From Isoetes taiwanensis (lineage: Eukaryota > Streptophyta > Lycopodiopsida > Isoetales > Isoetaceae), in NCBI GenBank assembly GCA_021234155.1, contig JAJEKV010000430.1:143206-207205 (forward strand): DNA of 64,000 bases, in the 5' to 3' direction. The notes beneath the pieces are model-generated. The model saw nothing but the letters and a program-made list of their open reading frames with translations. It was not told the origin of the DNA and made no database searches. Of the stretch, positions 1-64,000 are shown one piece after another. A program made the position numbers and the translations under genes. Position 1 is the stretch's first letter; each line of letters starts with the position of its first letter.

Positions 1-721
1 ACCATATCTATTTTTATGCCTCCGATGTTCTTTACTACAGTATAACCATCCATGCAAAAACATTAGGCCTAAAAGCACGAGTCCTATATGCTTTCGCTTG
101 AACTGCTTAGAATCTAAGGAAAGCATGTTAGTTGTAATATGTTAAATACAAATCGGTGTTTTTCAAACAATAAGCATTTCATTCAATAAGCATTGCTAGC
201 ATTCAATCATGAAAAATGGAAAAGCGGAATCATTATGAAAAACAATGGACCCAACTTAGCTTGAGCCTATCACATGGATCGTGATAGAGATCAATAGAAG
301 GATTATTCTATTCTATTCTAGACTATTCTATTCTATTCTATTCATGCATTATTTTTGTGAGTGCATTTGTTTTAGAGGTAAACGTAAGTGACACACATGT
401 AAAAGTTTAGACTACTCAAAGAAGACAATGCATCATATGATCCTAGCAGGTTGTTTCTTGATAGAGAAATATTCAAGTGATGTAGGGTCATGCGGGGGAA
501 GTCCACTTGAGAATTGATTTATACTAAGATCAAGATTAACTATGAGACTTTTGAATGTCGAATCGCAATCTTACATATACGGATAATCTAGTTGTAAGCA
601 AGTTAGGAAAATATGCAATGGCATTAGGGATAGTCAAGTCAAGGACTTCAAGATTCAACATTTTTCTAAATACTTTGCAATAGGCTTTTTTGTTTACAAC
701 ACGACTTCAAGGCGGAGAGGT
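1..721. other. Non-coding, no gene recognised
   Basis: AT-rich sequence with stops in all frames. Apart from the short TATTC microsatellite at 303-343, no motif, family or splice-delimited coding stretch was recognised. Confidence 0.6.
303..343. repeat. (TATTC)n microsatellite
   Basis: About eight copies of the pentamer TATTC, interrupted once by CTAGAC. A simple-sequence repeat with no visible link to a gene. Confidence 0.85.
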
Positions 722-1260
722 TTGTCTTTGGTAGTCATATTCAACTACAACCATGTTCAACTAAAACAATCATCTCTTTGTACTTTTTGGGGTATGGTAC
801 TCCTTATTTTGATTCATGGGTTATTAGAAAATATTGGTTTTGGATCTACTAGTGGTGGATCTGCCTCTGGAAATTCAGTTTTCATTGCGGTGACCTTTGT
901 ATTTCCCTAGACTATATGTACAAGTCTCACAGTCAATGTCACATGATGAAATGGAGAAGAAGTTATGTGGACCTTATAAGTGATGATAGAGGCCAACACC
1001 TAATGGATTTGTGCAAGTCAATGGAGATGGTGATCTACAATGGGGTAGATCCCTTTCCAGGACCAGGAGGATTTACTTCCAGCAGACCTCAAGGCTCTAG
1101 CGTAGTTGATTACCTCATTGGAGAACCACAACCCCAAATTGTCACAAGTTTTTGTGTCAAAGATGAGTCGGACACATATCACGCCACACTCCGCTTTGAT
1201 GTTGTATGTTTGTCCACCAAGCATGTAAAAGGACCAAGCGAGTCTGATAAAAATCAATAG
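722..1260 (+). pseudogene. LINE-type endonuclease (EEP fold) relic
   Basis: The frame at 916-1,260 reads like the C-terminal part of an endonuclease/exonuclease/phosphatase domain of a non-LTR retrotransposon. It shows DDRGQHLMDLC, an NG turn, GGFTSSRPQGSSVVDYLIG and SDTYHATLRF. These correspond to the family's RG-x-LLDLC, NG, FT..QG-S-x-xDYxL and terminal SDH-x-PL blocks. In the last block the catalytic SDH is altered to SDTYH. An upstream frame (722-910) ends VFIAVTFVFP, resembling the beta-strand before the catalytic region but in another frame, so at least one frameshift separates them. No reverse transcriptase follows, so this is a short dead fragment. LINE origin is inferred; another EEP protein is possible but less likely. 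Confidence 0.6.
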
Positions 1261-2646
1261 CATAAAAACTAAGGAATATACAAATCATATTGGCGGCTTT
1301 CCCAATTTTTCAAGATCACAACAAAACATTTATAAGGTGGGGTGCCACCAATGGTGAACTTAAGGTAAAATTCACTCCCACAAATTCACATGGCAGTGTA
1401 AAACCATAAAAATTTTCCACAAACTTGTGCTCTAGCACATGTTGAATCAAATCAGTCATTAACTATCTAAAATCAGTCATCACTGTAATTACCATTTCAA
1501 AGTCAGAGTGCGGACCCCTTGATGGTAATCGCTTGCTCAATAGTTGCCTGAGAATATATGTGATGCAAAGGAGCCTTATTGGTGAGGATGTCGTTATAAA
1601 ATGGTGATGGCTGCTGCGGACATGGTGAAGCATTAAAAATGACATGGTGATGGTACGATCAGACCACAATGATTTATATTAGCGGAATGATGAGTTTAAT
1701 TCTGAATGGTGCAAAGAATTTCATGACATGGTGACAAGAAGAACTCAAAAACTTAAAAAGATTACTTCAATACTTAACCATGAACTATAATTTTAGCGAT
1801 CGAAGGAATTGAACCCCATTGACGGAAATCTAGCCAATTACCATTATCTGCACCTGCAAAACAAACATAAATTCGTGTTAGTATATTCAACACATAACAA
1901 ATGACATGTAGAACAAATGGAAATTTTAAAGATACCTTTTGGAGGGATCCTATCCATTGAAGCATATATAGAACATGATCCAAAGATAGGATCCCTCAAA
2001 TGTGTTTCTAAGCAAGACCTTTACCGCTCCAAAGCCTCCAAAATACTTGACTTAACACCAAATCTTGCTCATCTAATTACACCATCAATAAAATAGAATT
2101 CTTCAAATAAAGAATGATAAACAAGATACATTTACATAAGAGTTTGGTAGCATACCTCGAATAGAGGTCAAAGATGCAAACCTTTGCTCAAAGTACAGCA
2201 GATTAATTGTTGAAATGACAATACATGCATTTTTGTCTCAAAGACCCAAACTTTGGAGGTCTTTGTTACTTCGAGACCTATATAGTTCTTCTAAGCCCTT
2301 AAGCTTTCCATTAGCTTGAGATTCTTCATCGAGAATCGATGAACTTGGAGTAAGCTTTTCATTTAGCTTTTTTTTTTCACGCAATGCCGTCCATGAACAA
2401 AGTTGAGTTTTTCGAGGTTGCAAGGCAAGGTCACATCATCTTCTTTGTCTTCAAATGCAGCCAAGGGTAAATTTATAAATAAATCTAAACCTTGCATTTG
2501 CTTGATAAGTTTTCAGCATTAGGCAATTCATGGACATTTTCAGCTTGACATTCATTATTTTCGTGCATATATTGTTTTAGTAAGAAACTCACTTGTTAGA
2601 ATAAGTGGACCATCATCAAGTCACGTGCCTCTGATTCCATCATGTT
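1261..2646. other. Non-coding, no gene recognised
   Basis: AT-rich, stop-laden in all frames. The short open frames here lack recognisable motifs and splice context. Nothing else noted. Confidence 0.5.
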
Positions 2647-2725
2647 TTGGGTTGCCCACAGAAGTGTAAACCCTCGTTTATCAATGGGTATGTGGGCATA
2701 TCGGTATATGGCGACATATCTTTGG
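2647..2725 (+). repeat. Dispersed repeat terminus, copy 1 of 3
   Basis: Starts GGGTTGCCCACAG and continues through AAACCCTCGTTTATC, TGGGTATGTGGGC and ATATCGGTATATGG. It aligns along about 70 bp with 51,744-51,815 (+) and with the complement of 63,040-63,118. Here the hairpin formed by TTTGCC/GGCAAA in the other copies is eroded. Probably the end of a transposon or retroposon family; the type is unknown. Confidence 0.55.
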
Positions 2726-3885
2726 TGGCGCTCCAAAGCTGGCGCTGCTGTAAACTCTTGGTCATCACCCCATTCCTTCGCCTGACAACGAATGAGCGTT
2801 TCCTTCTTCCGCCTCTCGCCTTGAAGAAACCACTGCACTGCGGTTGATTGCGACCCCTTTTGCCGTCGTATCGGAACCCTTATGTAGCCTTTGATCGGTG
2901 TCGACTCTTAAGCTATATTTTTTTTCCATTTAGTTGGTGACCCTCGTCGATTGCGGAGATATGGCCTTGACATCGATTTAGTAAGTTCAACCAAAATAGA
3001 CTCGTGAGATAAGCTTTTTGAGTTTCTATTTATCGATTATTTAGTCTAGCTTTGCTATCACGATTCATTTTCTCTATCCTTGCTTTGCTCTGCGATAACA
3101 TCTTGGATGATTGATCATGATCGACCAGGCCCTTCACATTCACAAGTCTTGCTTATTGCTATAAAAATGCACGGAAATACCTGCGCAGCCGGAGGATTTA
3201 TGGTAAGATTTATGGTCTACAAGATTGCTTCTTTTGGATTTGTCATTGCCCAAAAATTACGTGCTTGAAATATTAAAGAGATTGGTACTTGGAGATAGAC
3301 ATGTACATGATGGCGTCTAATTCTAATATTGCTTGCTTTTGATTCAGGCTGCTAGAATAAGCGAAATAGAAGAAAGAAATGTTAAGAGGCCTTGATCTTG
3401 GCACTTCAAGTTAGGAAGTAAGTTCATAGCTTCATGTTTCTATTTTTGCTAAGAGCTTGCTCTTGTCTATATTATTATTCATTCTTACATTGCATATCTA
3501 AAAATCTCATTCTACTATATTTTTAGGACACTTCTCAATTCATGGGTTAATGAAGCGAAATGCCTTATTGCGATTAAGGGTACTCAAAAGTACCTTTCTA
3601 CGCAATACATATCTAATGTATCTTTGGAATTATCATTAAGCTTTTTAAATTTTGAAGCTTTAGCGCAAGTTATGCATGTTTGTGAAATATAGATGTAATA
3701 GGATCTATATGGAGTTGGATTACATGGTACGCACTTGATATGAGTTCTGAAATTAGATCTTATGTTACGACTAGCGATTCTGGGGCAGAAACTAGATTAA
3801 GAGGTATTCATTCACATATGCCATGCTCATGACTTGAGGAGGAATGATTGATTATTTTTCGATCTATGACCAAGTGTAACAGACT
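2726..3885. other. Mostly non-coding; possible intron DNA of syntaxin fragment
   Basis: A GC-richer tract (2,720-2,880) is followed by AT-rich sequence. A polypyrimidine stretch before ATTCAG near 3,348 could be an acceptor site, but the following short frame did not match syntaxin. No other gene recognised. Confidence 0.4.
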
Positions 3886-4184
3886 ATGGACAACCTAATA
3901 GAGACAAGTGATAGTGAGTCCATCTTTCAGAAGGCAATCGAAGAACAAGGACGTGGTCAGGTATTAGACACCATGAAGGAAATCCGAGATTGGCATGATT
4001 CTGTCAAGGACATTGAAAGAAATCTTCTCGATCTATCAGGTACCCAATTTCCAGCTATAATCATAGGGTTATCATATGGTGACGATCTTGACTTTTGGGA
4101 TTTCAGATTTTTATAGACCGCGGCGGGCTTAATGGAGGCACAAGGGGAATGCTTAATAATATTGAAGTTCAAGTAAAGTCATGA
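3886..4184 (+). pseudogene. Plasma-membrane syntaxin (Qa-SNARE, SYP1 type) exon fragments
   Basis: Syntaxins are membrane-anchored Qa-SNAREs that drive vesicle fusion. The first exon reads TMDNLIETSDS, IFQKAIEEQGRGQVLDT, a degenerate EIRDWHDSVKDIE and RNLLDLS. That is the segment just upstream of and entering the SNARE helix of SYP121/SYP132-type proteins. It is preceded by TAACAG (acceptor) and ends at a GT donor at 4,040. After a ~75-bp intron ending TTATAG (4,116), the second exon gives LMEAQGE and then, after a one-base frameshift, MLNNIEVQVKS followed by a stop. That is the heptad region around the SNARE zero layer. The N-terminal Habc domain, the rest of the SNARE helix and the membrane anchor were not found, so this is a fragment that kept its intron, not a retrocopy. 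Family assignment is firm; the exact paralogue is not. Confidence 0.8.
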
Positions 4185-6494
4185 CGTGCATATTTTGAAG
4201 TAGATAGAAAATTGATCTCGAAGGCTTCTTCTCATTGTCATCATCATAATACTAGCAGTTTTGGGTCCATGTAGAATGGTAAAGCTTAATCCACTTTATG
4301 TGCACCCAACAGTTTGTTTCGAGTGGTTGTTGAAGAATCTGTATAGATGGATCTTGAGCGAGCGTCTTTGTTCCGTTTTACAATTCCTTGGCACAATGTG
4401 GGGGTTGAAAAAACATAGTTGACACTCATGTTGACGATCGTCCTTTTATGTAGCAAAACATGTAAAATACGAAATGGAACTCATTAATTCCTTTTTAAAA
4501 TTGGTTTCACCTCTTTGTAGGCCGGTAACTAATCACGCAACATGCACTTTTTAGAATGATGTGCATTCTCAAATGACTTATGAATACTAGGCCTTTATAT
4601 GAAAACTTAATATATTATATGGCTTATGTTCTTTATGCTATAACTAGTTATGTATTTTGATGATTGACAATGTATTAGAACTTAAAATATATGATTTGAA
4701 TGAAAAATGTTGTTTAAAAGTTCAAATACTATTATGCAGAGTAGCTATACATGTTTTTCTTGCAACTCACTCCCCTTGAAACATTTTTTTATTCTAAGTG
4801 TTCTAAGATGTTCTTTAAGCAAAGGGAACTCAAATCCGTTTTAAAATTGAAAAATTTGAATGTTGGCTGTTCCGTTCCCATCCGTTCGATCCGTTCAGAT
4901 TTTGGGTCCAAGTTCCCAAAAAGTTCCGTTCGGGTAACTATGAGTCTATTAGTGATTTGCAATTATCGCGATGGTCCAAGTTTTAGGTTTGAATGTCTTT
5001 TGCATTGGATGCGGTATGATAGGGAGGGTTACATGGCTGAACATATTTGCCATTGGTGAGGAATTGAAAAGATGTTTTGGTGGAGTCTTTTTTCGGTTCT
5101 TTTTATGTCATTCTTGCGAACAAACTTCGAGCTTTCTTTGCTTGAACGCTGAAGCCTTTGCTTAAGCTGTTGAATCTTTCAATTATATTGTCCATTTGGG
5201 GATCTTTGGGATGCTTCTAACCTAGCTGCTAGCACTATTAGATTAGTTGAATAACAAACTTATTTGGCCTATGATTTAGGATAAATTTTAGTATACCTTT
5301 GGTAGAAGTATCTAAGGGCTAAGATTTATCCCATGTGTTGAGTTCGGTTCTCAAAGCTAACGACGAAAAGACATCAAAGTTTTAATATGCATATGGCAAA
5401 TGGGTTCTTTGCTATAGGTGTAGTCCTAGAATTTGATGCAAAAGTCATAGCGTGTGAGAGCTTTGTGGCTATGGAGGAGGATTGAGGGCGAGTATGTGGA
5501 TTTAGAGGACAATGGGAGGCCAATTGGATGGAATGCTTGGAGCGAGGCACAATTTCTTTGAAAGCGGACCTCTAGGCTGAAGCTTTCTGAGTAGAAAAAA
5601 TTGGGGATTAAAAGCGGACCTCTAGGCGAAGCTTTCTGAGTAGAAAAGATTGGGGATTAAATCTTCTTGCGATGGATGGAATTCTGTTCGACATCGCTTA
5701 TGCAGCATTAATGATGTTTTTTAAGTTTGGAGTCATTTTACGGTAAGTGTAGGCGCATCCATGGAGCTTTTATGATTAAAACTAGTTTATGTAAGAGCTT
5801 CTTTTTGTTCTCACGAGCTTGATTTTCGTTTCTAAGTATGTCTTATGTAATATGTGATAATGAGCAGTTGTAGATCTACTTAAATATTGAATTAGGGAAT
5901 TTATACGGTAAAAAGGAGTGATTTAGTAAGGACAAGTAGTGCATAGTTTGCACGTCAAAAGAAAGTGATAAAATACTTGCTTCCAATGATGAACATATGG
6001 TACTTAGCAAGAAGAACATGGTCTATAAGCAAGAAGAACAACTATTTGAAGACATTGCATCTGTGTTTACCCATTTAAGTTTAGAAAGCTCAACGTGCAT
6101 CTTGGCATAAATAAAAATATGTTCCTTGCATGCAGCATGCCAGAAATAGCATCGATCCGAGCCCTCGGATCGTTATTCTAGGATGGGACGAGCAGCTATA
6201 TATGTGCTCTCCTTCTTGTGGCTCGTTATCGGCGTCTTCTCACAGCAGCATCTCTTTCCTTGTCCATACCCTACCCGCCCTTATATGTTATTTTGAGTTC
6301 GTATGTTGGTGATGCTATTTTTTCTTTTACCACCTCTCGGTGCTGTTTTCTATTTCTATATATGTTTGTTTACATTTTCGAACGTCTAACGGGTGATTTT
6401 TCATCTATGTTTCAGTTCCTGCACTCTTTGTTGTTGTCCACTTTGGGTGTTGCTATAATAATGTTTTTCTTTGTTCATCGGCATTATGCCGCAT
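4185..6494. other. Non-coding, no gene recognised
   Basis: AT-rich sequence without supported coding regions. It holds a 50-bp tandem duplication at 5,561-5,660. Near 6,108-6,150 there is a stray piece (ATGTTCCTTGCATGC) that also occurs in the ~430-bp tandem units at 7,140-8,480. Confidence 0.5.
5561..5660. repeat. 50-bp tandem duplication
   Basis: Two adjacent copies starting AAAGCGGACCTCTAGGC at 5,561 and 5,611, each continuing GAAGCTTTCTGAGTAGAAAA and ending ATTGGGGATTAAA. They differ at a few positions only. Confidence 0.9.
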
Positions 6495-6717
6495 TATTCT
6501 CCACCTGCGGGTGATGCTGTTTTTTTCCACCTTGAGGGTGACGCATATTTCTGTTCTCCACCCGTTGGGTGATGCTTTTCTTCACCCTATGGGTGATGCT
6601 ATCTCCACCTGCGGGTGATGCTGTTTATTTCCACCTCGAGGGTGATGCATATTTCTTGTTACATGATGGTTCTCCACCCGTTGGGTGATGCTTTTCTCCA
6701 CCCTATTGGGTGATGCT
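6495..6717 (+). repeat. GGGTGATGC minisatellite with 104-bp higher-order unit
   Basis: Eight degenerate ~26-bp monomers share CCACC...GGGTGATGC. Four distinguishable monomers (CCTGCGGGTGATGC, CCTTGAGGGTGACGC, CCCGTTGGGTGATGC, CCCTATGGGTGATGC) recur in the same order, from 6,501 and again from 6,605. That makes a 104-bp higher-order repeat present twice. Confidence 0.85.
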
Positions 6718-6954
6718 CTCTCTTTTTCTGCTATGCTCTTCTTCTTATGTTTCTACTGCTCCTATTGTTGGGGGCTTGTAGTTGTGCGGCTTGCCTCGTC
6801 ACTACTATGCATGTTTGATTTTCTCTAACCATTCACGGGTGTTTTTTAGGGTTCTTTGTGTTGCTTGCATGTTTTACGCCGTCTTCGAGGTCACCTTTTT
6901 TGGCCGCTTATCGACCCATCTCCCGGTTCTCCGGGCAACACATTCAAGGTTCTT

Positions 6955-7150
6955 GGCGACAATTTCTCATTAGGGTTTTCCTTGAAAACCCGCAGAAGGG
7001 CGAGGATTTTTTATCCCGAGTGAGAAGTTATCGCCATTACCTATCTTGCATCGCGCACATTTCTTTTTAAGGGTAGCCGATATTGTTCCTATGGTGGCTA
7101 CCCCTCTCTATTCTTCAAACAAGCGTGATGAATGACAAGCCTATCTATCG
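6955..7150 (+). repeat. Dispersed hairpin repeat, copy 1 of 2
   Basis: Aligns with 54,380-54,622. Shared blocks are TTTCTCATTAGGGTTTTCC, TTTTTTATCCCGA, GAGAAG and GCCTATCTATC. An 8-bp stem GGGTAGCC (7,071-7,078) / GGCTACCC (7,096-7,103) is also present in the second copy with a paired base change. Function unknown; a transposon terminal or untranslated region is likely. Confidence 0.65.
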
Positions 7151-8480
7151 GAATTTGGTTTTGTGTTCTTTGGGAGTTCCTTCGAAATAAGCAGGGAATA
7201 TAGAGATAGAGTATATAATAACAAAAACAGGACGGAAAAGAAACATGGTATAAAATAAAACTTGATCTTTGGCTTTGGACTTGCATATAGCATAAACCGA
7301 ACTATCAGCCTTATACTTTTTTCATTGCTCAAGTCCATTGCATGGGAATAATTCACAAACATTCAGCCGGGAACTTTATCTCTTCAAAATGCCTTTTAGC
7401 TTTGATTCTAAAGCATAAAACCACGAACACTTTTTTTGTCAAATAACTTGTTTAAGCAAGCAATGGTTTATGCGGCAACAACGATTGTAATGAATGTGGT
7501 AGCCGCAACTTTATAGAGGTAAAAGATAAAGCTCATAAAAAAGCTCGGCATGCATCTGGCATGGATAAATGTATGTTCCTTGCATGCGGCATGCAAGAAA
7601 TAAACATGAATATAGAGGTAGAGTATATAATAATAGCAAAAAGGAGAGAAAGCAAAAGGTGACAAAAACATGGAATAAATTAAAACGTGATGCTAGCTTT
7701 GGACTTGCATATAGCATCAATTGAACTATCGACCTTATGCTCTCTCATTGCTCAAGTCCATTGCAAGGGCATAATTCACAAACCTTCCAACCATTATGAT
7801 GGGAACTTTATCTCTTCATAAATGCCTTTTAGCTTTGATTCTAAAGCACAACCCTTTTGAACAATTTTTTTATATCGTCAAGCAATTTGCAATTTTTTAG
7901 AAAACAATGGTTTTTGCGGCAACATCGATTGTAATGAATGCGATAGAAAGCAACTTCATAGAGGTAGAAGATAGAAACTCATAATAGAAAGCTCGGCATG
8001 CATCGGCATGGATAAAGAGTATGTTCCTTGCATGCGGCATGCCATAAATAAATAGGAATAAAGAGATAGTAGATAATATTAACAAAATCAGGAGAGAAAC
8101 AAAAGCGAGAGAAACATGGAATAAATTAAACGTGATCTTTGGCTTGGACTTGTATATAGCATAAACCGAACTATCAACCGTATGTTCTTCCATTGCTCAA
8201 GTCCATTGCATGTGCATAATTCACAAACCTTTCACCCATTGCGATGGGGAACTTTATCTCTTCACTTATTTGCCTTTTTAGCTTTGATTCTAAAGCATAA
8301 CCCCGAACAACTTTTTATCTGTCAAACAAGCGCAATTTTTAAGCAAGCGATGGTTTGTACAACAACGATTGTAATGAATGTCAGTAGAAGCAACTTCCAC
8401 GAGGTAGAAGCTCATAATAGAAAAGCTGCATGCATTACGGCGTGGTCCCATCACAAGCAAAACTGAAGGTGGTATAGACA
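7140..8480. repeat. Three tandem ~430-bp repeat units
   Basis: The same series of blocks recurs three times with ~425-445-bp spacing. CTTTGGACTTGCATATAGC occurs near 7,270, 7,696 and, as a variant, 8,140. CAACGATTGTAATGAATG occurs near 7,480, 7,923 and 8,362. The TGTTCCTTGCATGCGGCATG block lies near 7,572 and 8,022. Short open frames on the minus strand with hydrophobic translations recur with the repeat and are probably not genes. Confidence 0.8.
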
Positions 8481-9774
8481 TTCCAACATCGGTATGAATT
8501 TGCTAACAATAAAAGCCTCAATTCTATCAAATAAACTTCCTTAAAACTATAAGAGAATTGAATAATAGACATGTCTTTATTTGCATTCAATTACATTCAA
8601 TAAATAGACATGTCTTCATTCAACTTGCCCTCTATCTTACGAAATTATACCTTGAGAATCCATATATAGAACTTAAAACAACAAAACTGCAATGAGCTTA
8701 TATTGGTTCATATCTGTTGATGAATGAAATACCGTGGTCGCTCATAGAAATCTAGACTCAATTTGCATTGGCTGAAACACCCATCAAAACTCTACAATAG
8801 TAGCGGAATCGATGTAGAATCGCATGAACATTCAATGGCATACATATTTAGATAAATGTATAAAGCAAAAGTTCTTTCCCCATAGAAATTTCAGCAAAAG
8901 ATGCTTCCAATAAAGATCACTGTGAGGAAGGAAAAAATGCATGATTCTTACTATTGCTGACAATATCCTCTCTTATCCATCCTCAAAGCCATGATGGTCA
9001 AAAGATCCGAGGAGAAGAGTCCACGGAGTCGATTTCGAGAGAAGAACGTCTTTTAGATGGCTGCTCAATGATGGAATTAAATTCCCATATTGTACAATTA
9101 GATGTGGTTATGATAGATAGCTTACAGCCCTGAGGTTATGAATATACTATCCACGGACATGGGAATCACGTACCATCATTCATCTCGACAAATCATAAAA
9201 AGCATGCCGCGTGACAATGACACCGGTGGCAATAGATGCTTGTGACATCGATAAAACATTCACGGTGAAATTATCAATCTCTACATTACAGAGTACCCCA
9301 TAGAATATATTACCAAATTAGGATCTGCAATTTTGACAAAAGCAAAAACAATCCCAATGATTATGCTTCACAATAATTATTCTTGCTACTGTCGGTTCAA
9401 AAAGGCTGTTGACGTACCTCTTCTTGATTAAGCGAGAAACAAAGGCATTGTTTGACATAAAAGGCTTAGGAGCAGATTTGGGGAGAGAGTCACGAAGATG
9501 TGTAATGCGGTTGGCGAATCTTGGAGGCGATCGAGAATATATACAACGAAAAACCCTACAACAAATTGACTCCACAACAAAATCCATTTAAAGAGCCTTC
9601 CAAGTGAAAGAATATAGATCCGAATGTAGATTCGAAGCCTAGGAAGAAAAAGTAGACGCATGCATCAAAAAAATCTTACTATGCATCTCTGTCTTCATCT
9701 CTTATGGATTTAGGCATAATAACTTCTGGCTAATGACCTGCTTTCCTTTTAATCAAATAAATCGTAAATCCAAA
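8481..9774. other. Non-coding, no gene recognised
   Basis: AT-rich sequence with no recognisable coding motif. The 89-residue minus-strand frame near 9,318-9,587 and its overlapping neighbours show no known family. Confidence 0.5.
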
Positions 9775-10352
9775 TGTTAGTCCTGTGCCTCCTAGTGCGA
9801 GGACTATTCATCATCTGACGGACCAAGTCAAGCTCAAGGATCCAGGGCGGCACGGGTCAGGCCGTCAAAAAGCCAGCAAAAAGACCAAGCGGCGGAACCA
9901 CCTTGATCCAAAGCACGGAGTGCCGCTGCAAAAGCGCCATTTCGGACAAGTGGCGGCCCGTCACGCCGCGTCGGCGTCAGCGTGATTTCAAGCACTTCAA
10001 AGGCACCGCCGGCATTCTACCGTCGGGCCTCCTTCGAGTCGGCAGAGATCGATCAGTGTCTATATTGGGCCAAGGCCATTGTACTATATATATGAGTAGA
10101 GCTAGCACATGAGTTTTTAGATGAGTTTTGAGTCTTGTCTCGCTTCGGGTTTTCTCTCGATTGGAGAGCTCATGTATGTTCATCATTGATATCAAGGAGC
10201 TTATCATTTTCCTCTCATTGTTCTCTTTTGTTCGTTTTTCTTCTTACGGTTCTCTTCTTGCAAATCGGCGTGACATAGTCCCGGATTCTCTGTTAGATCC
10301 TTGGGTCCTCCGAGGGCTGTCTTGCGAGGAGTTCGAACCCGGACCCCAAACA
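9775..10352 (+). mobile_element. Putative 5' LTR of a + strand Ty3/gypsy element
   Basis: Begins TGTTAGTCC and ends CCCCAAACA, the usual TG...CA termini, over 578 bp. A TATA box (TACTATATATATGAG near 10,083) precedes a pyrimidine-rich R/U5-like stretch. Directly after the end, TTGTCGCCCTTGCGGG resembles a degenerate TTGGCGCCG-type primer site used by Tat/Athila-like elements. No second LTR copy was found, so the ends are predictions from signals and from the following gag. Confidence 0.5.
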
Positions 10353-10389
10353 TTGTCGCCCTTGCGGGTCTGATTCGCTTTTCCTTTCT

Positions 10390-12640
10390 TAAATCGCCGT
10401 AATGCGTCGCAACTTCACGCTGAAGAACTTCTTTCCCGGGCGGCGTCTGCGCTTGGGGCGTCATCAGCGACGAGGAAGTTGTTCGTGATATGTATGGATG
10501 CATATGACATTGAGGAGGCCACATTCGGTCTAGGGCTCGTCATGCCACCACCCCTCGTGTCATGTCTCGTCCAAATTCCCCACCTCAAGCGTGCAAACAT
10601 TGCTCACAGCCTCGGTCACCTCATCACTATCAGGAGCCCTATCAGGCTCCACCTTCTCAACCTTACTTTCATACCCCCAAACATGCCTACATCCATCATT
10701 CTTACGGCCCATCGCCTCTGCCTTCAACCATCATCTCCCCGGGTGGGCGGGGATATCCACATGTCTCTTTTGCACCTCCCGGGGAATTTCCCTTCCCCAC
10801 CTTTACCACGCGCTCTTCTGTTTTACAACCTTACCCGACCTCAAAACCAATGCTCGGGCACCTTGGTACCTCCCCGCTTAGTCACCCCGTCATCGGGGTC
10901 CCCGGGGCACCATGCCACCACCAACTCCACCTCAATATAATCCCTATCCGGTTCTGTCCAGCCAAGCACTTTCACCTCTACCTTTCAAACCCTTAAAGGT
11001 GACTTATCCTACCTTTGGCAACCACGAAACCAAAGTGCTCAAGGCCCACATGGAAGAATTTGAGGCTCTGGCTGTCTGAATGGTCATCGCAACCTCAACT
11101 GAAATTCCACATCTTTTCCACCACCCTGCGTGGCTCCTCATCAATGGCTCATGTCCAACAAAAGCCCGCGAAAACAAGATTGGTCGAAATGAGAAGCTGC
11201 TTTTCTTTCTCACTATGGGACCACGGATGATGATCAACTTCATCTCAAACAACTCAATGACCTTCAACAAGAGCCCCGCAGTCTGCGGGGATTTTGCGGA
11301 TCGACTTCACATTCTTTCGGCAAAATCAAGGAGTACCCAACCGAGAGCGGATCTTGATGCGGTTTCTCAGGACTTCCTCGGCTATCCGAGCTCATGATGG
11401 AATACTGCGCCGAAGACTTTGGGGCGGGCTATGGAACCTTGTCAATCCCTTTCGATCAATGTTTCCTCCGGTGGCGTGGCTCTTGGGGAGCTCCCTTTCA
11501 TTCCACTGTCATGGTTCCACGGGCTTTGTCCAACCTCAACGCGCCAAATCCTTGGTTGATCCGGATCTGGTGCCATATCGCAAATATCAAGGCCACTTGG
11601 CGAATGAGTGCAACTCCACCAATGGCCGCCTCATTAAAAGATGCAACATGTGCAATCATGCCATGGAAAGAGTGCACTGCACTCATCCTACACCTTCATA
11701 ACAAAGGCGGTTTTATCAAGTGCAAAACAACACCTCGGCAACAATGCGCAATATCGGCGACCACCACCGGCGAGCGCAACCCAATCAACTCTATCGGCCC
11801 CGCGGGGCAACAAGCGGGGACCCAACACCGTCCTCCTTTTGACCCTTCTAAAGCTTCGGTGTTATCTTTGCCAAGAATGGTCACACCACCCACGGCGTGT
11901 CCTCAACTTCCACAAGTTGGTGCGGCTTCATGGCACCAATCAGACCACATCGGTCCGCCTCACGGCTTATCAACTCTGGATTGCCAGCGGCAAACAAGGC
12001 AGCGTCTGTTCTTGGAAGCCACCTCGCGGCGCCTCGGCAATCACGCTATCAACCAGCTCCTGCCAATCAACCTCGGATGGATCAACAAGCACATGAAGAA
12101 ATTTTTTCGGGCTCTTAATCCTCGATCCGGTAGTCAAATTGGGTTGGTTTGGTTTCACGCGACCGGACGGTCACGCCCCTTAACCATTATTTCTAATGGC
12201 ACGCCAACCTGCTTTTGCGGTCGACACCATTCCTCATGAAGAGGAAAAAAAAAAGGTTCACTTTGCACGACTTGGAGAAACTCATGCCGCATGTCATGCC
12301 TAAGTTTTGCCAAAGCATTTTGAACCTCATGCAAGCTGTTGAAGGCGCCGCGTTGGCTAATGTTCATGCCACCACGAGCTCAACAGCGACAAGATCCACC
12401 TTCCACATCTCAACCTCCGGCTCTCGGACATATCCCAATATTGCTGCTGAGGTTGACCTACTCAAAAAGTTCTTTGCTAGCTACCACGCACTCCGACTTT
12501 GTGGATCCGGCATATCCTTTTTTCTCATGTGCCTTTGGAACTCCAAGAGGAGCTAGCAAAAATCAAAATTCCCTTAAGTTTGGCAACAATTTTTGAAACT
12601 TCGTCACGCTCTCAAGGACCGGTTACCACTCCACTGTTTT
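10390..12640 (+). pseudogene. Ty3/gypsy gag polyprotein, frameshifted
   Basis: The N-terminal part (frame from 10,562) is proline- and histidine-rich. Next come YPTFGNHETK and HMEEFEAL near 11,005-11,075, then FHIFSTTLRGSS (11,108 onward). These match the start of the retrotransposon gag domain (the F..TLRGSA..W helix). Around 11,565-11,660 YRKYQGHLANECNSTNGRL recalls the C-x-x-H...GH-x(4)-C zinc-knuckle region, with the first cysteine missing. Near 12,505-12,600, VPLELQEELAKIKIPLSLAT resembles the pre-protease linker of Tat/Athila elements. At least four frame changes are needed. Long open frames in other phases (for example 11,394-12,239) owe their length to GC-rich composition. Protease and polymerase are missing because the element is cut at 12,697. 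Confidence 0.6.
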
Positions 12641-12696
12641 GGTTGGGGCTGTTGCTACCTCTACACCCACGGTACATGCCCGCGGTGGGCAATCAA

Positions 12697-13515
12697 TGTG
12701 GCTCCTGCTAAGCGTCTGGCCCGTGCGTACACTCGTGAGAAATCCCCCATCGGCTCGACAGCGCATGGGCCCGCCGTCTACCTCACGAGGTGACTCTTAG
12801 TGGGGAATTCCTGAGGTGTCTTGGCGCCCCTTCCCCTATGGGCTCCTATAACGGCGGAGCGATAACACGTCGAACTAGCATCAACATATACAAATACTAC
12901 CTCGAAGGGTAGTGCATCACTCATAAACCAAGGCAAAAGATGATAATCACGAACCATAAAACATGAGAGCTCCTACCGGCTCGGACTCATAAGGAGGATG
13001 GACCCCCGGCTAGGCCTCAAGATAAGCGAGACCAGAGTCATGGCAATGGCGAGGGGCTGTATAGAACAATGGCTAGGGTTGACCACTCCATCCGCCCCTC
13101 TGTGCATACTGCGGATGGGCTAAATCGAGGGCTACGGCATGACTCTAGCCTTCCGGGATCACATAATCCCATGGCATCACCCATCGGGACTACTCCAGGT
13201 TGCATCTCCACAGTCCGATGAGGCGGGAAGGGTTGCATCTCCCTTCCGGGGGTCTAGAGGTGCCGTGGGCGGCTAGAGAATCGTGGCGACACGATTCGTG
13301 CCGGCCGAACCCCCAAAAGCGAGAGCCAAGCCAACACTTGCAGCTCTCGAGGCGTGGCAACACCATTGCCCCGGAGGTGTGGGACCCATGCCGGCCCACC
13401 GCAGTGACCCGACCATAAGCCTAGCCCACTATGGGATCCCCGAAGCCCCCACTTTCGCGGGGATCCTCCCTCCCTTCCCTCTAGCCCCGATTGTATGGTC
13501 TTTGAGTCACACAAC
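12697..13515 (-). mobile_element. Truncated LTR of the H3-bearing chromovirus family
   Basis: Aligns from its first base (TGTGGCTCCTGCTAAGCG) with the start of the complete LTR at 31,037 (TGTGACGCTCCTCGCTAAGCG in two parts). Long stretches match exactly, such as ACTAGCATCAACATATACAA and the following ~110 bp, through to CCCTCTAGCC. About half the LTR is present; the TATA-side half is absent. There is no primer site or internal domain beside it, so it is a solo or truncated LTR inserted into the gag of the + strand element. Confidence 0.85.
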
Positions 13516-13559
13516 CACCCCATTGCAGGTCCACACCTAAAAACAATGATAACAAAAAA

Positions 13560-14280
13560 GACCACATGTCGTTGTTCCAAAAAAATCTACATGTGGTTAT
13601 GTGGAGGTGTGGTTTATTAAGGAGGCGGTGTAGTTTTTTTATGAAGCTATAGTTTTTTTTTGAAGGTGTGGCCTTTTTTTTGAGGTGTCATTTTCTAAAA
13701 AAGTGTTGCTTATTTTTTGAGGGGTGTTGTTTTTAAGAAGGTGTTGTTTTTGAGGTGTAGTTTATAGCTAGGTGTAGTTTTTTAAGAGTCGTTTTTATGG
13801 AAGTATAGTTTTTGAAGTGTGGTTTATAAGGAGGTGTAGTTTTTAAGTGGTTGTTTTTTAAGGAAGTATGGTTTTAAAGTGGTATAATTTTTTAATCGGG
13901 GTGTTGTTTTTGAGGTGTCGTTTTATAAGTGGGTGTAGTTTTTAATAGCTATTTTTAAAAAGTATGGTTTTTTGAAGTGTGGTATATAAGCGGTGTAGTT
14001 TTTAAGTGGCTGTTTTTTAATGAAGTATGGTTTTCTGAAGTGGTGTAGTTTATAACTAGGTGTAGTTTTTAAGAAGCTGTTTTTAAGGAAGTATGATTTT
14101 TTTTTTTGTGTGGTTTATATAACTAGGTATAGTTTTACGTAATTTGTTTTTAAAGTAAGTATGGTTTTGAGGTGTGGTTTTTAGTTTTTTTTTCTGAAGT
14201 GTGGTTCTCACGAAGTGGCATAGTTTTTCTGTGACTATTTCTTAAGTATAGTTTTTAGGCTATTTTTTTAAGCAAAGCAC
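13560..14280. repeat. T-rich ~65-bp minisatellite
   Basis: Degenerate units contain GTGTGGTTTATAAGGAGG, TGTAGTTTTTAAG and GAAGTATGGTTTT. The last block recurs near 13,798, 13,862, 13,957, 14,022, 14,088 and 14,157, giving a spacing of mostly 64-69 bp. Strand bias is strong (T/G on the given strand). Confidence 0.7.
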
Positions 14281-14349
14281 CACCACACGGAATATTGTTT
14301 TGTGTGCTCAACTTTGGGAATGTAACGTATTGTTTTACATTCGTGAAAA

Positions 14350-15490
14350 ATAACGTGGCTCAAACATGCCACGTGGGCTCCAACATGCCACTTAGGTGCC
14401 AACATGCCAAGGTGGCTCAAGCATGCCACCTAGGCACCAACATGCCACCTAGGCTCAAACATGTCAAGGTGGCTCAAATATGCCTTGCGGGCTCCTATAT
14501 GCCACCTATAGGCTCCAACATGCCACGTGGGCTCCAACATGCCAAACTAGGCTCCAGCGTGCCTCAAACATGCCACCTAGGCCCCAACATGACACCTGGG
14601 CTCAAACATGCCAAGGTGGCTCAAACATGCCACGTGGGCTTCATGCCACCTAGGCTCCAACATGTCAGGGTGGCTCAAACATGCCATGTGGGCTCCAACA
14701 CTGCTAAGTCAGCTCAAGCATCTTTGCCTAGGCACCAACATGCCACCAAGGCTCAAACATGCCTGGGTGGCTCAAACATGCCATCATGGGTCCAACATGC
14801 CACCTATGCCAAGGTGGCTCAAACATACCACTAGGCTCCAACATGCCACCTAGGCTCAAACATGCCAAGGTGTATGCCACGCCGAGGTCCAACATGCTAA
14901 GGTGGCTCAAAATGCCACGGGGCTCCTACATGCCACCTAGGCTCCAACATGTCGAGGGTGGCTCAAACATGCCCGTGGGCTCCAACATACCACCTAGGCT
15001 CCAACATGCCACCTAGGCTCAAACATACCAAGGTGGCTCAAACATGCCAATGCGTGTTCCAACATGTCACCTAGGCTCCAACATACCAAGGTGGCTCCAA
15101 CATGCCACCCTAGGCTCCAAGCATGCTAAGGTGGCTCAAATATGCCAAGGTGGCCCAAACATGCCTTGGGATCCAACATGCCACCTAGGATCAACATGCC
15201 ACCTAGGATCCAACATGCCACCTAGGATCCAACATGCCAAGGTGGCTCAAATATGCCATGTGGGCTCCAACATACCACCTAGGCTCCAACATGTCAAGGT
15301 GGCTCAAACATGCCACCTAGCCTCCAACATGTCACCTAGGCTCAAACCGCCAAGGTGGCTCAAACATTCCATGGCGCTCCAACATGCCACCTAGGCTCCA
15401 ACATGCCAAGGTGGCTCAAACCTCTTGCGTGGGCTCCAACATAACATCTGAAGCTTAAACATGCCAAGGTGGCTCAAACATGCCAAGGTT
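14350..15490. repeat. 19-bp satellite array (AACATGCCA family)
   Basis: About 57 head-to-tail units alternate between AACATGCCACCTAGGCTCC and AACATGCCAAGGTGGCTCA types. GCCAAGGTGGC and GCCACCTAGGC are each internally near-palindromic. The 19-bp period is not a multiple of three; long open frames through it (14,295-14,834, 15,044-15,394) only reflect the repeat and should not be called genes. Confidence 0.95.
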
Positions 15491-17060
15491 CTTGAAGGGT
15501 TTACGTTTGGGGGGGCGTTTTGGTCATTTGCACTTGGGGCGTTCTTTGAGAAGTCACAGTTGAAGGCATAAAAGCAACAGAAGCTGACACTTCCCGAGTT
15601 TGGATCTATCCTCCTCTCGAAGTGGCAATCAAAAAGTCAAGAGTCGCTTTGCGAGTATCAAGACATTGTTTGGGATTATTACGTATGGCGATAAATTGGG
15701 ACCTCGTTTCTTCGGATTGTCATGGCTCTGCATGCATATTTAGAATGGTGCACTAAGTTATCCATGAAAACTAGCATGTTTTGGCCTTCAAAATGTAAAC
15801 CCCTGTGTGTTGCTAGGTTATTGAAGGGTTTATGTTTTGGAGGCGATATCTAGTTTGATTCAGCAAGATCTTGCAGTGTCATCACGTGGGGCGGTGTTGA
15901 AGCAGAAGATGGACCCTTAAAACCTTCTAGAAAGCAGTTTGTCCCAAATGCCCTCTCCCATGGCCTGGCAATGGATGTGCAACTCCACGACCCTAAAACT
16001 ATAAATTAGCCACATAGTATCAACCATGCCACTAGGCTCTAAGCGAGAACACATGGCTCAAACATGCCACTAGGGTCATAAAAACCCTTTCAAATGATTT
16101 ATTTTTTGAAAGAATGAGATACAAGTTTGTATGTTTTTCTTATATGGTTGAAATGTTGTGCCCCTAGGCTCAAGCATGCCCTTGGCTCAAACATGCTAGA
16201 TTGGCTCATGCATGCCATATAGACTCAAATGTACCACATACTCGACTCAAACATGCCACCTAGGCTCAGCGACCCCTAGGGTCAAACATGTCCTAGGCTC
16301 AAACATGCCACATAGCCTCAAATACCTTGGCGCAAATGCCACATAGGCTCAAACATGCCACCTAGGCTCAAGCATTGCCCCTTGGTCAAACATGCCCTAG
16401 GCTCAAATATGCCACATAGGCTTAAACATGCCACCAGCATCAAACATGACACGTGGCTCTTAACATGCCCCTAGGCTCAAACATGCCCGCATGTTGTGGT
16501 AAATCTGCTTGTTGGGCAGTGGCAATGTAGAGGTGGAATAGTGGCACATAATGTGACATGGCAATGATATGGCACTAGAATGATGAGGTGGCATGAAAAA
16601 AAAGCAAGCAAAATTCTTTCTTTTGAAGAAGGTGACTATTTGCAAAAATTATGGGAGATGACATGGCATGAGTATGGTGAGGTGGCAAAGATGAGTGGTG
16701 GTGGCAAAATATAAAGGGGTGGAAAATAAAGAATTTGCCTACACAACTTTTCAATTTATAGAAAAAACACATTTCTCCATGGTGACATGGCATTTCTTTG
16801 GATGGTGGGCATGTGACATGATGACTAAGCATTTATGCACTTTAGATAGAAAATGCTTGGGGAAGGGGGGGATTTTATGAGTGAGATAAGTAATAGTGGC
16901 AAGCAAGACGTTGGCATTGGACTATGCAAAAGTTGTGTTGTACTATAGAGGGTCTTAGGCTGAGTCCATTGAGGGCTCAAACATGCCACAGCTCAAACAT
17001 GGCACATGGCTCAATTTGGACATGGCTCAAACATTACCACATAGACTCAACATGAGACAT
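15491..17060. repeat. Interspersed satellite remnants and unique sequence
   Basis: The same 19-bp satellite returns in degenerate form at about 16,010-16,500 and 16,975-17,060. A block at 15,908-16,010 (GACCCTTAAAACCTTC onward) is homologous to 32,647-32,755, next to the other array. The motif GGTT-TTGAAGGGTTTA occurs at about 15,487 and 15,818 and again near 18,907. No gene recognised. Confidence 0.7.
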
Positions 17061-18505
17061 GGCAAAATTTAAAAATGACAAAATTTAGAAAAACATGCAT
17101 GATATAGTTATATAGCGATCAATGGCCAAGATGAGCAAGCGAGATTGTGATCAAGTATTGCATTGTAAAAGTGTTTTTTTCCTTTTTAAGAGCAGTCTTT
17201 GCTATTTTTGTTCACTAGATAGGAAAATTTGTATATAAGGATCCGAGAAAGTATTTCTGCACAAGTCGCGTAAAAGTTCAATTATAATTAAATCTAAATC
17301 CTAATCGCCTTTGTTCATGCTAAAACACCACATCCTTAATGGTTTTGAATACCATAAAATATTTTGACTATTCACTCTATTATGGGAAACTTGGCCATGC
17401 AAATATCTTCTTCTAACACCCTTGTTTTAAGGAAATTTGTCTCCCAAAGCGTTGTTTCATCGTAATTGAATCGTAATGTACCGAGGATCCCAACAGTTTG
17501 AACATTTGTCTAATTGTGAGGAAAGCGAAATTCTTAATTTACCCTTATAATCTAAGTGGCGTCAATGTCCAGCATAGTGTGGAGAAATTATGGTTCTAAC
17601 TTGATATTATCCATGGGTATTGTCTATATCCTTGTTGCATATAATGGTAATCCATTAAACTATGCCTAGAAACTAACTTTGATTTTTGAATAAGTAACTA
17701 TGTCCCTTAGAGCAGTTGCCACCATGCTTGAAATTTTCAATGGTCTAATCCTTTTGTCCATCATTTCCACATTGTTGATGCACAATACCTTTAAATTAAT
17801 GAGACATATAAGCCAATTAATGATAAGACATGTAAAGTGGCCCTCGTTATTCAAGTGGTGCCTAGGCGGCCTTGAATATGCCAAGTACTAGCCATGGGAA
17901 GCTTTGTCAGGCAGGGGCCCAAAGCTCAAGGATGCCATGATGCTTCTCCTATATTGGGAATTTGGTGTTTAAACCCGGCAACACGCATTAAATGCATGGC
18001 AAATTTTGTGTATTTTGGTTGTGTTTCAATGATTTTAATATGTATTTTCTTTCCTCTTTCAATGGTAAGCCAATGAAAAACAAAAACAATTAACACTTAG
18101 GGATTTATTTCCCTGGCCAAGTTTTGCAATTAAAATGCCATACCTTATCGAAGTGGGCCAAAATTGTTTGGATTACTAATTTGTTAAAGGTCTAAAATTG
18201 GCCGAAACAAGGTCCGATTTCATTCTCATGGCCCATGCAAGTTTAGAAGAAAACTCAACCTCGGATCTTCATGGGAACCTGCTAGCCTTTTGGACCTCAA
18301 AGAAAACCACTGAGGTGTTGCCATGGAAAGCACCCTTAGATATAAGTTATGGAATGTCAAATTAGAATGATAGATGAACCCGTTCGACATAGTATAGCCC
18401 AATGGGTGCAGTTGAAACAAGCAATATCGTTGTAGCAATGGATCCAATCTATTTTTACCCGCTACCAGGCTTTTCGGATGGCGAGATGGAGGGGAGTGCA
18501 AATCC
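17061..18505. other. Non-coding, no gene recognised
   Basis: AT-rich sequence with short open frames only. None carries a recognisable motif. Confidence 0.5.
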
Positions 18506-18509
18506 GATA

Positions 18510-18625
18510 CCTCCATTATTTCATAACCTATGTGTTTCTTCGCTAAGATGAATGGCTCAAATTAAATCTCCATTATTGTCTTAACTATGTGTTTCTTCCC
18601 GCTAAGATGAATCAAAAATTTAAAT
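18510..18625. repeat. ~59-bp tandem duplication
   Basis: Two neighbouring copies of CTCCATTATT...CTATGTGTTTCTTC...GCTAAGATGAAT, separated by one unit length and differing by a few bases. Confidence 0.85.
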
Positions 18626-18902
18626 GATCGTCGGCCTAGATTTGATCTAGGCCTCCGGTGTGATGGTTGGGCGGTGTGCCTTGCCTTTTGTCGGTTTCCC
18701 AAAGCGGAATGGAGAATGCCGCCCGCGACTTTGATTATCGCCATAATTACACCTAGGGACCACCGAGCCATCCATGGATCAAATCGGGCAGCGGCTAAGA
18801 AGGTTTTAGGTCGGTGCCGTTCGGCCCCAAATGCATTGATGACATTTTGCGATTCCGGATTACGGAATGGGATACCCCTTTTAATATAAAACGTATTTTT
18901 CT

Positions 18903-19234
18903 TTGCTAGGTTATTTGAAGGGTTTACATTTTGTGCTTCGGAACTTTCAATCCGTTCCGCCAAACATAACCGATTTGGTACTTTTATTCTTTCCGCCATG
19001 AAGCAATACACCTTCAATGGGTTTTGGATTTTTCCTCCACATTTTCCCGGACGAATTAAAGTCAAAGATGCCTTTAGGAGATCACGCAAAATTGTTTAGG
19101 ATAATAGGATGGCCAATAGTCCAAGCCGGTTATTCCATTGCATTGGCTCCAATGCATGTTTAGAAAAGGTACCTTGCAACAAGCCAACAACGCCGTTTGG
19201 CCGCCAAATGTAAAGGATATTTCTCAACCTAGCA
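18903..19234. repeat. Possible small inverted-repeat element
   Basis: TGCTAGGTTATTTGAAGGGT at 18,903 and the complement of 19,206-19,234 (ending AACCTAGCA) share TGCTAGGTT at the outside and TTTACATTT at the inside. This gives a ~29-bp imperfect inverted repeat around 330 bp. A 175-residue minus-strand open frame spans 18,562-19,089 but matches no family I know. MITE-like, tentative. Confidence 0.35.
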
Positions 19235-19919
19235 ATTGCGGGATTTTTTCGTTTTGGGGAGCAAAGAGCTGAAATCATCATGTTAGATAACTAGGTGGCC
19301 TTGATTTTAGGGGGTATAAAATGGCTTACAATGAAGAACTAATGGCCATTTTGATGTGGGATTTCTTGTAGATTTTGATGTATGCAATTGAGAATATCGG
19401 TGAAAGGAAGAGAAAGACAATCCAAATTTTCGATACTAGAATCAAAGGTCTTTTGGCGGATTCAAGCAATGTGCTTCTTGCTTGCTAATTTCGATGGAAG
19501 AAGGCAAATTTCTTCAAAAAAACCCCCTTCCAAGTTCATTCTATTGTTGAAAGCCTGATTTTTACAATCGGCATTATATTGTTTTGTATGTGAATAGTAT
19601 GGCTGGAATTTTGGGAAATTAAGTTAAATAAGAATAGGTTTTCCAATGTTTGTTCTATTTATGAGATAAGGTCAATAAGAATATGTTTTCTAATGGTTGA
19701 AAGGCTATTTGCAATTCTAAGTGCGGGAAAAATTAAATTTAAAACCAAACATAATATGGGCATTTCAAGACTTGAAAGAAAAAGTCTAGAACTAAATGTG
19801 AATGAAAGTCATTTAAATTTGTTTTAGTTTTATTACCTTCAAAGGCATTCAAACCATATCTCAAGAGAAAAATAACCTGGAACCATTTATTTTTATAAAC
19901 CACATCTATATATCAAGAT
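19235..19919. other. AT-rich, no gene recognised
   Basis: This interval should hold the outer ~300-350 bp of the 3' LTR if that copy were complete. The expected LTR start is not recognisable; only faint block matches appear from about 19,830. Confidence 0.4.
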
Positions 19920-21210
19920 TCTTCTTTATGAGAAACAATAGGCCTCAAGATGATCGGACAAAATCATGATACATGGTAGGGCGTTGTTTTTTTGGCTGGG
20001 GTTGACCATCCATCCGCCCCTCATGTGCATTTTCAAAGTGTTAGATAAGAACCGACAAGACTCTAGCCAGGTTGTTTTAATCCCAAATCACCATCGGGGA
20101 AACAACATGTTGCATCTCATTTTATTATGAACCAGGAAGGTTGCATCTCCCTTCAGGATCTAAATTGCGTTACATTTAAAAAGGAATATGGCGACACATA
20201 TAATTCCTACCATGTGAACCCCCAAAGCGAGAGCCAAGCCAACACTTGCGACTCTTTAAAAAAGGCTAAATGTAACACCATTGCCCTAAGGTGTCGGACC
20301 ATGTCATTCATTACGCAGTGACCGACCATAAGCCTAGCCCACTATGGTTTTTTGGAAGCCCCCCACTTTCGGGGATCCTGAAAAAACTTTCCCTCTGGAC
20401 CCGTTATATGGTGCTGGAGTGTCATATCATAGCCTCAATAGCCTGGTGGGCTCCTATGCGAGCCGCAACTAATAGGAACTAAGGGTTCTACTCTAGGAGC
20501 ATACTACATATGGCTCTGGGTCTCTACCCCCTTCCCAATACAAGAGGAGCAAACAAGATCAACCAACATCCATACTCATCACATCATGAGAATAATCATA
20601 AGAAGAACATCTTAACCTAATCATACAAATCTAACTAATAGTTAGGGTTCCTTGATTAGGGTTCAAGAAGTTCAATATGGGTTCTAGGATGGCTCTACTC
20701 TAGATACAAAATACTAGCATATCACGGAATGCTAATTTCCAGATGAGCTATCACAACTACTATCCTACATACCTGCTCTGAGCTCTCCCCCTCGAGATCA
20801 TTATTGCCTCCATGGTCACCGACTCACGAGATGCCACCTACTCCAAGAGCGTGTCACCGAGTCTATGCCACAACAAGCGATGTTGAAAGCGGGGTTGGAG
20901 CGGTTTTGGCGATAGGTGAGTCTCACAGGTGCTAGGGCTGGAAAGAGGTCTAGGGTTAGGGTTTATGCCTATATGAGTTAGGTCCACCTAGGATGCCGCG
21001 TGGTACCAATGGTGAGTCTGTGTGGCGGTGCCCCAATAGGTTAAGCCCCGTGGATAATGGCTTAACCTATGGTTGGCTAAGTTATGAGAATAACTTAGCC
21101 ATGCCCCTAGTGCCACAATCTATGGTATACAAGGCTATGAAGATAGACTTGTATGGTGGCCGGATCGAGGAATATCGTATTTATGGCGTATATTCCACGG
21201 GCCAATCACA
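19920..21210 (-). mobile_element. 3' LTR, outer end degraded
   Basis: Inner end is TGTGATTGGCCCGTGG on the minus strand at 21,210. From 20,466 to 20,760 it is nearly identical to 31,886-32,165. From 20,001 to 20,460 blocks of identity alternate with AT-rich replacements. From 19,920 to 20,000 only short anchors such as AGGCCTCAAGAT remain. The outer terminus expected near 19,615 is not recognisable. Confidence 0.8.
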
Positions 21211-22099
21211 TTCTCAACAGGACAATCTTTGTCCTCGGCATTGCGCTAAGGTGACGAACCTACCTTATGCTTGCACAAGCAACAACATGTCATAACCTTT
21301 AGTTTGGTTTAGCAATCAAGTTTTTATTAGTTCAAGTCAAAAATTTAGGCTATATTTGTACTTATACAAAATTATATAGCCTTAACAGGATTATTTCTTC
21401 ACGATAATTCAAAACATTATTGTAAGAGTTATTAGGGGTTCATAATCTAAATTATGGCTCCCCTATCTTCTCGTGTCGGCTCACCGTTGAAGTCCACCTT
21501 CTACTTGCGCAAGAGGGCACATTACGTTAGTTTGGATTAATAATTTGTGGTTTTAGGGGACCACCCCCCTTACCTCCTTGTAGCGAACTCTTGACTCAAG
21601 GTTGTCCTACTACCTTGCCCAAGATCATGGCCCTTTTCGGTTGAGCTTAAGGATCATTTAAGATGCTCCCATCATAAGCCCATGATCGAGTGCTACCTAC
21701 TTTCGGTTACCGGTGCAGTACCCCTAGTGCATCATGCCCCCGGGTTTGAAGCTAGGGGCGTCTCCGCGATCCCATCATCGGCGCATGATCACTTTAACCT
21801 TCACCATGACCCTCCCTACGGCCCGGTGTGCGTACCCGCATCGTGGCATAGAGATCATCCGTCGATGTCCCATCATCGCCACCATGCCTCATTCCTCACT
21901 CACATGACCCTAATGGTCATGCACCTCTTCAGTGCGTGTGGCCTAGAATGCCCTAAAAGGTGTATCCCATCATAAGCCCCCACGATCCAAGGTTACGGCA
22001 CATGCACCTACTAACTAGAATGCATCGCCCGGGCTTAAAACTAACTAACAACATACTAGCTAACCACGGCAAGTTTGGAGTCGACCAAGGAGGCGACTA
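21211..22099 (-). other. 3' non-coding region of the chromovirus
   Basis: Lies between the integrase tail and the 3' LTR. On the minus strand the last ~40 bases before the LTR read GCCGAGGACAAAGATTGTCC, then TGTTGAGAA, a plausible but weak polypurine tract. No coding motif was recognised; the 97-residue + strand frame at 21,682-21,975 has none. Confidence 0.5.
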
Positions 22100-22600
22100 A
22101 GCCCATCAAACTCCTTCATAAACTTCTGGGTATTGCTTCTCCAAGTCTTGCTTCAATACCCATGTCAGCGTCTTCCGCGGGTAAGTGCTTCCCTTAACCA
22201 AATATTGGAGGAATTGAGACCTCTAGTCTTCTTGAATGACTTATCAAGAAGCAATTCAGGCACTATTTCTACTTGCTCCTCCATCATTTCCAACAAAGGT
22301 TGGAGTATCCAAAACCTCCTCGGGGTTAGGATTGTGCCTTTTAATAAACTTACGTGGAAGACCTTGTGAACCTTGAGATGGGTTGGAAGATCCAACTTGT
22401 AGGCTTGAGAGCCCTCTCTCCAAAATCTTGAGCGGACCAGCCCACCTAGGGGCAAGCTTCTTGCAGCTCCCAATCGACTTGGCTTGCTTCACCTTTATCT
22501 TCAACCCGGGCTTATCGCCTACCTTGAATTCTCTTACGGTCACGGTAGTATGCGGCTACACTCTTCTGCCCGACTTCTTCGCCAATAAATAACCCTTACT
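22100..22600 (-). pseudogene. Integrase C-terminal region with chromodomain-like tail
   Basis: On the minus strand, REFKVGD, LKIKVKQAK and KKLAPRW-GPLKILER are followed, after a frame change, by SQAYKLDLPTHLKVHKVFH and VSLLK. This is the conserved GPF..HPVFHVSLLK block of Ty3/gypsy integrases. Then IVPELLLDKSFKKTRG and, after another frame change, a TWVLKQDLE-like end follow. That matches the chromodomain tail of the second copy (37,577-37,760). Chromodomains in these elements bind chromatin marks and steer integration. At least three frame changes. Confidence 0.85.
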
Positions 22601-22639
22601 TCTTCCACTAGCTGCTGCATATCCCCTAACATCTGCTGG

Positions 22640-23349
22640 GATACTTCTACCTTGGACGAGGATTGTGCGGTGTCAGGGGTTAAAGCAGCGGTGCCGTAAT
22701 TTACCATGAAAGGAGACATCGCGAGATGACAGCGGCAGCCTTTGTTGTAAAGCGAATTCCACCAAGTGGATGTACTCATCCCACTTGGGCGCTTATTCCA
22801 CACATAGTTCGAGCATGTCTTCAATGATCCGATTCGTCCTTCCGTGCGGCCCATCGTTTGGGGATGATATGCGTGCTCATGGAGAGCTTGATGCGAATGG
22901 TGCTGAAGAGGTCCTGCCAAAAGGCACTCATAAACTTGGAATCCCTATCGGATATTATCTCCGAGGCATGCCATGGAGTCTGAAAATCTCCCTTACAAAT
23001 AACTTGGCGATTATCTAATGCGATTGTCGATAGTCTTGCAAGGCACAAAATGTGCCATCTTAGATAACTTATCTCGACAACCATCAATGCATCCTTGCCT
23101 CGAAGAGTTCTAGGGAGACCTGTGATGAAATCCATGCTTATGACCTCCCACTTTGCATTTGGCACCCCAATGGCTCAAGAGCACACGGAATCGAAGTTGC
23201 TCCGCTTTGGTATGGCTGACATCTTGGCAATCCAGAATATATGCAGCTATCGCCTCTTCATTCTGGCGGAAGTAGCTACTTGAATCTTGAAAATAGGTCT
23301 TCATGAAGCCCGGCATGCCACCGCTATTGAATTTTGTTATGTGTGTCAT
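22640..23349 (-). pseudogene. Integrase zinc-binding and DDE core
   Basis: The zinc-binding part (23,349-23,190) contains GGMPGFMKTYFQDSSSYF and YILDCQDVSHTKAEQ. The last two-cysteine signature is reduced to one cysteine. The core starts PNAKWEVISMDFITGLP (about 23,162, first Asp), continues to SDRDSKFMSAFWQDLF (about 22,955, second Asp) and reaches YHPQTMGRTE (about 22,860, catalytic Glu). All three DDE residues are present, but in different frames. Confidence 0.85.
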
Positions 23350-23639
23350 GAAGAATTAGCTTCCTTACCCACGATGATTCGGGCACACACAACTTATGCT
23401 TGTGATACAACAGGTTGCCTTCCTTCTTATAATGCTTGAAGGCTTCCGGCTCCTTATCTGTTCGGCTTCCTTGGAAAGGCTTTCCCATACCTCCTTGAAG
23501 TCCACATCGTTGGCAGGACTCCTCAATCTTCTTGCCAAACTCACTTTCGAAAGAGTGGAAATCGCATTACAATCGTCCTTGTACGAAATGGTCTCACGGA
23601 GGGCATCTGCTACAACATTAAGCTTACGGACTTATATAA

Positions 23640-24022
23640 AATATCAAAATCATACTCCTCAAGAATTCCATCCACCTCCTTTGTCTTAAGTTGAGGGTGG
23701 CTGGGTGAAAAGATCTTGAAGGCTCGGTGATCGGTATCCAGCTGGAAACTTCCTTCCGGCCGGATAATGCCTCCATATCCTCAATGCCACGACAATGGCT
23801 AGCAGCTCCTGATCATGGGTTGGGTAGCGTTGCTCTGGCGTCGTTCATCTTCTTCGAGTCGTGGCGACTACCCTTCCTTCTTGCATCAAGGCCCTTTGTT
23901 GCTATCTTGCTTGCATCTGTTGCTACCAACTTATCTTTACTCGGATCCGGGAGAACAAGCACTGGTGCTGTTGTTAGAGCCTCTTTAAGCTTCTCAAAAA
24001 AGCTTGGACTTTCTCTAACCAA
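23640..24022 (-). pseudogene. Retroelement RNase H
   Basis: Contains VLVLPDPSKDKLVATDASK, with the first catalytic Asp, and a broken SKKMNDA block. After frame changes come a THDQELLAI-like Glu helix and a DTDH-like block. The order and spacing match the Ty3/gypsy RNase H; it lies directly after RT. Confidence 0.8.
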
Positions 24023-25046
24023 TGGCTAGTCAATCCTTAATCTTCTTGGCCTTAGTGAGGTCGGAGCAAGGGGGCGCCCGCCGCAAAAGTCCTTGGCGAA
24101 CTTTACGTAATATCCCGCCAGCAGAAAGCTTCTTACTTACGCCCACATTCCTTGGAGCTGGCCAATCAACTATTGCCTCAATCTTAGATGGATGCGTGGA
24201 GATTCCCTGGGATGTTACTACATGCCCCAAGTACTACTCCACTTTCGACATTTGCAAAGTGGCATAGAGAGCTTCCCATACAACCGATGGCGTCTCAACT
24301 TCTCCAACACTTTCACGAGATGCTGACAATGCTCCTCAAGGGACTTGCTGTAGATTAGAATGTCGTCGAAGAAGACAATAACAAACTCATCCAAGAAGTC
24401 TCACGAAGATGTCGTTCATGAGCGCATAAGCGTTGCTGGAGCATTCGATAGTCCAAAGGGCATTCTTGTAAACTCAAAATGACCATAGCGTTACGGCGGT
24501 CTTATGGATATCCTCTTCTTTTATTCTTATCGATGGTATCACGACCTCAAATCAATTTTAGAATACCTTTGCTCCTTGTGGCTGGTCCATTAGATCATCG
24601 CCCTTGGCAATGCATACTTGTTCTTTATCGATGCGCTTATTAAGCTGGCGATAGTCTATCACATTCTTAAGCTCCCATCTTTCTTCTTCACAAAGAGTAT
24701 AGGTGCTCAGAAGGAGACACACTTGCTCTTATAAATCAAGCTCGAGCAATTCTGAATTTTGTTTCTTGAGCTCAATCAATTCTAGGGTGCTCATTCTATA
24801 TGGCCTTCTTGGTAGGCTTGCCAGCATCCGGAGCCAATGTGATCTCACATTCCACACCCCTATAAGGTGGCGTTTGCTTGGGATTTCCTCCGGAAATACA
24901 TCCTTGAACTCTGAAATAAGCCTTGCTATGCACGGGCAACCGATTTCCCTTTGGGTCACTTCCATCCTGCTTGCACGGCTCAGCGATTCCATCCTCAAGA
25001 TGTAATCCACCTTATTCCTTTCTATACTCTTCCTTAGCTGCTTCAA
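24023..25046 (-). pseudogene. Ty3/gypsy reverse transcriptase
   Basis: Begins near FKDVFPEEIPSKR and PYRMSTLELIELKKQ (25,046-24,729). The finger motif FVKKKDGSLRMCIDYRQLNK falls around 24,700-24,630. The catalytic motif reads [12 protein letters not shown] at 24,385-24,351, with both Asp intact. The domain ends with a NVGVSKKLSAGG-like thumb, equivalent to NVSEVRSFLGLAGYYRKF in the second element. Several frameshifts and stops interrupt it. Confidence 0.9.
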
Positions 25047-25599
25047 AGAAATACACTTTGCATAGGAGAATCTAGCTTCTTACCTTTCACTATCAACTTG
25101 CCCGTGCGGTGCCGTCATGGTGACTTCATTCGGTGCCAATCAATCATGGCTTTGGTGGCTTCAAAAATTCCATCCCCACTATCGGATCATATCTTCCGAT
25201 GTCCATGACTTACGCTCCCATCCCCACTTAGCCCCACTAAGGTCTATGTCAAAGGTGATCCTCCTCCCCTTAGTGTGCGAATGGGCCGTTTGCCATAGCC
25301 TCTTGGCCTTGGCTTAGACTTCAATACCTTGTTCTTCATTAGAGCAGACCAATCTAGGGAGATGCAAAATTATGAGAGCTACGTATCTATGAGGACTACA
25401 TAAGGATTACTATCTATGATCCCATCGCCCGGCGATGGCGGTTAGTGATTCTCTATATCACTGTCTCAATGTTTGCACATATGTGGCACTCACCATCTAT
25501 GAAGTCACGGCAGCCCTCCTGGCGTTAGTGGGTAAGTCTAATTAAAACTACGTTGGGGAGTCCCAATCAAAGAGTTACGCCAAAATTTGCATGGCGAAT
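25047..25599 (-). other. Probable protease/linker region, not resolved
   Basis: Sits where the aspartic protease is expected, between gag and RT. A short frame near 25,200-25,140 reads DPIVGMEFLKPP-like sequence, suggesting the protease-RT linker. I could not find a convincing DTG/DSG active site. Confidence 0.35.
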
Positions 25600-26760
25600 G
25601 GACAATCATGTGTTGATTGCCTTTTGGCTGGAAGCACACGAAGCATAACTTTTTTCTCAATGCATTCACGTCTCTTTTCCTTGTTGTTGTCTAGGAGGCG
25701 GCTTGGCCTTACGATGCGATTACGTGGCTTACTACGGTCCCCAAAAGCTTTGTTCTGACCCTTACCTTCTTCTTGACTCCACGATGGTGTAGCGCTGGCG
25801 ATTATACCTAATATTGCCCACGATCTTTAGTGAACTCTTACCCCGAAGGTTGTTGTTTCTCTGGCTGGAGTTGCTGGTGCCTCTTTAAACTTAACTTTTA
25901 TCTTACGGCACATTACAGTGACTTGAGGTTGATTGCTCTAACAAGCCTCTTGATATTCTTTTCAACCCCTCAATGTAAGTATCCACGGCTTGCCTCTCAC
26001 GAGACTCGGGGAACATGCGACTGAGCCTCATAAATTCTTCGGTATATGCTTAGCCAGCGATAAGCTACCGATTCAACTGTGTAAAAGCTGGCGAATCGTC
26101 TACTAGTATGAGACCTTGGCACATAGTGTGCTGGGGAAAGCTTTGCGAAGGTCTTAAACCTACAATTGTTCCTCTTCGGCTTGTTGGACTTAGCATATCC
26201 CTTCCACCGGATCCTTGCGGTCCAATAAGGTTAGGCTGTAACAACTTTCCCCTATGTCCTTGTCTTTCATACCAGGTATGAGTTGCCAAATTCTTCCATT
26301 TCATCAAGCCATGCTTCAGCCTCCATGCGATCTGTCTTTCCACGAGGCGGCGGTAGAGCTTCCTTGTCTTCCATACATTGCTCATAGCACTATCCACCTT
26401 TTACGATAGTCATCGTCTTTCTTGCTCTTTTCCTTGCTTTTAGGTGTGCGGTATTTGTCGGACCCGGTTATCCTCTTGGAAGAGCTATCGATGAGCTGGA
26501 GCTAGATGGTGATGGACTCTGGTTCTCCTCTTCCTTCTCCTATCCACGGCGTTCCCACGGTTGCCCTCCCCTTCTGGCGAGGGACTTCGTCACCACACGG
26601 AAAACAAGGTGGAGGTGGAGGACCATCTTCACGTGCATTCATAAGAGGTGTAAGCCCGGTTGATGAGGTGTTGCATCACGGTTCCTCATCGCACCAACCT
26701 TGCGTTGGCCTGCCTCACGGTGACATATCACGCTCAAAAGTCTTCGTTCTCGCCAAACAA
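25600..26760 (-). pseudogene. gag with retrotransposon-gag domain and zinc knuckle
   Basis: Minus-strand frames show a serine-rich linker near 26,480, an EAEAWLDEMEEF-like block near 26,310, and EEFMRLSRMFPESRERQAV then DTYIEGLKR around 26,045-25,950. The last is the typical F.rL.rmfPe...a..YieGL of the gag capsid domain. A cysteine pair CFVC near 25,645, with His and a later DC in another frame, is a degenerate C-x2-C-x4-H-x4-C nucleic-acid-binding knuckle. Confidence 0.7.
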
Positions 26761-27045
26761 GTTCCTTGGTACCCAATTGCGTGGTCGGTCTGCTGATCTT
26801 GAGATCACGCACTTGAGTTCTTCTTTGCAAGGATTGATCATCAATACATTTTATTTGGGTTAGATGTTGATCAATTTTACTTGCAATTGAATTATCTTTA
26901 GTTATAAGAAATCATACAAAGCCTTACATTGACAAAGCGGTTAATAGTCATTAATACATAAGGATTACATGATAAGGTAGATATATCTTAGCACAATGGG
27001 TACAAGAAACATTTAGCACAAAACTTAAGAAAATTTTACAACTAT

Positions 27046-28151
27046 TCAATGGCCTCGAAAGCACGAAGAAGTTCTTGACATCCACGAATCCGGAGGCCTC
27101 TTGGGGATGGCAAAAGATGTTCTCGTCGATCTTCCTTCAAGTGCTGGGGCCATCTGGGTTCCGGGAGTTCGGTGTTGTTCTTCTACCTGAGGAAAGTGTT
27201 GCATCCCTAAGGTGCCCTCTCGCAAAGTTCCAGGCAATGGAATTTGGCTGCGCCCTGTTGAAAGGAATGATGTGATGCGGCATGGTATATCTTGAAAGTG
27301 CTGCCGAAGCCCGAAAGTGCTATGAGAAGTGCCTGCGGATTCTTCCCCTTGGGCTGAACTCCTTGTGGAAGACTATCATTTGCCCTTGGTTGGGGCTGGA
27401 AGATAGTAGCGAAGTGCGTGCCCTTCCCTCGCCTACCGCGATCCGGTGCCCTTCCCAAGCCGCTTCACCAGGTAGGCATCCAACGCCATCGGTCTTCATG
27501 ATCCCTCCACATCTTTGGTTGCATTGTCCAAGTTGATCTTTCTTTGGACCCTTCCCTCATGCTCTGGCTCGGGCCGGCCGGCTTGAGCTTGGGCCCTTCC
27601 ACGGTTTGTAGAGTATGCTCAGCCGTATCTGGCTGGAACTCCTCCTCTGAGATGATAGGTTTCTTTGCCGATGAATCTCCCTTATCTGGCGATAGGCTGC
27701 TATGTCCGACATTGTCTCTCCAGTAAGAGTGTCTCAGCCCGGCTCCCTTGGGATCTCACGGTATGAATAGATGGATGGTGCGCTCTTCCCGTGTGCTATC
27801 ATGCCCAAGAGCTTCGTCGATTAGAAGACCACGTTCACGGCAATGGGACAAGTTGGGGATGTCATTTGCAAAATGTACTCCTCCCCGTCGATGACTATCG
27901 GTGGCAATTTTGTGATCTTATTAATGGTGGGTGCGTTATCTGTTCTCCGTCGTCGTCGTCATGCCTCAACGCGATACCTCCGCATTCTTGTTGCCTCCAC
28001 CGCTCCCATTCGGGTTACGCTCCCCTAAGCCGCTTTCGTAGTCTTCATGGATGCAACAGAGATGGTGCCCCGGACGTCGTGCCGCTATAGTATTAATAGG
28101 CGGGAGGACTCTATATTCGGGATTTGATCCTGGGCCCCTACAGGGCATCAA
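27046..28151 (-). pseudogene. Unidentified second ORF upstream of gag
   Basis: Minus-strand reading with several frame changes. Segments that look protein-coding are LPPIVIDGEEYILQMTSP with TCPIAVNVVF following (about 27,915-27,835) and the C-terminal SFAIPKRPPDSWMS region. A stop near 27,046 is followed by an AT-rich, 3'UTR-like stretch (26,830-27,045). Similar AT-rich sequence follows the H3-like ORF. I do not recognise the product. It may be a distant gag part or another cargo gene. Confidence 0.4.
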
Positions 28152-29391
28152 GTGGCGCTAAGTCTAAGGGCTGAGCAGGGGTTCCCCTACTTTGTTGATT
28201 GACCTATAGTGCATGAAGAGGGCAAAAGTCGCATGCAGTGAAAAGGTACCTATGCCTATTATGTGCCGGGTCATGTGTAATCGGGCATGGTCCTAGTCCT
28301 ATCCCATAGCTGCTTCTTGCCTTTGGATCCTGCCAACTCTAAAGACCTAAGGCTTGGGTAAGTGTCTCAAGGGAAACCCAATTCCTCCCCTAGGAGGCGA
28401 TCCTAACTTCCCAAAGGCGGGGACCTGGCTGGTCATATTGGCACATAATGTCGTGTAGTAGGGTGTTCTAGTCAAAGTTGCGTGAAGATCAAACAAGTGA
28501 TCAAAAACATTGAGAAGGCTTGATCTCTTGGAAGCTGATGGATATGGCTGGCAGCATTGTACCATCTCTCAAAAGTTCTTTGAAGCCATTGAGCGGAAAG
28601 GGTGTAGAAAATGGCTTGCAAAGATGGAGTGGAGGATCAGAAAATCGCCCTAAAGGGCTGAAGGGAGCAGTTAAAGGAAAAAAAAAATGGCAAAATGGGG
28701 CCTATTTTTATAGACTATGGGTGACCTGGGGTTCGTGCAAAAGGTACCTACCTAAGACGACCTTGGTTCTATGGCTCGGTGTCCAAATGAACTACCATGA
28801 AGTGCAAACTTAAAGCAAAACAAAGCAAGAAATACTACATGGCAATTTGTTGGATCAAATTTGGCTAATTTGGGCCAAAGATGGGCTGACCAGGTGAATC
28901 AGCTGGCGGATGGCCTCAGCGTCCCTTGGGCATGGACGCAAAGCGTTTAAGCTTGGTCTCACCCGGTTGGCTTTGTTTTGGGCCAATTTTTGGTCATTTC
29001 TGGGAATTTAAAGATGCTAATATGGCTAATTGGGCCAATTCTAACCTAACTAGCAACTTATTTTGAGCAAAACTGACATCTAGAAGCTTGATTTTGGGCC
29101 CAGTCGGGTGAATCCGCGCGAAACACGCCTGCGTCGGGAACGCAGAGGCCCTAAGGCGGTGGTCTCACCGGTTGGCCCGATTTTTCAGCATTTTAGATGA
29201 TTTTTTTGCCAAAATTTTGTTGTAGTCATGATTTCTAGGGTGTTTCTAGACATGCTATGAAGAATTCTACCACAATTGGGTTCTATTTCCTATATTTCAA
29301 GCATACAACATTTTTTCTAATTATAGAGGGAAAATAACTTTTATATTAATAAGAAACATAGTTACATGAAAATTTAGCTTTCTTACAAAAT
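28152..29391 (-). other. Spacer after the H3-like ORF with imperfect ~210-bp duplication
   Basis: The block GGTGAATC...GTCTCACC-GGTTGG...GATTTT-GG recurs at about 28,890-28,995 and 29,104-29,200 with much divergence. The rest is AT-rich. The part next to the ORF (29,200-29,390) looks like a 3' untranslated region. No gene recognised. Confidence 0.5.
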
Positions 29392-30484
29392 TTACAAAAT
29401 TTGAGGGCCTAAGGCCTCTCTCTCTGCAATCCTTCGTGCTAAGTGAATATCCTTGGGCATAAAGGGTAACTCTCTTAGCATGGATAGTATGAGAGGTTCC
29501 CTTCCTCGAAGAGCTGGACCAGCTCTGCTGAAGCCTCTTGCGAGCGGGTCATTAGAGGGTAACCCTATAATCGGTCGGAGCTGCTACAAAACCTCTCTAA
29601 GGAGGCTCGAAGGAGCCTTCCTTATCGGAGATGCGTGCACATCACGGAAGTGCGAATCTCCCTAAACACCGGGTGTATGTGCTATTCGCCCGTGGTGAAC
29701 CCTCTTGGGTTTTCGGTCTCGGTGGGGTGGCTTGGGCTGGTTCTTCTTCCCCCGCCGCCCCACCGCGGCAACTGGCGCACCTCTGGCGGCAATACCACTC
29801 ATTGTACCTCGTCCAACGACGAAGGTACTCCTTGTATGCCACCATCTTCCGCTTAAACTTCGGTCTCTTTGGAGCTTGAATGCCTCCCCTACCTTTTGCT
29901 TCTTCACCACCTTAGGTGGTTCCGCCATTTAGGGTAGGGTGGCTAGCGTTGGGTCCCCCTCGCTCTTCTTCCTCCCTCGTCTCAGGTAAGCCCTTTGTTG
30001 GTGCTCCTCCTCCGTGCGGGCCTCTTCTATAAGCGGCCAGTCCGGGGAGGCGTCGTTCCTCCTCTTGGTCAGCCTCTCCTGCTCCCTCAGCTCCCTCTCC
30101 AGCTCAGCTTCTTCTGGCTGACCCCTCTCCTCACGGCCACTCTTTGACTTTTTCCTTCCCCTTCTTTTTTTTGAAGGGCCCGGCCGTCGATCACGGTGGT
30201 GGTGCTGCTCTTCCACCTGTTCTTCAACCTGTTCCTCCACCTCGGTGTCAGGGGCCAGTGTGAGACTCATCGTTCTCTGTGTGCCTCCCAGATGGTGGCG
30301 CTCTTTGGGGCTCTCCTCGGCATCATGATGCGTTATCGCCCCGGCTGCTGCTGCTGGGGGAAGCTCCTCTTCCCCTTTCTTGGGTGGGAGGTGCTCAGGG
30401 GATCTTCTTCACATGTAGCCCCTGCTAGCCATGGAAGGGGTAGGTCTTGGTCGAGCTTCTGTAGGTTTGTTTGGTGCGTGCCAT
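29392..30484 (-). pseudogene. Histone H3/CENH3-like ORF with very long N-terminal tail
   Basis: Histone H3 packages DNA in nucleosomes; CENH3 variants mark centromeres. Minus strand from ATG at 30,484 reads MARTKQTYRSSTKTYP, the canonical H3 start with the K4 context intact. A long insert of about 240 residues follows (30,432-29,700): EVEEQVEEQVEEQ, then KKRRGRKKSKSGREERG and a Glu/Arg-rich coiled-coil-like stretch, then GKKNQPKPPHRDRKPKR. The H3 fold then appears in pieces: HTPGV and REIR (alpha-N, about 29,675-29,650), IRKAP and LLREV (alpha-1, 29,626-29,590), QEASAELVQLFEEGNL (alpha-2, about 29,540-29,491), IHAKRVTL (29,485-29,462) and MPKDIHLARRIAERE (29,460-29,416). The stop is TAA at 29,392. 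Most of it is in one frame; in-frame stops near 30,409, 29,931, 29,664 and 29,585 and short compensating frameshifts break it. H3 identity is firm; CENH3 is only suggested by the long divergent tail. Confidence 0.85.
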
Positions 30485-31022
30485 ATCTTGTGGTTGAGGG
30501 AAATGGGTGGCGTAAAGGTTTTGAGCAAGAGAGAGGTGAAGGTGAAGGGTTGGAGAGAGAGAATGAGGTGTCGGATATTTAAAAGGAGGGTCCCCGGGAA
30601 TATTCTCCTACCATAACTACCCTATTTATTAGTCCCCCCTTATTAATTACACCATATTTAGTAATTATTTAACTATTAATGTATATGTTAAATCTATATT
30701 AATTGATATTATACTTAGATTTTCGAATTTTTCTAATGGTTGAAGTGCAACCTATGAATTTTCGCCATTTTTCACTGGGTCTCGATTGGCATGATTCTTG
30801 ACCCATTTTAGGGTTAATTTTCACTCCAAATTTACTAGAAGATGAATTTGACTCACTCAACTTTCGTCTAACACTTAACCTAAGTAAGTCTTGCCTAGGA
30901 GAAAAATTTTTCCCCATTTTTGTGGTTCGATGGTGGAAATGTTTATTTCACACCCTATAGGCCTGTTAGACTACTTCATGGTTATGGATATGGTGCTAGT
31001 TCTTGGTCAACCAAGAACATGC
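30485..31022 (-). other. Retrotransposon leader / 5'UTR of the H3-like ORF
   Basis: Between the primer site and the MARTKQT start. The last ~100 bases before the ATG are pyrimidine-rich on the minus strand (CTCTCTCTCC, CTTCACCTCTCTC), typical of a plant leader. The rest is AT-rich without coding signal. Confidence 0.6.
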
Positions 31023-31034
31023 GCTCTGATACCA
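31023..31034 (-). promoter_or_regulatory. Primer-binding site, initiator-Met tRNA
   Basis: Minus strand TGGTATCAGAGC, the exact complement of the 3' end of plant initiator methionine tRNA. It starts two bases inside the 5' LTR end at 31,037. It sets the element's orientation and shows that the 31,037-32,643 copy is the 5' LTR. Confidence 0.95.
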
Positions 31035-31036
31035 TT

Positions 31037-32643
31037 TGTGACGCTCCTCGCTAAGCGTCACGGTACGCCGTACACTTTCGGCAGAAATCCCCATCGGCTC
31101 GGCAACCGCGATGGGCCCTTCGTCTACCCGCTTTCGACGGGTGACTCTTAGTGTGGGAAGGGGACTGAAGGTGTCTTGCGGCGCCCTTCCCTATGGGCTC
31201 CTATAGGCAGGCGATAACCACGTCGAGAACTAGCATCAACATATACAAATACTACCTCGAAGGGTAGTGCATCACTCATAAACCAAGGCAAAGATGATAA
31301 TCACGAACCATAAAACATGAGAGCTCCTACCCGGCTCGGACTTCGTGGGAGGATGGTAGAGGCTAGGCCTCAAGATAGAAGCATCGAGTCATGGCAATGG
31401 CGAGGCTGGCATAGAACAATGGCTAGGGTTGACCACTCCATCCGCCCCTCCCGTGCATACTTTGCAAATGGGCTAGATCAGGCTCGACAAGACTCTAGCC
31501 TTCCGGATCGCAATCCCATGGCATCACCCATCTGGGACTACTCAGTTGCATCTCCCCGGAAGGGTTGCATCTCCCCTTCCGGGATCTAGAGGTGCCGTGG
31601 GCGGCTAGAGAATCGTGGCGACACACGCATTCGTACCAGTGAACCCCCAAAGCGAGCCAAGCCAACACTTGCAGCTCTCGAGGTGTGGCAACACCATTGC
31701 CCGGGGAGGTGTCGGACCCATGCTGGAAGCCCACCGCAGTGACCCGACCATAAGCCTAGCCCACTATGGGATCCCCGAAGCCCCCCACTCGGCGGGGATC
31801 CTCCCTCCACTTTCCCTCTAGCCTGTTATATGGTGCTGAGTCATATCATAGCCTCAATAGCCTGGTGGGCTCCTATGCACAGAGCCGCAACTAATAGGAA
31901 CTAAAGGGGTCTACTCTAGGAGCATACTACATATGGCTCTAGGTCTCTACCCCTTCCCAATACAAGAGGAGCAAACAAGATCAACCAACATCCATACTCA
32001 TCACATCATGAGAATAATCATAAGAAGAACATCTTAACCTAATCATACAAATCTAACTAATAGTTAGGGTTCCTTGATTAGGGTTCAAGAAGTTCAATAT
32101 GGGTTCTAGGATGGCTCTACTCTAGATACAAAATACTAGCATATCACGGAATGCTAATTTCGGATGAGCTATCACAACTACTATCCTACATACACGCTCT
32201 GAAGCTCTCCCTCCGGATCCGTGTGCCTCCATGGTCTCGACTCACGAGATGCCGCTCCTACTCCAAGAGCGAGTCTACCTGGCTTTGGGGCTCTTTTGAT
32301 CTATGCCTGACAAGCGATGTTGAAATGGGGTTTCGAACGAGTAGGTGAGTCTCTGGGTGCTAGGGCTAGAAAGAGGTCTAGGGTTAGGGTTTATGCCTAT
32401 ATGAGTTAGGTCCACCTAGGATGCCACGTGGTACCAATCGGGTGAGTCCTGTGTGGCGGTGCCCCAATAGGTTAAGGCCACGTGGATAATGGCTTAACCT
32501 ATGGTTGGCTAAGTTATGAGAATAACTTAGCCATGCCCCCTAGTGCCACAATCTATGGTATACAAGGCTATGAAGATAGACTTGTATGGTGACGGATCCA
32601 GGAATATACGTATTTATGGCGTATATTCCCCTGGACCGTCACA
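31037..32643 (-). mobile_element. Complete 5' LTR (1,607 bp)
   Basis: Bounded by TGTGACGCTCC at 31,037 and GGACCGTCACA at 32,643, giving a 6-bp inverted TGTGAC/GTCACA end. Its inner edge abuts the primer site. Homologous copies lie at 19,920-21,210 and 12,697-13,515. Confidence 0.95.
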
Positions 32644-32924
32644 ACGGACCCTTAAAACCTTCCAGAAGCAGTTCGCCCTAAAAGTCCTTTCCCGAAGGCC
32701 CCTGGCCATGGACAAGCAATTCTCCCACTCCGGAACTGTGAATTGACTCTGCCAATGGACTCAAAACATCGACATTATCCTGGACACCAAGTTTCGTGGG
32801 CAGAAGACCACCCCTTCTCCAAGAAGCGCCAAAGTAGCTCATGTCCAAAATATTCGTAGTCAATTAGCCTAAGAGGTGGTTGCAGAATACTGCCATGTAG
32901 AGGGTTCATGTTTCTTTCGTTGCC
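32644..32924. other. Flanking sequence shared with 15,908-16,010
   Basis: GACCCTTAAAACCTTCCAG and the next ~100 bp align with 15,910-16,010. Both precede a satellite array. This suggests the LTR element inserted into a satellite-bearing segment that exists in at least two copies. Confidence 0.7.
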
Positions 32925-33745
32925 AACTTCAACATGCCACCTAGGCTTCAACATGCCACCTAGGCTAAAACATGCCAAGGTGGCTCAAACATGCCACCTA
33001 GGCTCCAACATACCACCTACGCTCAAACATGCCAAGCTGGCTCAAACATGCCACATGGGCTCCAACATGCCACCTAGGCTCCAACATGCCAAGGTGGCTC
33101 AAACATGCCATGTCGGCTCCAAGATGCCACCTAGGCTCCATCATGTCAAGGTGGCTCAAACATGGCAAGGTGGTCAAACATGCCACGTGGTTCAACATGC
33201 CACCTAGGCTCCAACATGCAAGGTGGCTCCAACATGCCACCTATGCTCAAATATGCCAAGGTGGGTCAAACATGCCGCAGCGAGGGCTCCAACATGCCAC
33301 CTAGGCTCAAACATGCCAAGGTGGCTCACAACATGCCACCCGGGGCTCCAACATGCCAAGTTGGCTCCAACATGCCACCTAGGCTCAAACATGCCAAGGT
33401 GGCTAAAACATGCCAAGGTGGCTCAAACATGGCAAGATGGCTCAAACATGCCACGTGGCTCCAACATGCCACCTAGGCTCCAACATGCAAGGTGGCCCAA
33501 GCATGCCACTTAGGCTCCAATATGCCACCTAGGATAAAACATGCCAAGGTGGCTGAAACATACCACGCGGGCTCCAACATGCCAAGGTGGCTCAAACATG
33601 CCATCTAGGCTCCAACATGCCACCTAGGCTCCAGCGTGCCACCTAGGCTTCAACATGCGAAGGTGGCTCAAACATGCCATACGGGCTCCAACATGCCACC
33701 TAGGTTTCAACATGGCAAAGTGGCTCAAACATGCCACGCGGGCTA
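32925..33745. repeat. 19-bp satellite array, second block
   Basis: Same alternating AACATGCCACCTAGGCTCC / AACATGCCAAGGTGGCTCA units as at 14,350-15,490, about 42 copies, same orientation. Open frames across it (32,908-33,513 and others) are repeat artefacts. Confidence 0.95.
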
Positions 33746-34463
33746 AAGATTAATATATGTAGTGCCGAGAGATGGATGGCCTAGATCTCGGTCGAGTGCG
33801 ATCACCGCGATTATAATCCCTCTTGGTTGAAGTAATGGGATGGACGGCATAGATTTTGGCCAAGATAAACAGCTGAGATTGCAATCCTTGTATTCTCGTC
33901 TTATTGGCCACATCATCTTTCCCATGCTACTTGTTGGTGCCAGAAGGGTAACGACATGCCCTGCCAAATTCTGGCCACTTGTGGCAAAAGGAGCAACTCG
34001 TAACATCGAAAATGAGATCATTTAACCGAGCATAGCCAAAAGGATGCACAACGTGATGATGGAACTGGAGAAATAGAGTAAAAGTGCCTAAATCAATGAA
34101 CATTATACTAAAGAATAAATAAACGGGTGCCTGACGTTGTCAGACATAAATAGTTGTATGTTAACTAAAATCACGCAGGTCTCATCCATCTTGGAGTGTT
34201 CAAAATGGTTGAAATTGCTTGTGAATAGTGGTAGTGTGAGATTGCCCAAACGACAATAAGCAATCGAGGTGGCTAAGATGTTGGCATAGTTGTTCTCTTT
34301 GTATTTATAGGAATTAGTAAACGGAGCATGATTCCAAAATTATAGTTGGAATGGGATTATATATACCTTCAAGCAACTCAATACTTTGTGCCTGTTATGT
34401 GTTTGGCTAAAATTCTACGTAATGTTATCTACACATTAGGTTTTATACGTTTGTGATAAAGTC
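33746..34463. other. Non-coding, no gene recognised
   Basis: AT-rich to mixed sequence. The 33,765-33,910 stretch (GATGGATGGCCTAGATCTCG, later GGATGGACGGCATAGAT) is distantly like the duplicated block at 34,464-34,640. Confidence 0.45.
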
Positions 34464-34760
34464 GGGCCTAGATGAACGGCCATGATCTTGATCTCCGTCC
34501 TGCGATTTTATTGGTTTTGTTTTTTAACGCTTCAGATTGACTGCAGCGGAGATGAGCGGTAAAGATCTTGATCCTCGTCCTCTGTTCTTATTAGCCCAAA
34601 ATTAACGGCTCAGATTGACCAGAGATGTTACGATCCCGCCATGCTTTCCCTCTCCACTCTCCAGCTATGGCGCATTCCCTCTCAAGCTATGGCGCCATCT
34701 TTCTCTCTCCAGCTATGGCGCATCTCTCCAGCTATGGCGCATCTATTCCGCCATTGCTTC
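34464..34760. repeat. ~90-bp duplication followed by CTATGGCGC repeats
   Basis: TGAACGGCCATGATCTTGAT...CCTCGTCCTC...TTATT recurs at 34,473 and 34,552. After it, AGCTATGGCGC recurs at about 34,661, 34,684, 34,711 and 34,730. The GC-rich character resembles a plant promoter or 5'UTR, but no supported ORF follows. Confidence 0.6.
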
Positions 34761-37174
34761 CCCTCTATGGTGCTATGGCGCTATGCCACTGCAGATTCCC
34801 CTAGGAGCGGTGCAAACAGAAAGCAGGGGACGGTGGGCGATCATTCCGGCATCTGGATTACAGAGATGAGCTGCAGTTTAGCACAATGGCAGACCTTGAA
34901 GCCCAACTAAAAGACTGAGGCAAATCGGCTGGAGTTGCTCAGCGGATTGTTATGAAGGCAGACCTATAAGCCTGTAGATGATCGAGAGAAGCAGTTATAG
35001 AAAATCTTGGAAGATGCAGGGGTAGCCGGTTATCTGCTCGGACCTGCTGGTCTCTATTTGGTGGCCGATTTCTGCTTCCCAGCATAGCTTAATAGACCTG
35101 CGTCCTTTCTGTACTTAAGGCTGGAAGAGGAGCGGCCGATCAGCTCAGATGAAGGCTGTCCCATTCAATATCATCGGCCCCAGCTACCATGTTGTTCCCT
35201 GCTACCATGTTGTTCCCTGCAAATCAGGAACTTGTGTTCTTTATCCAGTTCTACCGGATAAGATGCGACAGCCTTTGAGACTTGTCCAAATCAGGTAAGT
35301 CCAGTTTGTTTGTTTTTCACTGCTTAGCTTTTTCTAAAATCCTTTTTCTAAATTGTTTGTTTTGATCCAGACACAGATGTCTTCAATAGGGCAGGATTAC
35401 TTCCAAGAAAAGGGGTTTTCAAGTTCGTATTGAAAATTTAGTATAAGTAAGTTTACTTTCTTTCAAACTTGCGGCAGATGGCAAAACAGAGTCTGCTCTA
35501 GGTGTTTTTTCTGTATTCAATGCATTGAAAGTAGCTAAAATCAACACACTATTGCTGAAGGCAACACTGGCAGAAGCAAATTATTTTTGCTAAAAGACAA
35601 ATCCTCACAGACATTTGTATGCCTTAGACTTTTTATGTTTTACGATGTTACAGTGACAACAGTGGCCATTGGCACAGTCAACTATGCTACAGTACCGAGT
35701 CAATACCGGTTATATGAGTAACAGTGCTTTCAAATTATATTAATCTCATGTTTTGATACTTCACCGTTAATTTAATTATTCTGAACCTTTAACCATTAAT
35801 CAATTATGAGTTTTACTGATTTACCAATTAATGGAGAAACTTGTGATAGTTGGCTTGTGTCCCAAGTTGTCTATACCTTCTTATTACTATACCTTCTTAT
35901 TACTCATTGAATGTTTCAATGTAATGTTAAAATATTAGATTGCAATCTAATAATATTTGTCTTAATTTTTGGGCTTGATTCTTAAAGCCTTTCTTAAAAG
36001 GCTGTATTCATTTTGTTTGTGTTTGTATTCAAATTTTGCGGTGCTCTATATTTTGCAGATTGAAATTATCATTAGGCATAAAGAAAAAAGTAGGTGTGCT
36101 TTTTTTTTTTTAAAGAATTGGTGCCATGTGTCAAGGTTTGATTAGTTAAAAAGATATCCATGTATAAAGAATGAGCGCCACGTGTCAAAATTTGATTGCC
36201 TAAAAAGATGTCCACATGGAACCAAACATGTTGTTTTTGTAAACTTAAAAAAAGTCCACGGATATTTTATTTTAATTTTCTTGCAAAAACAACACTTGGA
36301 AACAACTAATTTAAAAAATAACGTGTCTACTTTTTAATAGCTACATATAATATTGAGGAAAACAATGTTTAAAAATAGCAATTATTTTTAGATGCTACAT
36401 GTGGATTTTCTTTAAAACTATGTATCTTTCTCTAAGAAAACAATGACAACTTTTAAAACTACAAGTAGAGGAAAAAATAAAAGTGATAGAAAAAAAAAAA
36501 GATCTGTCTTTTTACTTCTTCATGTAGTAATATCGTAAAATCTAATGCATGTACTTTTCAAAAAACAACGCATGACTTCTTAAAAAAACAACAGTGACAA
36601 AAAAAGAACCACACGTAGAAACAACTGATAAAAACAACAGTGCAAAAAAAGGACACGTTGACAAAAAATCACAAAAACTATGTCAATTTTTCCTACGCGT
36701 GGATTTTTCTGCCAAAAAACCACCGTGGAAAATTTCTGCCAAAAAACCACTGTCTCTTTGTGCAAATCCGGATAAACGGGCCACGTGGACTTTTGGGGCC
36801 ATTATGGTGTTGTTTTTGGCATAAAACAACACTTCCGTACAACTAAAAAACAACTGTGGACCAAAAATTGGGGTCAGTGTGATCTTTCCCAAATCGATTT
36901 GGGGAAGGATTGGGGGTGGAGGCCCAGCTTGCCCCCTTGGAATAGCAAGTCTCCTCTGGCCCAATCGATTTGGGCCAGGTGGCTCCCCCTATTGGCTAAT
37001 TAATATTATTAATTAGCCTAATTAGGTTAATTAAATTAACTAGTCTATGATTATTTAGTATAGCTAACATAAACCCCCTTTCTAATGTTAGCCCCTAATC
37101 CCCATTATAGTCCAAACATACCTAGTGATGTGTCTTAGTATTTATACGTATAGTGTATGAACACGAGGAACGTC
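34761..37174. other. Gene-like leader, then AT-rich DNA and likely chromovirus LTR
   Basis: 34,800-35,300 has balanced composition, an 18-bp tandem duplication ACCATGTTGTTCCCTGCT at about 35,187-35,220, and a good donor (CAGGTAAG near 35,294), so it could be a non-coding first exon. 35,300-36,480 is AT-rich. 36,480-36,780 is A-rich with repeated AACAACAGTG and GCCAAAAAACCAC blocks. The part left of 37,175 should include the 3' LTR of the second chromovirus; its far end could not be set. Confidence 0.35.
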
Positions 37175-37180
37175 ATATTC

Positions 37181-37193
37181 TACCCCCCCTTGG
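37181..37193 (-). promoter_or_regulatory. Polypurine tract of second chromovirus
   Basis: Minus strand CCAAGGGGGGGTA, preceded by GAGGATAACATTATT and followed six bases later by a TGACGTTCC LTR start. This is the typical plus-strand priming signal of Ty3/gypsy elements. A TATAAATA box (minus, about 37,136-37,144) lies just inside the LTR. Confidence 0.75.
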
Positions 37194-37576
37194 AATAATG
37201 TTATCCTCAGCATTGAACCTTATAGAGCAATACAACTATTAAAAAAATACAAGCACTTTATCATATAATAGAGAAGATTACAAGTAGATCATAAGTGATC
37301 AAAAGTTTTGGACCGAAGTACCTTCCTTCCATTCCTTCCATAGACCGATTGGTCTCCGTGGACGATAAAAGTACCTTCCTTCCTTCCTTCCTTCCACACT
37401 ATAATATAGAATACAAGTTAACATGCACAATAACAAGATCCTCAGTGGACCAAAAGGAACATACATAAGAAAGCACAACATGGCCCCTAAAGTGAGCCAT
37501 CAAAGAACTGCAGATGTCGTCGTTTGCACTACTCACCATTGGAGTTGGAATCGATAGCATCGTGGATAGTCCAATC

Positions 37577-38577
37577 CTAGCATTGCTGCATAAAGTCGGG
37601 GTAAGCCTTATCAAGGTCTTGTTTAAGGACCCAAGTGGCATCCTCGGTTGGCAACTGTTGGCACTTAACCAAGTATTGCAATATCTGGGTTCTTCTCGTT
37701 TTCTTATATGATCTGTCGAGAAGAGCTTCTGGAACAATTTCTAATTGTTCATCTGTCATTTCCAGAAGTGTTGGCATATCCAGAATCTCATGAGGATCCA
37801 GGATGTGCTTCTTCAAAAGGCTTACGTGGAAAACTTTATGGACCTTGAGATGGGCGGGCAAATTCAGCTTATAGGCGTGAAAACCTATTCGTTTGATGAT
37901 TGGAGAGGGTCCCCCCCATCGTGGTGCCAGTTTTTTGCAATTACCAATCTTGAGCTTGGCCTGCTTAATCTTGATCTTCAACCATACAGAATCAGCAACT
38001 TGAAACTCCCGTGACGTGGGGTGTTTGTCTGCTAGACTCTTTTGTCGACTTCGTGCTGCCAATAAATAACCGTGGACTTCTTCCACCAAGACATACATAT
38101 CAGTAAGCAACTGCTGTCAGACTGCCACCTTGGAAACCGGGTTATGCCACGTGTCTGGAGTAAGGCATTGATAGCCATAGGTAATCATAAAGAGCGACGT
38201 TTTTTAAGACTCCTGCTTAGTACTATTGTAGGGAAATTCCAATAAATGAATGTAACTTGTCCACTGAGATTGCTTATTCCAGACGTAATTGCATAACATA
38301 TCCTCAATAATGCGATTGGTATGCTCTGACTGCCCATCTATCTGAGGTGATACGTGGTACTCATGGAGAGCTTGGTTTGTATAGTGCTAAAGAAGTCCTT
38401 CCAAAAAGCACTAACAAACATAGGATCACAATCCGAAATAATGGTTCGTGGCATCCCCATGAATCTCTTTGGAAAATAAGAGTGTCGTATCCAAAGCAGT
38501 GTCGATGGTGCGACATGGCAAGAAATGCGCCATCTTAGAAAGCTTGTCGACTACCACCATCAAGACATCAATATCTA
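37577..38577 (-). pseudogene. Integrase core end, C-terminal domain and chromodomain
   Basis: From 38,577: DVLMVVVDKLSKMAHF, FLPCRTIDTALDT, then a PQIDGQSEHTNRIIEDML block with the catalytic Glu, then YLPLLEF-like sequence. An intact 177-residue frame (38,110-37,577) carries NCKKLAPRWGGPSPIIKR, YKLNLPAHLKVHKVFHVSLL and ILDPHEILD. It then has the chromodomain tail IVPEALLDRSYKKTR, ILQYLVKC, LPTEDATWVLKQDLDKAYP. This is the cleanest chromodomain in the window. The W of EDATW, part of the methyl-lysine cage in canonical chromodomains, is present. Confidence 0.9.
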
Positions 38578-39439
38578 GCATTATAATATGGGGTTTTTTT
38601 GTGGTTTTATATGGTTTTCATATGATTTCATGGGCGTATTGCACGAGGCATATTAATCAGTACATCTAGAGTGCACCAAGTTTTTGCATGCAATTTGTGC
38701 AATTTTTGTTTCATCCTCCTCAATGGTTAAGATCAGATCAGAGGGCTTACAAAGAAAGCCCTCTTTTAATTCAAAAAGATCCAAGGGCTTATAATAAGAG
38801 CTCTTTTCTCATGAGATTCGAGACAGTCGGAATTAGGGCACGGTTAGGGTTTGTGGAATCGATGGTAGCTGCTTACTTGGAGTCATGCATAGCCGATGGA
38901 ATAGGGCGATCTCAGGGCCGATTCTAACTGTGGTGTTGCAGCAAGAAGGCATCTTCGTCCTTGGCAGTTGAGAGGGAGTCTTTGTTGCCCAAAACCTTGT
39001 TTTCAAGTTTTTTCAGTTCTCTCTTCTTCTTTTTTGATTGCATCTTCGTCCTTGCTTCCCAAAACCTTGTTTTCAAGATGTGCTTTCGGTTCCCTCCATT
39101 TTGATTGCATCTTCGTCGAAACCTTTTGTTCATGTTAATGCCAGTTTCATACAAGACTTCGATGACTGGTCATAGCAGGCAACCATTACAAGCCTTTGTT
39201 TCTGTTATTTAGAAGAGAGAAGATCTCTCTTCAGAATTGAGTTGTCTATTACGATGGTAGAAAAAGATGCTATTTAGCATAAGTTTTTCAACGGTCGAGT
39301 CTAATACATCGGACCTAGAAGCCACACAATCTTCATCAAGCATCTGGATGTAAACTCTTGCTGCAAACGATTGTTTTTATGTATCCACTCTTTCAGTGAA
39401 ACTGAGGGAAAGGGAATGTCCAGGCATGCAATCATCTTA
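38578..39439. other. Left part of the DNA inserted in the second chromovirus
   Basis: Not retroelement coding. Holds a degenerate tandem repeat at about 38,945-39,125, in which TTGCATCTTCGTC and CCCAAAACCTTGTTTTCAAG recur with ~60-100-bp spacing. No gene recognised. Confidence 0.5.
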
Positions 39440-40223
39440 CACTACTAGAGAACGGGCTATTAGCGACTTCGGTTTGCGACGATGGCAAACGCCGACGCCG
39501 CAAAATAATCGCGCGCTGCTCTTAAAAGGTCGCTAAGATTTTTTCACGACGCCGCGATAAAGCGACGTACACGCCGCATTACAAACGCTCAAGCAGACGC
39601 CGCATCGGCCTACGTTGCAAACAAAGAACGCGACCACGCCGAACCGCAACGCCGCCATCGCCAGATGGGCAACGCCAGAACGCCGCTATACAACGCCGAC
39701 GCCGCATATGAAACGTCCGGACGAGTGCGCGACGCCATCGCTGTAAAGCGACGGGACACGCTATGGTCAACGCCTATCGTAACACACGCGACGCCATGTC
39801 AAGGTGCGACGCGCGGTAATGCTTTATGTGCGACGCCATGTCCGATAATGCTATTTTTAGTAAAACCCTAATAAAACCCGAGACCTATTTTCTTTTTGTA
39901 TGCTTGGCTTGCACCTAGAAGAGCCTTCTATTAATGGATGATAGCGCTCTCAACCCCAAGCACGTGAGAAATTTTTAGAAAGTGCAATGAGAGAAGAACA
40001 AGAAACACTAGAGGGTGCTCCCCTTCTTCGAGAGTTTCGCGGGCGAGGAGGATATGTTAGAAGCTCTTAATCCCGATGTTGATTTGGATGATTTAGAATA
40101 CGAGGAAGATGTTGGTGATGGAGGACGTATTACATGACTATTATGGTAATGATCCCATGATGGTGGAGGCAAGAGACAAATCTATTTCCGTGCTCTCAAA
40201 CATCAAGATTGTCCGCTTGTTTG

Positions 40224-40740
40224 TTAATTCTCAATTTACAAACTAAGTATGGATGGAGCAACACAAGTGTGTCCGACCTTTTAAGGTATGCAACTTGACT
40301 AATTTGTTTGTTGATTAGTATGGGCTTTTCTTTACTATCTTATCAATAATCGTTATATGTTGGACCTGCCTTTCATGGTATTAGCAACAATTATTAATTG
40401 GTCATTTATCATATTGGTTATGTAGGTTATTGCACGAGAAGATCCTTCCGTAAGGGAATAGTTTACCCTACCATCGAGATGATGTGAAGAAGATTATTCA
40501 GCAACCGGGCCTTGGTTACAAGAGCATTCATGCATGTCCAAATGATTGCATGATCTTCTATCCTCTTGAAACATTTAGCAAAACTACGCATTGTATGGTG
40601 TGCAATGCCTCTAGGTACAAAAATGATATGCAAGGTAAGAACGTACCTGAGAAGATGGTTCGCCATTTCCCATTGCTTCCTAGGCAATGGTTCGGCATTG
40701 TTGTGCAGATGGTAGTCACATGTTTTATGAAATTGCGCAA
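40224..40740 (+). pseudogene. CACTA TNP2-like transposase, N-terminal fragment
   Basis: Exon 1 (40,224-40,285) reads LILNLQTKYGWSNTSVSDLL and ends at a GT donor. After an intron, 40,425-40,740 gives DDVKKIIQQPGLGYKSIHAC, PNDCMIFYPLETF, CMVCNASRYKND and a VPEKMVRHFPLLPRQWFG end. This is the diagnostic YekIHACpNDC...CPvCg.sRY...vP.Kv.ryFPLiPR block of Transposase_21-type CACTA enzymes. Downstream catalytic blocks could not be recognised in 40,740-44,600, so the enzyme is probably inactive. Confidence 0.85.
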
Positions 40741-43443
40741 GAAATCATATTATATATCATTATGGTCTATATTAAGATGTATTATTGTCTGCTGATGATT
40801 GAGGTTAACCGCTTAGTTCACTTTGATCGATGGCGATAGGTCTCAGCGTTCAAGTCCTCGTGATAGACATGCAATATAAAGTGAATGGGGACCAGACTAT
40901 AAATAAACCTTAGTGTAATGGTGTGTGCATCTCTAGACATGTTGCAATTGTTGCAATATAAAGTTAATGGGCAAAAGAAACAAAGAAGGGGCTTGAGTGT
41001 CGCTTCTAGTTCAAAAGATCCGCTTATAGCATCCGGGCATTTTCGTAAGCCTATTCAGGTTGTGGTGGTGAGAGTAAATAGCAGCTGAAGTTGCTTTCTT
41101 TTTGTTCATTACATGCCGCTGTATTGTTCTTATATAGTTGTGTTTCCCATTTTTCATTTGCATGGATGGCAAGCTCGGGGACATTTCGCCGTGTGATGCA
41201 TTATGGGACCGATTAACTTTGGTGGGGTTCAAACCCCATGCTTCATCTTCCTTGGCTCTTGAGATTTCATTTTCTCGGCCGGTCTGCTCATGATAGGTTG
41301 ATGTGTTGGATCGCCTAAGACACATTTGCATTTCCTCAGTCCATCCATGTTTCGAAGTTGAAGTGCTTTCGGTTACATTTCAACTATCCTTTTCAGCCAT
41401 AGTGCCCTTTTCATGTTGCTTTTGTGTCTGTTATGTTGATGTGTGGCAGGAAGAGCAGCTTCTCTCGACCATGCTAACATGTAACATAAAGGACGAAAGT
41501 GTTGCATAGATGTCGCCCCGACGGCAAGGTAGTGAGCGATGTGCATCATGTCCATGTACTTTTGATGGCTATTTCCATGTCAGAAATATTTCTAACTATA
41601 GAAACAAAATCTTTAGCATTGTCGTTTGGAAAAGTGTAGATGCAACATTTGTAAGCATCATTTCTCGTAAACTCAGAGCCTTTGTGTTATATGTTCACCG
41701 TGTTCAATACCGCTGTAGGAGTTTGTGTTAGAGTAATGAAAAGACTTCACGAAAATCTCCGTGGAAGGTACTTCTTCGCTTGGATCCCGTGGTAATGATT
41801 GATTGTATGATCGACTTCTACACCTTTCCATCCTTTGCATTCATAGTGTTCTCCTCACGTTTATCTGTCTGTTATATGCACGCATGACAGTTCCCGTAGT
41901 CCTAAGGTGATGAACAATCTATACATTTCTATGTCAGCTTGAAGTGACTATGGTCTTGAAACCTTAGGGCCGGTGTGGATATTGGGTTTTGATCCCATCT
42001 TCAATTTGGCCCTATGGCCAAGGTTGAAGGATATGGTATATTCTCCGTATGTTCCCCGGGTTCTGATGGAGGAGTATAAGGATGGAACAAGAATATTCTT
42101 AATAATGGAGAAATATTATTATGATGTATAATCTAGACCTAACCCTAAGTTATCTTATTTTTCAATCGACAACAAAAAGCTTATCGGATTTGTTGAAGGG
42201 CTCGAGGAGAGGCCATGCAAAAGCAGCAAGTCATTGAGTTAAAATAGGCAACGGTTGAGATGGAGCATGTACTGATTGATCTCTTCTTTACTTATGGTCT
42301 CCGTGTTCTTATAAATGATGATATTTCCCGTTAGGGCTCAAATTGTCATAGAAGCACTTCAATGCAAGGAATGTTCCATGGATCTTGAGTGGTGTCGCAA
42401 GAAGGTACAATATGACTGCTACTAGTTTTAAGTAGGTGTAATTTTTGACAAGTATTTTTCGAGGTGTATATCCAAGTAAATATATACACTAATATCAAAG
42501 TTTCTTTTTTCCCTTCTTCGTGACAATAAAAGGAAAAAAGGGGGCAAACATTTTAACGACTTTTAAATTTCAAGGGGAAAGAAGGGGAAAAATTCTCACG
42601 CGGCTATTTTTCGCATTCTTTCATCCGATGATCTCTTGGCTATGGCGAAGGTTTAACCATCGAGGCTATGGCTTCAAAACCTTGGTATTTTTGTGAACTT
42701 CCTGAAAGCCCCGCTCAACTTTTAAGGTAGTAGATCATTTGGTCTTCTTTCCTCTTGCATTTATTTTGCTTCAGCCGCTGATCTTTAGTCTTCCTGGCCT
42801 GGCTTTTGTATACGATTTGGCGATGGAGCTTCCCTTTGACATCTTCATAGCCACGGGCGGCATGTGCCATCTTAGATTTAGAGAGATGATTTTGGTAGCT
42901 AAATCGGGGTTAAGACTCATAATTGAAATATTGCTCAAAATATGCGGAAGGGTCCCCGCTTTATACATTTTGGATTTTGCTGGCCGCTTTTTGTGGTAGC
43001 GATTCTATCCTGAACTCCTCGTGTTAATGTTAACAGTTTCTTTGATCTTTTGGCATGCATGATTGATTCTCTCGATGATGATAAGCATCGAGTATGTCCG
43101 CCCGTAAAAGCTCGAGGAAGAGGGTGGTTCATAACGCCTTAGGTTGGTGGCATTTTAGATTCTTCAAAGAAACACGGGTGCCCATTCCGGCATAAATAGA
43201 TAACCGTGTAACCATGATGTGTCGTTATTTCATTTTTTTAAGGGTTAGTATATAGTGTGTGCCAAGGCGGCCCTGATTCCTATGGTTTTACTAAGGTTTG
43301 TTATGCATTACAAGAGGTGATGGTGCCGTTGGTAAAACTTGCATCCCGATCTCCAACAACACGCTTCCAACGTGTAGCTTTGAGACTTCTGCTTTACTTT
43401 TGGAATTATAGACATAGTTTCTTATTTAAGACACCAAAGCTAT

Positions 43444-43675
43444 GATCATCATGTTATAATCCGATTTTGAGTCTATGCCTAATGTTCTTTCTAGATTTGA
43501 GTCTAATGTTCTTTTCATGTTCTTGTTCTTAATGTTTCTTGTTCATGTTCTTAATGATCATCATGTTATAATCCGATTTTGAGTCTATGCCTAATGTTCT
43601 TTTTCTAGATTTGAGTCTAATGTTCTTTTCATGTTCTTTGTTCTTAATGTTTCTTGTTCATGTTCTTAATGTTTC
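43444..43675. repeat. 112-bp tandem duplication inside the CACTA element
   Basis: GATCATCATGTTATAATCCG at 43,444 and 43,556 starts two near-identical units rich in TTCTTGTTCATG. A third partial unit (TAATGTTCTTTCTAG) trails to about 43,720. Confidence 0.9.
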
Positions 43676-45061
43676 TTGTTCTTTTCATCATGCCTAATGT
43701 TCTTTCTAGATTTGAGTCTATGTGTATATGAGTTGCTCATATTTGATGTTCTCATGCTACCTTATCATGCTTAAAAATAATGGGCATGCTTTGCGTGACA
43801 AGAAGATTATAACAGATTTCACCCTAGTTATCGAGGGCAGATGTATTTCTCCCTCGCATTCCCTCTCATCAACAAGGTTAGTTATGAAAACATTTCTAAA
43901 AAGATGGTTATATGCTTAAATATTTGGCTTATAGACTAGTTTATATAGCATTCAATATGGTTTGATGGCAATATTGGTGTGCAAAGGGATTCCGTAATTG
44001 AGGCATTGCGCTCCTTCATTTTCTATTATTCTTGTTGGGATCTAAAATAGGCTAGATGAACTTTGAAGATACATTTCAGTTTTTATTTTTCTTGTTACAA
44101 AAATTGATTGTCCAAGTATTGCTATATTGTTAATATTGTTTATGCCGCCTTCTAGTATGCTTAAGTAAATTACAATGGATATTTAGGTGTTGAATCATAT
44201 TGACTTATTGCATGTCTATTTTTACATCTCCATGATGATAAGCGCTTGTTCTTCGACCATCATCTTGAGCTGCTCCAATAACCACCGCCAAGTAATGTCA
44301 AGCAGGTAATACTTAGATATTTTTTCCTTCAACTTTTAGAGAAGTTTAATCTTGCATTATCGGAGTTACAGTAATGTGAAAGCTGTCCTTAATGCAAATT
44401 TATTAAGATTGTCCTCCATTTAAAGTAGAAAAAAAACAGAAAAAATAAGCACAACTATTTGTTATTTGTTGTTTGTGCTATGGCTTGCTTTTTTACTTCT
44501 TATTTTCATGTCCGATTGAGTTTTTGGGTTCGATTCCCAAAAGGCTTTTGGAAACTTTGTATTGTTTTTAGATATAGTTTTTTAGAACTCGTGTCATTAT
44601 TTGAGAAAGACGCTATTTACTTTGTGAAGGACGTCTAGACGCTGCAAAAATATGTTGCACGACGTCGAAAACAACGCTTCATGGGTAACGAAATAGAACG
44701 AGATTAGAACGCCCTAGCCACATATTAACAACGCCTTAAAGATTTTTTTTACGACACGGTGAAGGACGTTTTGACGTTGTAAATATGTTGCACGACGTCG
44801 AAAACAACGCTTCATAGGTAACGTAAATAGAACGAGATTAGAACGCCCTAGCGACGATATAACAACGTTAAAGCGACGCCACGGACGCCGCGAAACATGA
44901 CGCTTCACCCGCGACGCGGACGCCCCGCGACGAATCCTAGGCGACGCCCTTTGCAACGCCCGCGGGCAACATTTGCAAGACGCCCCTCGCGCGACGCCCG
45001 ACGCCTCTAATACGCCATGTGACGCTGCTAACGACGCTAATAGCCCGCTCTCAGAGTAGTG

Positions 45062-46428
45062 TTATTTATTGTGGGTGTGGTAGAGATCTTTAGTATGCCT
45101 CGTAGTGCTCTCCCTATGCCCGGGAAGGAAAATCAAGTAGTGATCAATCAGAGAATTAAGAAATGTTCAACCCATCCTTGGGTTTATCCATTAATCTAAG
45201 GTATATGTCCTATATCCTCATTTTGCATAGTTCCAAATTTTTCCAAAGGATGGTCCATCCAATGTTGTTTTTCAAATTTACCAAAGCCCTATTTTTGCTG
45301 CAATTCTACTCCAAAAATTGGCGATATAGATTTTCCACTTGAGCCGAATATACTGTTTTTAGGTTCGGGGTAAGTGTAATTCAAGAAATGTACATGTCTC
45401 AATCAGATCTAAAATTAACGCGTTTTTAACAAAAAAAGGGAGAATTTAACTTTTCTTGTAGGCCTAAAATAGAAGTCCTTAAGCAATTGCAAGTCGATGA
45501 AAGGCACGTGAGGGTCGCCACACGCAGTAGCTTAGTATTCTTCCCACTTTAGATGCCGCTGAATTGTCTACTTGCCAAGAGGTTGAGCTAATACTAGTTT
45601 GAGTCCCAAGCCTTTGTCGAAGATAGACTTGCAACACCGATAAATGTAACCAAGGAGCCCCGAAATGGATGGCTGCAATTTATTTTGGGTAGACGCCCAT
45701 TCTCCGACATCGCTTTTTTCCTCCTTTCCTTTACCTTTTGCCACTTCCACCTGGTGCAATTTTCTTTCTTCTTCCTCACCGGTGCATTTGGGGTTATAAT
45801 ACGAGAGCAAAAGATCTCGCAGCTTCAAGCTGCAACGATCAATATTTTGGAGCCGCCGAATTATGTACAAAGCTCAAGCAAATGTCCTCGCCAAGGTGCC
45901 AAATATAATATCTACTTTTGCAATTGAACATTTAGAATCCTTCTAATTCGCCACAATTAATATTGGCGACTATGTTCTTAGTGCGTATGATGCATAATTA
46001 TGCTCTCTTCTTTGATTAATAGTATTGGGCAAACGACAACATACCTAATGCAACACCCTCTCTTGAAATAGGTCTCGTATATATATTTTAAACAACAAAT
46101 ATTCTTCCCAAGCTTTATGTAAGTTTTTTCTCATGTAAATTACATGATATCCTTGAGATTAGCATTCAATAAAAAAAAAAGAGATTCCATGGATAAGCAT
46201 TTCTCATGCGTGGATTCCCCTTAGGCATATGGATTGCAATGTGAAACGTGATAAAGCTCCACTTTCAGTGAGATTTGAGCTTTGCTTCCCAACCCTTGTT
46301 CCTAGTTGGCTTTCTCGGGTTCTTCGCTTGGTTGCACCATGCCCAAGCAGGTTGCAAACTCGCAGCGGATTTGTTGGTCGCAGTAATCGAGGTCCGATGC
46401 CCCCGCTTTTTAAGAGCAGTGACTAAAC
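45062..46428. other. Non-coding, no gene recognised
   Basis: AT-rich insert DNA right of the CACTA element. A basic 100-residue minus-strand frame (45,568-45,870) has no recognisable motif. Confidence 0.45.
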
Positions 46429-46765
46429 TAGAAAGACATCAATATCTCAACGACATCAACAAGAGGTATATCTGCAACCTCGTCAAACATGGGATCTCAG
46501 GATATGCCCAACAGCAGGAAGGTTACTCTCATGAAGATCACTCCGCTTTGCAGTTCTTTGAGAACATGCAACAGGAGGAAGGAAGGAAGGAGGGCATAAT
46601 GCTAGATCAGATAACACCCCTAAAGCAGGGAGAGAACATCCATGAACTTATTATTGGAAGGAAGTTTCAGGTCAATATTGTCCTTGGGAATAAACTTTGA
46701 TAGGCATTCCAAGTGTGCAAGCTTAGAGGATGCAGAGAGAGCTTTTTGACAAGTTGTTGGATAGA
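46429..46765 (+). pseudogene. PPR protein fragment (PLS class)
   Basis: One reading (with one late frame change) gives HGISGYAQQ, a PPR helix-turn with ALQFFENMQQEEG, then LDQITPL, KQGENIHELIIGRKFQVNIV and LGNKL. After the frame change it gives DRHSKCASLEDAERAF. These are consecutive P, L and S repeats of a plant organellar RNA-binding PPR protein (QGK.IHe.ii..gf..nivlgnkLidMyaKCgsledA). The rest of the gene is absent. It lies in the insert inside the second chromovirus and is unrelated in position to the larger PPR relic at 60,436-61,995. Confidence 0.75.
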
Positions 46766-46996
46766 GATATAGTGTTATGGATTCATATGATTTTAGCACA
46801 TACACACATGAGCACTTTATGTGCCTTTACAAATGGCAAATGCTTTTATTAATAGGCCGTTGGTAGTGGAGACAAATTTTTGGAACTGCCCAAGTAATGG
46901 CAAATGTCGTTGTCATTAGTTTTACTAAACTGTTGTTCATACGAGTAGGTTGTTTAACGATTTAGGCCCTTAAAGTTTATCTATGTTTGCTTTTGT

Positions 46997-47396
46997 TAGG
47001 GCCTGAAGGGCCCAAAATGTTTTTTAATATAGCAATCAACACACAACTACCATTAACATTATTAACACAAACCATTACATTTAACACATTTAAATTAAAA
47101 TTCCCCTTAAATCCCCTTTGGTTTGGGTGCATATTCACACGGGGGGTTACGTAGGGCAGCGAGAGCCCCAAAAATATATTTACAATACATGTACAAAATT
47201 AACACCATTAAGTACATTCTCTCAAACCTTATAGTATTTTACAAACTTTAATATACAGTATACATAAACTTGTACATGCATACCCCACAAACGAGGATCG
47301 CTATGTACGGTCCAGATCTTGGAATAAAGGGCAAATATGCCCATCCGACAGCTCTTATTGCCCGGAGTAATCCCCCGTGTGAATATGCACCCACAA
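46997..47396. repeat. Inverted-repeat element with GGGTGCATATTCACACGGGG ends
   Basis: From 47,123 to about 47,165 and, inverted, from 47,396 to about 47,355 lies a ~42-bp inverted repeat (GGGTGCATATTCACACGGGG, TTAC, GGGCA, AGAGC). It encloses ~270 bp. To its left, 46,998-47,123 begins GGGCCTGAAGGGCCC and is shared with the related copy at 52,165-52,464. No transposase. Its right end is exactly where the second chromovirus integrase is interrupted. Confidence 0.7.
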
Positions 47397-48416
47397 TGAC
47401 TTCCCATTTTGCATTGGGAACGTCTAGAGGTTCAAGTTCGCCGGGGTCGTTAACTGCTTTGCTTTTGTTTGCTGGCAAAGTTGGCACTGCTTAATGTAAC
47501 AGGCAATATGCTTCTTCATACCAGATCAGAAATAACTGGATCTTATCTTGAAATACGTCTTCATAAAGCCAGCATGACCAGCTATTAGACCGTTATGTAT
47601 GCCATGGAGAATAAGCCTTTTAACTCCTGATGACTCGGGCACACATAACTTATCTCGGTAATACAAAAGGTTACCGTCCTTCTTATAATGCTTATATGTT
47701 TGCCTTTGCTTGTCTGTCCTGGCTTCTTTAGAAAGGCTGCTTCACACTTCACGAAACTCTGGATCTGTTGGAAGAGATTGCTCAATAGTCTTCCCAAATT
47801 CACTTGCCAGATTGGAAATAGTATTGCAATGCGTACGTGTTGTCAACAGGTGCCGAGATAGGGCATCCGCAACAACATTATGCTTACCGGGTTTATACAA
47901 AACCTCAAAGTCATATTCTTTCAAAAATTCTATTCACCTACGTTGTCTGAAGTTAAGATTAGCCTGTATGAAGATGTATTGAAGGCTTTGATGATCCGTA
48001 TCTAATTGAAAATGTCGTCCAAGAAGATAGAGTCTCCAGATGCGCAAAGCACGCATGACCGCAAGCAATTCTTGGTCATGGATGGAATATCTCTGTTCTG
48101 CATCATTCATTTTATTAGAATCATAGGCAATGACCCGTCCTTGCATCAAGACAGCTTCAGACTGGCATCAGTTGCAACCGCCTTGTCCTTTTGAGGATCA
48201 GGTAGCGTAAGGACTGGCGTTGAGGTCAAAGCGTCCTTTAACTATTGGAAGCCTGCCTGAACCTTGTGCTTCCAATGTGTTGCCCAGTCTTTGACTTTCT
48301 CATGCTTCATGAGGTTGGTGAGGGGTGCTGCAATCTTGGCAAAATCCTTAACAAACTTGCGATAATATCCTGCCAAGCCCAGGAAACTCCTAACTTCAGA
48401 AACATTCATAGGAGGG
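47397..48416 (-). pseudogene. RT end, RNase H and integrase zinc domain of second chromovirus
   Basis: From 48,416: PPMNVSEVRSFLGLAGYYRK and FVKDFAKIAAPLTNLMK (end of RT). Then RNase H with RVIAYDSNKMNDAEQRYS, IHDQELLAVMRALRIWR, FQLDTDHQSLQYIF and KPGKHNVVADALSRH, carrying the Glu, Asp and Asp of the active site. Then GHAGFMKTYFKIRSSYFW and CQLCQQTKAKQ, the His/Cys zinc domain of integrase, and PNAKWEVI where the reading is cut. Frames change a few times. Better preserved than the first element. Confidence 0.92.
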
Positions 48417-49844
48417 GGGTGAAAGCACGCTGTGGTGTTCCAATTCGGCTGTCCCCCCTGTCCCCCCAAAATGTGGCGTTGCATCCGCCACTTTTGTGGT
48501 ATGAAAGTATAATTATGGCACCGCTCAACTGCCGTTATTTAAGAATGGAGTCCCAATTTGTGGGGGAAATTCTAATTTCAAAAACTAAAATTCAAATTCC
48601 TATTCTTTGGCCCCTTCCCGTTTTTGCCTACGCCCCGTTTCTTTGGCTCCTCCCCTCCACGCAAGCTCCAATTCATTGTGGATATGGATGTCAATGAGGT
48701 AATCCGTCCACAAACCCGCATTTCGCATGTGAGAAAACGAAGAAGAACCAAGGAAGAAGAAATGTTGAAGAAAAGACGCCAGAGGAAAAGAAGAAGAGAA
48801 GAAAAATTGAGCTTGCGTAATTGGTAACAAGGATCCGCTTTCATCAAGAAGTGCAAGCAAGAACGCCGTGATTGTCCTTAATTTGCTAACGCTCTTTCCA
48901 TAAACGTACCAAAAAAATTTGAGAATAGCATGAAGAAAGAAATTTTACTTGAGTTTTTGAGGGATAAAACATTGGAAAAATTCATAGGTGAAGAATTAAA
49001 AGACTTGGAAGCCAAGAGCATCGCTATAAGAAGCCTCGACTCCATGCGACCGCCAAACTCTCTACCAAAGAATGACCCGCTTAGCGCCAAGAATAGCCGC
49101 CTTTGTAATGTACCAGACCACTGCGATTCTCAAACAAGTGACAAAATCAGCCAAATGAGATCTTGAAAGATATTAGGTGTTCACCCAAGAAACCCGCAAA
49201 AGGCAAAGAAAAAAGAGGGAAGAGATCGATTACAATGGTGGGAAATGGGTTTCTTTACAAGAGGGCTAAAAGATTCGATGCAATTTCGTGATGAACATAT
49301 AAAAAAGATTCAAAATTTTGGATTGAGAACACCAGAGTGTCTCCTAACACAAAGGATGTTAGAACTAAGATTGGAGAGAAATGTAAGAGAACATGTCGCC
49401 CACTATCCGGAGGAATCATGTGTTAGTTTATTTCAAGTATTCATGTTTTCTTAGTTATGGTGCTTAGTGTGGTGGCGATGTGGTGGTTATTGTGTTGTAC
49501 GTTGATTGTGGTGTAATCGTATGCAAAGATGTGAATTGTGTGTAGTTGACTCGCAGTGTTCCCAAATGCAATATTTAATGTTTGGAATATTAGAACATGA
49601 TGTAATTGAGTATTCCTTTAATTGGGTGTGTGTACAAGCCTAAAAATATTTGAGAATGATAGATAACTAATCGATCCTAAGAAGTACAAGTTTTTGTTGA
49701 ATAAAGATAATTTTTGTCGATTCAAGCAACGTACTGCTGGAAAGTATAATATATTAAAAAAGGATCTTACAAAATTTGGTTTTTACAAAATTTGGCTTTC
49801 CATTGAAAGCTCTGCACTGGTAGAACTAAATTTACATGCATTTC
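48417..49844. other. Unrecognised short ORFs
   Basis: Contains three + strand frames: 48,624-48,827 (arginine/lysine-rich, HVRKRRRTKEEEMLKKRRQ), 48,930-49,166 and 49,245-49,454. They could be remnants of one basic protein, but no family is recognised. The left edge (48,417-48,500) carries C-runs next to the chromovirus break and may be another transposon end. Confidence 0.35.
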
Positions 49845-50404
49845 CTAAGCAGCAGGAAATGCTGGTATGACTGGCTCGAGAACTGGTGCATCCAAAATTA
49901 TTATTTTCTGCACTAAAGCATCTAAGCTTTCTGCAATCATCCCAAAATTTGACAGGATGAGGTTTGCCGCTGCTTCCCCGTGATCCCCCGGTGGTAAGAA
50001 CGCAACCTTGCCGCATTCCCCATGTTGCCACTCGTGAGCGTGCAAGTGACAGAGAACAATAAACCAAACCGCTTTTTGCAAAGCTAAAGATGTAACATAA
50101 GGTCATGGACCTTGTCTAAGAGCTCACTTCTTCATCAATCTGACCCCAAGCATAGCCATTGAAGGCCCAAAGATCCAAATTGCTTGTATGGCTTTAGGGT
50201 GGAATCAAATCAGAAAGAAGGTGGATTTACGATTTCCACCTTCGTAGATTGGTCACAAGCCCTATTTAACATATGCCGAATGCCCTCCTCGCTCACCCGG
50301 GGTAGGCCATAGTGATCTCTGAACATCCCTACCATTGCCAGAATGAACTTGTTCAAATTGAGAATGAAACGCCAAGAATCGACGCCAGAAGGATTTAGGA
50401 CCAA
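49845..50404 (-). pseudogene. Unrecognised gene fragment, probably two exons
   Basis: Minus strand 50,404-50,300 reads VDSWRFILNLNKFILAMVG and MFRDHYGLPR, then a GTGAGC donor. After about 220 bp, 50,080-49,845 reads AVWFIVLCHLHAHEWQHGEC, FLPPGDHGEAAANLILSNFG and DALVQKIIILDAPVLEPVIP, ending PAFPAA and a stop. The amino-acid composition and open length suggest true coding exons, the last being the C-terminus. I do not recognise the family. Confidence 0.45.
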
Positions 50405-50519
50405 GATCCTTTCTAATGATTAGAAGAGGAATGTAATTATTATCGGTGCAATGAATTTCTAAATGTTTATGAGAGCAAAGCTAGGCAGATTTTTTTATAT
50501 CAGACTAAATAGGGATAAA

Positions 50520-50650
50520 AAGTGATGTGATGTGATGTGTGGTGTGGTGTGGTGTGATGGTGTGGTGTGGTGTGTGGTGGTGTGGTGTGGTGTGGTGTGG
50601 TGTGGTGTGGGTGGTGTGGTGTGGTGTGGTGTGGTGTGGGTGTGATGTCT
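50520..50650. repeat. (GTGTG/GTGGT)n microsatellite
   Basis: Nearly uninterrupted GTGTGGTGTGGTG run of about 130 bp, purine-rich on this strand. Confidence 0.95.
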
Positions 50651-50714
50651 ATGGTGTCATGGGGGTGTGTGCATGTTAATGTATGATATGTGTGGATTCA
50701 ATTTTATTTATTCT

Positions 50715-51240
50715 CCCCCTCACCCCACCACACCCCATCATCTATCCCACCACCATAAACTACCACCACATCTTTGAGTGACCACCACATTACCACCACA
50801 TGCACCACATTGTCCATTACCACCACACTCCACCACCCTCCACCATATCCCACACCACACCCCTCCACCACACTCCACCATATCCTGCACCACACCCCTC
50901 CACCACACTCCACCACCACCACCACCACACTCCACCACACCACAATCCACAACACCACACCACACCCCCCACCACACTCCACCACCACCACACTCCACCA
51001 CACCACACCACACACCACCACCACAACCAACCACCACCACACTCCACCACACCACATCATACCACCACACACCACTACACACACCACCACCACCACACCC
51101 CACCACCACCACATACCACTCCACCCCCCCCCACCACCACACTCCACCACCACCACTCCACCACACTCCACCACCACCACCACACTCCACCACCCTGCAC
51201 AATGTCCTACAACTCCTTGCTACCACCACACATTTGGTGT
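50715..51240. repeat. (CCACCA/CACCACACC)n microsatellite
   Basis: About 520 bp of CCACCACACTCCACCACC-type sequence. It is complementary in kind to the GTGTGG run 65 bp to its left. Open frames of 150-208 residues through it on both strands encode only His/Pro/Thr or Val/Gly/Trp repeats and are not genes. Confidence 0.95.
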
Positions 51241-51743
51241 ATGGTGTATGGTGTGTGGTGAATGGTGTGGTGTGTCAGAAGGCCCCCAAAAATGAACCAA
51301 TATATTTAACCAATACTAGATGGTCAAAAAACCATGATATATGTGGTTTTTTATGCATGAATATATTTGGCAGAAGAAAACCATATGCCATAGTGGTTTG
51401 TTAAATTGAGAGTGGATTCTGATATGGTTTTCCACGTTGGTTATCAATCCAATAGTGGTTTGTCAAAACTAATACTAATTTATGTCATTGTTTCATGTAT
51501 ATATAATAGATCATCAAAACTTGGTTTGGAGATAGTAGTTTAATTATGCTCAAAATTAATCAATGACACAAATTTTGGCTAGCATAATGATTTGTTAAAA
51601 TAATCATTTTATGGAGAAATGAATAATAAGAAATCTTAGTCCTCAAGATGGTTTTATTCCCAACATTTTAACTTTTATCTTTACAATTTAACTTACCTAA
51701 TGATCTTTATGCTCTTTTTTTTTTAGTTCGATTCATCTCTTTT

Positions 51744-51815
51744 TGGTTTGCCCCTAAGAGGCAAACACTCGCTCATGTGGGGTATGTGGAATATCTGTAT
51801 ATGCCAATATATTCC
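51744..51815 (+). repeat. Dispersed repeat terminus, copy 2 of 3
   Basis: Starts GGTTTGCCCCTAAGAGGCAA, forming a 7-bp perfect stem GTTTGCC/GGCAAAC. It continues CTCGCTCATGTGGGGTATG and ATATCTGTATATGCC. Homologous to 2,647-2,725 (+) and to the complement of 63,040-63,118. A T-run precedes it (51,716-51,723). Confidence 0.7.
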
Positions 51816-52164
51816 TAAACATTCCTCCGGGTCGGCTTAAACTTGCTATCGATGATACAATAGGCTAGATCGACGGTTAATTGCATGTTTGTGTTTCTAA
51901 ATTGTAGCTAACACTTTCAACTGAATGTGGGCCAACTTGCAGCTTGATCCGTTGATATCTTCCCCGAAGCTTCTAGGTATGATACTTAAATGATCCCAAT
52001 ATATTACCTTGTTTTGGCAACTTTCCATTTCGCCATAGGCGTAAGGAAGTCTTGCTCTCTAATTACTCTTTTATAGAAAATTCTTTTTATGGCAATTATA
52101 GAGTTATACTGGATAATATGAACATGTTAATTTTATAACTAGTTTTATAACCATGTTACCCTAT

Positions 52165-52464
52165 GTCAACCCCCGTGTGAATATGCACCCAAACCAAAGG
52201 AGGTTTCAGGGGGATTTTAGTAGTAAGTGTAGGAGTAATGGTTGTGTAGAATGGTTTTTACAAATTACTTGCTAGGATCTAATCTAGCAAATACTATACT
52301 CCAAGAACTGAACCTAGTTAGAAATTGAGAATTTGTCTGTCCTGGTTTAAACCAGGCCCACACCCATCACCTGGCACAAATACATGGTAAGGCATTACAC
52401 CTAGCATTCTCTAGTAAAAGCCAAATTAATTTTGCCAAAAAATTTTGGGCCCTTCAGGCCCTTG
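52165..52464 (-). repeat. Related copy of the 46,997 inverted-repeat element
   Basis: Complement begins GGGCCTGAAGGGCCCAAAAT (52,464) and ends CCTTTGGTTTGGGTGCATAT then TCACACGGGGG (52,169). The same two blocks, in the same order, bound 46,998-47,145. The ~300-bp middle is largely different, so the family varies internally. Confidence 0.7.
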
Positions 52465-54379
52465 AGAAAAATATTGCTGGCATTAAACATAACAAAAGTT
52501 CAATGAACAAACATAAGAAAAGTGCAATGGAACAAACATGTAATGAATGAGACTTTAACCCAGTGTATGCTTGCAAAACCATAGTGCCTATATCTTACAT
52601 AACTATACAACTTATATGTCTGCCAAATAAGGATGAGATACCACACGAATTGATATTGCAACCACCATAGATTGCAATCACCATAGATGGTGAAGCTTCA
52701 ACTTTGATCTTTAAAGAACAAATAAAGACTTGAACCCAACGCACCCTTGCAAAACAATAGTGAATATATCTTGCAAAACCATACCGGCTATATCCAAATA
52801 AGGATGAGGTACCACACAAATTGAATTGATACTAGAACTGCCATATATTGTGAAGCTTTAAATATGAAACAATGCCCTATGTTTAAGGAACAACAAAATT
52901 ACTTGTAACATTAAAGAAATTTGGCAACAAAATGTCTTATGTAGAATGTCTTATAAATTGTAACACCAATGTGCACAAAGTGCACAACTATTGAAGTATG
53001 AGTGTACAGGGCCCCAAAATTCAAAATTATAAGCACAACGCATGTATATAAATGATAAATCTAATGATAAAGTGCACCCGGTGATTCTTACTGATCATCC
53101 CAGAGCATGCACTATTTCAGGAGATTCGGGATTGCACATGACAAGAAAGTAAGCAAATAGCCAAAGTAGTATTGCTGTAACTTAATGATAGTAATAACGT
53201 CCTTGCCCAACCTATCCCATTTTTAAAATGCGATTTAATATATTTGGGGCATAGAAAAACAACACTTGTATTTCTTGATATACATGTTTTACCATGACCA
53301 CAGGTTTAAAATAAAGAAAGAATTCAAACCTTGCCTGACATGTGCGATGACAGTTGAAATCTGCTTGTCAATGTAGACTTTTACACTTTATTTTCGGAGA
53401 ACACTATCTAGTATCTGCAAAGCTGCAACATTGGTTCCACTAGAAGAATGTGTTAGGCAGAGGATATTAACAACTCTTACAATAGATGCCCACATGCATT
53501 CTATGTCATCTTAATGCTGTTGTATACATGTTTGTCAAGCTGTGCTATAACTGTTTCTGCTGCTTTCAACTTGCTACCTTCATAATGTTGCCTGAATAAA
53601 AGCAAACACATTTGGCAATAAATGACCGAGTAAGATATCCTTCATAGATTTTCATGTAACATCATGTTAGCACTGCTCTGTTAAGAAGAAGAAGAAGAAG
53701 AAGAAAAAAAAAAAAAGGCCTTTCTATTCAAACCCTAAAACAATTAGAAACCCTAAAAAAATTTCATTGTTTTAACCACAGAATTGCATTTCTTTTTCAG
53801 AATCAACGGCTGGGAAAGACTGAAATATTGTTTCGTACATCTGCATGGATACAACAACGAAATCATAGAAAAACCATGTGAAGAAAGGTATAAAAAAACA
53901 AGGTGCTGCGCACGAGGGGTTGCCCTCTTGCGGCTCGAGAGTGTGTTTTCATTGTCTCTATTTCAAAATATCCATATGACTAGCAAATAAAGGATATAAG
54001 CTTTTCTTATTTCAGATAGACAGTGCAATAACTTCTATCAGGAGGACAGAGAACATTCTTTTTGTAGCAAATTTCATATTGTTATAGTACTCACAGCTTT
54101 GATTCAATCACATTAATAGATGCTTAAAGCATAAGCATGTTACAATTGTAGACCAACAAGGCCAATGTAGCATACACATACTATTTTATATAGACATTCT
54201 ATTAATATAATATTGCTAAGAAATTGAACCATTGAGCTAAACCCCTCTAATGACCCCCCAGTTGTTTTTGTTGATATTCGTACATGGCGTCTAATGGTAG
54301 GCGAGGTACCCTACATACATAGGTACGAATTTGTAAAGGTTGTGAAGCACAATATACATATGGGCGTACGTAACATTTG
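52465..54379. other. Non-coding; GAA run and hairpin
   Basis: AT-rich. A (GAA)7 run followed by an A-run lies at 53,684-53,716. A 10-bp stem with one mismatch (CGCACGAGGG / CCCTCTTGCG) lies near 53,909-53,932. No gene recognised. Confidence 0.5.
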
Positions 54380-54622
54380 TTGACAGTTTCTCATTAGGGT
54401 TTTCCTCAAAAGCCCGAAAGAACGGGTTTTTTTTTATCCCGATGAGAAGCCGTCTCCAATGTTTTTCATCGCCCCATCATACTCTCTAGAATTATCAAAA
54501 CCCTTCTTTCTCCTTCTTTTCCCATATCATTGGGGTAGTCCGACAGCATACTTATGGTCGACTACCCTATCCATCTCTTTTTGGAGACATTGCATGCTGC
54601 TGCTGTGAGGCCTATCTATCTT
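54380..54622 (+). repeat. Dispersed hairpin repeat, copy 2 of 2
   Basis: Aligns with 6,955-7,150 (TTTCTCATTAGGGTTTTCC, TTTTTATCCCGA, GAGAAG, GCCTATCTATC). Carries the equivalent stem GGGTAGTC (54,533-54,540) / GACTACCC (54,560-54,567). Confidence 0.65.
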
Positions 54623-55132
54623 TCTCCCTAACTTTCTTGGAAAACACCTTATCAGCTATCTTAGCCTTGTAGTTGCTTATAAGGAAATATATTGGGCTAG
54701 ACTTTAGCATCACAAAATTGTATATCTCAAGCTGGACTCAGTTAAGCTTATGATAAGTGGATTGGCAACTCATGAAGAAGCGCCTCTTGACCATCAGACT
54801 TCGTGTTAGGTTCAACATGTAGATTATGAAACTTCATATGTCATGGAGAATTAGTGCTAGATTATTAAGTAGGTTATGAAACTTCATATCTATGTTCGTG
54901 CAACTGCTCCATGCCTTCTGCTAATATTTAGGTTGGGAAGATTTATGGCACCAAAAAGTATCTTTTAGCTCCACTAATGGCTCCTATCAAACTCTTCTAA
55001 TCTATTAATCGAACCTCGTAGACATTTGGCCAGCGTCATGCTTATCCAAAACAATGCTAAGTCCTTAAAAACTGCAATGTATTTCTACGCTCAGCTATCA
55101 ACCACGATTAAGCTTGCATAATTAGTTTAGAG

Positions 55133-55750
55133 ATGCCGGGCACGCCAGTTGACAAAGATTCGACGCGGGACCGGTGGGTCCCGCGACCGGGCGGTAGCCG
55201 GAGCGGTCACCGTCCACGCCTAATGCGGGACCACCGGCGCGTCAAAGACAACATGGTAACCGGGAGCAAAAATTTTGCCGGCATTTTTTTTTGTCTTTCT
55301 CCCATCCAAAGAGCCTATGGCGCCGATTTTAGAAAGGCCCTCCTCGCCTCGCTTTCCTTTCCTTTGGCGCGGCGGCCGATAAAGCCATAGTAAGGCAAAA
55401 TATGCGAAGCTATGGCATAAGGGAGGCAGGTGCATTTTTGCTTTGCACGCTTGTTATTTGGGAAGTTTTTTATGTTCTTGGTATTTTCTTCAGCTTTTGC
55501 ATACCGAGCCTTTTATCGACTCTTTCGACATTCTTTAGGTATTATTGTCGTTTTCATTCGATCTTTGTTGAATTTATTGAATGTAACTTGTTTTCTTTGA
55601 TAAATGCAAAAAGTGTAAATGGAAGTCTAGTCGCTGGATTCAAGCTCTTTCGGGCGATTCGGGCGCGGCCCTCGAACCTAGGTTTTGATGGTTTAGGTCT
55701 TTGATTTTGCTGTTCTTTTTTGTTACAGGTTATAATATTGTCTGCATGCA
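55133..55750 (+). promoter_or_regulatory. GC-rich promoter/5' region of the DUF3504-like gene (tentative)
   Basis: 55,133-55,260 is CpG-rich (GGGACCGGTGGGTCCCGCGA). It is followed by a pyrimidine-rich stretch and T-rich intron-like sequence up to the first supported exon at 55,751. A similar GC-rich style is seen at 58,540-58,620. No coding exon could be confirmed here. Confidence 0.35.
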
Positions 55751-57560
55751 GGTGAAAACTTGGTTAGCGCAGCTGTAGAGTCATCTCAGCCGACTATGGC
55801 GACTCAGTTACCATGTTGTGTGCTGGATTCGTCTATTAATTTAGGTAAATTTGTAATTTTGTGTTGCATGTCTATTTTTTCTTATGTATTTGTCTAATCT
55901 TTGTTGCATGCAGCTCGGGATGTAGCTGTTGCACCTGTTCTTGTGGATCCGAGGTCAAATGAAGGTAAAGCATTTTCTTTCTTTGTTATTTTAGCTTGTT
56001 TTTTGGTTTGTTTCTAATCATTATATCTTTTGTTTTTTTATTTAGGAGATTTGTTCACTGGGAAAGAAAATGAAGTGACTGATTGTCCTTCATTTAGTCT
56101 TGGGGATATTGTTACTCCTATAGAAAACATTGCTGATCCTGGTAGTTCTATGGAGAAGGCTGCTAGTCCTATGGAGAAGATTTCTAATTTCGAACAGAAT
56201 GGAAAGAGGCCCTTAAATTTGTCTAGAATTAAAGATTTAGATCCGGAATTAGTTGAGAAGGTTAATGCAGCTGGTCCGAATGCTTCAGAAGAAAAGGATG
56301 ATTGGGCAAGGGGTCGTTTTGACGCATGGAGAGTTCTGAATAATTTTCCAATTCAAGCTCCAATTGAGGAGATTCCTCTCAATGAATTAGCTGATATGCT
56401 TGAAAAATTTATACTTTGTGTGCATCGGCAAGATGGTCAGAGATATCCTCCAGATTCGTAAGTATTTTGAATTTGTTTTTGTTGTATTTCTTTTAATTTT
56501 TTCACATCAGGTTCTCAATTCCGATTTTGCAGCTTGCGTAACTGCTTTCGCACGCTCAATAGAATATTGAGGAGAGCATGTGATGCCGTAATTTTGCAAA
56601 ACTAGGAAGGATGAGAAATTGATAGACATTTACCATGATGTCAATTTCTTAAGGGCACGAAAAAGCATTAGAAGTTGCCATGGAACAATCACATCGCAGT
56701 GCACTTCCGACACGGAAAAAAAAGTGATATTCTCGAGCTCGGGAAGATCGAATAGAATCTTGGCACATCCTATGCATCAGTCAACATCGCCATTGTGTCT
56801 TCAAAAGCCGCTTTTGCTTTTATTGTATGACTCGATTGACGACGAGGTGTTGGAGAGTTACGGAAGGTACGAGATTTCCAACTTAATATTGGCAGTGGAT
56901 TTTGTTAGAGAATACATAGAGTACCGGAGAGACAACAAGCAAAAATTGGCATGGTGGGATAAACAAGTGTAGGCCGAGGATTTTAGGGAACCAAAGTGAG
57001 ATGCTATGAGGTCGACGCTATAGAGACATGGAGACATCTTGAGGGCCATCTTCCATCGTGATGAAGTGAAGGATAAGATTGGGGAAGATTTGTATTTCGG
57101 CAGCTATTAACAAGTTCGTGACTTGGTATGGTATATACTTAACCATACAAGCACTAAGAGTATTTCTGCTATGGCGCAAGTGGAGATGATGTAAGTGTGT
57201 GGGATTAAGGGTAATTTCACTAATAAAAGTTGCGTGTCTACAATGATCACCGTGATGTCCGCTTTCGTGTTCCAATTGAAGTTGGAATGGCGATTACAGT
57301 CACAAGAATCCAAATCCAAGCCGTATGATCACCGTATTTACATAAGGCGTACCGCAATGGATGTCTCCGCACCGGGCATACGTGTTATAGAGATGCCCGC
57401 AAAGAATGTGGAAAATTTAAATGTTGGATTGGTCGGATCGAAAGTGTGAAAGGTCGGCCGGATTGGCGGCGATCGGATGAGAAGTCATTGGTTGACATTA
57501 CTAATGTTGGATCCAGAATCTTCCCCGCTGAAATTGATGACGAGTATTGTAAGGATTTAG
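55751..57560 (+). pseudogene. DUF3504 / Crypton-type tyrosine-recombinase-derived gene
   Basis: Exons at 55,751-55,842 (GENLVSAAVESSQPTM...), 55,914-55,964 (RDVAVAPVLVDPRSNEG) and 56,045-56,459 join through phase-1 introns with good GT/AG sites. Exon 3 contains DDWARGRFDAWRVLNNF, LNELADMLEKFILCVHRQDG and QRYPPDS. The next exon (56,531 on) starts LRNCFRTLNRILRRA. This matches the eL...L..F..e.RkqdG..YppdSL..i..gL.R.L block shared by ZMYM/QRICH1/KIAA1958 proteins and Crypton recombinases. Further on are DVNFLRARK and, after a frame change, ALEVAMEQSHRSALPTRKK. At 57,197-57,245 GIKGNFTNKSCVSTMIT matches the recombinase C-terminal GI.G.fTNHS.R.T block, with the catalytic His-x-x-Arg replaced (NKSCV). 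Several frameshifts follow exon 4. Likely a decayed relative with no recombinase activity; the left half looks gene-like. Confidence 0.65.
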
Positions 57561-58179
57561 ACATTCGTTAGATCAAGTCCAAAGATCAAGCAAAGATTTT
57601 TCCGTGAGATTGTTCTACCGGTGTGGATCACGGCCTTAGAAGTTCTCGTGGTGGCAATATATCTTTTCGTGTAATAAAATTGAAAAAATTATCATTCGTG
57701 TTAGTAATACGCCCGATGCAAGAGATTTCAAGAAATTGTGAGTATGTATTTTTATTTGCTTGATTTTGTGCTTTTTTCTTATTTTTATTTCGCTTAGGTG
57801 TGTGGAGGGCTAGCTTCGATCATAAGGATGGCGCAAAGGTAGTTTACAAGTTTTTGGTGATAACGATGGCGCAGGTTTCATGTAAGTTTATTTAATTTAT
57901 CTTTTGATATATGTAGCTTCATCTGATGTATGTTTTGAATTGCAGGTTTGTGTTCGCATTAATTTGATTGGTCAGATGTTAGTGATTGGCTGCAGATGCA
58001 GATGTTAGTCATTGGCTGCAGATGTTCGATGGCAATTTTCTTCTATTGCGATGATCTGATCTTCAATTTTCTGAAGTCAATCAGAAACTGGTCCAATCTT
58101 TTCAATGTGTGAAGTTTTTTTGATGGCAAACTATTGCTACAATGGCCAAACTTTTGTGACTTTGAACTTTGTGTAAATA
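57561..58179. other. Tail of the DUF3504-like locus, non-coding
   Basis: Intron- or 3'UTR-like, T-rich. A small tandem repeat GATGTTAGT-ATTGGCTGCA at about 57,976-58,022. No further coding block recognised. Confidence 0.45.
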
Positions 58180-58345
58180 CTTTGTGTACTGTGAACTGTG
58201 GTTTGAATATGAACTTGTGAACTTGTGAATATGAACTTGTGAACTTGTGAATATGAACTTTGTGTACTTGTGAACTTGTGATTTGAATATGAACTTGTGA
58301 ATTTGAATATGAACTGTGATTTGAATGTGAACTTGTGTAAAAACT
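58180..58345. repeat. GAACTTGTGAATAT minisatellite
   Basis: About ten degenerate units of GAACTTGTG with spacers AATAT or TTTGAATAT. Confidence 0.85.
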
Positions 58346-58875
58346 GTGTTTTTAAGGTTTTGAACTTTGAGGAAATTTTACCGGTTGTAGCCCTCAGAAG
58401 AATCCAACAGACGGAATTGGCATCCCTTTTCCATTCCGAATGTAGGGTGCCACGTGGCACAATGACATTCACTCAGAGAAAATAATGCACCCGCCACCAT
58501 GTTAGTAATAGGTAAAGGCATTTAGGTTGCCGTTTCCAGGGCGGCGGTGGAGGTGGAGCCGGGCGGGTCGTACGAAGTGGGCGCGCCAAATAACCTCATC
58601 ACGCGTGCCTTTTCGCCGCAACGCTGGCCTAAATGGTTTTACTTACATAAAGGCAAGGGGCCACATTTTAATACCGATGCCACGGGCCAAAGATCATTTA
58701 TAAAGCTTTTTTTTTTATTCTTACCTCCTTTTTCCTCGGGCGATAGTTCCGGCCGCCATAGCCAGCCTACGAGCATGGGCGCTTTGTCGCTTTTGCATGG
58801 GCGCTTTGTCGCTTTGCGCTTGTATAGCATTTTGCATGCTTTAGCCGCTGATATGGGCTTATTTCTTCATGCTAG

Positions 58876-59260
58876 CTTTTTTTGCTCAATCTTTGTGTTC
58901 TTGGGATTTTGAGGCCGACGCCATGGCTGATTTTTTTGAGTTCCTGACGCCGCCATACCTCGAGGTTTCGCAGGATTTTGTCGGGTTGATTTTAGCCGGC
59001 CATTACTTTTTGCTCAATCTTTGTGTTCTTGGGGATTTTGAGTGCCGACGCCGCCATAGCTGATTTTTGAGTTCCTGACGCCGCCATAATCGAGGTTTTA
59101 GAGATTTTGTCGGTTCCAAAGATTTCTTGGCGCAGTCAGCCATTACTTTTTTGCTCCATCTTTGTGTTCTTGGGGATTTTTGAGTGCCGACACCGCCATA
59201 GTTGATTTTTGAGTTCGGACGCCGCCATAGCCGAGGTTTCGTGAGATTTTGTCAAGTTTT
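58876..59260 (+). repeat. ~130-bp tandem repeat, three copies
   Basis: GCTC-ATCTTTGTGTTCTTGGG, GCCGACGCC, CTGATTTTT, GAGTTCCTGACGCCGCCATA and CGAGGTTT recur from about 58,882, 59,011 and 59,151. Spacing is about 128 and 140 bp. A smaller duplication, GCATGGGCGCTTTGTCGCTTT, lies just upstream (58,776-58,818). Confidence 0.9.
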
Positions 59261-60435
59261 TCTCGTTAATGTGTCAATAACAGAGTGCTAACATCCGCCT
59301 TTTTCGCTTCTCATAGAAATCAGCTTTTGATCAAGTAATATGTTGTTTCTCGGGAATTTCTATAATATGCTGTTTTTAACTTCTATAATACGTTGTTTTT
59401 GATTGAATATCCGTAATTTCTATCTTATTTGATCAAGTATATTTCTGTATAAAAATCAACTGATAAGTGACCTGAAATCAACTGACCATAACAAGAACTA
59501 TTACTCGATTTAAAATTGGCGAAAAAGCCGAAATGTGGCCCCTTTACCTTTTATGTATTGCGGGCTTTTGCCATCTTTGGGCACCTTATTTTCATTTAGA
59601 GGTCAAATGGCTATTCTTGTGGGTTTTGTGGCATGGTTGAAAGGAAGGAAGGTAATGCACGATTTTTTTGGAGCGACTTTCCAGGGAGTGGATAAGACTA
59701 CACTCTCCTTCTATGCATCGTAGCTTCTGTTCAGTGCCAAAGGCAATCCGATATGCCTGGGAAACCGTTATTCTGCTTGTTGAAAGCTCTGGTGAGGCCA
59801 TTGGGGCCTGGAGGTTCGAATCCTCCGGCTTTCTTTCACTCATCTTTGTTGGCGGTTAATGGACAACGGATGAGCGTTGTGGTTTCCTTTTTCTGGAGAT
59901 AGCCAAGCTGTTAGCAGTAGCATCAGAGCATCCATTCCTGCAGTCCATAGCTGACCTGTGTGTTCGGGATGGACTATTGGTGGAGTTTTTTTGCATTTTT
60001 TTTCATTTCTGTGGCACCAATCATTGGCACCATTGGAACTTCCATAGGGTTCACGTACAAAAAATTAGGGGCGCGTGATCTGTGAATATTTCCGAGATCG
60101 AGGGTCCACAAAACAAGATGAAAACATCCCATTTATTTCTTATATTTCTTATTTTCTTATTTCTCAGTTATCAGCCACTAAATAGATATGCCATCAGCCG
60201 TGGTTTAAACACTACATTGGCTACATGAAGAAAATACCAACCAGTTTGTTGTTGACAGTTTCCTCTTCCTAATCGCATAAAAGTCAATATATAGGGTCCA
60301 ATATATAGAATGCAAAGCTGCTTGTTGATGCCCCCTGGTGTGCAACAAAACCCCCCAAAAAAAGCTTACCCCATCAATCGGAAGCAAAGGACAAAGGTTT
60401 CGGTCCTTGATATGGTTAAAACAAAACGTCTCAAG
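59261..60435. other. No gene recognised; possible coding scrap
   Basis: 59,866-59,995 is open in one frame (FLFLEIAKLLAVASEHPFLQ, IADLCVRDGLLVE) and could be an exon scrap of unknown family. At 59,812-59,828 GGAGG-TTCGAAT-CCTCC resembles a tRNA T-arm but no full cloverleaf could be drawn. Confidence 0.35.
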
Positions 60436-61995
60436 TTAGTTATTGGCAAACAATTGTTCTGTCAGACCAACATCTGCGTGAAGATTAGACAGAAGTAAAT
60501 AGGTTGCAGAACTGGAGGTATCCAAACTAAGAGCATGTCTAGCTGCGCGTTTTCCTTGTCCAAAAGCATCATGAGTTCTACAAGATCCAAGAAATGTTGT
60601 CCACAGACTAGCATTGGGTTGAACGGGCATGTTGTTCATTAATGCCTCTGCATTATCCAGGCATCCTGCCCTTCCAAGGAGATCAACCATGCAGCTGTAA
60701 TGCTTCATTGTAGGAGAAAGACAATAATTACTGGCTATAGAAATGAAGCAATAGCTACCTTTTATTAACCATACCCCTCATGACTGCACGCAAAGATAAT
60801 ACTGTCCCAAAGTCACTGCATCTGGTCTGATCCTTCTTGCACCATCTTATGTAAAATCTTAACCGCACCCTTACTTTCATTACCATGCTGCGCATATGCA
60901 GCTACCATGGAAGACCATGAAACAACATCCTTCCAAGGCATTTCCTCAAAAAGTTGGGAGGCTTTATTGAAGTTGCCTTGCCTAGCATGCACGCTGATCA
61001 TTATTGTCCAAGAAATGATATTCCTGTCGGGCATTTCATTGAAGAACTGGATGGCCTTTTCAGGTAATCCATGATCAGCATAAGCAGACAGTATGACATT
61101 CCACGAAACTGTGTTCCTTTGAGGCATTTGTTTGGCATCCTTGAGATATTCATGATGTGCATATGCAGCAACCATGATGTTCCATGAAACTACATTCGTT
61201 TCAGGCATTTGTTTAAAGGGGTGGCTTCCTTCAAGTTTCCTTCCTGGACATATGCTGAAATCATGGTATTCCATGACACAACGTCCCGCCGAGGCATTGT
61301 TTCAAAAATTTTAAGAGCCTCATCAAACATTCCCTGCTGGGCATAGACTACAAGGATAGAGTTCCAAGAGACCACATTCCTTTGGGGCATTTTCTCAAAA
61401 ACTTCAAGCGCATCCATGAAATATCCTTCCTGAGCATAAGCTGTAATCATGGCATTCCAGGAGATAACATCCCTTTGAGGCATTTGTTCAAAAAAATCAA
61501 TTGCTTGCCTGAACTGCCTATGTTGGACATGAGCATGTCACAATGTTAGGTTCTTATCGACCAAAGGCTTCTTTGAGCATTCCTTGCTGTGCATAAGCTG
61601 CAACCATGGCATTCCACGAAACTATATCATGCTCAGGCATCTGTTTGAACAAAGTTAAGGCAATGTCAAAAATACCCTTTGTCTGGCATAACCTGAGATC
61701 ATTGCATTCCATGAAATTATATCACGTTCAGGCATTTGCTCAAAAGTTTAAGAGCTTCTTCCATACACCCCTGTTGGGCATACCCTGCAATAATTGCATT
61801 CCACGATACCACGTTTCGCTCAGGCATCTCTTTAAAAGTTCCATGGCCTTCTTTACATAACCATGCTGACATAATGCGCCAATCATGGTTGTCCATGACA
61901 CCACATTCCTGTGCGGCATTTGCTCAAAAGTTAAAAATGCCTCCTTGAGAAGTCCTTGAAGGTTATATGCAGCAATCATGATGTTCCATGAACTT
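60436..61995 (-). pseudogene. PPR protein, PLS class, 5'-truncated and frameshifted
   Basis: PPR proteins bind organellar RNA one base per repeat. On the minus strand about 13 repeats of ~31 residues follow one another, with the S-type signature VVSWNxMIxAYAQxGxxxxA. Clear ones include VISWNAMITAYAQEGYFMDA, VVSWNSILVVYAQQGMFDEA, VVSWNTMISAYVQEGNLKEA, TVSWNVILSAYADHGLPEKA and IISWTIMISVHARQGNFNKA, each with EMPxRN/D between. The end (60,708-60,436) is the E-motif region: HYSCMVDLLGRAGCLDNAEA, LMNNMPVQPNASLWTT and SSATYLLLSNLHAD. E+ and DYW domains are absent. The 5' edge is abrupt at about 61,995, in the middle of a repeat (SWNIMIAAY), so the N-terminus and targeting peptide are missing. At least five frame changes and stops (about 61,710, 61,560). 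Confidence 0.9.
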
Positions 61996-62142
61996 TAAGT
62001 AATGACAGAGAACATAGACATAAGAGTAAGAATAACAAGGATGACACACAAGGCACCAACGATATGTCTAGAAAAAAGGATGCAACAGTCAGAACTTTGG
62101 TTTGGCTACAGATGGCTTTGTTGTCAGTTTGTCTTTGCTCAC

Positions 62143-62417
62143 CCCCATCCTTTACAGCTGTCATGGTAAGTCCAGCACTAGTGCTTCCAAGCCCAGTCGT
62201 AATGACAAATCGATGACTCAGTTTTGCTGCATACTCGAAAACTGTGACTTGCCAGTACCTCCCAGAAGTTTTCCATTGCTTGTTAGATGTTTGAATTAGT
62301 CGTCAACGATTCTAAGCATCAGACCAGGATCCCCAACAAGGAGCAAGTGTGATTCCTCCGTAGATTTTGTTCCAGAGCCATCCACATGTTGAACTCCACC
62401 AATTAATGTCAAAGCCA
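62143..62417 (-). pseudogene. MCM9-like helicase fragment, two exons
   Basis: MCM9 is an AAA+ helicase of DNA repair. Exon 62,325-62,417: [32 protein letters not shown] 66-bp intron (donor GTCTGA, acceptor TGGGAG) follows. Exon 62,143-62,258: GTGKSQF, then after a small frame shift [32 protein letters not shown], ending at a GTGAGC donor. The Walker A motif GDPGTGKSQ spans the intron exactly. [15 protein letters not shown] is the MCM pre-sensor/helix-2 region; HVDGSGT favours MCM9 over MCM2-8, as far as I can judge from memory. Other exons are absent. It lies on the same strand as the neighbouring PPR and GPAT fragments. Confidence 0.8.
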
Positions 62418-62608
62418 CTTGCAATGTAAGGCTACTGTTACTATGTTATATCTTATACAAAACTGCCTATGAACAATAAAACTACATCAGCTAGTTGAAA
62501 TAGCACAAACTAGAATTGATAACCAGCATTATTGCACAGATAAGAAAAAGGTGAAGATGCATAACTCAGAAAGTGCTCTGTCTCTATCAGGAAAACAGCA
62601 AGTAATAC

Positions 62609-62945
62609 CTCAACTAAAACCCCAGGTTTTTTCAAGAATCTGGTTCCTAAAATCTTGTCTGCCCCTAAGTAGGTCTTTGCAAAATCCTCAACCAATATAC
62701 GAGGGTTTGCAGTTACGACGCATCTCTTCCCGCAAGATAAGAAACCCGCAGGGCATGAGAATGCACATCTTCTGAGTACAGCCCCTACAACTTGCTCAAT
62801 TTGCGAAACCTTGAGTCCAGCAAATGAAAAGAAGAGTAAAATCTGAATACCTGCAGCTTCTGGATACGAAATGATAGAGAATAAGCTGCCTTCCTGAGCA
62901 GCAAATCCGGCTGTCCAGATATAAAATGCCCATATTCAGTAGAAA
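62609..62945 (-). pseudogene. Glycerol-3-phosphate acyltransferase (cutin/suberin type) exon fragment
   Basis: Land-plant sn-2 GPATs make lysophosphatidic acid or 2-monoacylglycerol for cutin and suberin. The minus strand is open from about 62,945 to a GTATTAC donor at 62,609: EAAGIQILLFFSFAGLKV, SQIEQVVGAVL, CGKRCVVTANPRILVEDFAK, TYLGADKILGT, RFLKKPGVLVE. These match the HAD-like phosphatase-derived domain before the acyltransferase (..FAGLK..eIE.va.aVLpkf.., GKR.VVTA.PRiMVE.F.K.yLGADkVLGTel). A stretch between LGT and RF is missing, equivalent to ~8 residues. The acyltransferase motifs (NHRT, PEGTT) are not in the window. Confidence 0.75.
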
Positions 62946-63039
62946 CAGCACAGCCGGTTAGCCGAGTTTGCATAGCGGCCGCCTATCGATGCTGGTGACC
63001 GCGAATTTACAGGAAACAGCAAGTTTGTAGCAGGTTTTA

Positions 63040-63143
63040 GCATATTTTAAGCATATTCCTAGCATATACTTGAAATATGCCGAAAACCCACATGAACAAG
63101 GGTTTGCCCCTAGGGGCAACCCAAAAAAAAAAAAAAAAAAAAA
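63040..63143 (-). repeat. Dispersed repeat terminus, copy 3 of 3, with poly-A
   Basis: Complement starts GGGTTGCCCCTAGGGGCAAA at about 63,122, a 10-bp hairpin with one bulge. It continues CCCTTGTTCATGTGGG, TTTTCGGCATATTTC and AAGTATATGC. Homologous to 2,647 and 51,744. On the + strand the hairpin is directly followed by a 21-22-base A-run (63,122-63,143), like a retroposon tail. Confidence 0.7.
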
Positions 63144-64000
63144 GAACTCTCCATTGGTATGCTAGATATATGGGGAAGAAGTCAACTGTTAAAATGCAAA
63201 ATTTAAAGAAGTTGAAATTTTATTTATGCATGATTTTGATTGATGGTATGTGCGACAACTAGATTTATGGATCATAGGGTGTTTTGAGGATATCCATTGA
63301 AGGAGCAACATGCATGAACATGCAATGGGTGCAAAGGAATTATGGCCAAACAATTTTCTTAAAAAAAGAAAACCAAGGGACTGGTTCATGTAAAAAAGTG
63401 GCCAAGGGCTAAGATTGAGTCTTGGGATGGATCTTAAGGGCCCAAAGTAAATCCCTTAAATGGAAGGGGTGTAAGAGGAAAAGTAGAGCAGTAGCAAGAT
63501 TCAAGGCCATATGCATGCATTTTCTTGCTACTCCAAAGAAATTTTGAACTGCAGAAGGCTTTGTAAAATGCAAACACGCTGGTCGGGTAGCCTCATAAGC
63601 TAGAAGTAGTCAAGGAGGAAAGCATTTTAGATGTGTTGGGCGTGAGATGAACAATCGGGCGATCGAATGGGCGCAGTCAGATAATCCCGGGTTTCTAGAT
63701 CTTCAATTTTTGTATCTCGATGTCATGCGATGTATATCTAGTTTAGACCTCCACCCATCTCTCAAATTTTAAAGGTATTTTTATCTCGATCTATGCCGTT
63801 TTTGTGATCTTATCCTTCAAAATTATAGGGTTTTCCGTGACTTTTTTTTTATTACAGTATGCATCTTGTGATTGTGTCACGAAAGCTTCACCGCTTATGA
63901 GCCGTGAAGGATATCATGAACTTAATGCAAGCCTTTTTGCTTCTTCCTTCACCATTTATGGCTAAGGAGCTTCATATGGCAATACAGAGGAGATTATGCT
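63144..64000. other. Non-coding, no gene recognised
   Basis: AT-rich to balanced sequence without recognisable coding blocks or repeats. Confidence 0.5.

Follow-up and report, generated by a model that had tools for sequence, protein, structure and literature searches.

A histone H3 core behind a long extension in Ty3/gypsy chromoviruses of Isoetes taiwanensis

Does a plant retrotransposon carry a histone of its own? The question is raised by a stretch of 64,000 nucleotides from Isoetes taiwanensis (contig JAJEKV010000430.1, positions 143,206 to 207,205), here called the window and numbered from its first letter. Positions 29392-30484 had been read, from the letters alone, as a histone H3-like gene inside a Ty3/gypsy chromovirus, with a single open reading frame (ORF) that starts MARTKQT and contains IHAKRVTL. 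The original prediction considered that an H3 or CENH3 variant could aid chromatin or centromere targeting or package the cDNA, and named accidental capture of a host histone gene as the plain alternative. Here we report that the H3 content at this place is real, yet the single ORF was pieced together from a copy that is broken; intact relatives elsewhere in the genome encode an H3 core at the end of their first ORF (ORF1).

The H3 signal was assessed by frameshift-tolerant alignment to canonical H3, and the controls were 126 tiles over both strands of the window and 20 mononucleotide shuffles of the region. Against the score of 116 on the minus strand, the shuffles reached at most 48; the best non-overlapping tile, which contains the tail tip, scored 47 and the next 45. 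The tiles disclosed no second H3 in the window on either strand. The core pieces, joined with X, matched solved H3 chains at E of about 1e-12. The start, MARTKQTYRSST, is identical to the first 12 residues of H3 at 10 of 12 positions, and the best N-terminal match in eight Markov-resampled 64-kb windows was 6-7. These results, together with the 351 genomic MARTKQTY sites described below, rule out chance similarity, and H3-derived sequence does lie, as had been claimed, on the coding strand of the element between its primer-binding site and gag.

The reading frame of this copy is broken. In a three-frame reading of the minus strand, translation from the ATG at 30484 yields MARTKQTYRSSTKTYPFHG before it meets a stop, the stretch from 30408 to 29929 is open in a frame other than that of the ATG, and the H3-like pieces then come in several frames: REIR, IRKAP..LLREVL, QEASAELVQLFEEGNL, IHAKRVTL and MPKDIHLARRI do not share one frame and are separated by stops. 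A Pfam search with five single-frame pieces of the window copy returned no histone match. An intact ORF at 29392-30484 is ruled out by these frame changes and stops and by the missing single-frame match; the MARTKQT start and the histone core residues of the original prediction are real sequence, and its single ORF is not.

The surrounding element is an old and decayed Ty3/gypsy chromovirus insertion and a member of a family that we call D (Table 1). Its LTR stretches at 31420-32643 and 19993-21210 are 82.9% identical, and the 5' LTR matches LTR stretches of three loci from elsewhere in the genome (L026, L016 and L025) at 68-77%. The primer-binding site, which we take to be of the initiator tRNA-Met type, lies 550 nt upstream of the ATG at 30484. 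The highly charged insert between tail tip and core has HLxPKKGEEELPP, GTQRT, TDTEVEE and similar motifs in common, by eye, with loci L060, L061 and L064. The region of L025 that the integrase relic resembles (8151-8561) matches the chromodomain profile PF00385 at E 3.8e-6 and 27.1 bits (cut-off 25.1).

Table 1. Features of the family D element in the window (positions from the first letter of the window)
Feature	Positions	Strand	Evidence
5' LTR (extent as supported by matches)	31043..32643	-	LTR-LTR matches
Primer-binding site TGGTATCAGAGC	31023..31034	-	exact match
H3 tail tip, start of ORF1, MARTKQTYRSST	30449..30484	-	MARTKQTY
159-codon open stretch, highly charged, corresponding to the long insert of family D H3	29929..30408	-	lies between tail tip and core
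H3 core, alpha-N to alpha-3, with frameshifts and stops	29415..29747	-	alignment score 116 against canonical H3
Possible relic of a second orphan ORF (ORF2a), weak	28389..28626	-	score 60, without shuffle control
gag relic (capsid part)	25883..26397	-	pieces 39-57% identical to L026 gag
Protease relic	25150..25423	-	pieces 30-65% identical to L026 protease
Reverse transcriptase-RNase H-integrase relic	22721..24818	-	33-51% identical to L012 pol, a figure depressed by frameshifts
Integrase C-terminus with chromodomain, relic	22142..22525	-	43% identical to L025 8151-8561
3' LTR, truncated	19993..21210	-	82.9% match to 5' LTR

Other members of family D were located through the tail tip, since the host H3 starts MARTKQTA and family D MARTKQTY. 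In 1,658,258,908 bases (1110 contigs) the MARTKQTY codon pattern occurs at 351 sites, 191 on one strand and 160 on the other, and the reversed-pattern control at none. The ATG of the window is among the matches listed, and at least 28 codon spellings were counted by eye among 100 matches listed. Six of these loci were read over 1.6 kb each, selected for differing spellings regardless of H3. As in the window, an H3 core (scores 190-300) follows downstream in every one, at a distance of about 770-1140 nt. All six read MARTKQTYRK, which keeps H3 tail positions 1-6, 8 and 9, including K4 and K9, so that in family D the tip ARTKQTYRK sits about 260 residues ahead of the core. In locus L061 a single frame stays open for 362 codons, starting at MARTKQTY and extending across the H3 core, whereas the frame is interrupted in the other five. 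L061 matches PF00125 at E 6.7e-29, and its nearest solved chains are canonical H3 (E 5.4e-29, 104.9 bits); its core is identical to host H3 at 54 of 89 positions, about 61%. The window core is identical to that of L061 at 67 of 95 positions (score 197, 6 frameshifts). L061 keeps R69, R72, R83 and CAIHAKRVT.MPKD; K56 and K79 are lost in family D. The evidence for gag-pol downstream of the family D H3 comes from the window copy.

Intact relatives with a different N-terminus came from a genome search with PF00125, in which 150 of 8705 first-look candidates were scored; other histones may be among these, and first-look totals, here and below, do not equal copy numbers. The first 15 scored matches span model positions 2-122, and the eight with loci given are canonical host H3. 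Twenty loci were taken from the remaining 135, mostly by their long open frame, and all 20 have a frame of 367-494 codons (stop to stop) with an H3 core at its end. Their N-termini are of three types, which define families A (MPRFKLTVDLKK-like, 12 loci, L019 being cut at its start), B (METPKQVYKRKPR-like, 6 loci) and C (MANTKSAPDP, 2 loci); MARTK occurs in none of the 20 frames. ORF1 in these families consists of an orphan domain of about 200 aa (the N-domain), a linker and a full H3 core, the extension ahead of the core being 240-350 residues long. With one member per family, PF00125 was matched at E 3.2e-42 (A), 2.6e-38 (B) and 2.6e-41 (C); in four intact copies representing A to D the match reached 101-144 bits (cut-off 26.4). 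The profile search that the original prediction had proposed is thus positive in intact relatives and negative for the single-frame pieces of the window.

The loci of families A-C are organized as retroelements. The primer-binding site was found upstream of ORF1 in 15 of the 20 (14 exact, one with one mismatch), 494-676 nt from the ORF1 frame in 13 of the 15, 776 nt in L027 and 913 nt in L019. All four A-C elements tested have LTR pairs, with identities, assigned to loci by order of output, of 89.7% (L012), 95.7% (L013), 90.6% (L015) and 96.1% (L026). Downstream of ORF1, Pfam profiles for capsid/gag, protease, reverse transcriptase, RNase H, the integrase zinc domain and the chromodomain were matched over their cut-offs, and the integrase core (rve) fell just below (31.3-32.1 bits against 32.6); the order gag-protease-reverse transcriptase-RNase H-integrase is observed. 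Across the 20 loci, query loci included, ORF2a was found downstream in 19, capsid in 16, reverse transcriptase-RNase H-integrase in 14 and a chromodomain in 4, counts limited by the extent fetched, since the sequence retrieved for L011 runs the wrong way and the chromodomain lies beyond the end of many loci. An extra 5' module of about 4 kb, from primer site to gag, is present in A-C. A nested stand-alone histone gene is ruled out, because A-C and the window have the ORF in corresponding positions, after the primer site and before ORF2/gag. That an H3 gene lies inside a Ty3/gypsy chromovirus therefore holds for many copies, at the same place.

Two further coding pieces lie between the H3 ORF and gag: ORF2a, of about 470 aa (..GEHWDPAVPFDLL..; L016:3484-4488, L027:5034-6500 on the minus strand, L021:3575-5020), and ORF2b (..ETLEEYEDRITD..). 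No Pfam profile passed its cut-off for the N-terminal parts of A-C or for the ORF2 pieces of L026. Protein searches with the H3 core in the query were swamped by ordinary H3 fusions. Relatives of the N-domain were sought among 5.8 billion proteins (243-773 aa), where none of 934 candidates was confirmed at E up to 1, and in viral contigs, where none of 24 pattern matches was confirmed. Profiles compared with solved structures and with Pfam gave unconvincing best E values of 0.15 and 2.9 for the N-domain and 0.036 and 0.12 for ORF2a, and these two showed no likeness to one another.

Which part of this module is fixed was examined in copies that had not been picked for H3. At 12 loci anchored on gag (from 150 scored of 14,380 first-look matches), 1.8 kb was read at the expected place, and a core was present in 8 (scores 310-445) and absent in 4 (27-37). 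At ten loci anchored on the N-domain (from 150 scored of 2793 first-look matches), a core followed in 9 (279-433), its end missing in L051, and was absent in one (28). Many of these unpicked copies contain frameshifts or stops. It had been stated beforehand that other copies lacking the ORF would count against the claim; this is true of a minority, four of the 12 gag-anchored loci having no H3 in the stretch read, and the majority carry the core. The genome-wide family search accordingly gives an H3 core at a like place in many copies and some copies without it.

Selection was estimated by Nei-Gojobori dN/dS, given as medians of pairs within families. For the 20 A-C loci, whose picking by histone score and frame length biases dN low, the medians in families A, B and C were 0.04 (66 pairs), 0.01 (15) and 0.01 (1) for the H3 core, 0.11 (37 usable of 66 pairs), 0.15 and 0.09 for the N-domain, and 0.19, 0.12 and 0.17 for the linker. 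For the unpicked set, which comprises the 17 of 22 loci with a core and includes decayed copies, the core median was 0.135 (64 usable of 136 pairs, 3 of the 64 at 0.5 or above). In family D, represented by the six fetched loci and the window, it was about 0.15 (range 0.04-0.64; 12 usable of 21 pairs). For pairs that cross families or set element against host, dS is mostly saturated. The expectation that dN/dS across copies would be below 1 was borne out, most values being far below 1. When the DNA of A, B and C elements was compared, one pair per combination, LTR/leader, H3 core and ORF2b-gag-pol aligned at 72-87%, with 72-73% for the H3 core and 72-87% for the segment that begins near 5.2 kb and includes gag-pol, whereas the N-domain and ORF2a gave no DNA alignment. 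It follows that the core is retained, whereas the parts around it drift or are swapped.

Conservation of the core was also read residue by residue. Invariant in the 20 A-C copies are R69, R72, R83, C110, H113, K115, R116, T118, K122, D123, L126 and I130, among which are residues that contact DNA or form the H3-H3' interface in the nucleosome. K56 and K79 are also invariant in A-C, and R49 and R63 are each replaced in one of the 20.

The A-C cores are 81.6-88.8% identical to host H3 and have changes in common, namely T107A (20 of 20), K36R (19), V89I (18) and I124L (17). The nearest solved chains to family A are H3.3 (7ux9) and H3.1 (8kcb), tied at 177.3 bits. In a tree with reference cores entered by hand, a 99/97 branch separates the 20 A-C cores from cellular H3 (the bootstrap had not settled). 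Adding three D cores and two hand-entered CENH3 cores, neither of them the host's own, leaves A-C with a support of only 69/80; the D cores then form their own long branch (100/99), and the two CENH3 cores split off from all others (96/92). A CENH3 origin, entertained in the original prediction, is not supported by these placements, nor by the solved chains, which are H3.3/H3.1 for A and canonical H3 for D; family D, moreover, has the H3 tail tip, which is not expected of a CENH3. The tree that had been called for thus sets A-C and D apart from CENH3, but because A-C support falls from 99/97 to 69/80 once D is added, one capture is not shown; H3 may have been captured either once or twice. A recent, single-copy, host-identical capture is ruled out by the copy number, by the divergence from the host in at least four families (81.6-88.8% identity in A-C, about 61% in D) and by dN/dS; accidental transduction of a host gene, with few copies identical to the host and under no selection, has a different signature.

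Several known systems bear on these elements. Canonical H3 has about 136 aa, with a tail of about 37 residues joined to the core; neither A-C nor D has this layout, the element H3 differing from cellular H3 by its 240-350-residue extension and, in A-C, by T107A, K36R, V89I and I124L. The elements are like plant Ty3/gypsy chromoviruses in their LTRs, primer site of the tRNA-Met type, gag-protease-reverse transcriptase-RNase H-integrase order and chromodomain, and unlike them in that A-C have about 4 kb of extra 5' module and a first ORF that ends in an H3 core. Plant LTR elements with additional ORFs (PMC7264820; the orchid demethylase Gypsy, PMC9289625) likewise have a non-gag-pol domain, apparently from a cellular gene, fixed in many copies. 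Such ORFs are more often between pol and the 3' LTR (PMC7264820, in whose main text the word 'histone' occurs 0 times), whereas the Isoetes ORF is the first and encodes a histone.

Mobile elements with an H3-like gene in many copies are described from fungi. The hAT element of Pyrenophora tritici-repentis has one, with N-terminal tail insertions in all 26 copies, which are nearly identical and recent and for which ESTs exist (PMC3538342); in Pseudocercospora fijiensis and related fungi the H3 copies in hAT elements are inactivated by RIP (PMC6710886). These are cut-and-paste DNA transposons, unlike the Isoetes Ty3/gypsy elements with their several diverged families and constrained core. Among viruses, the H4 of bracoviruses, which has an extended tail and, according to the review cited, enters host nucleosomes, and other single viral histones, H3 included, have in common with the Isoetes ORF a high identity to the host histone fold, but their carriers are DNA viruses or derivatives (PMC9145170). 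Orf1 of the nudiviruses HzNV-1/2 resembles it in its long orphan N-terminal part and C-terminal histone folds, and differs in being an H4-H3-like doublet at 30-40% identity, the Isoetes protein having a single H3 (PMC9145170). The terms 'retrotranspos' and 'retrovirus' occur 0 times in the text of this review, and 'histone' 0 times in the main text of the I. taiwanensis (PMC8566536) and I. sinensis (PMC10541799) genome papers. In the result listings and abstract starts of full-text searches of open-licence PMC papers, no retroelement-encoded histone was found. The claim that no known LTR retrotransposon encodes a histone fits this literature, and its bearing on mobile elements at large is narrowed by the fungal hAT transposons with H3. 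Histones in DNA viruses and in fungal hAT DNA transposons are therefore known, and what appears to be new is a retroelement with its own constrained H3.

The simplest reason for the constraint would be a partnership of the core with H4, DNA and chaperones, which points to incorporation into nucleosomes. We suggest, at about even chances, that ORF1 supplies an H3 core behind a long element-specific extension and that the protein forms nucleosomes with host H4 on the DNA of the element itself, acting there as an H3 variant whose tail is enlarged or replaced. Pairing of the core with H4 and host chaperones is suggested by the kept DNA-contact and H3-H3' interface residues; the extension would bring an element or host partner to the element's chromatin. 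The loss of K56 and K79 and a core only about 61% identical to host H3 speak against incorporation in family D. In the least certain step, the replaced tail of A-C would keep the usual silencing marks off the element H3. A general escape from K9 methylation finds no support, given that K4 and K9 are retained in the tip of family D and that ARKSG or PRKSG precedes the core in some A-C copies. The kept tip of D also rules out that the H3 of these elements is tail-less throughout; evading K9/K27 marks is conceivable in A-C only, and unlikely even there. The fuller proposition, that a chromovirus lineage made a captured H3 its own nucleosomal variant, placed a domain in or for the tail, and so writes its own chromatin, with A-C also evading silencing marks, we hold tentatively, at somewhat short of even chances. 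If the protein does enter nucleosomes, the tip-keeping and tip-replacing families would be a natural experiment on the H3 tail and would test for an effect of elements on silencing that is exerted by way of the histone. Because the genome of the plant is apparently public and the family numerous in it, tests of expression, localisation and chromatin are direct.

Other uses of an H3 core have to be weighed against this nucleosomal role. The core might only dock the ORF1 protein in host nucleosomes while the extension holds Gag, integrase or cDNA and so steers integration; in D the chromodomain of the element itself could bind the retained tail tip. The integrase does carry a chromodomain (L025, and the relic in the window), the core is the conserved part and the extension differs by family, and D keeps ARTKQTYRK, but these facts fit a nucleosomal variant equally. 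As nothing ties the extension to Gag or integrase and the A-type N-domain is without relatives in the searches, we regard such docking as unlikely, though not far-fetched. A protein that stays outside nucleosomes, binds H3 chaperones or tail readers and writers and thereby starves host silencing would account for the kept core surface, for the tail tip that D presents on a long extension, and for the alteration in A-C of positions 87 and 89, which we take to lie near the stretch by which chaperones tell H3.1 from H3.3. The DNA-contact residues, needless for a decoy, are kept as well, and this reading is quite improbable.

Still less probable is that the ORF1 protein, within the particle or the pre-integration complex, compacts cDNA or plays the part of a nucleocapsid. 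Its basic charge would suit that task (in L012, L010 and L026, +10 to +14 in the last 100 linker residues and +8 to +10 in the core), but the task has no need of host-H4, chaperone and H3-H3' surfaces kept at dN/dS 0.01-0.04, and Gag already has a knuckle in the L016 translation, presumably of the CCHC type. Finally, the captured host H3 gene might be a functionless passenger, the case reported for some fungal hAT transposons, whose H3 copies can be inactive (PMC6710886); the window copy is indeed broken and some copies are without a core. Against this stand at least four families, open frames, a MARTKQTY spelled in many ways, and dN/dS mostly well below 1 in unpicked copies, which largely refute it, and we consider it highly improbable. 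The nucleosomal reading thus remains the one that we prefer.

Several minor observations were made along the way. The N-domains of L012, L010 and L026 are 34-36% identical, yet gag-pol and LTR/leader DNA of these elements align at 72-87%. Exchange of the 5' module between elements, or an evolution much faster than that of the rest, seems to be the reason. In L026 a large internal deletion at about 7658-7668 fuses protease to integrase in one frame, and reverse transcriptase is gone; the H3 ORF is intact. L026 and L027 have ..VARKSGSQYK.. ahead of the core, and its ARKSG, which resembles the H3K9 region, might serve as a target for the chromodomain that the element encodes; not every A-C copy keeps the lysine. 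In the window, 31043-31823 is 83.4% identical to 12701-13486, an LTR-like stretch that is possibly a solo or truncated LTR. The same gag-pol lineage as that of the element has left two more relics, at 38569-37613 and 48418-47353, one of them with pieces 70-85% identical to L012 pol. Minisatellite arrays at 14352-15489 and 32927-33744, one of them just past the 5' LTR, are related to one another by many mutual matches.
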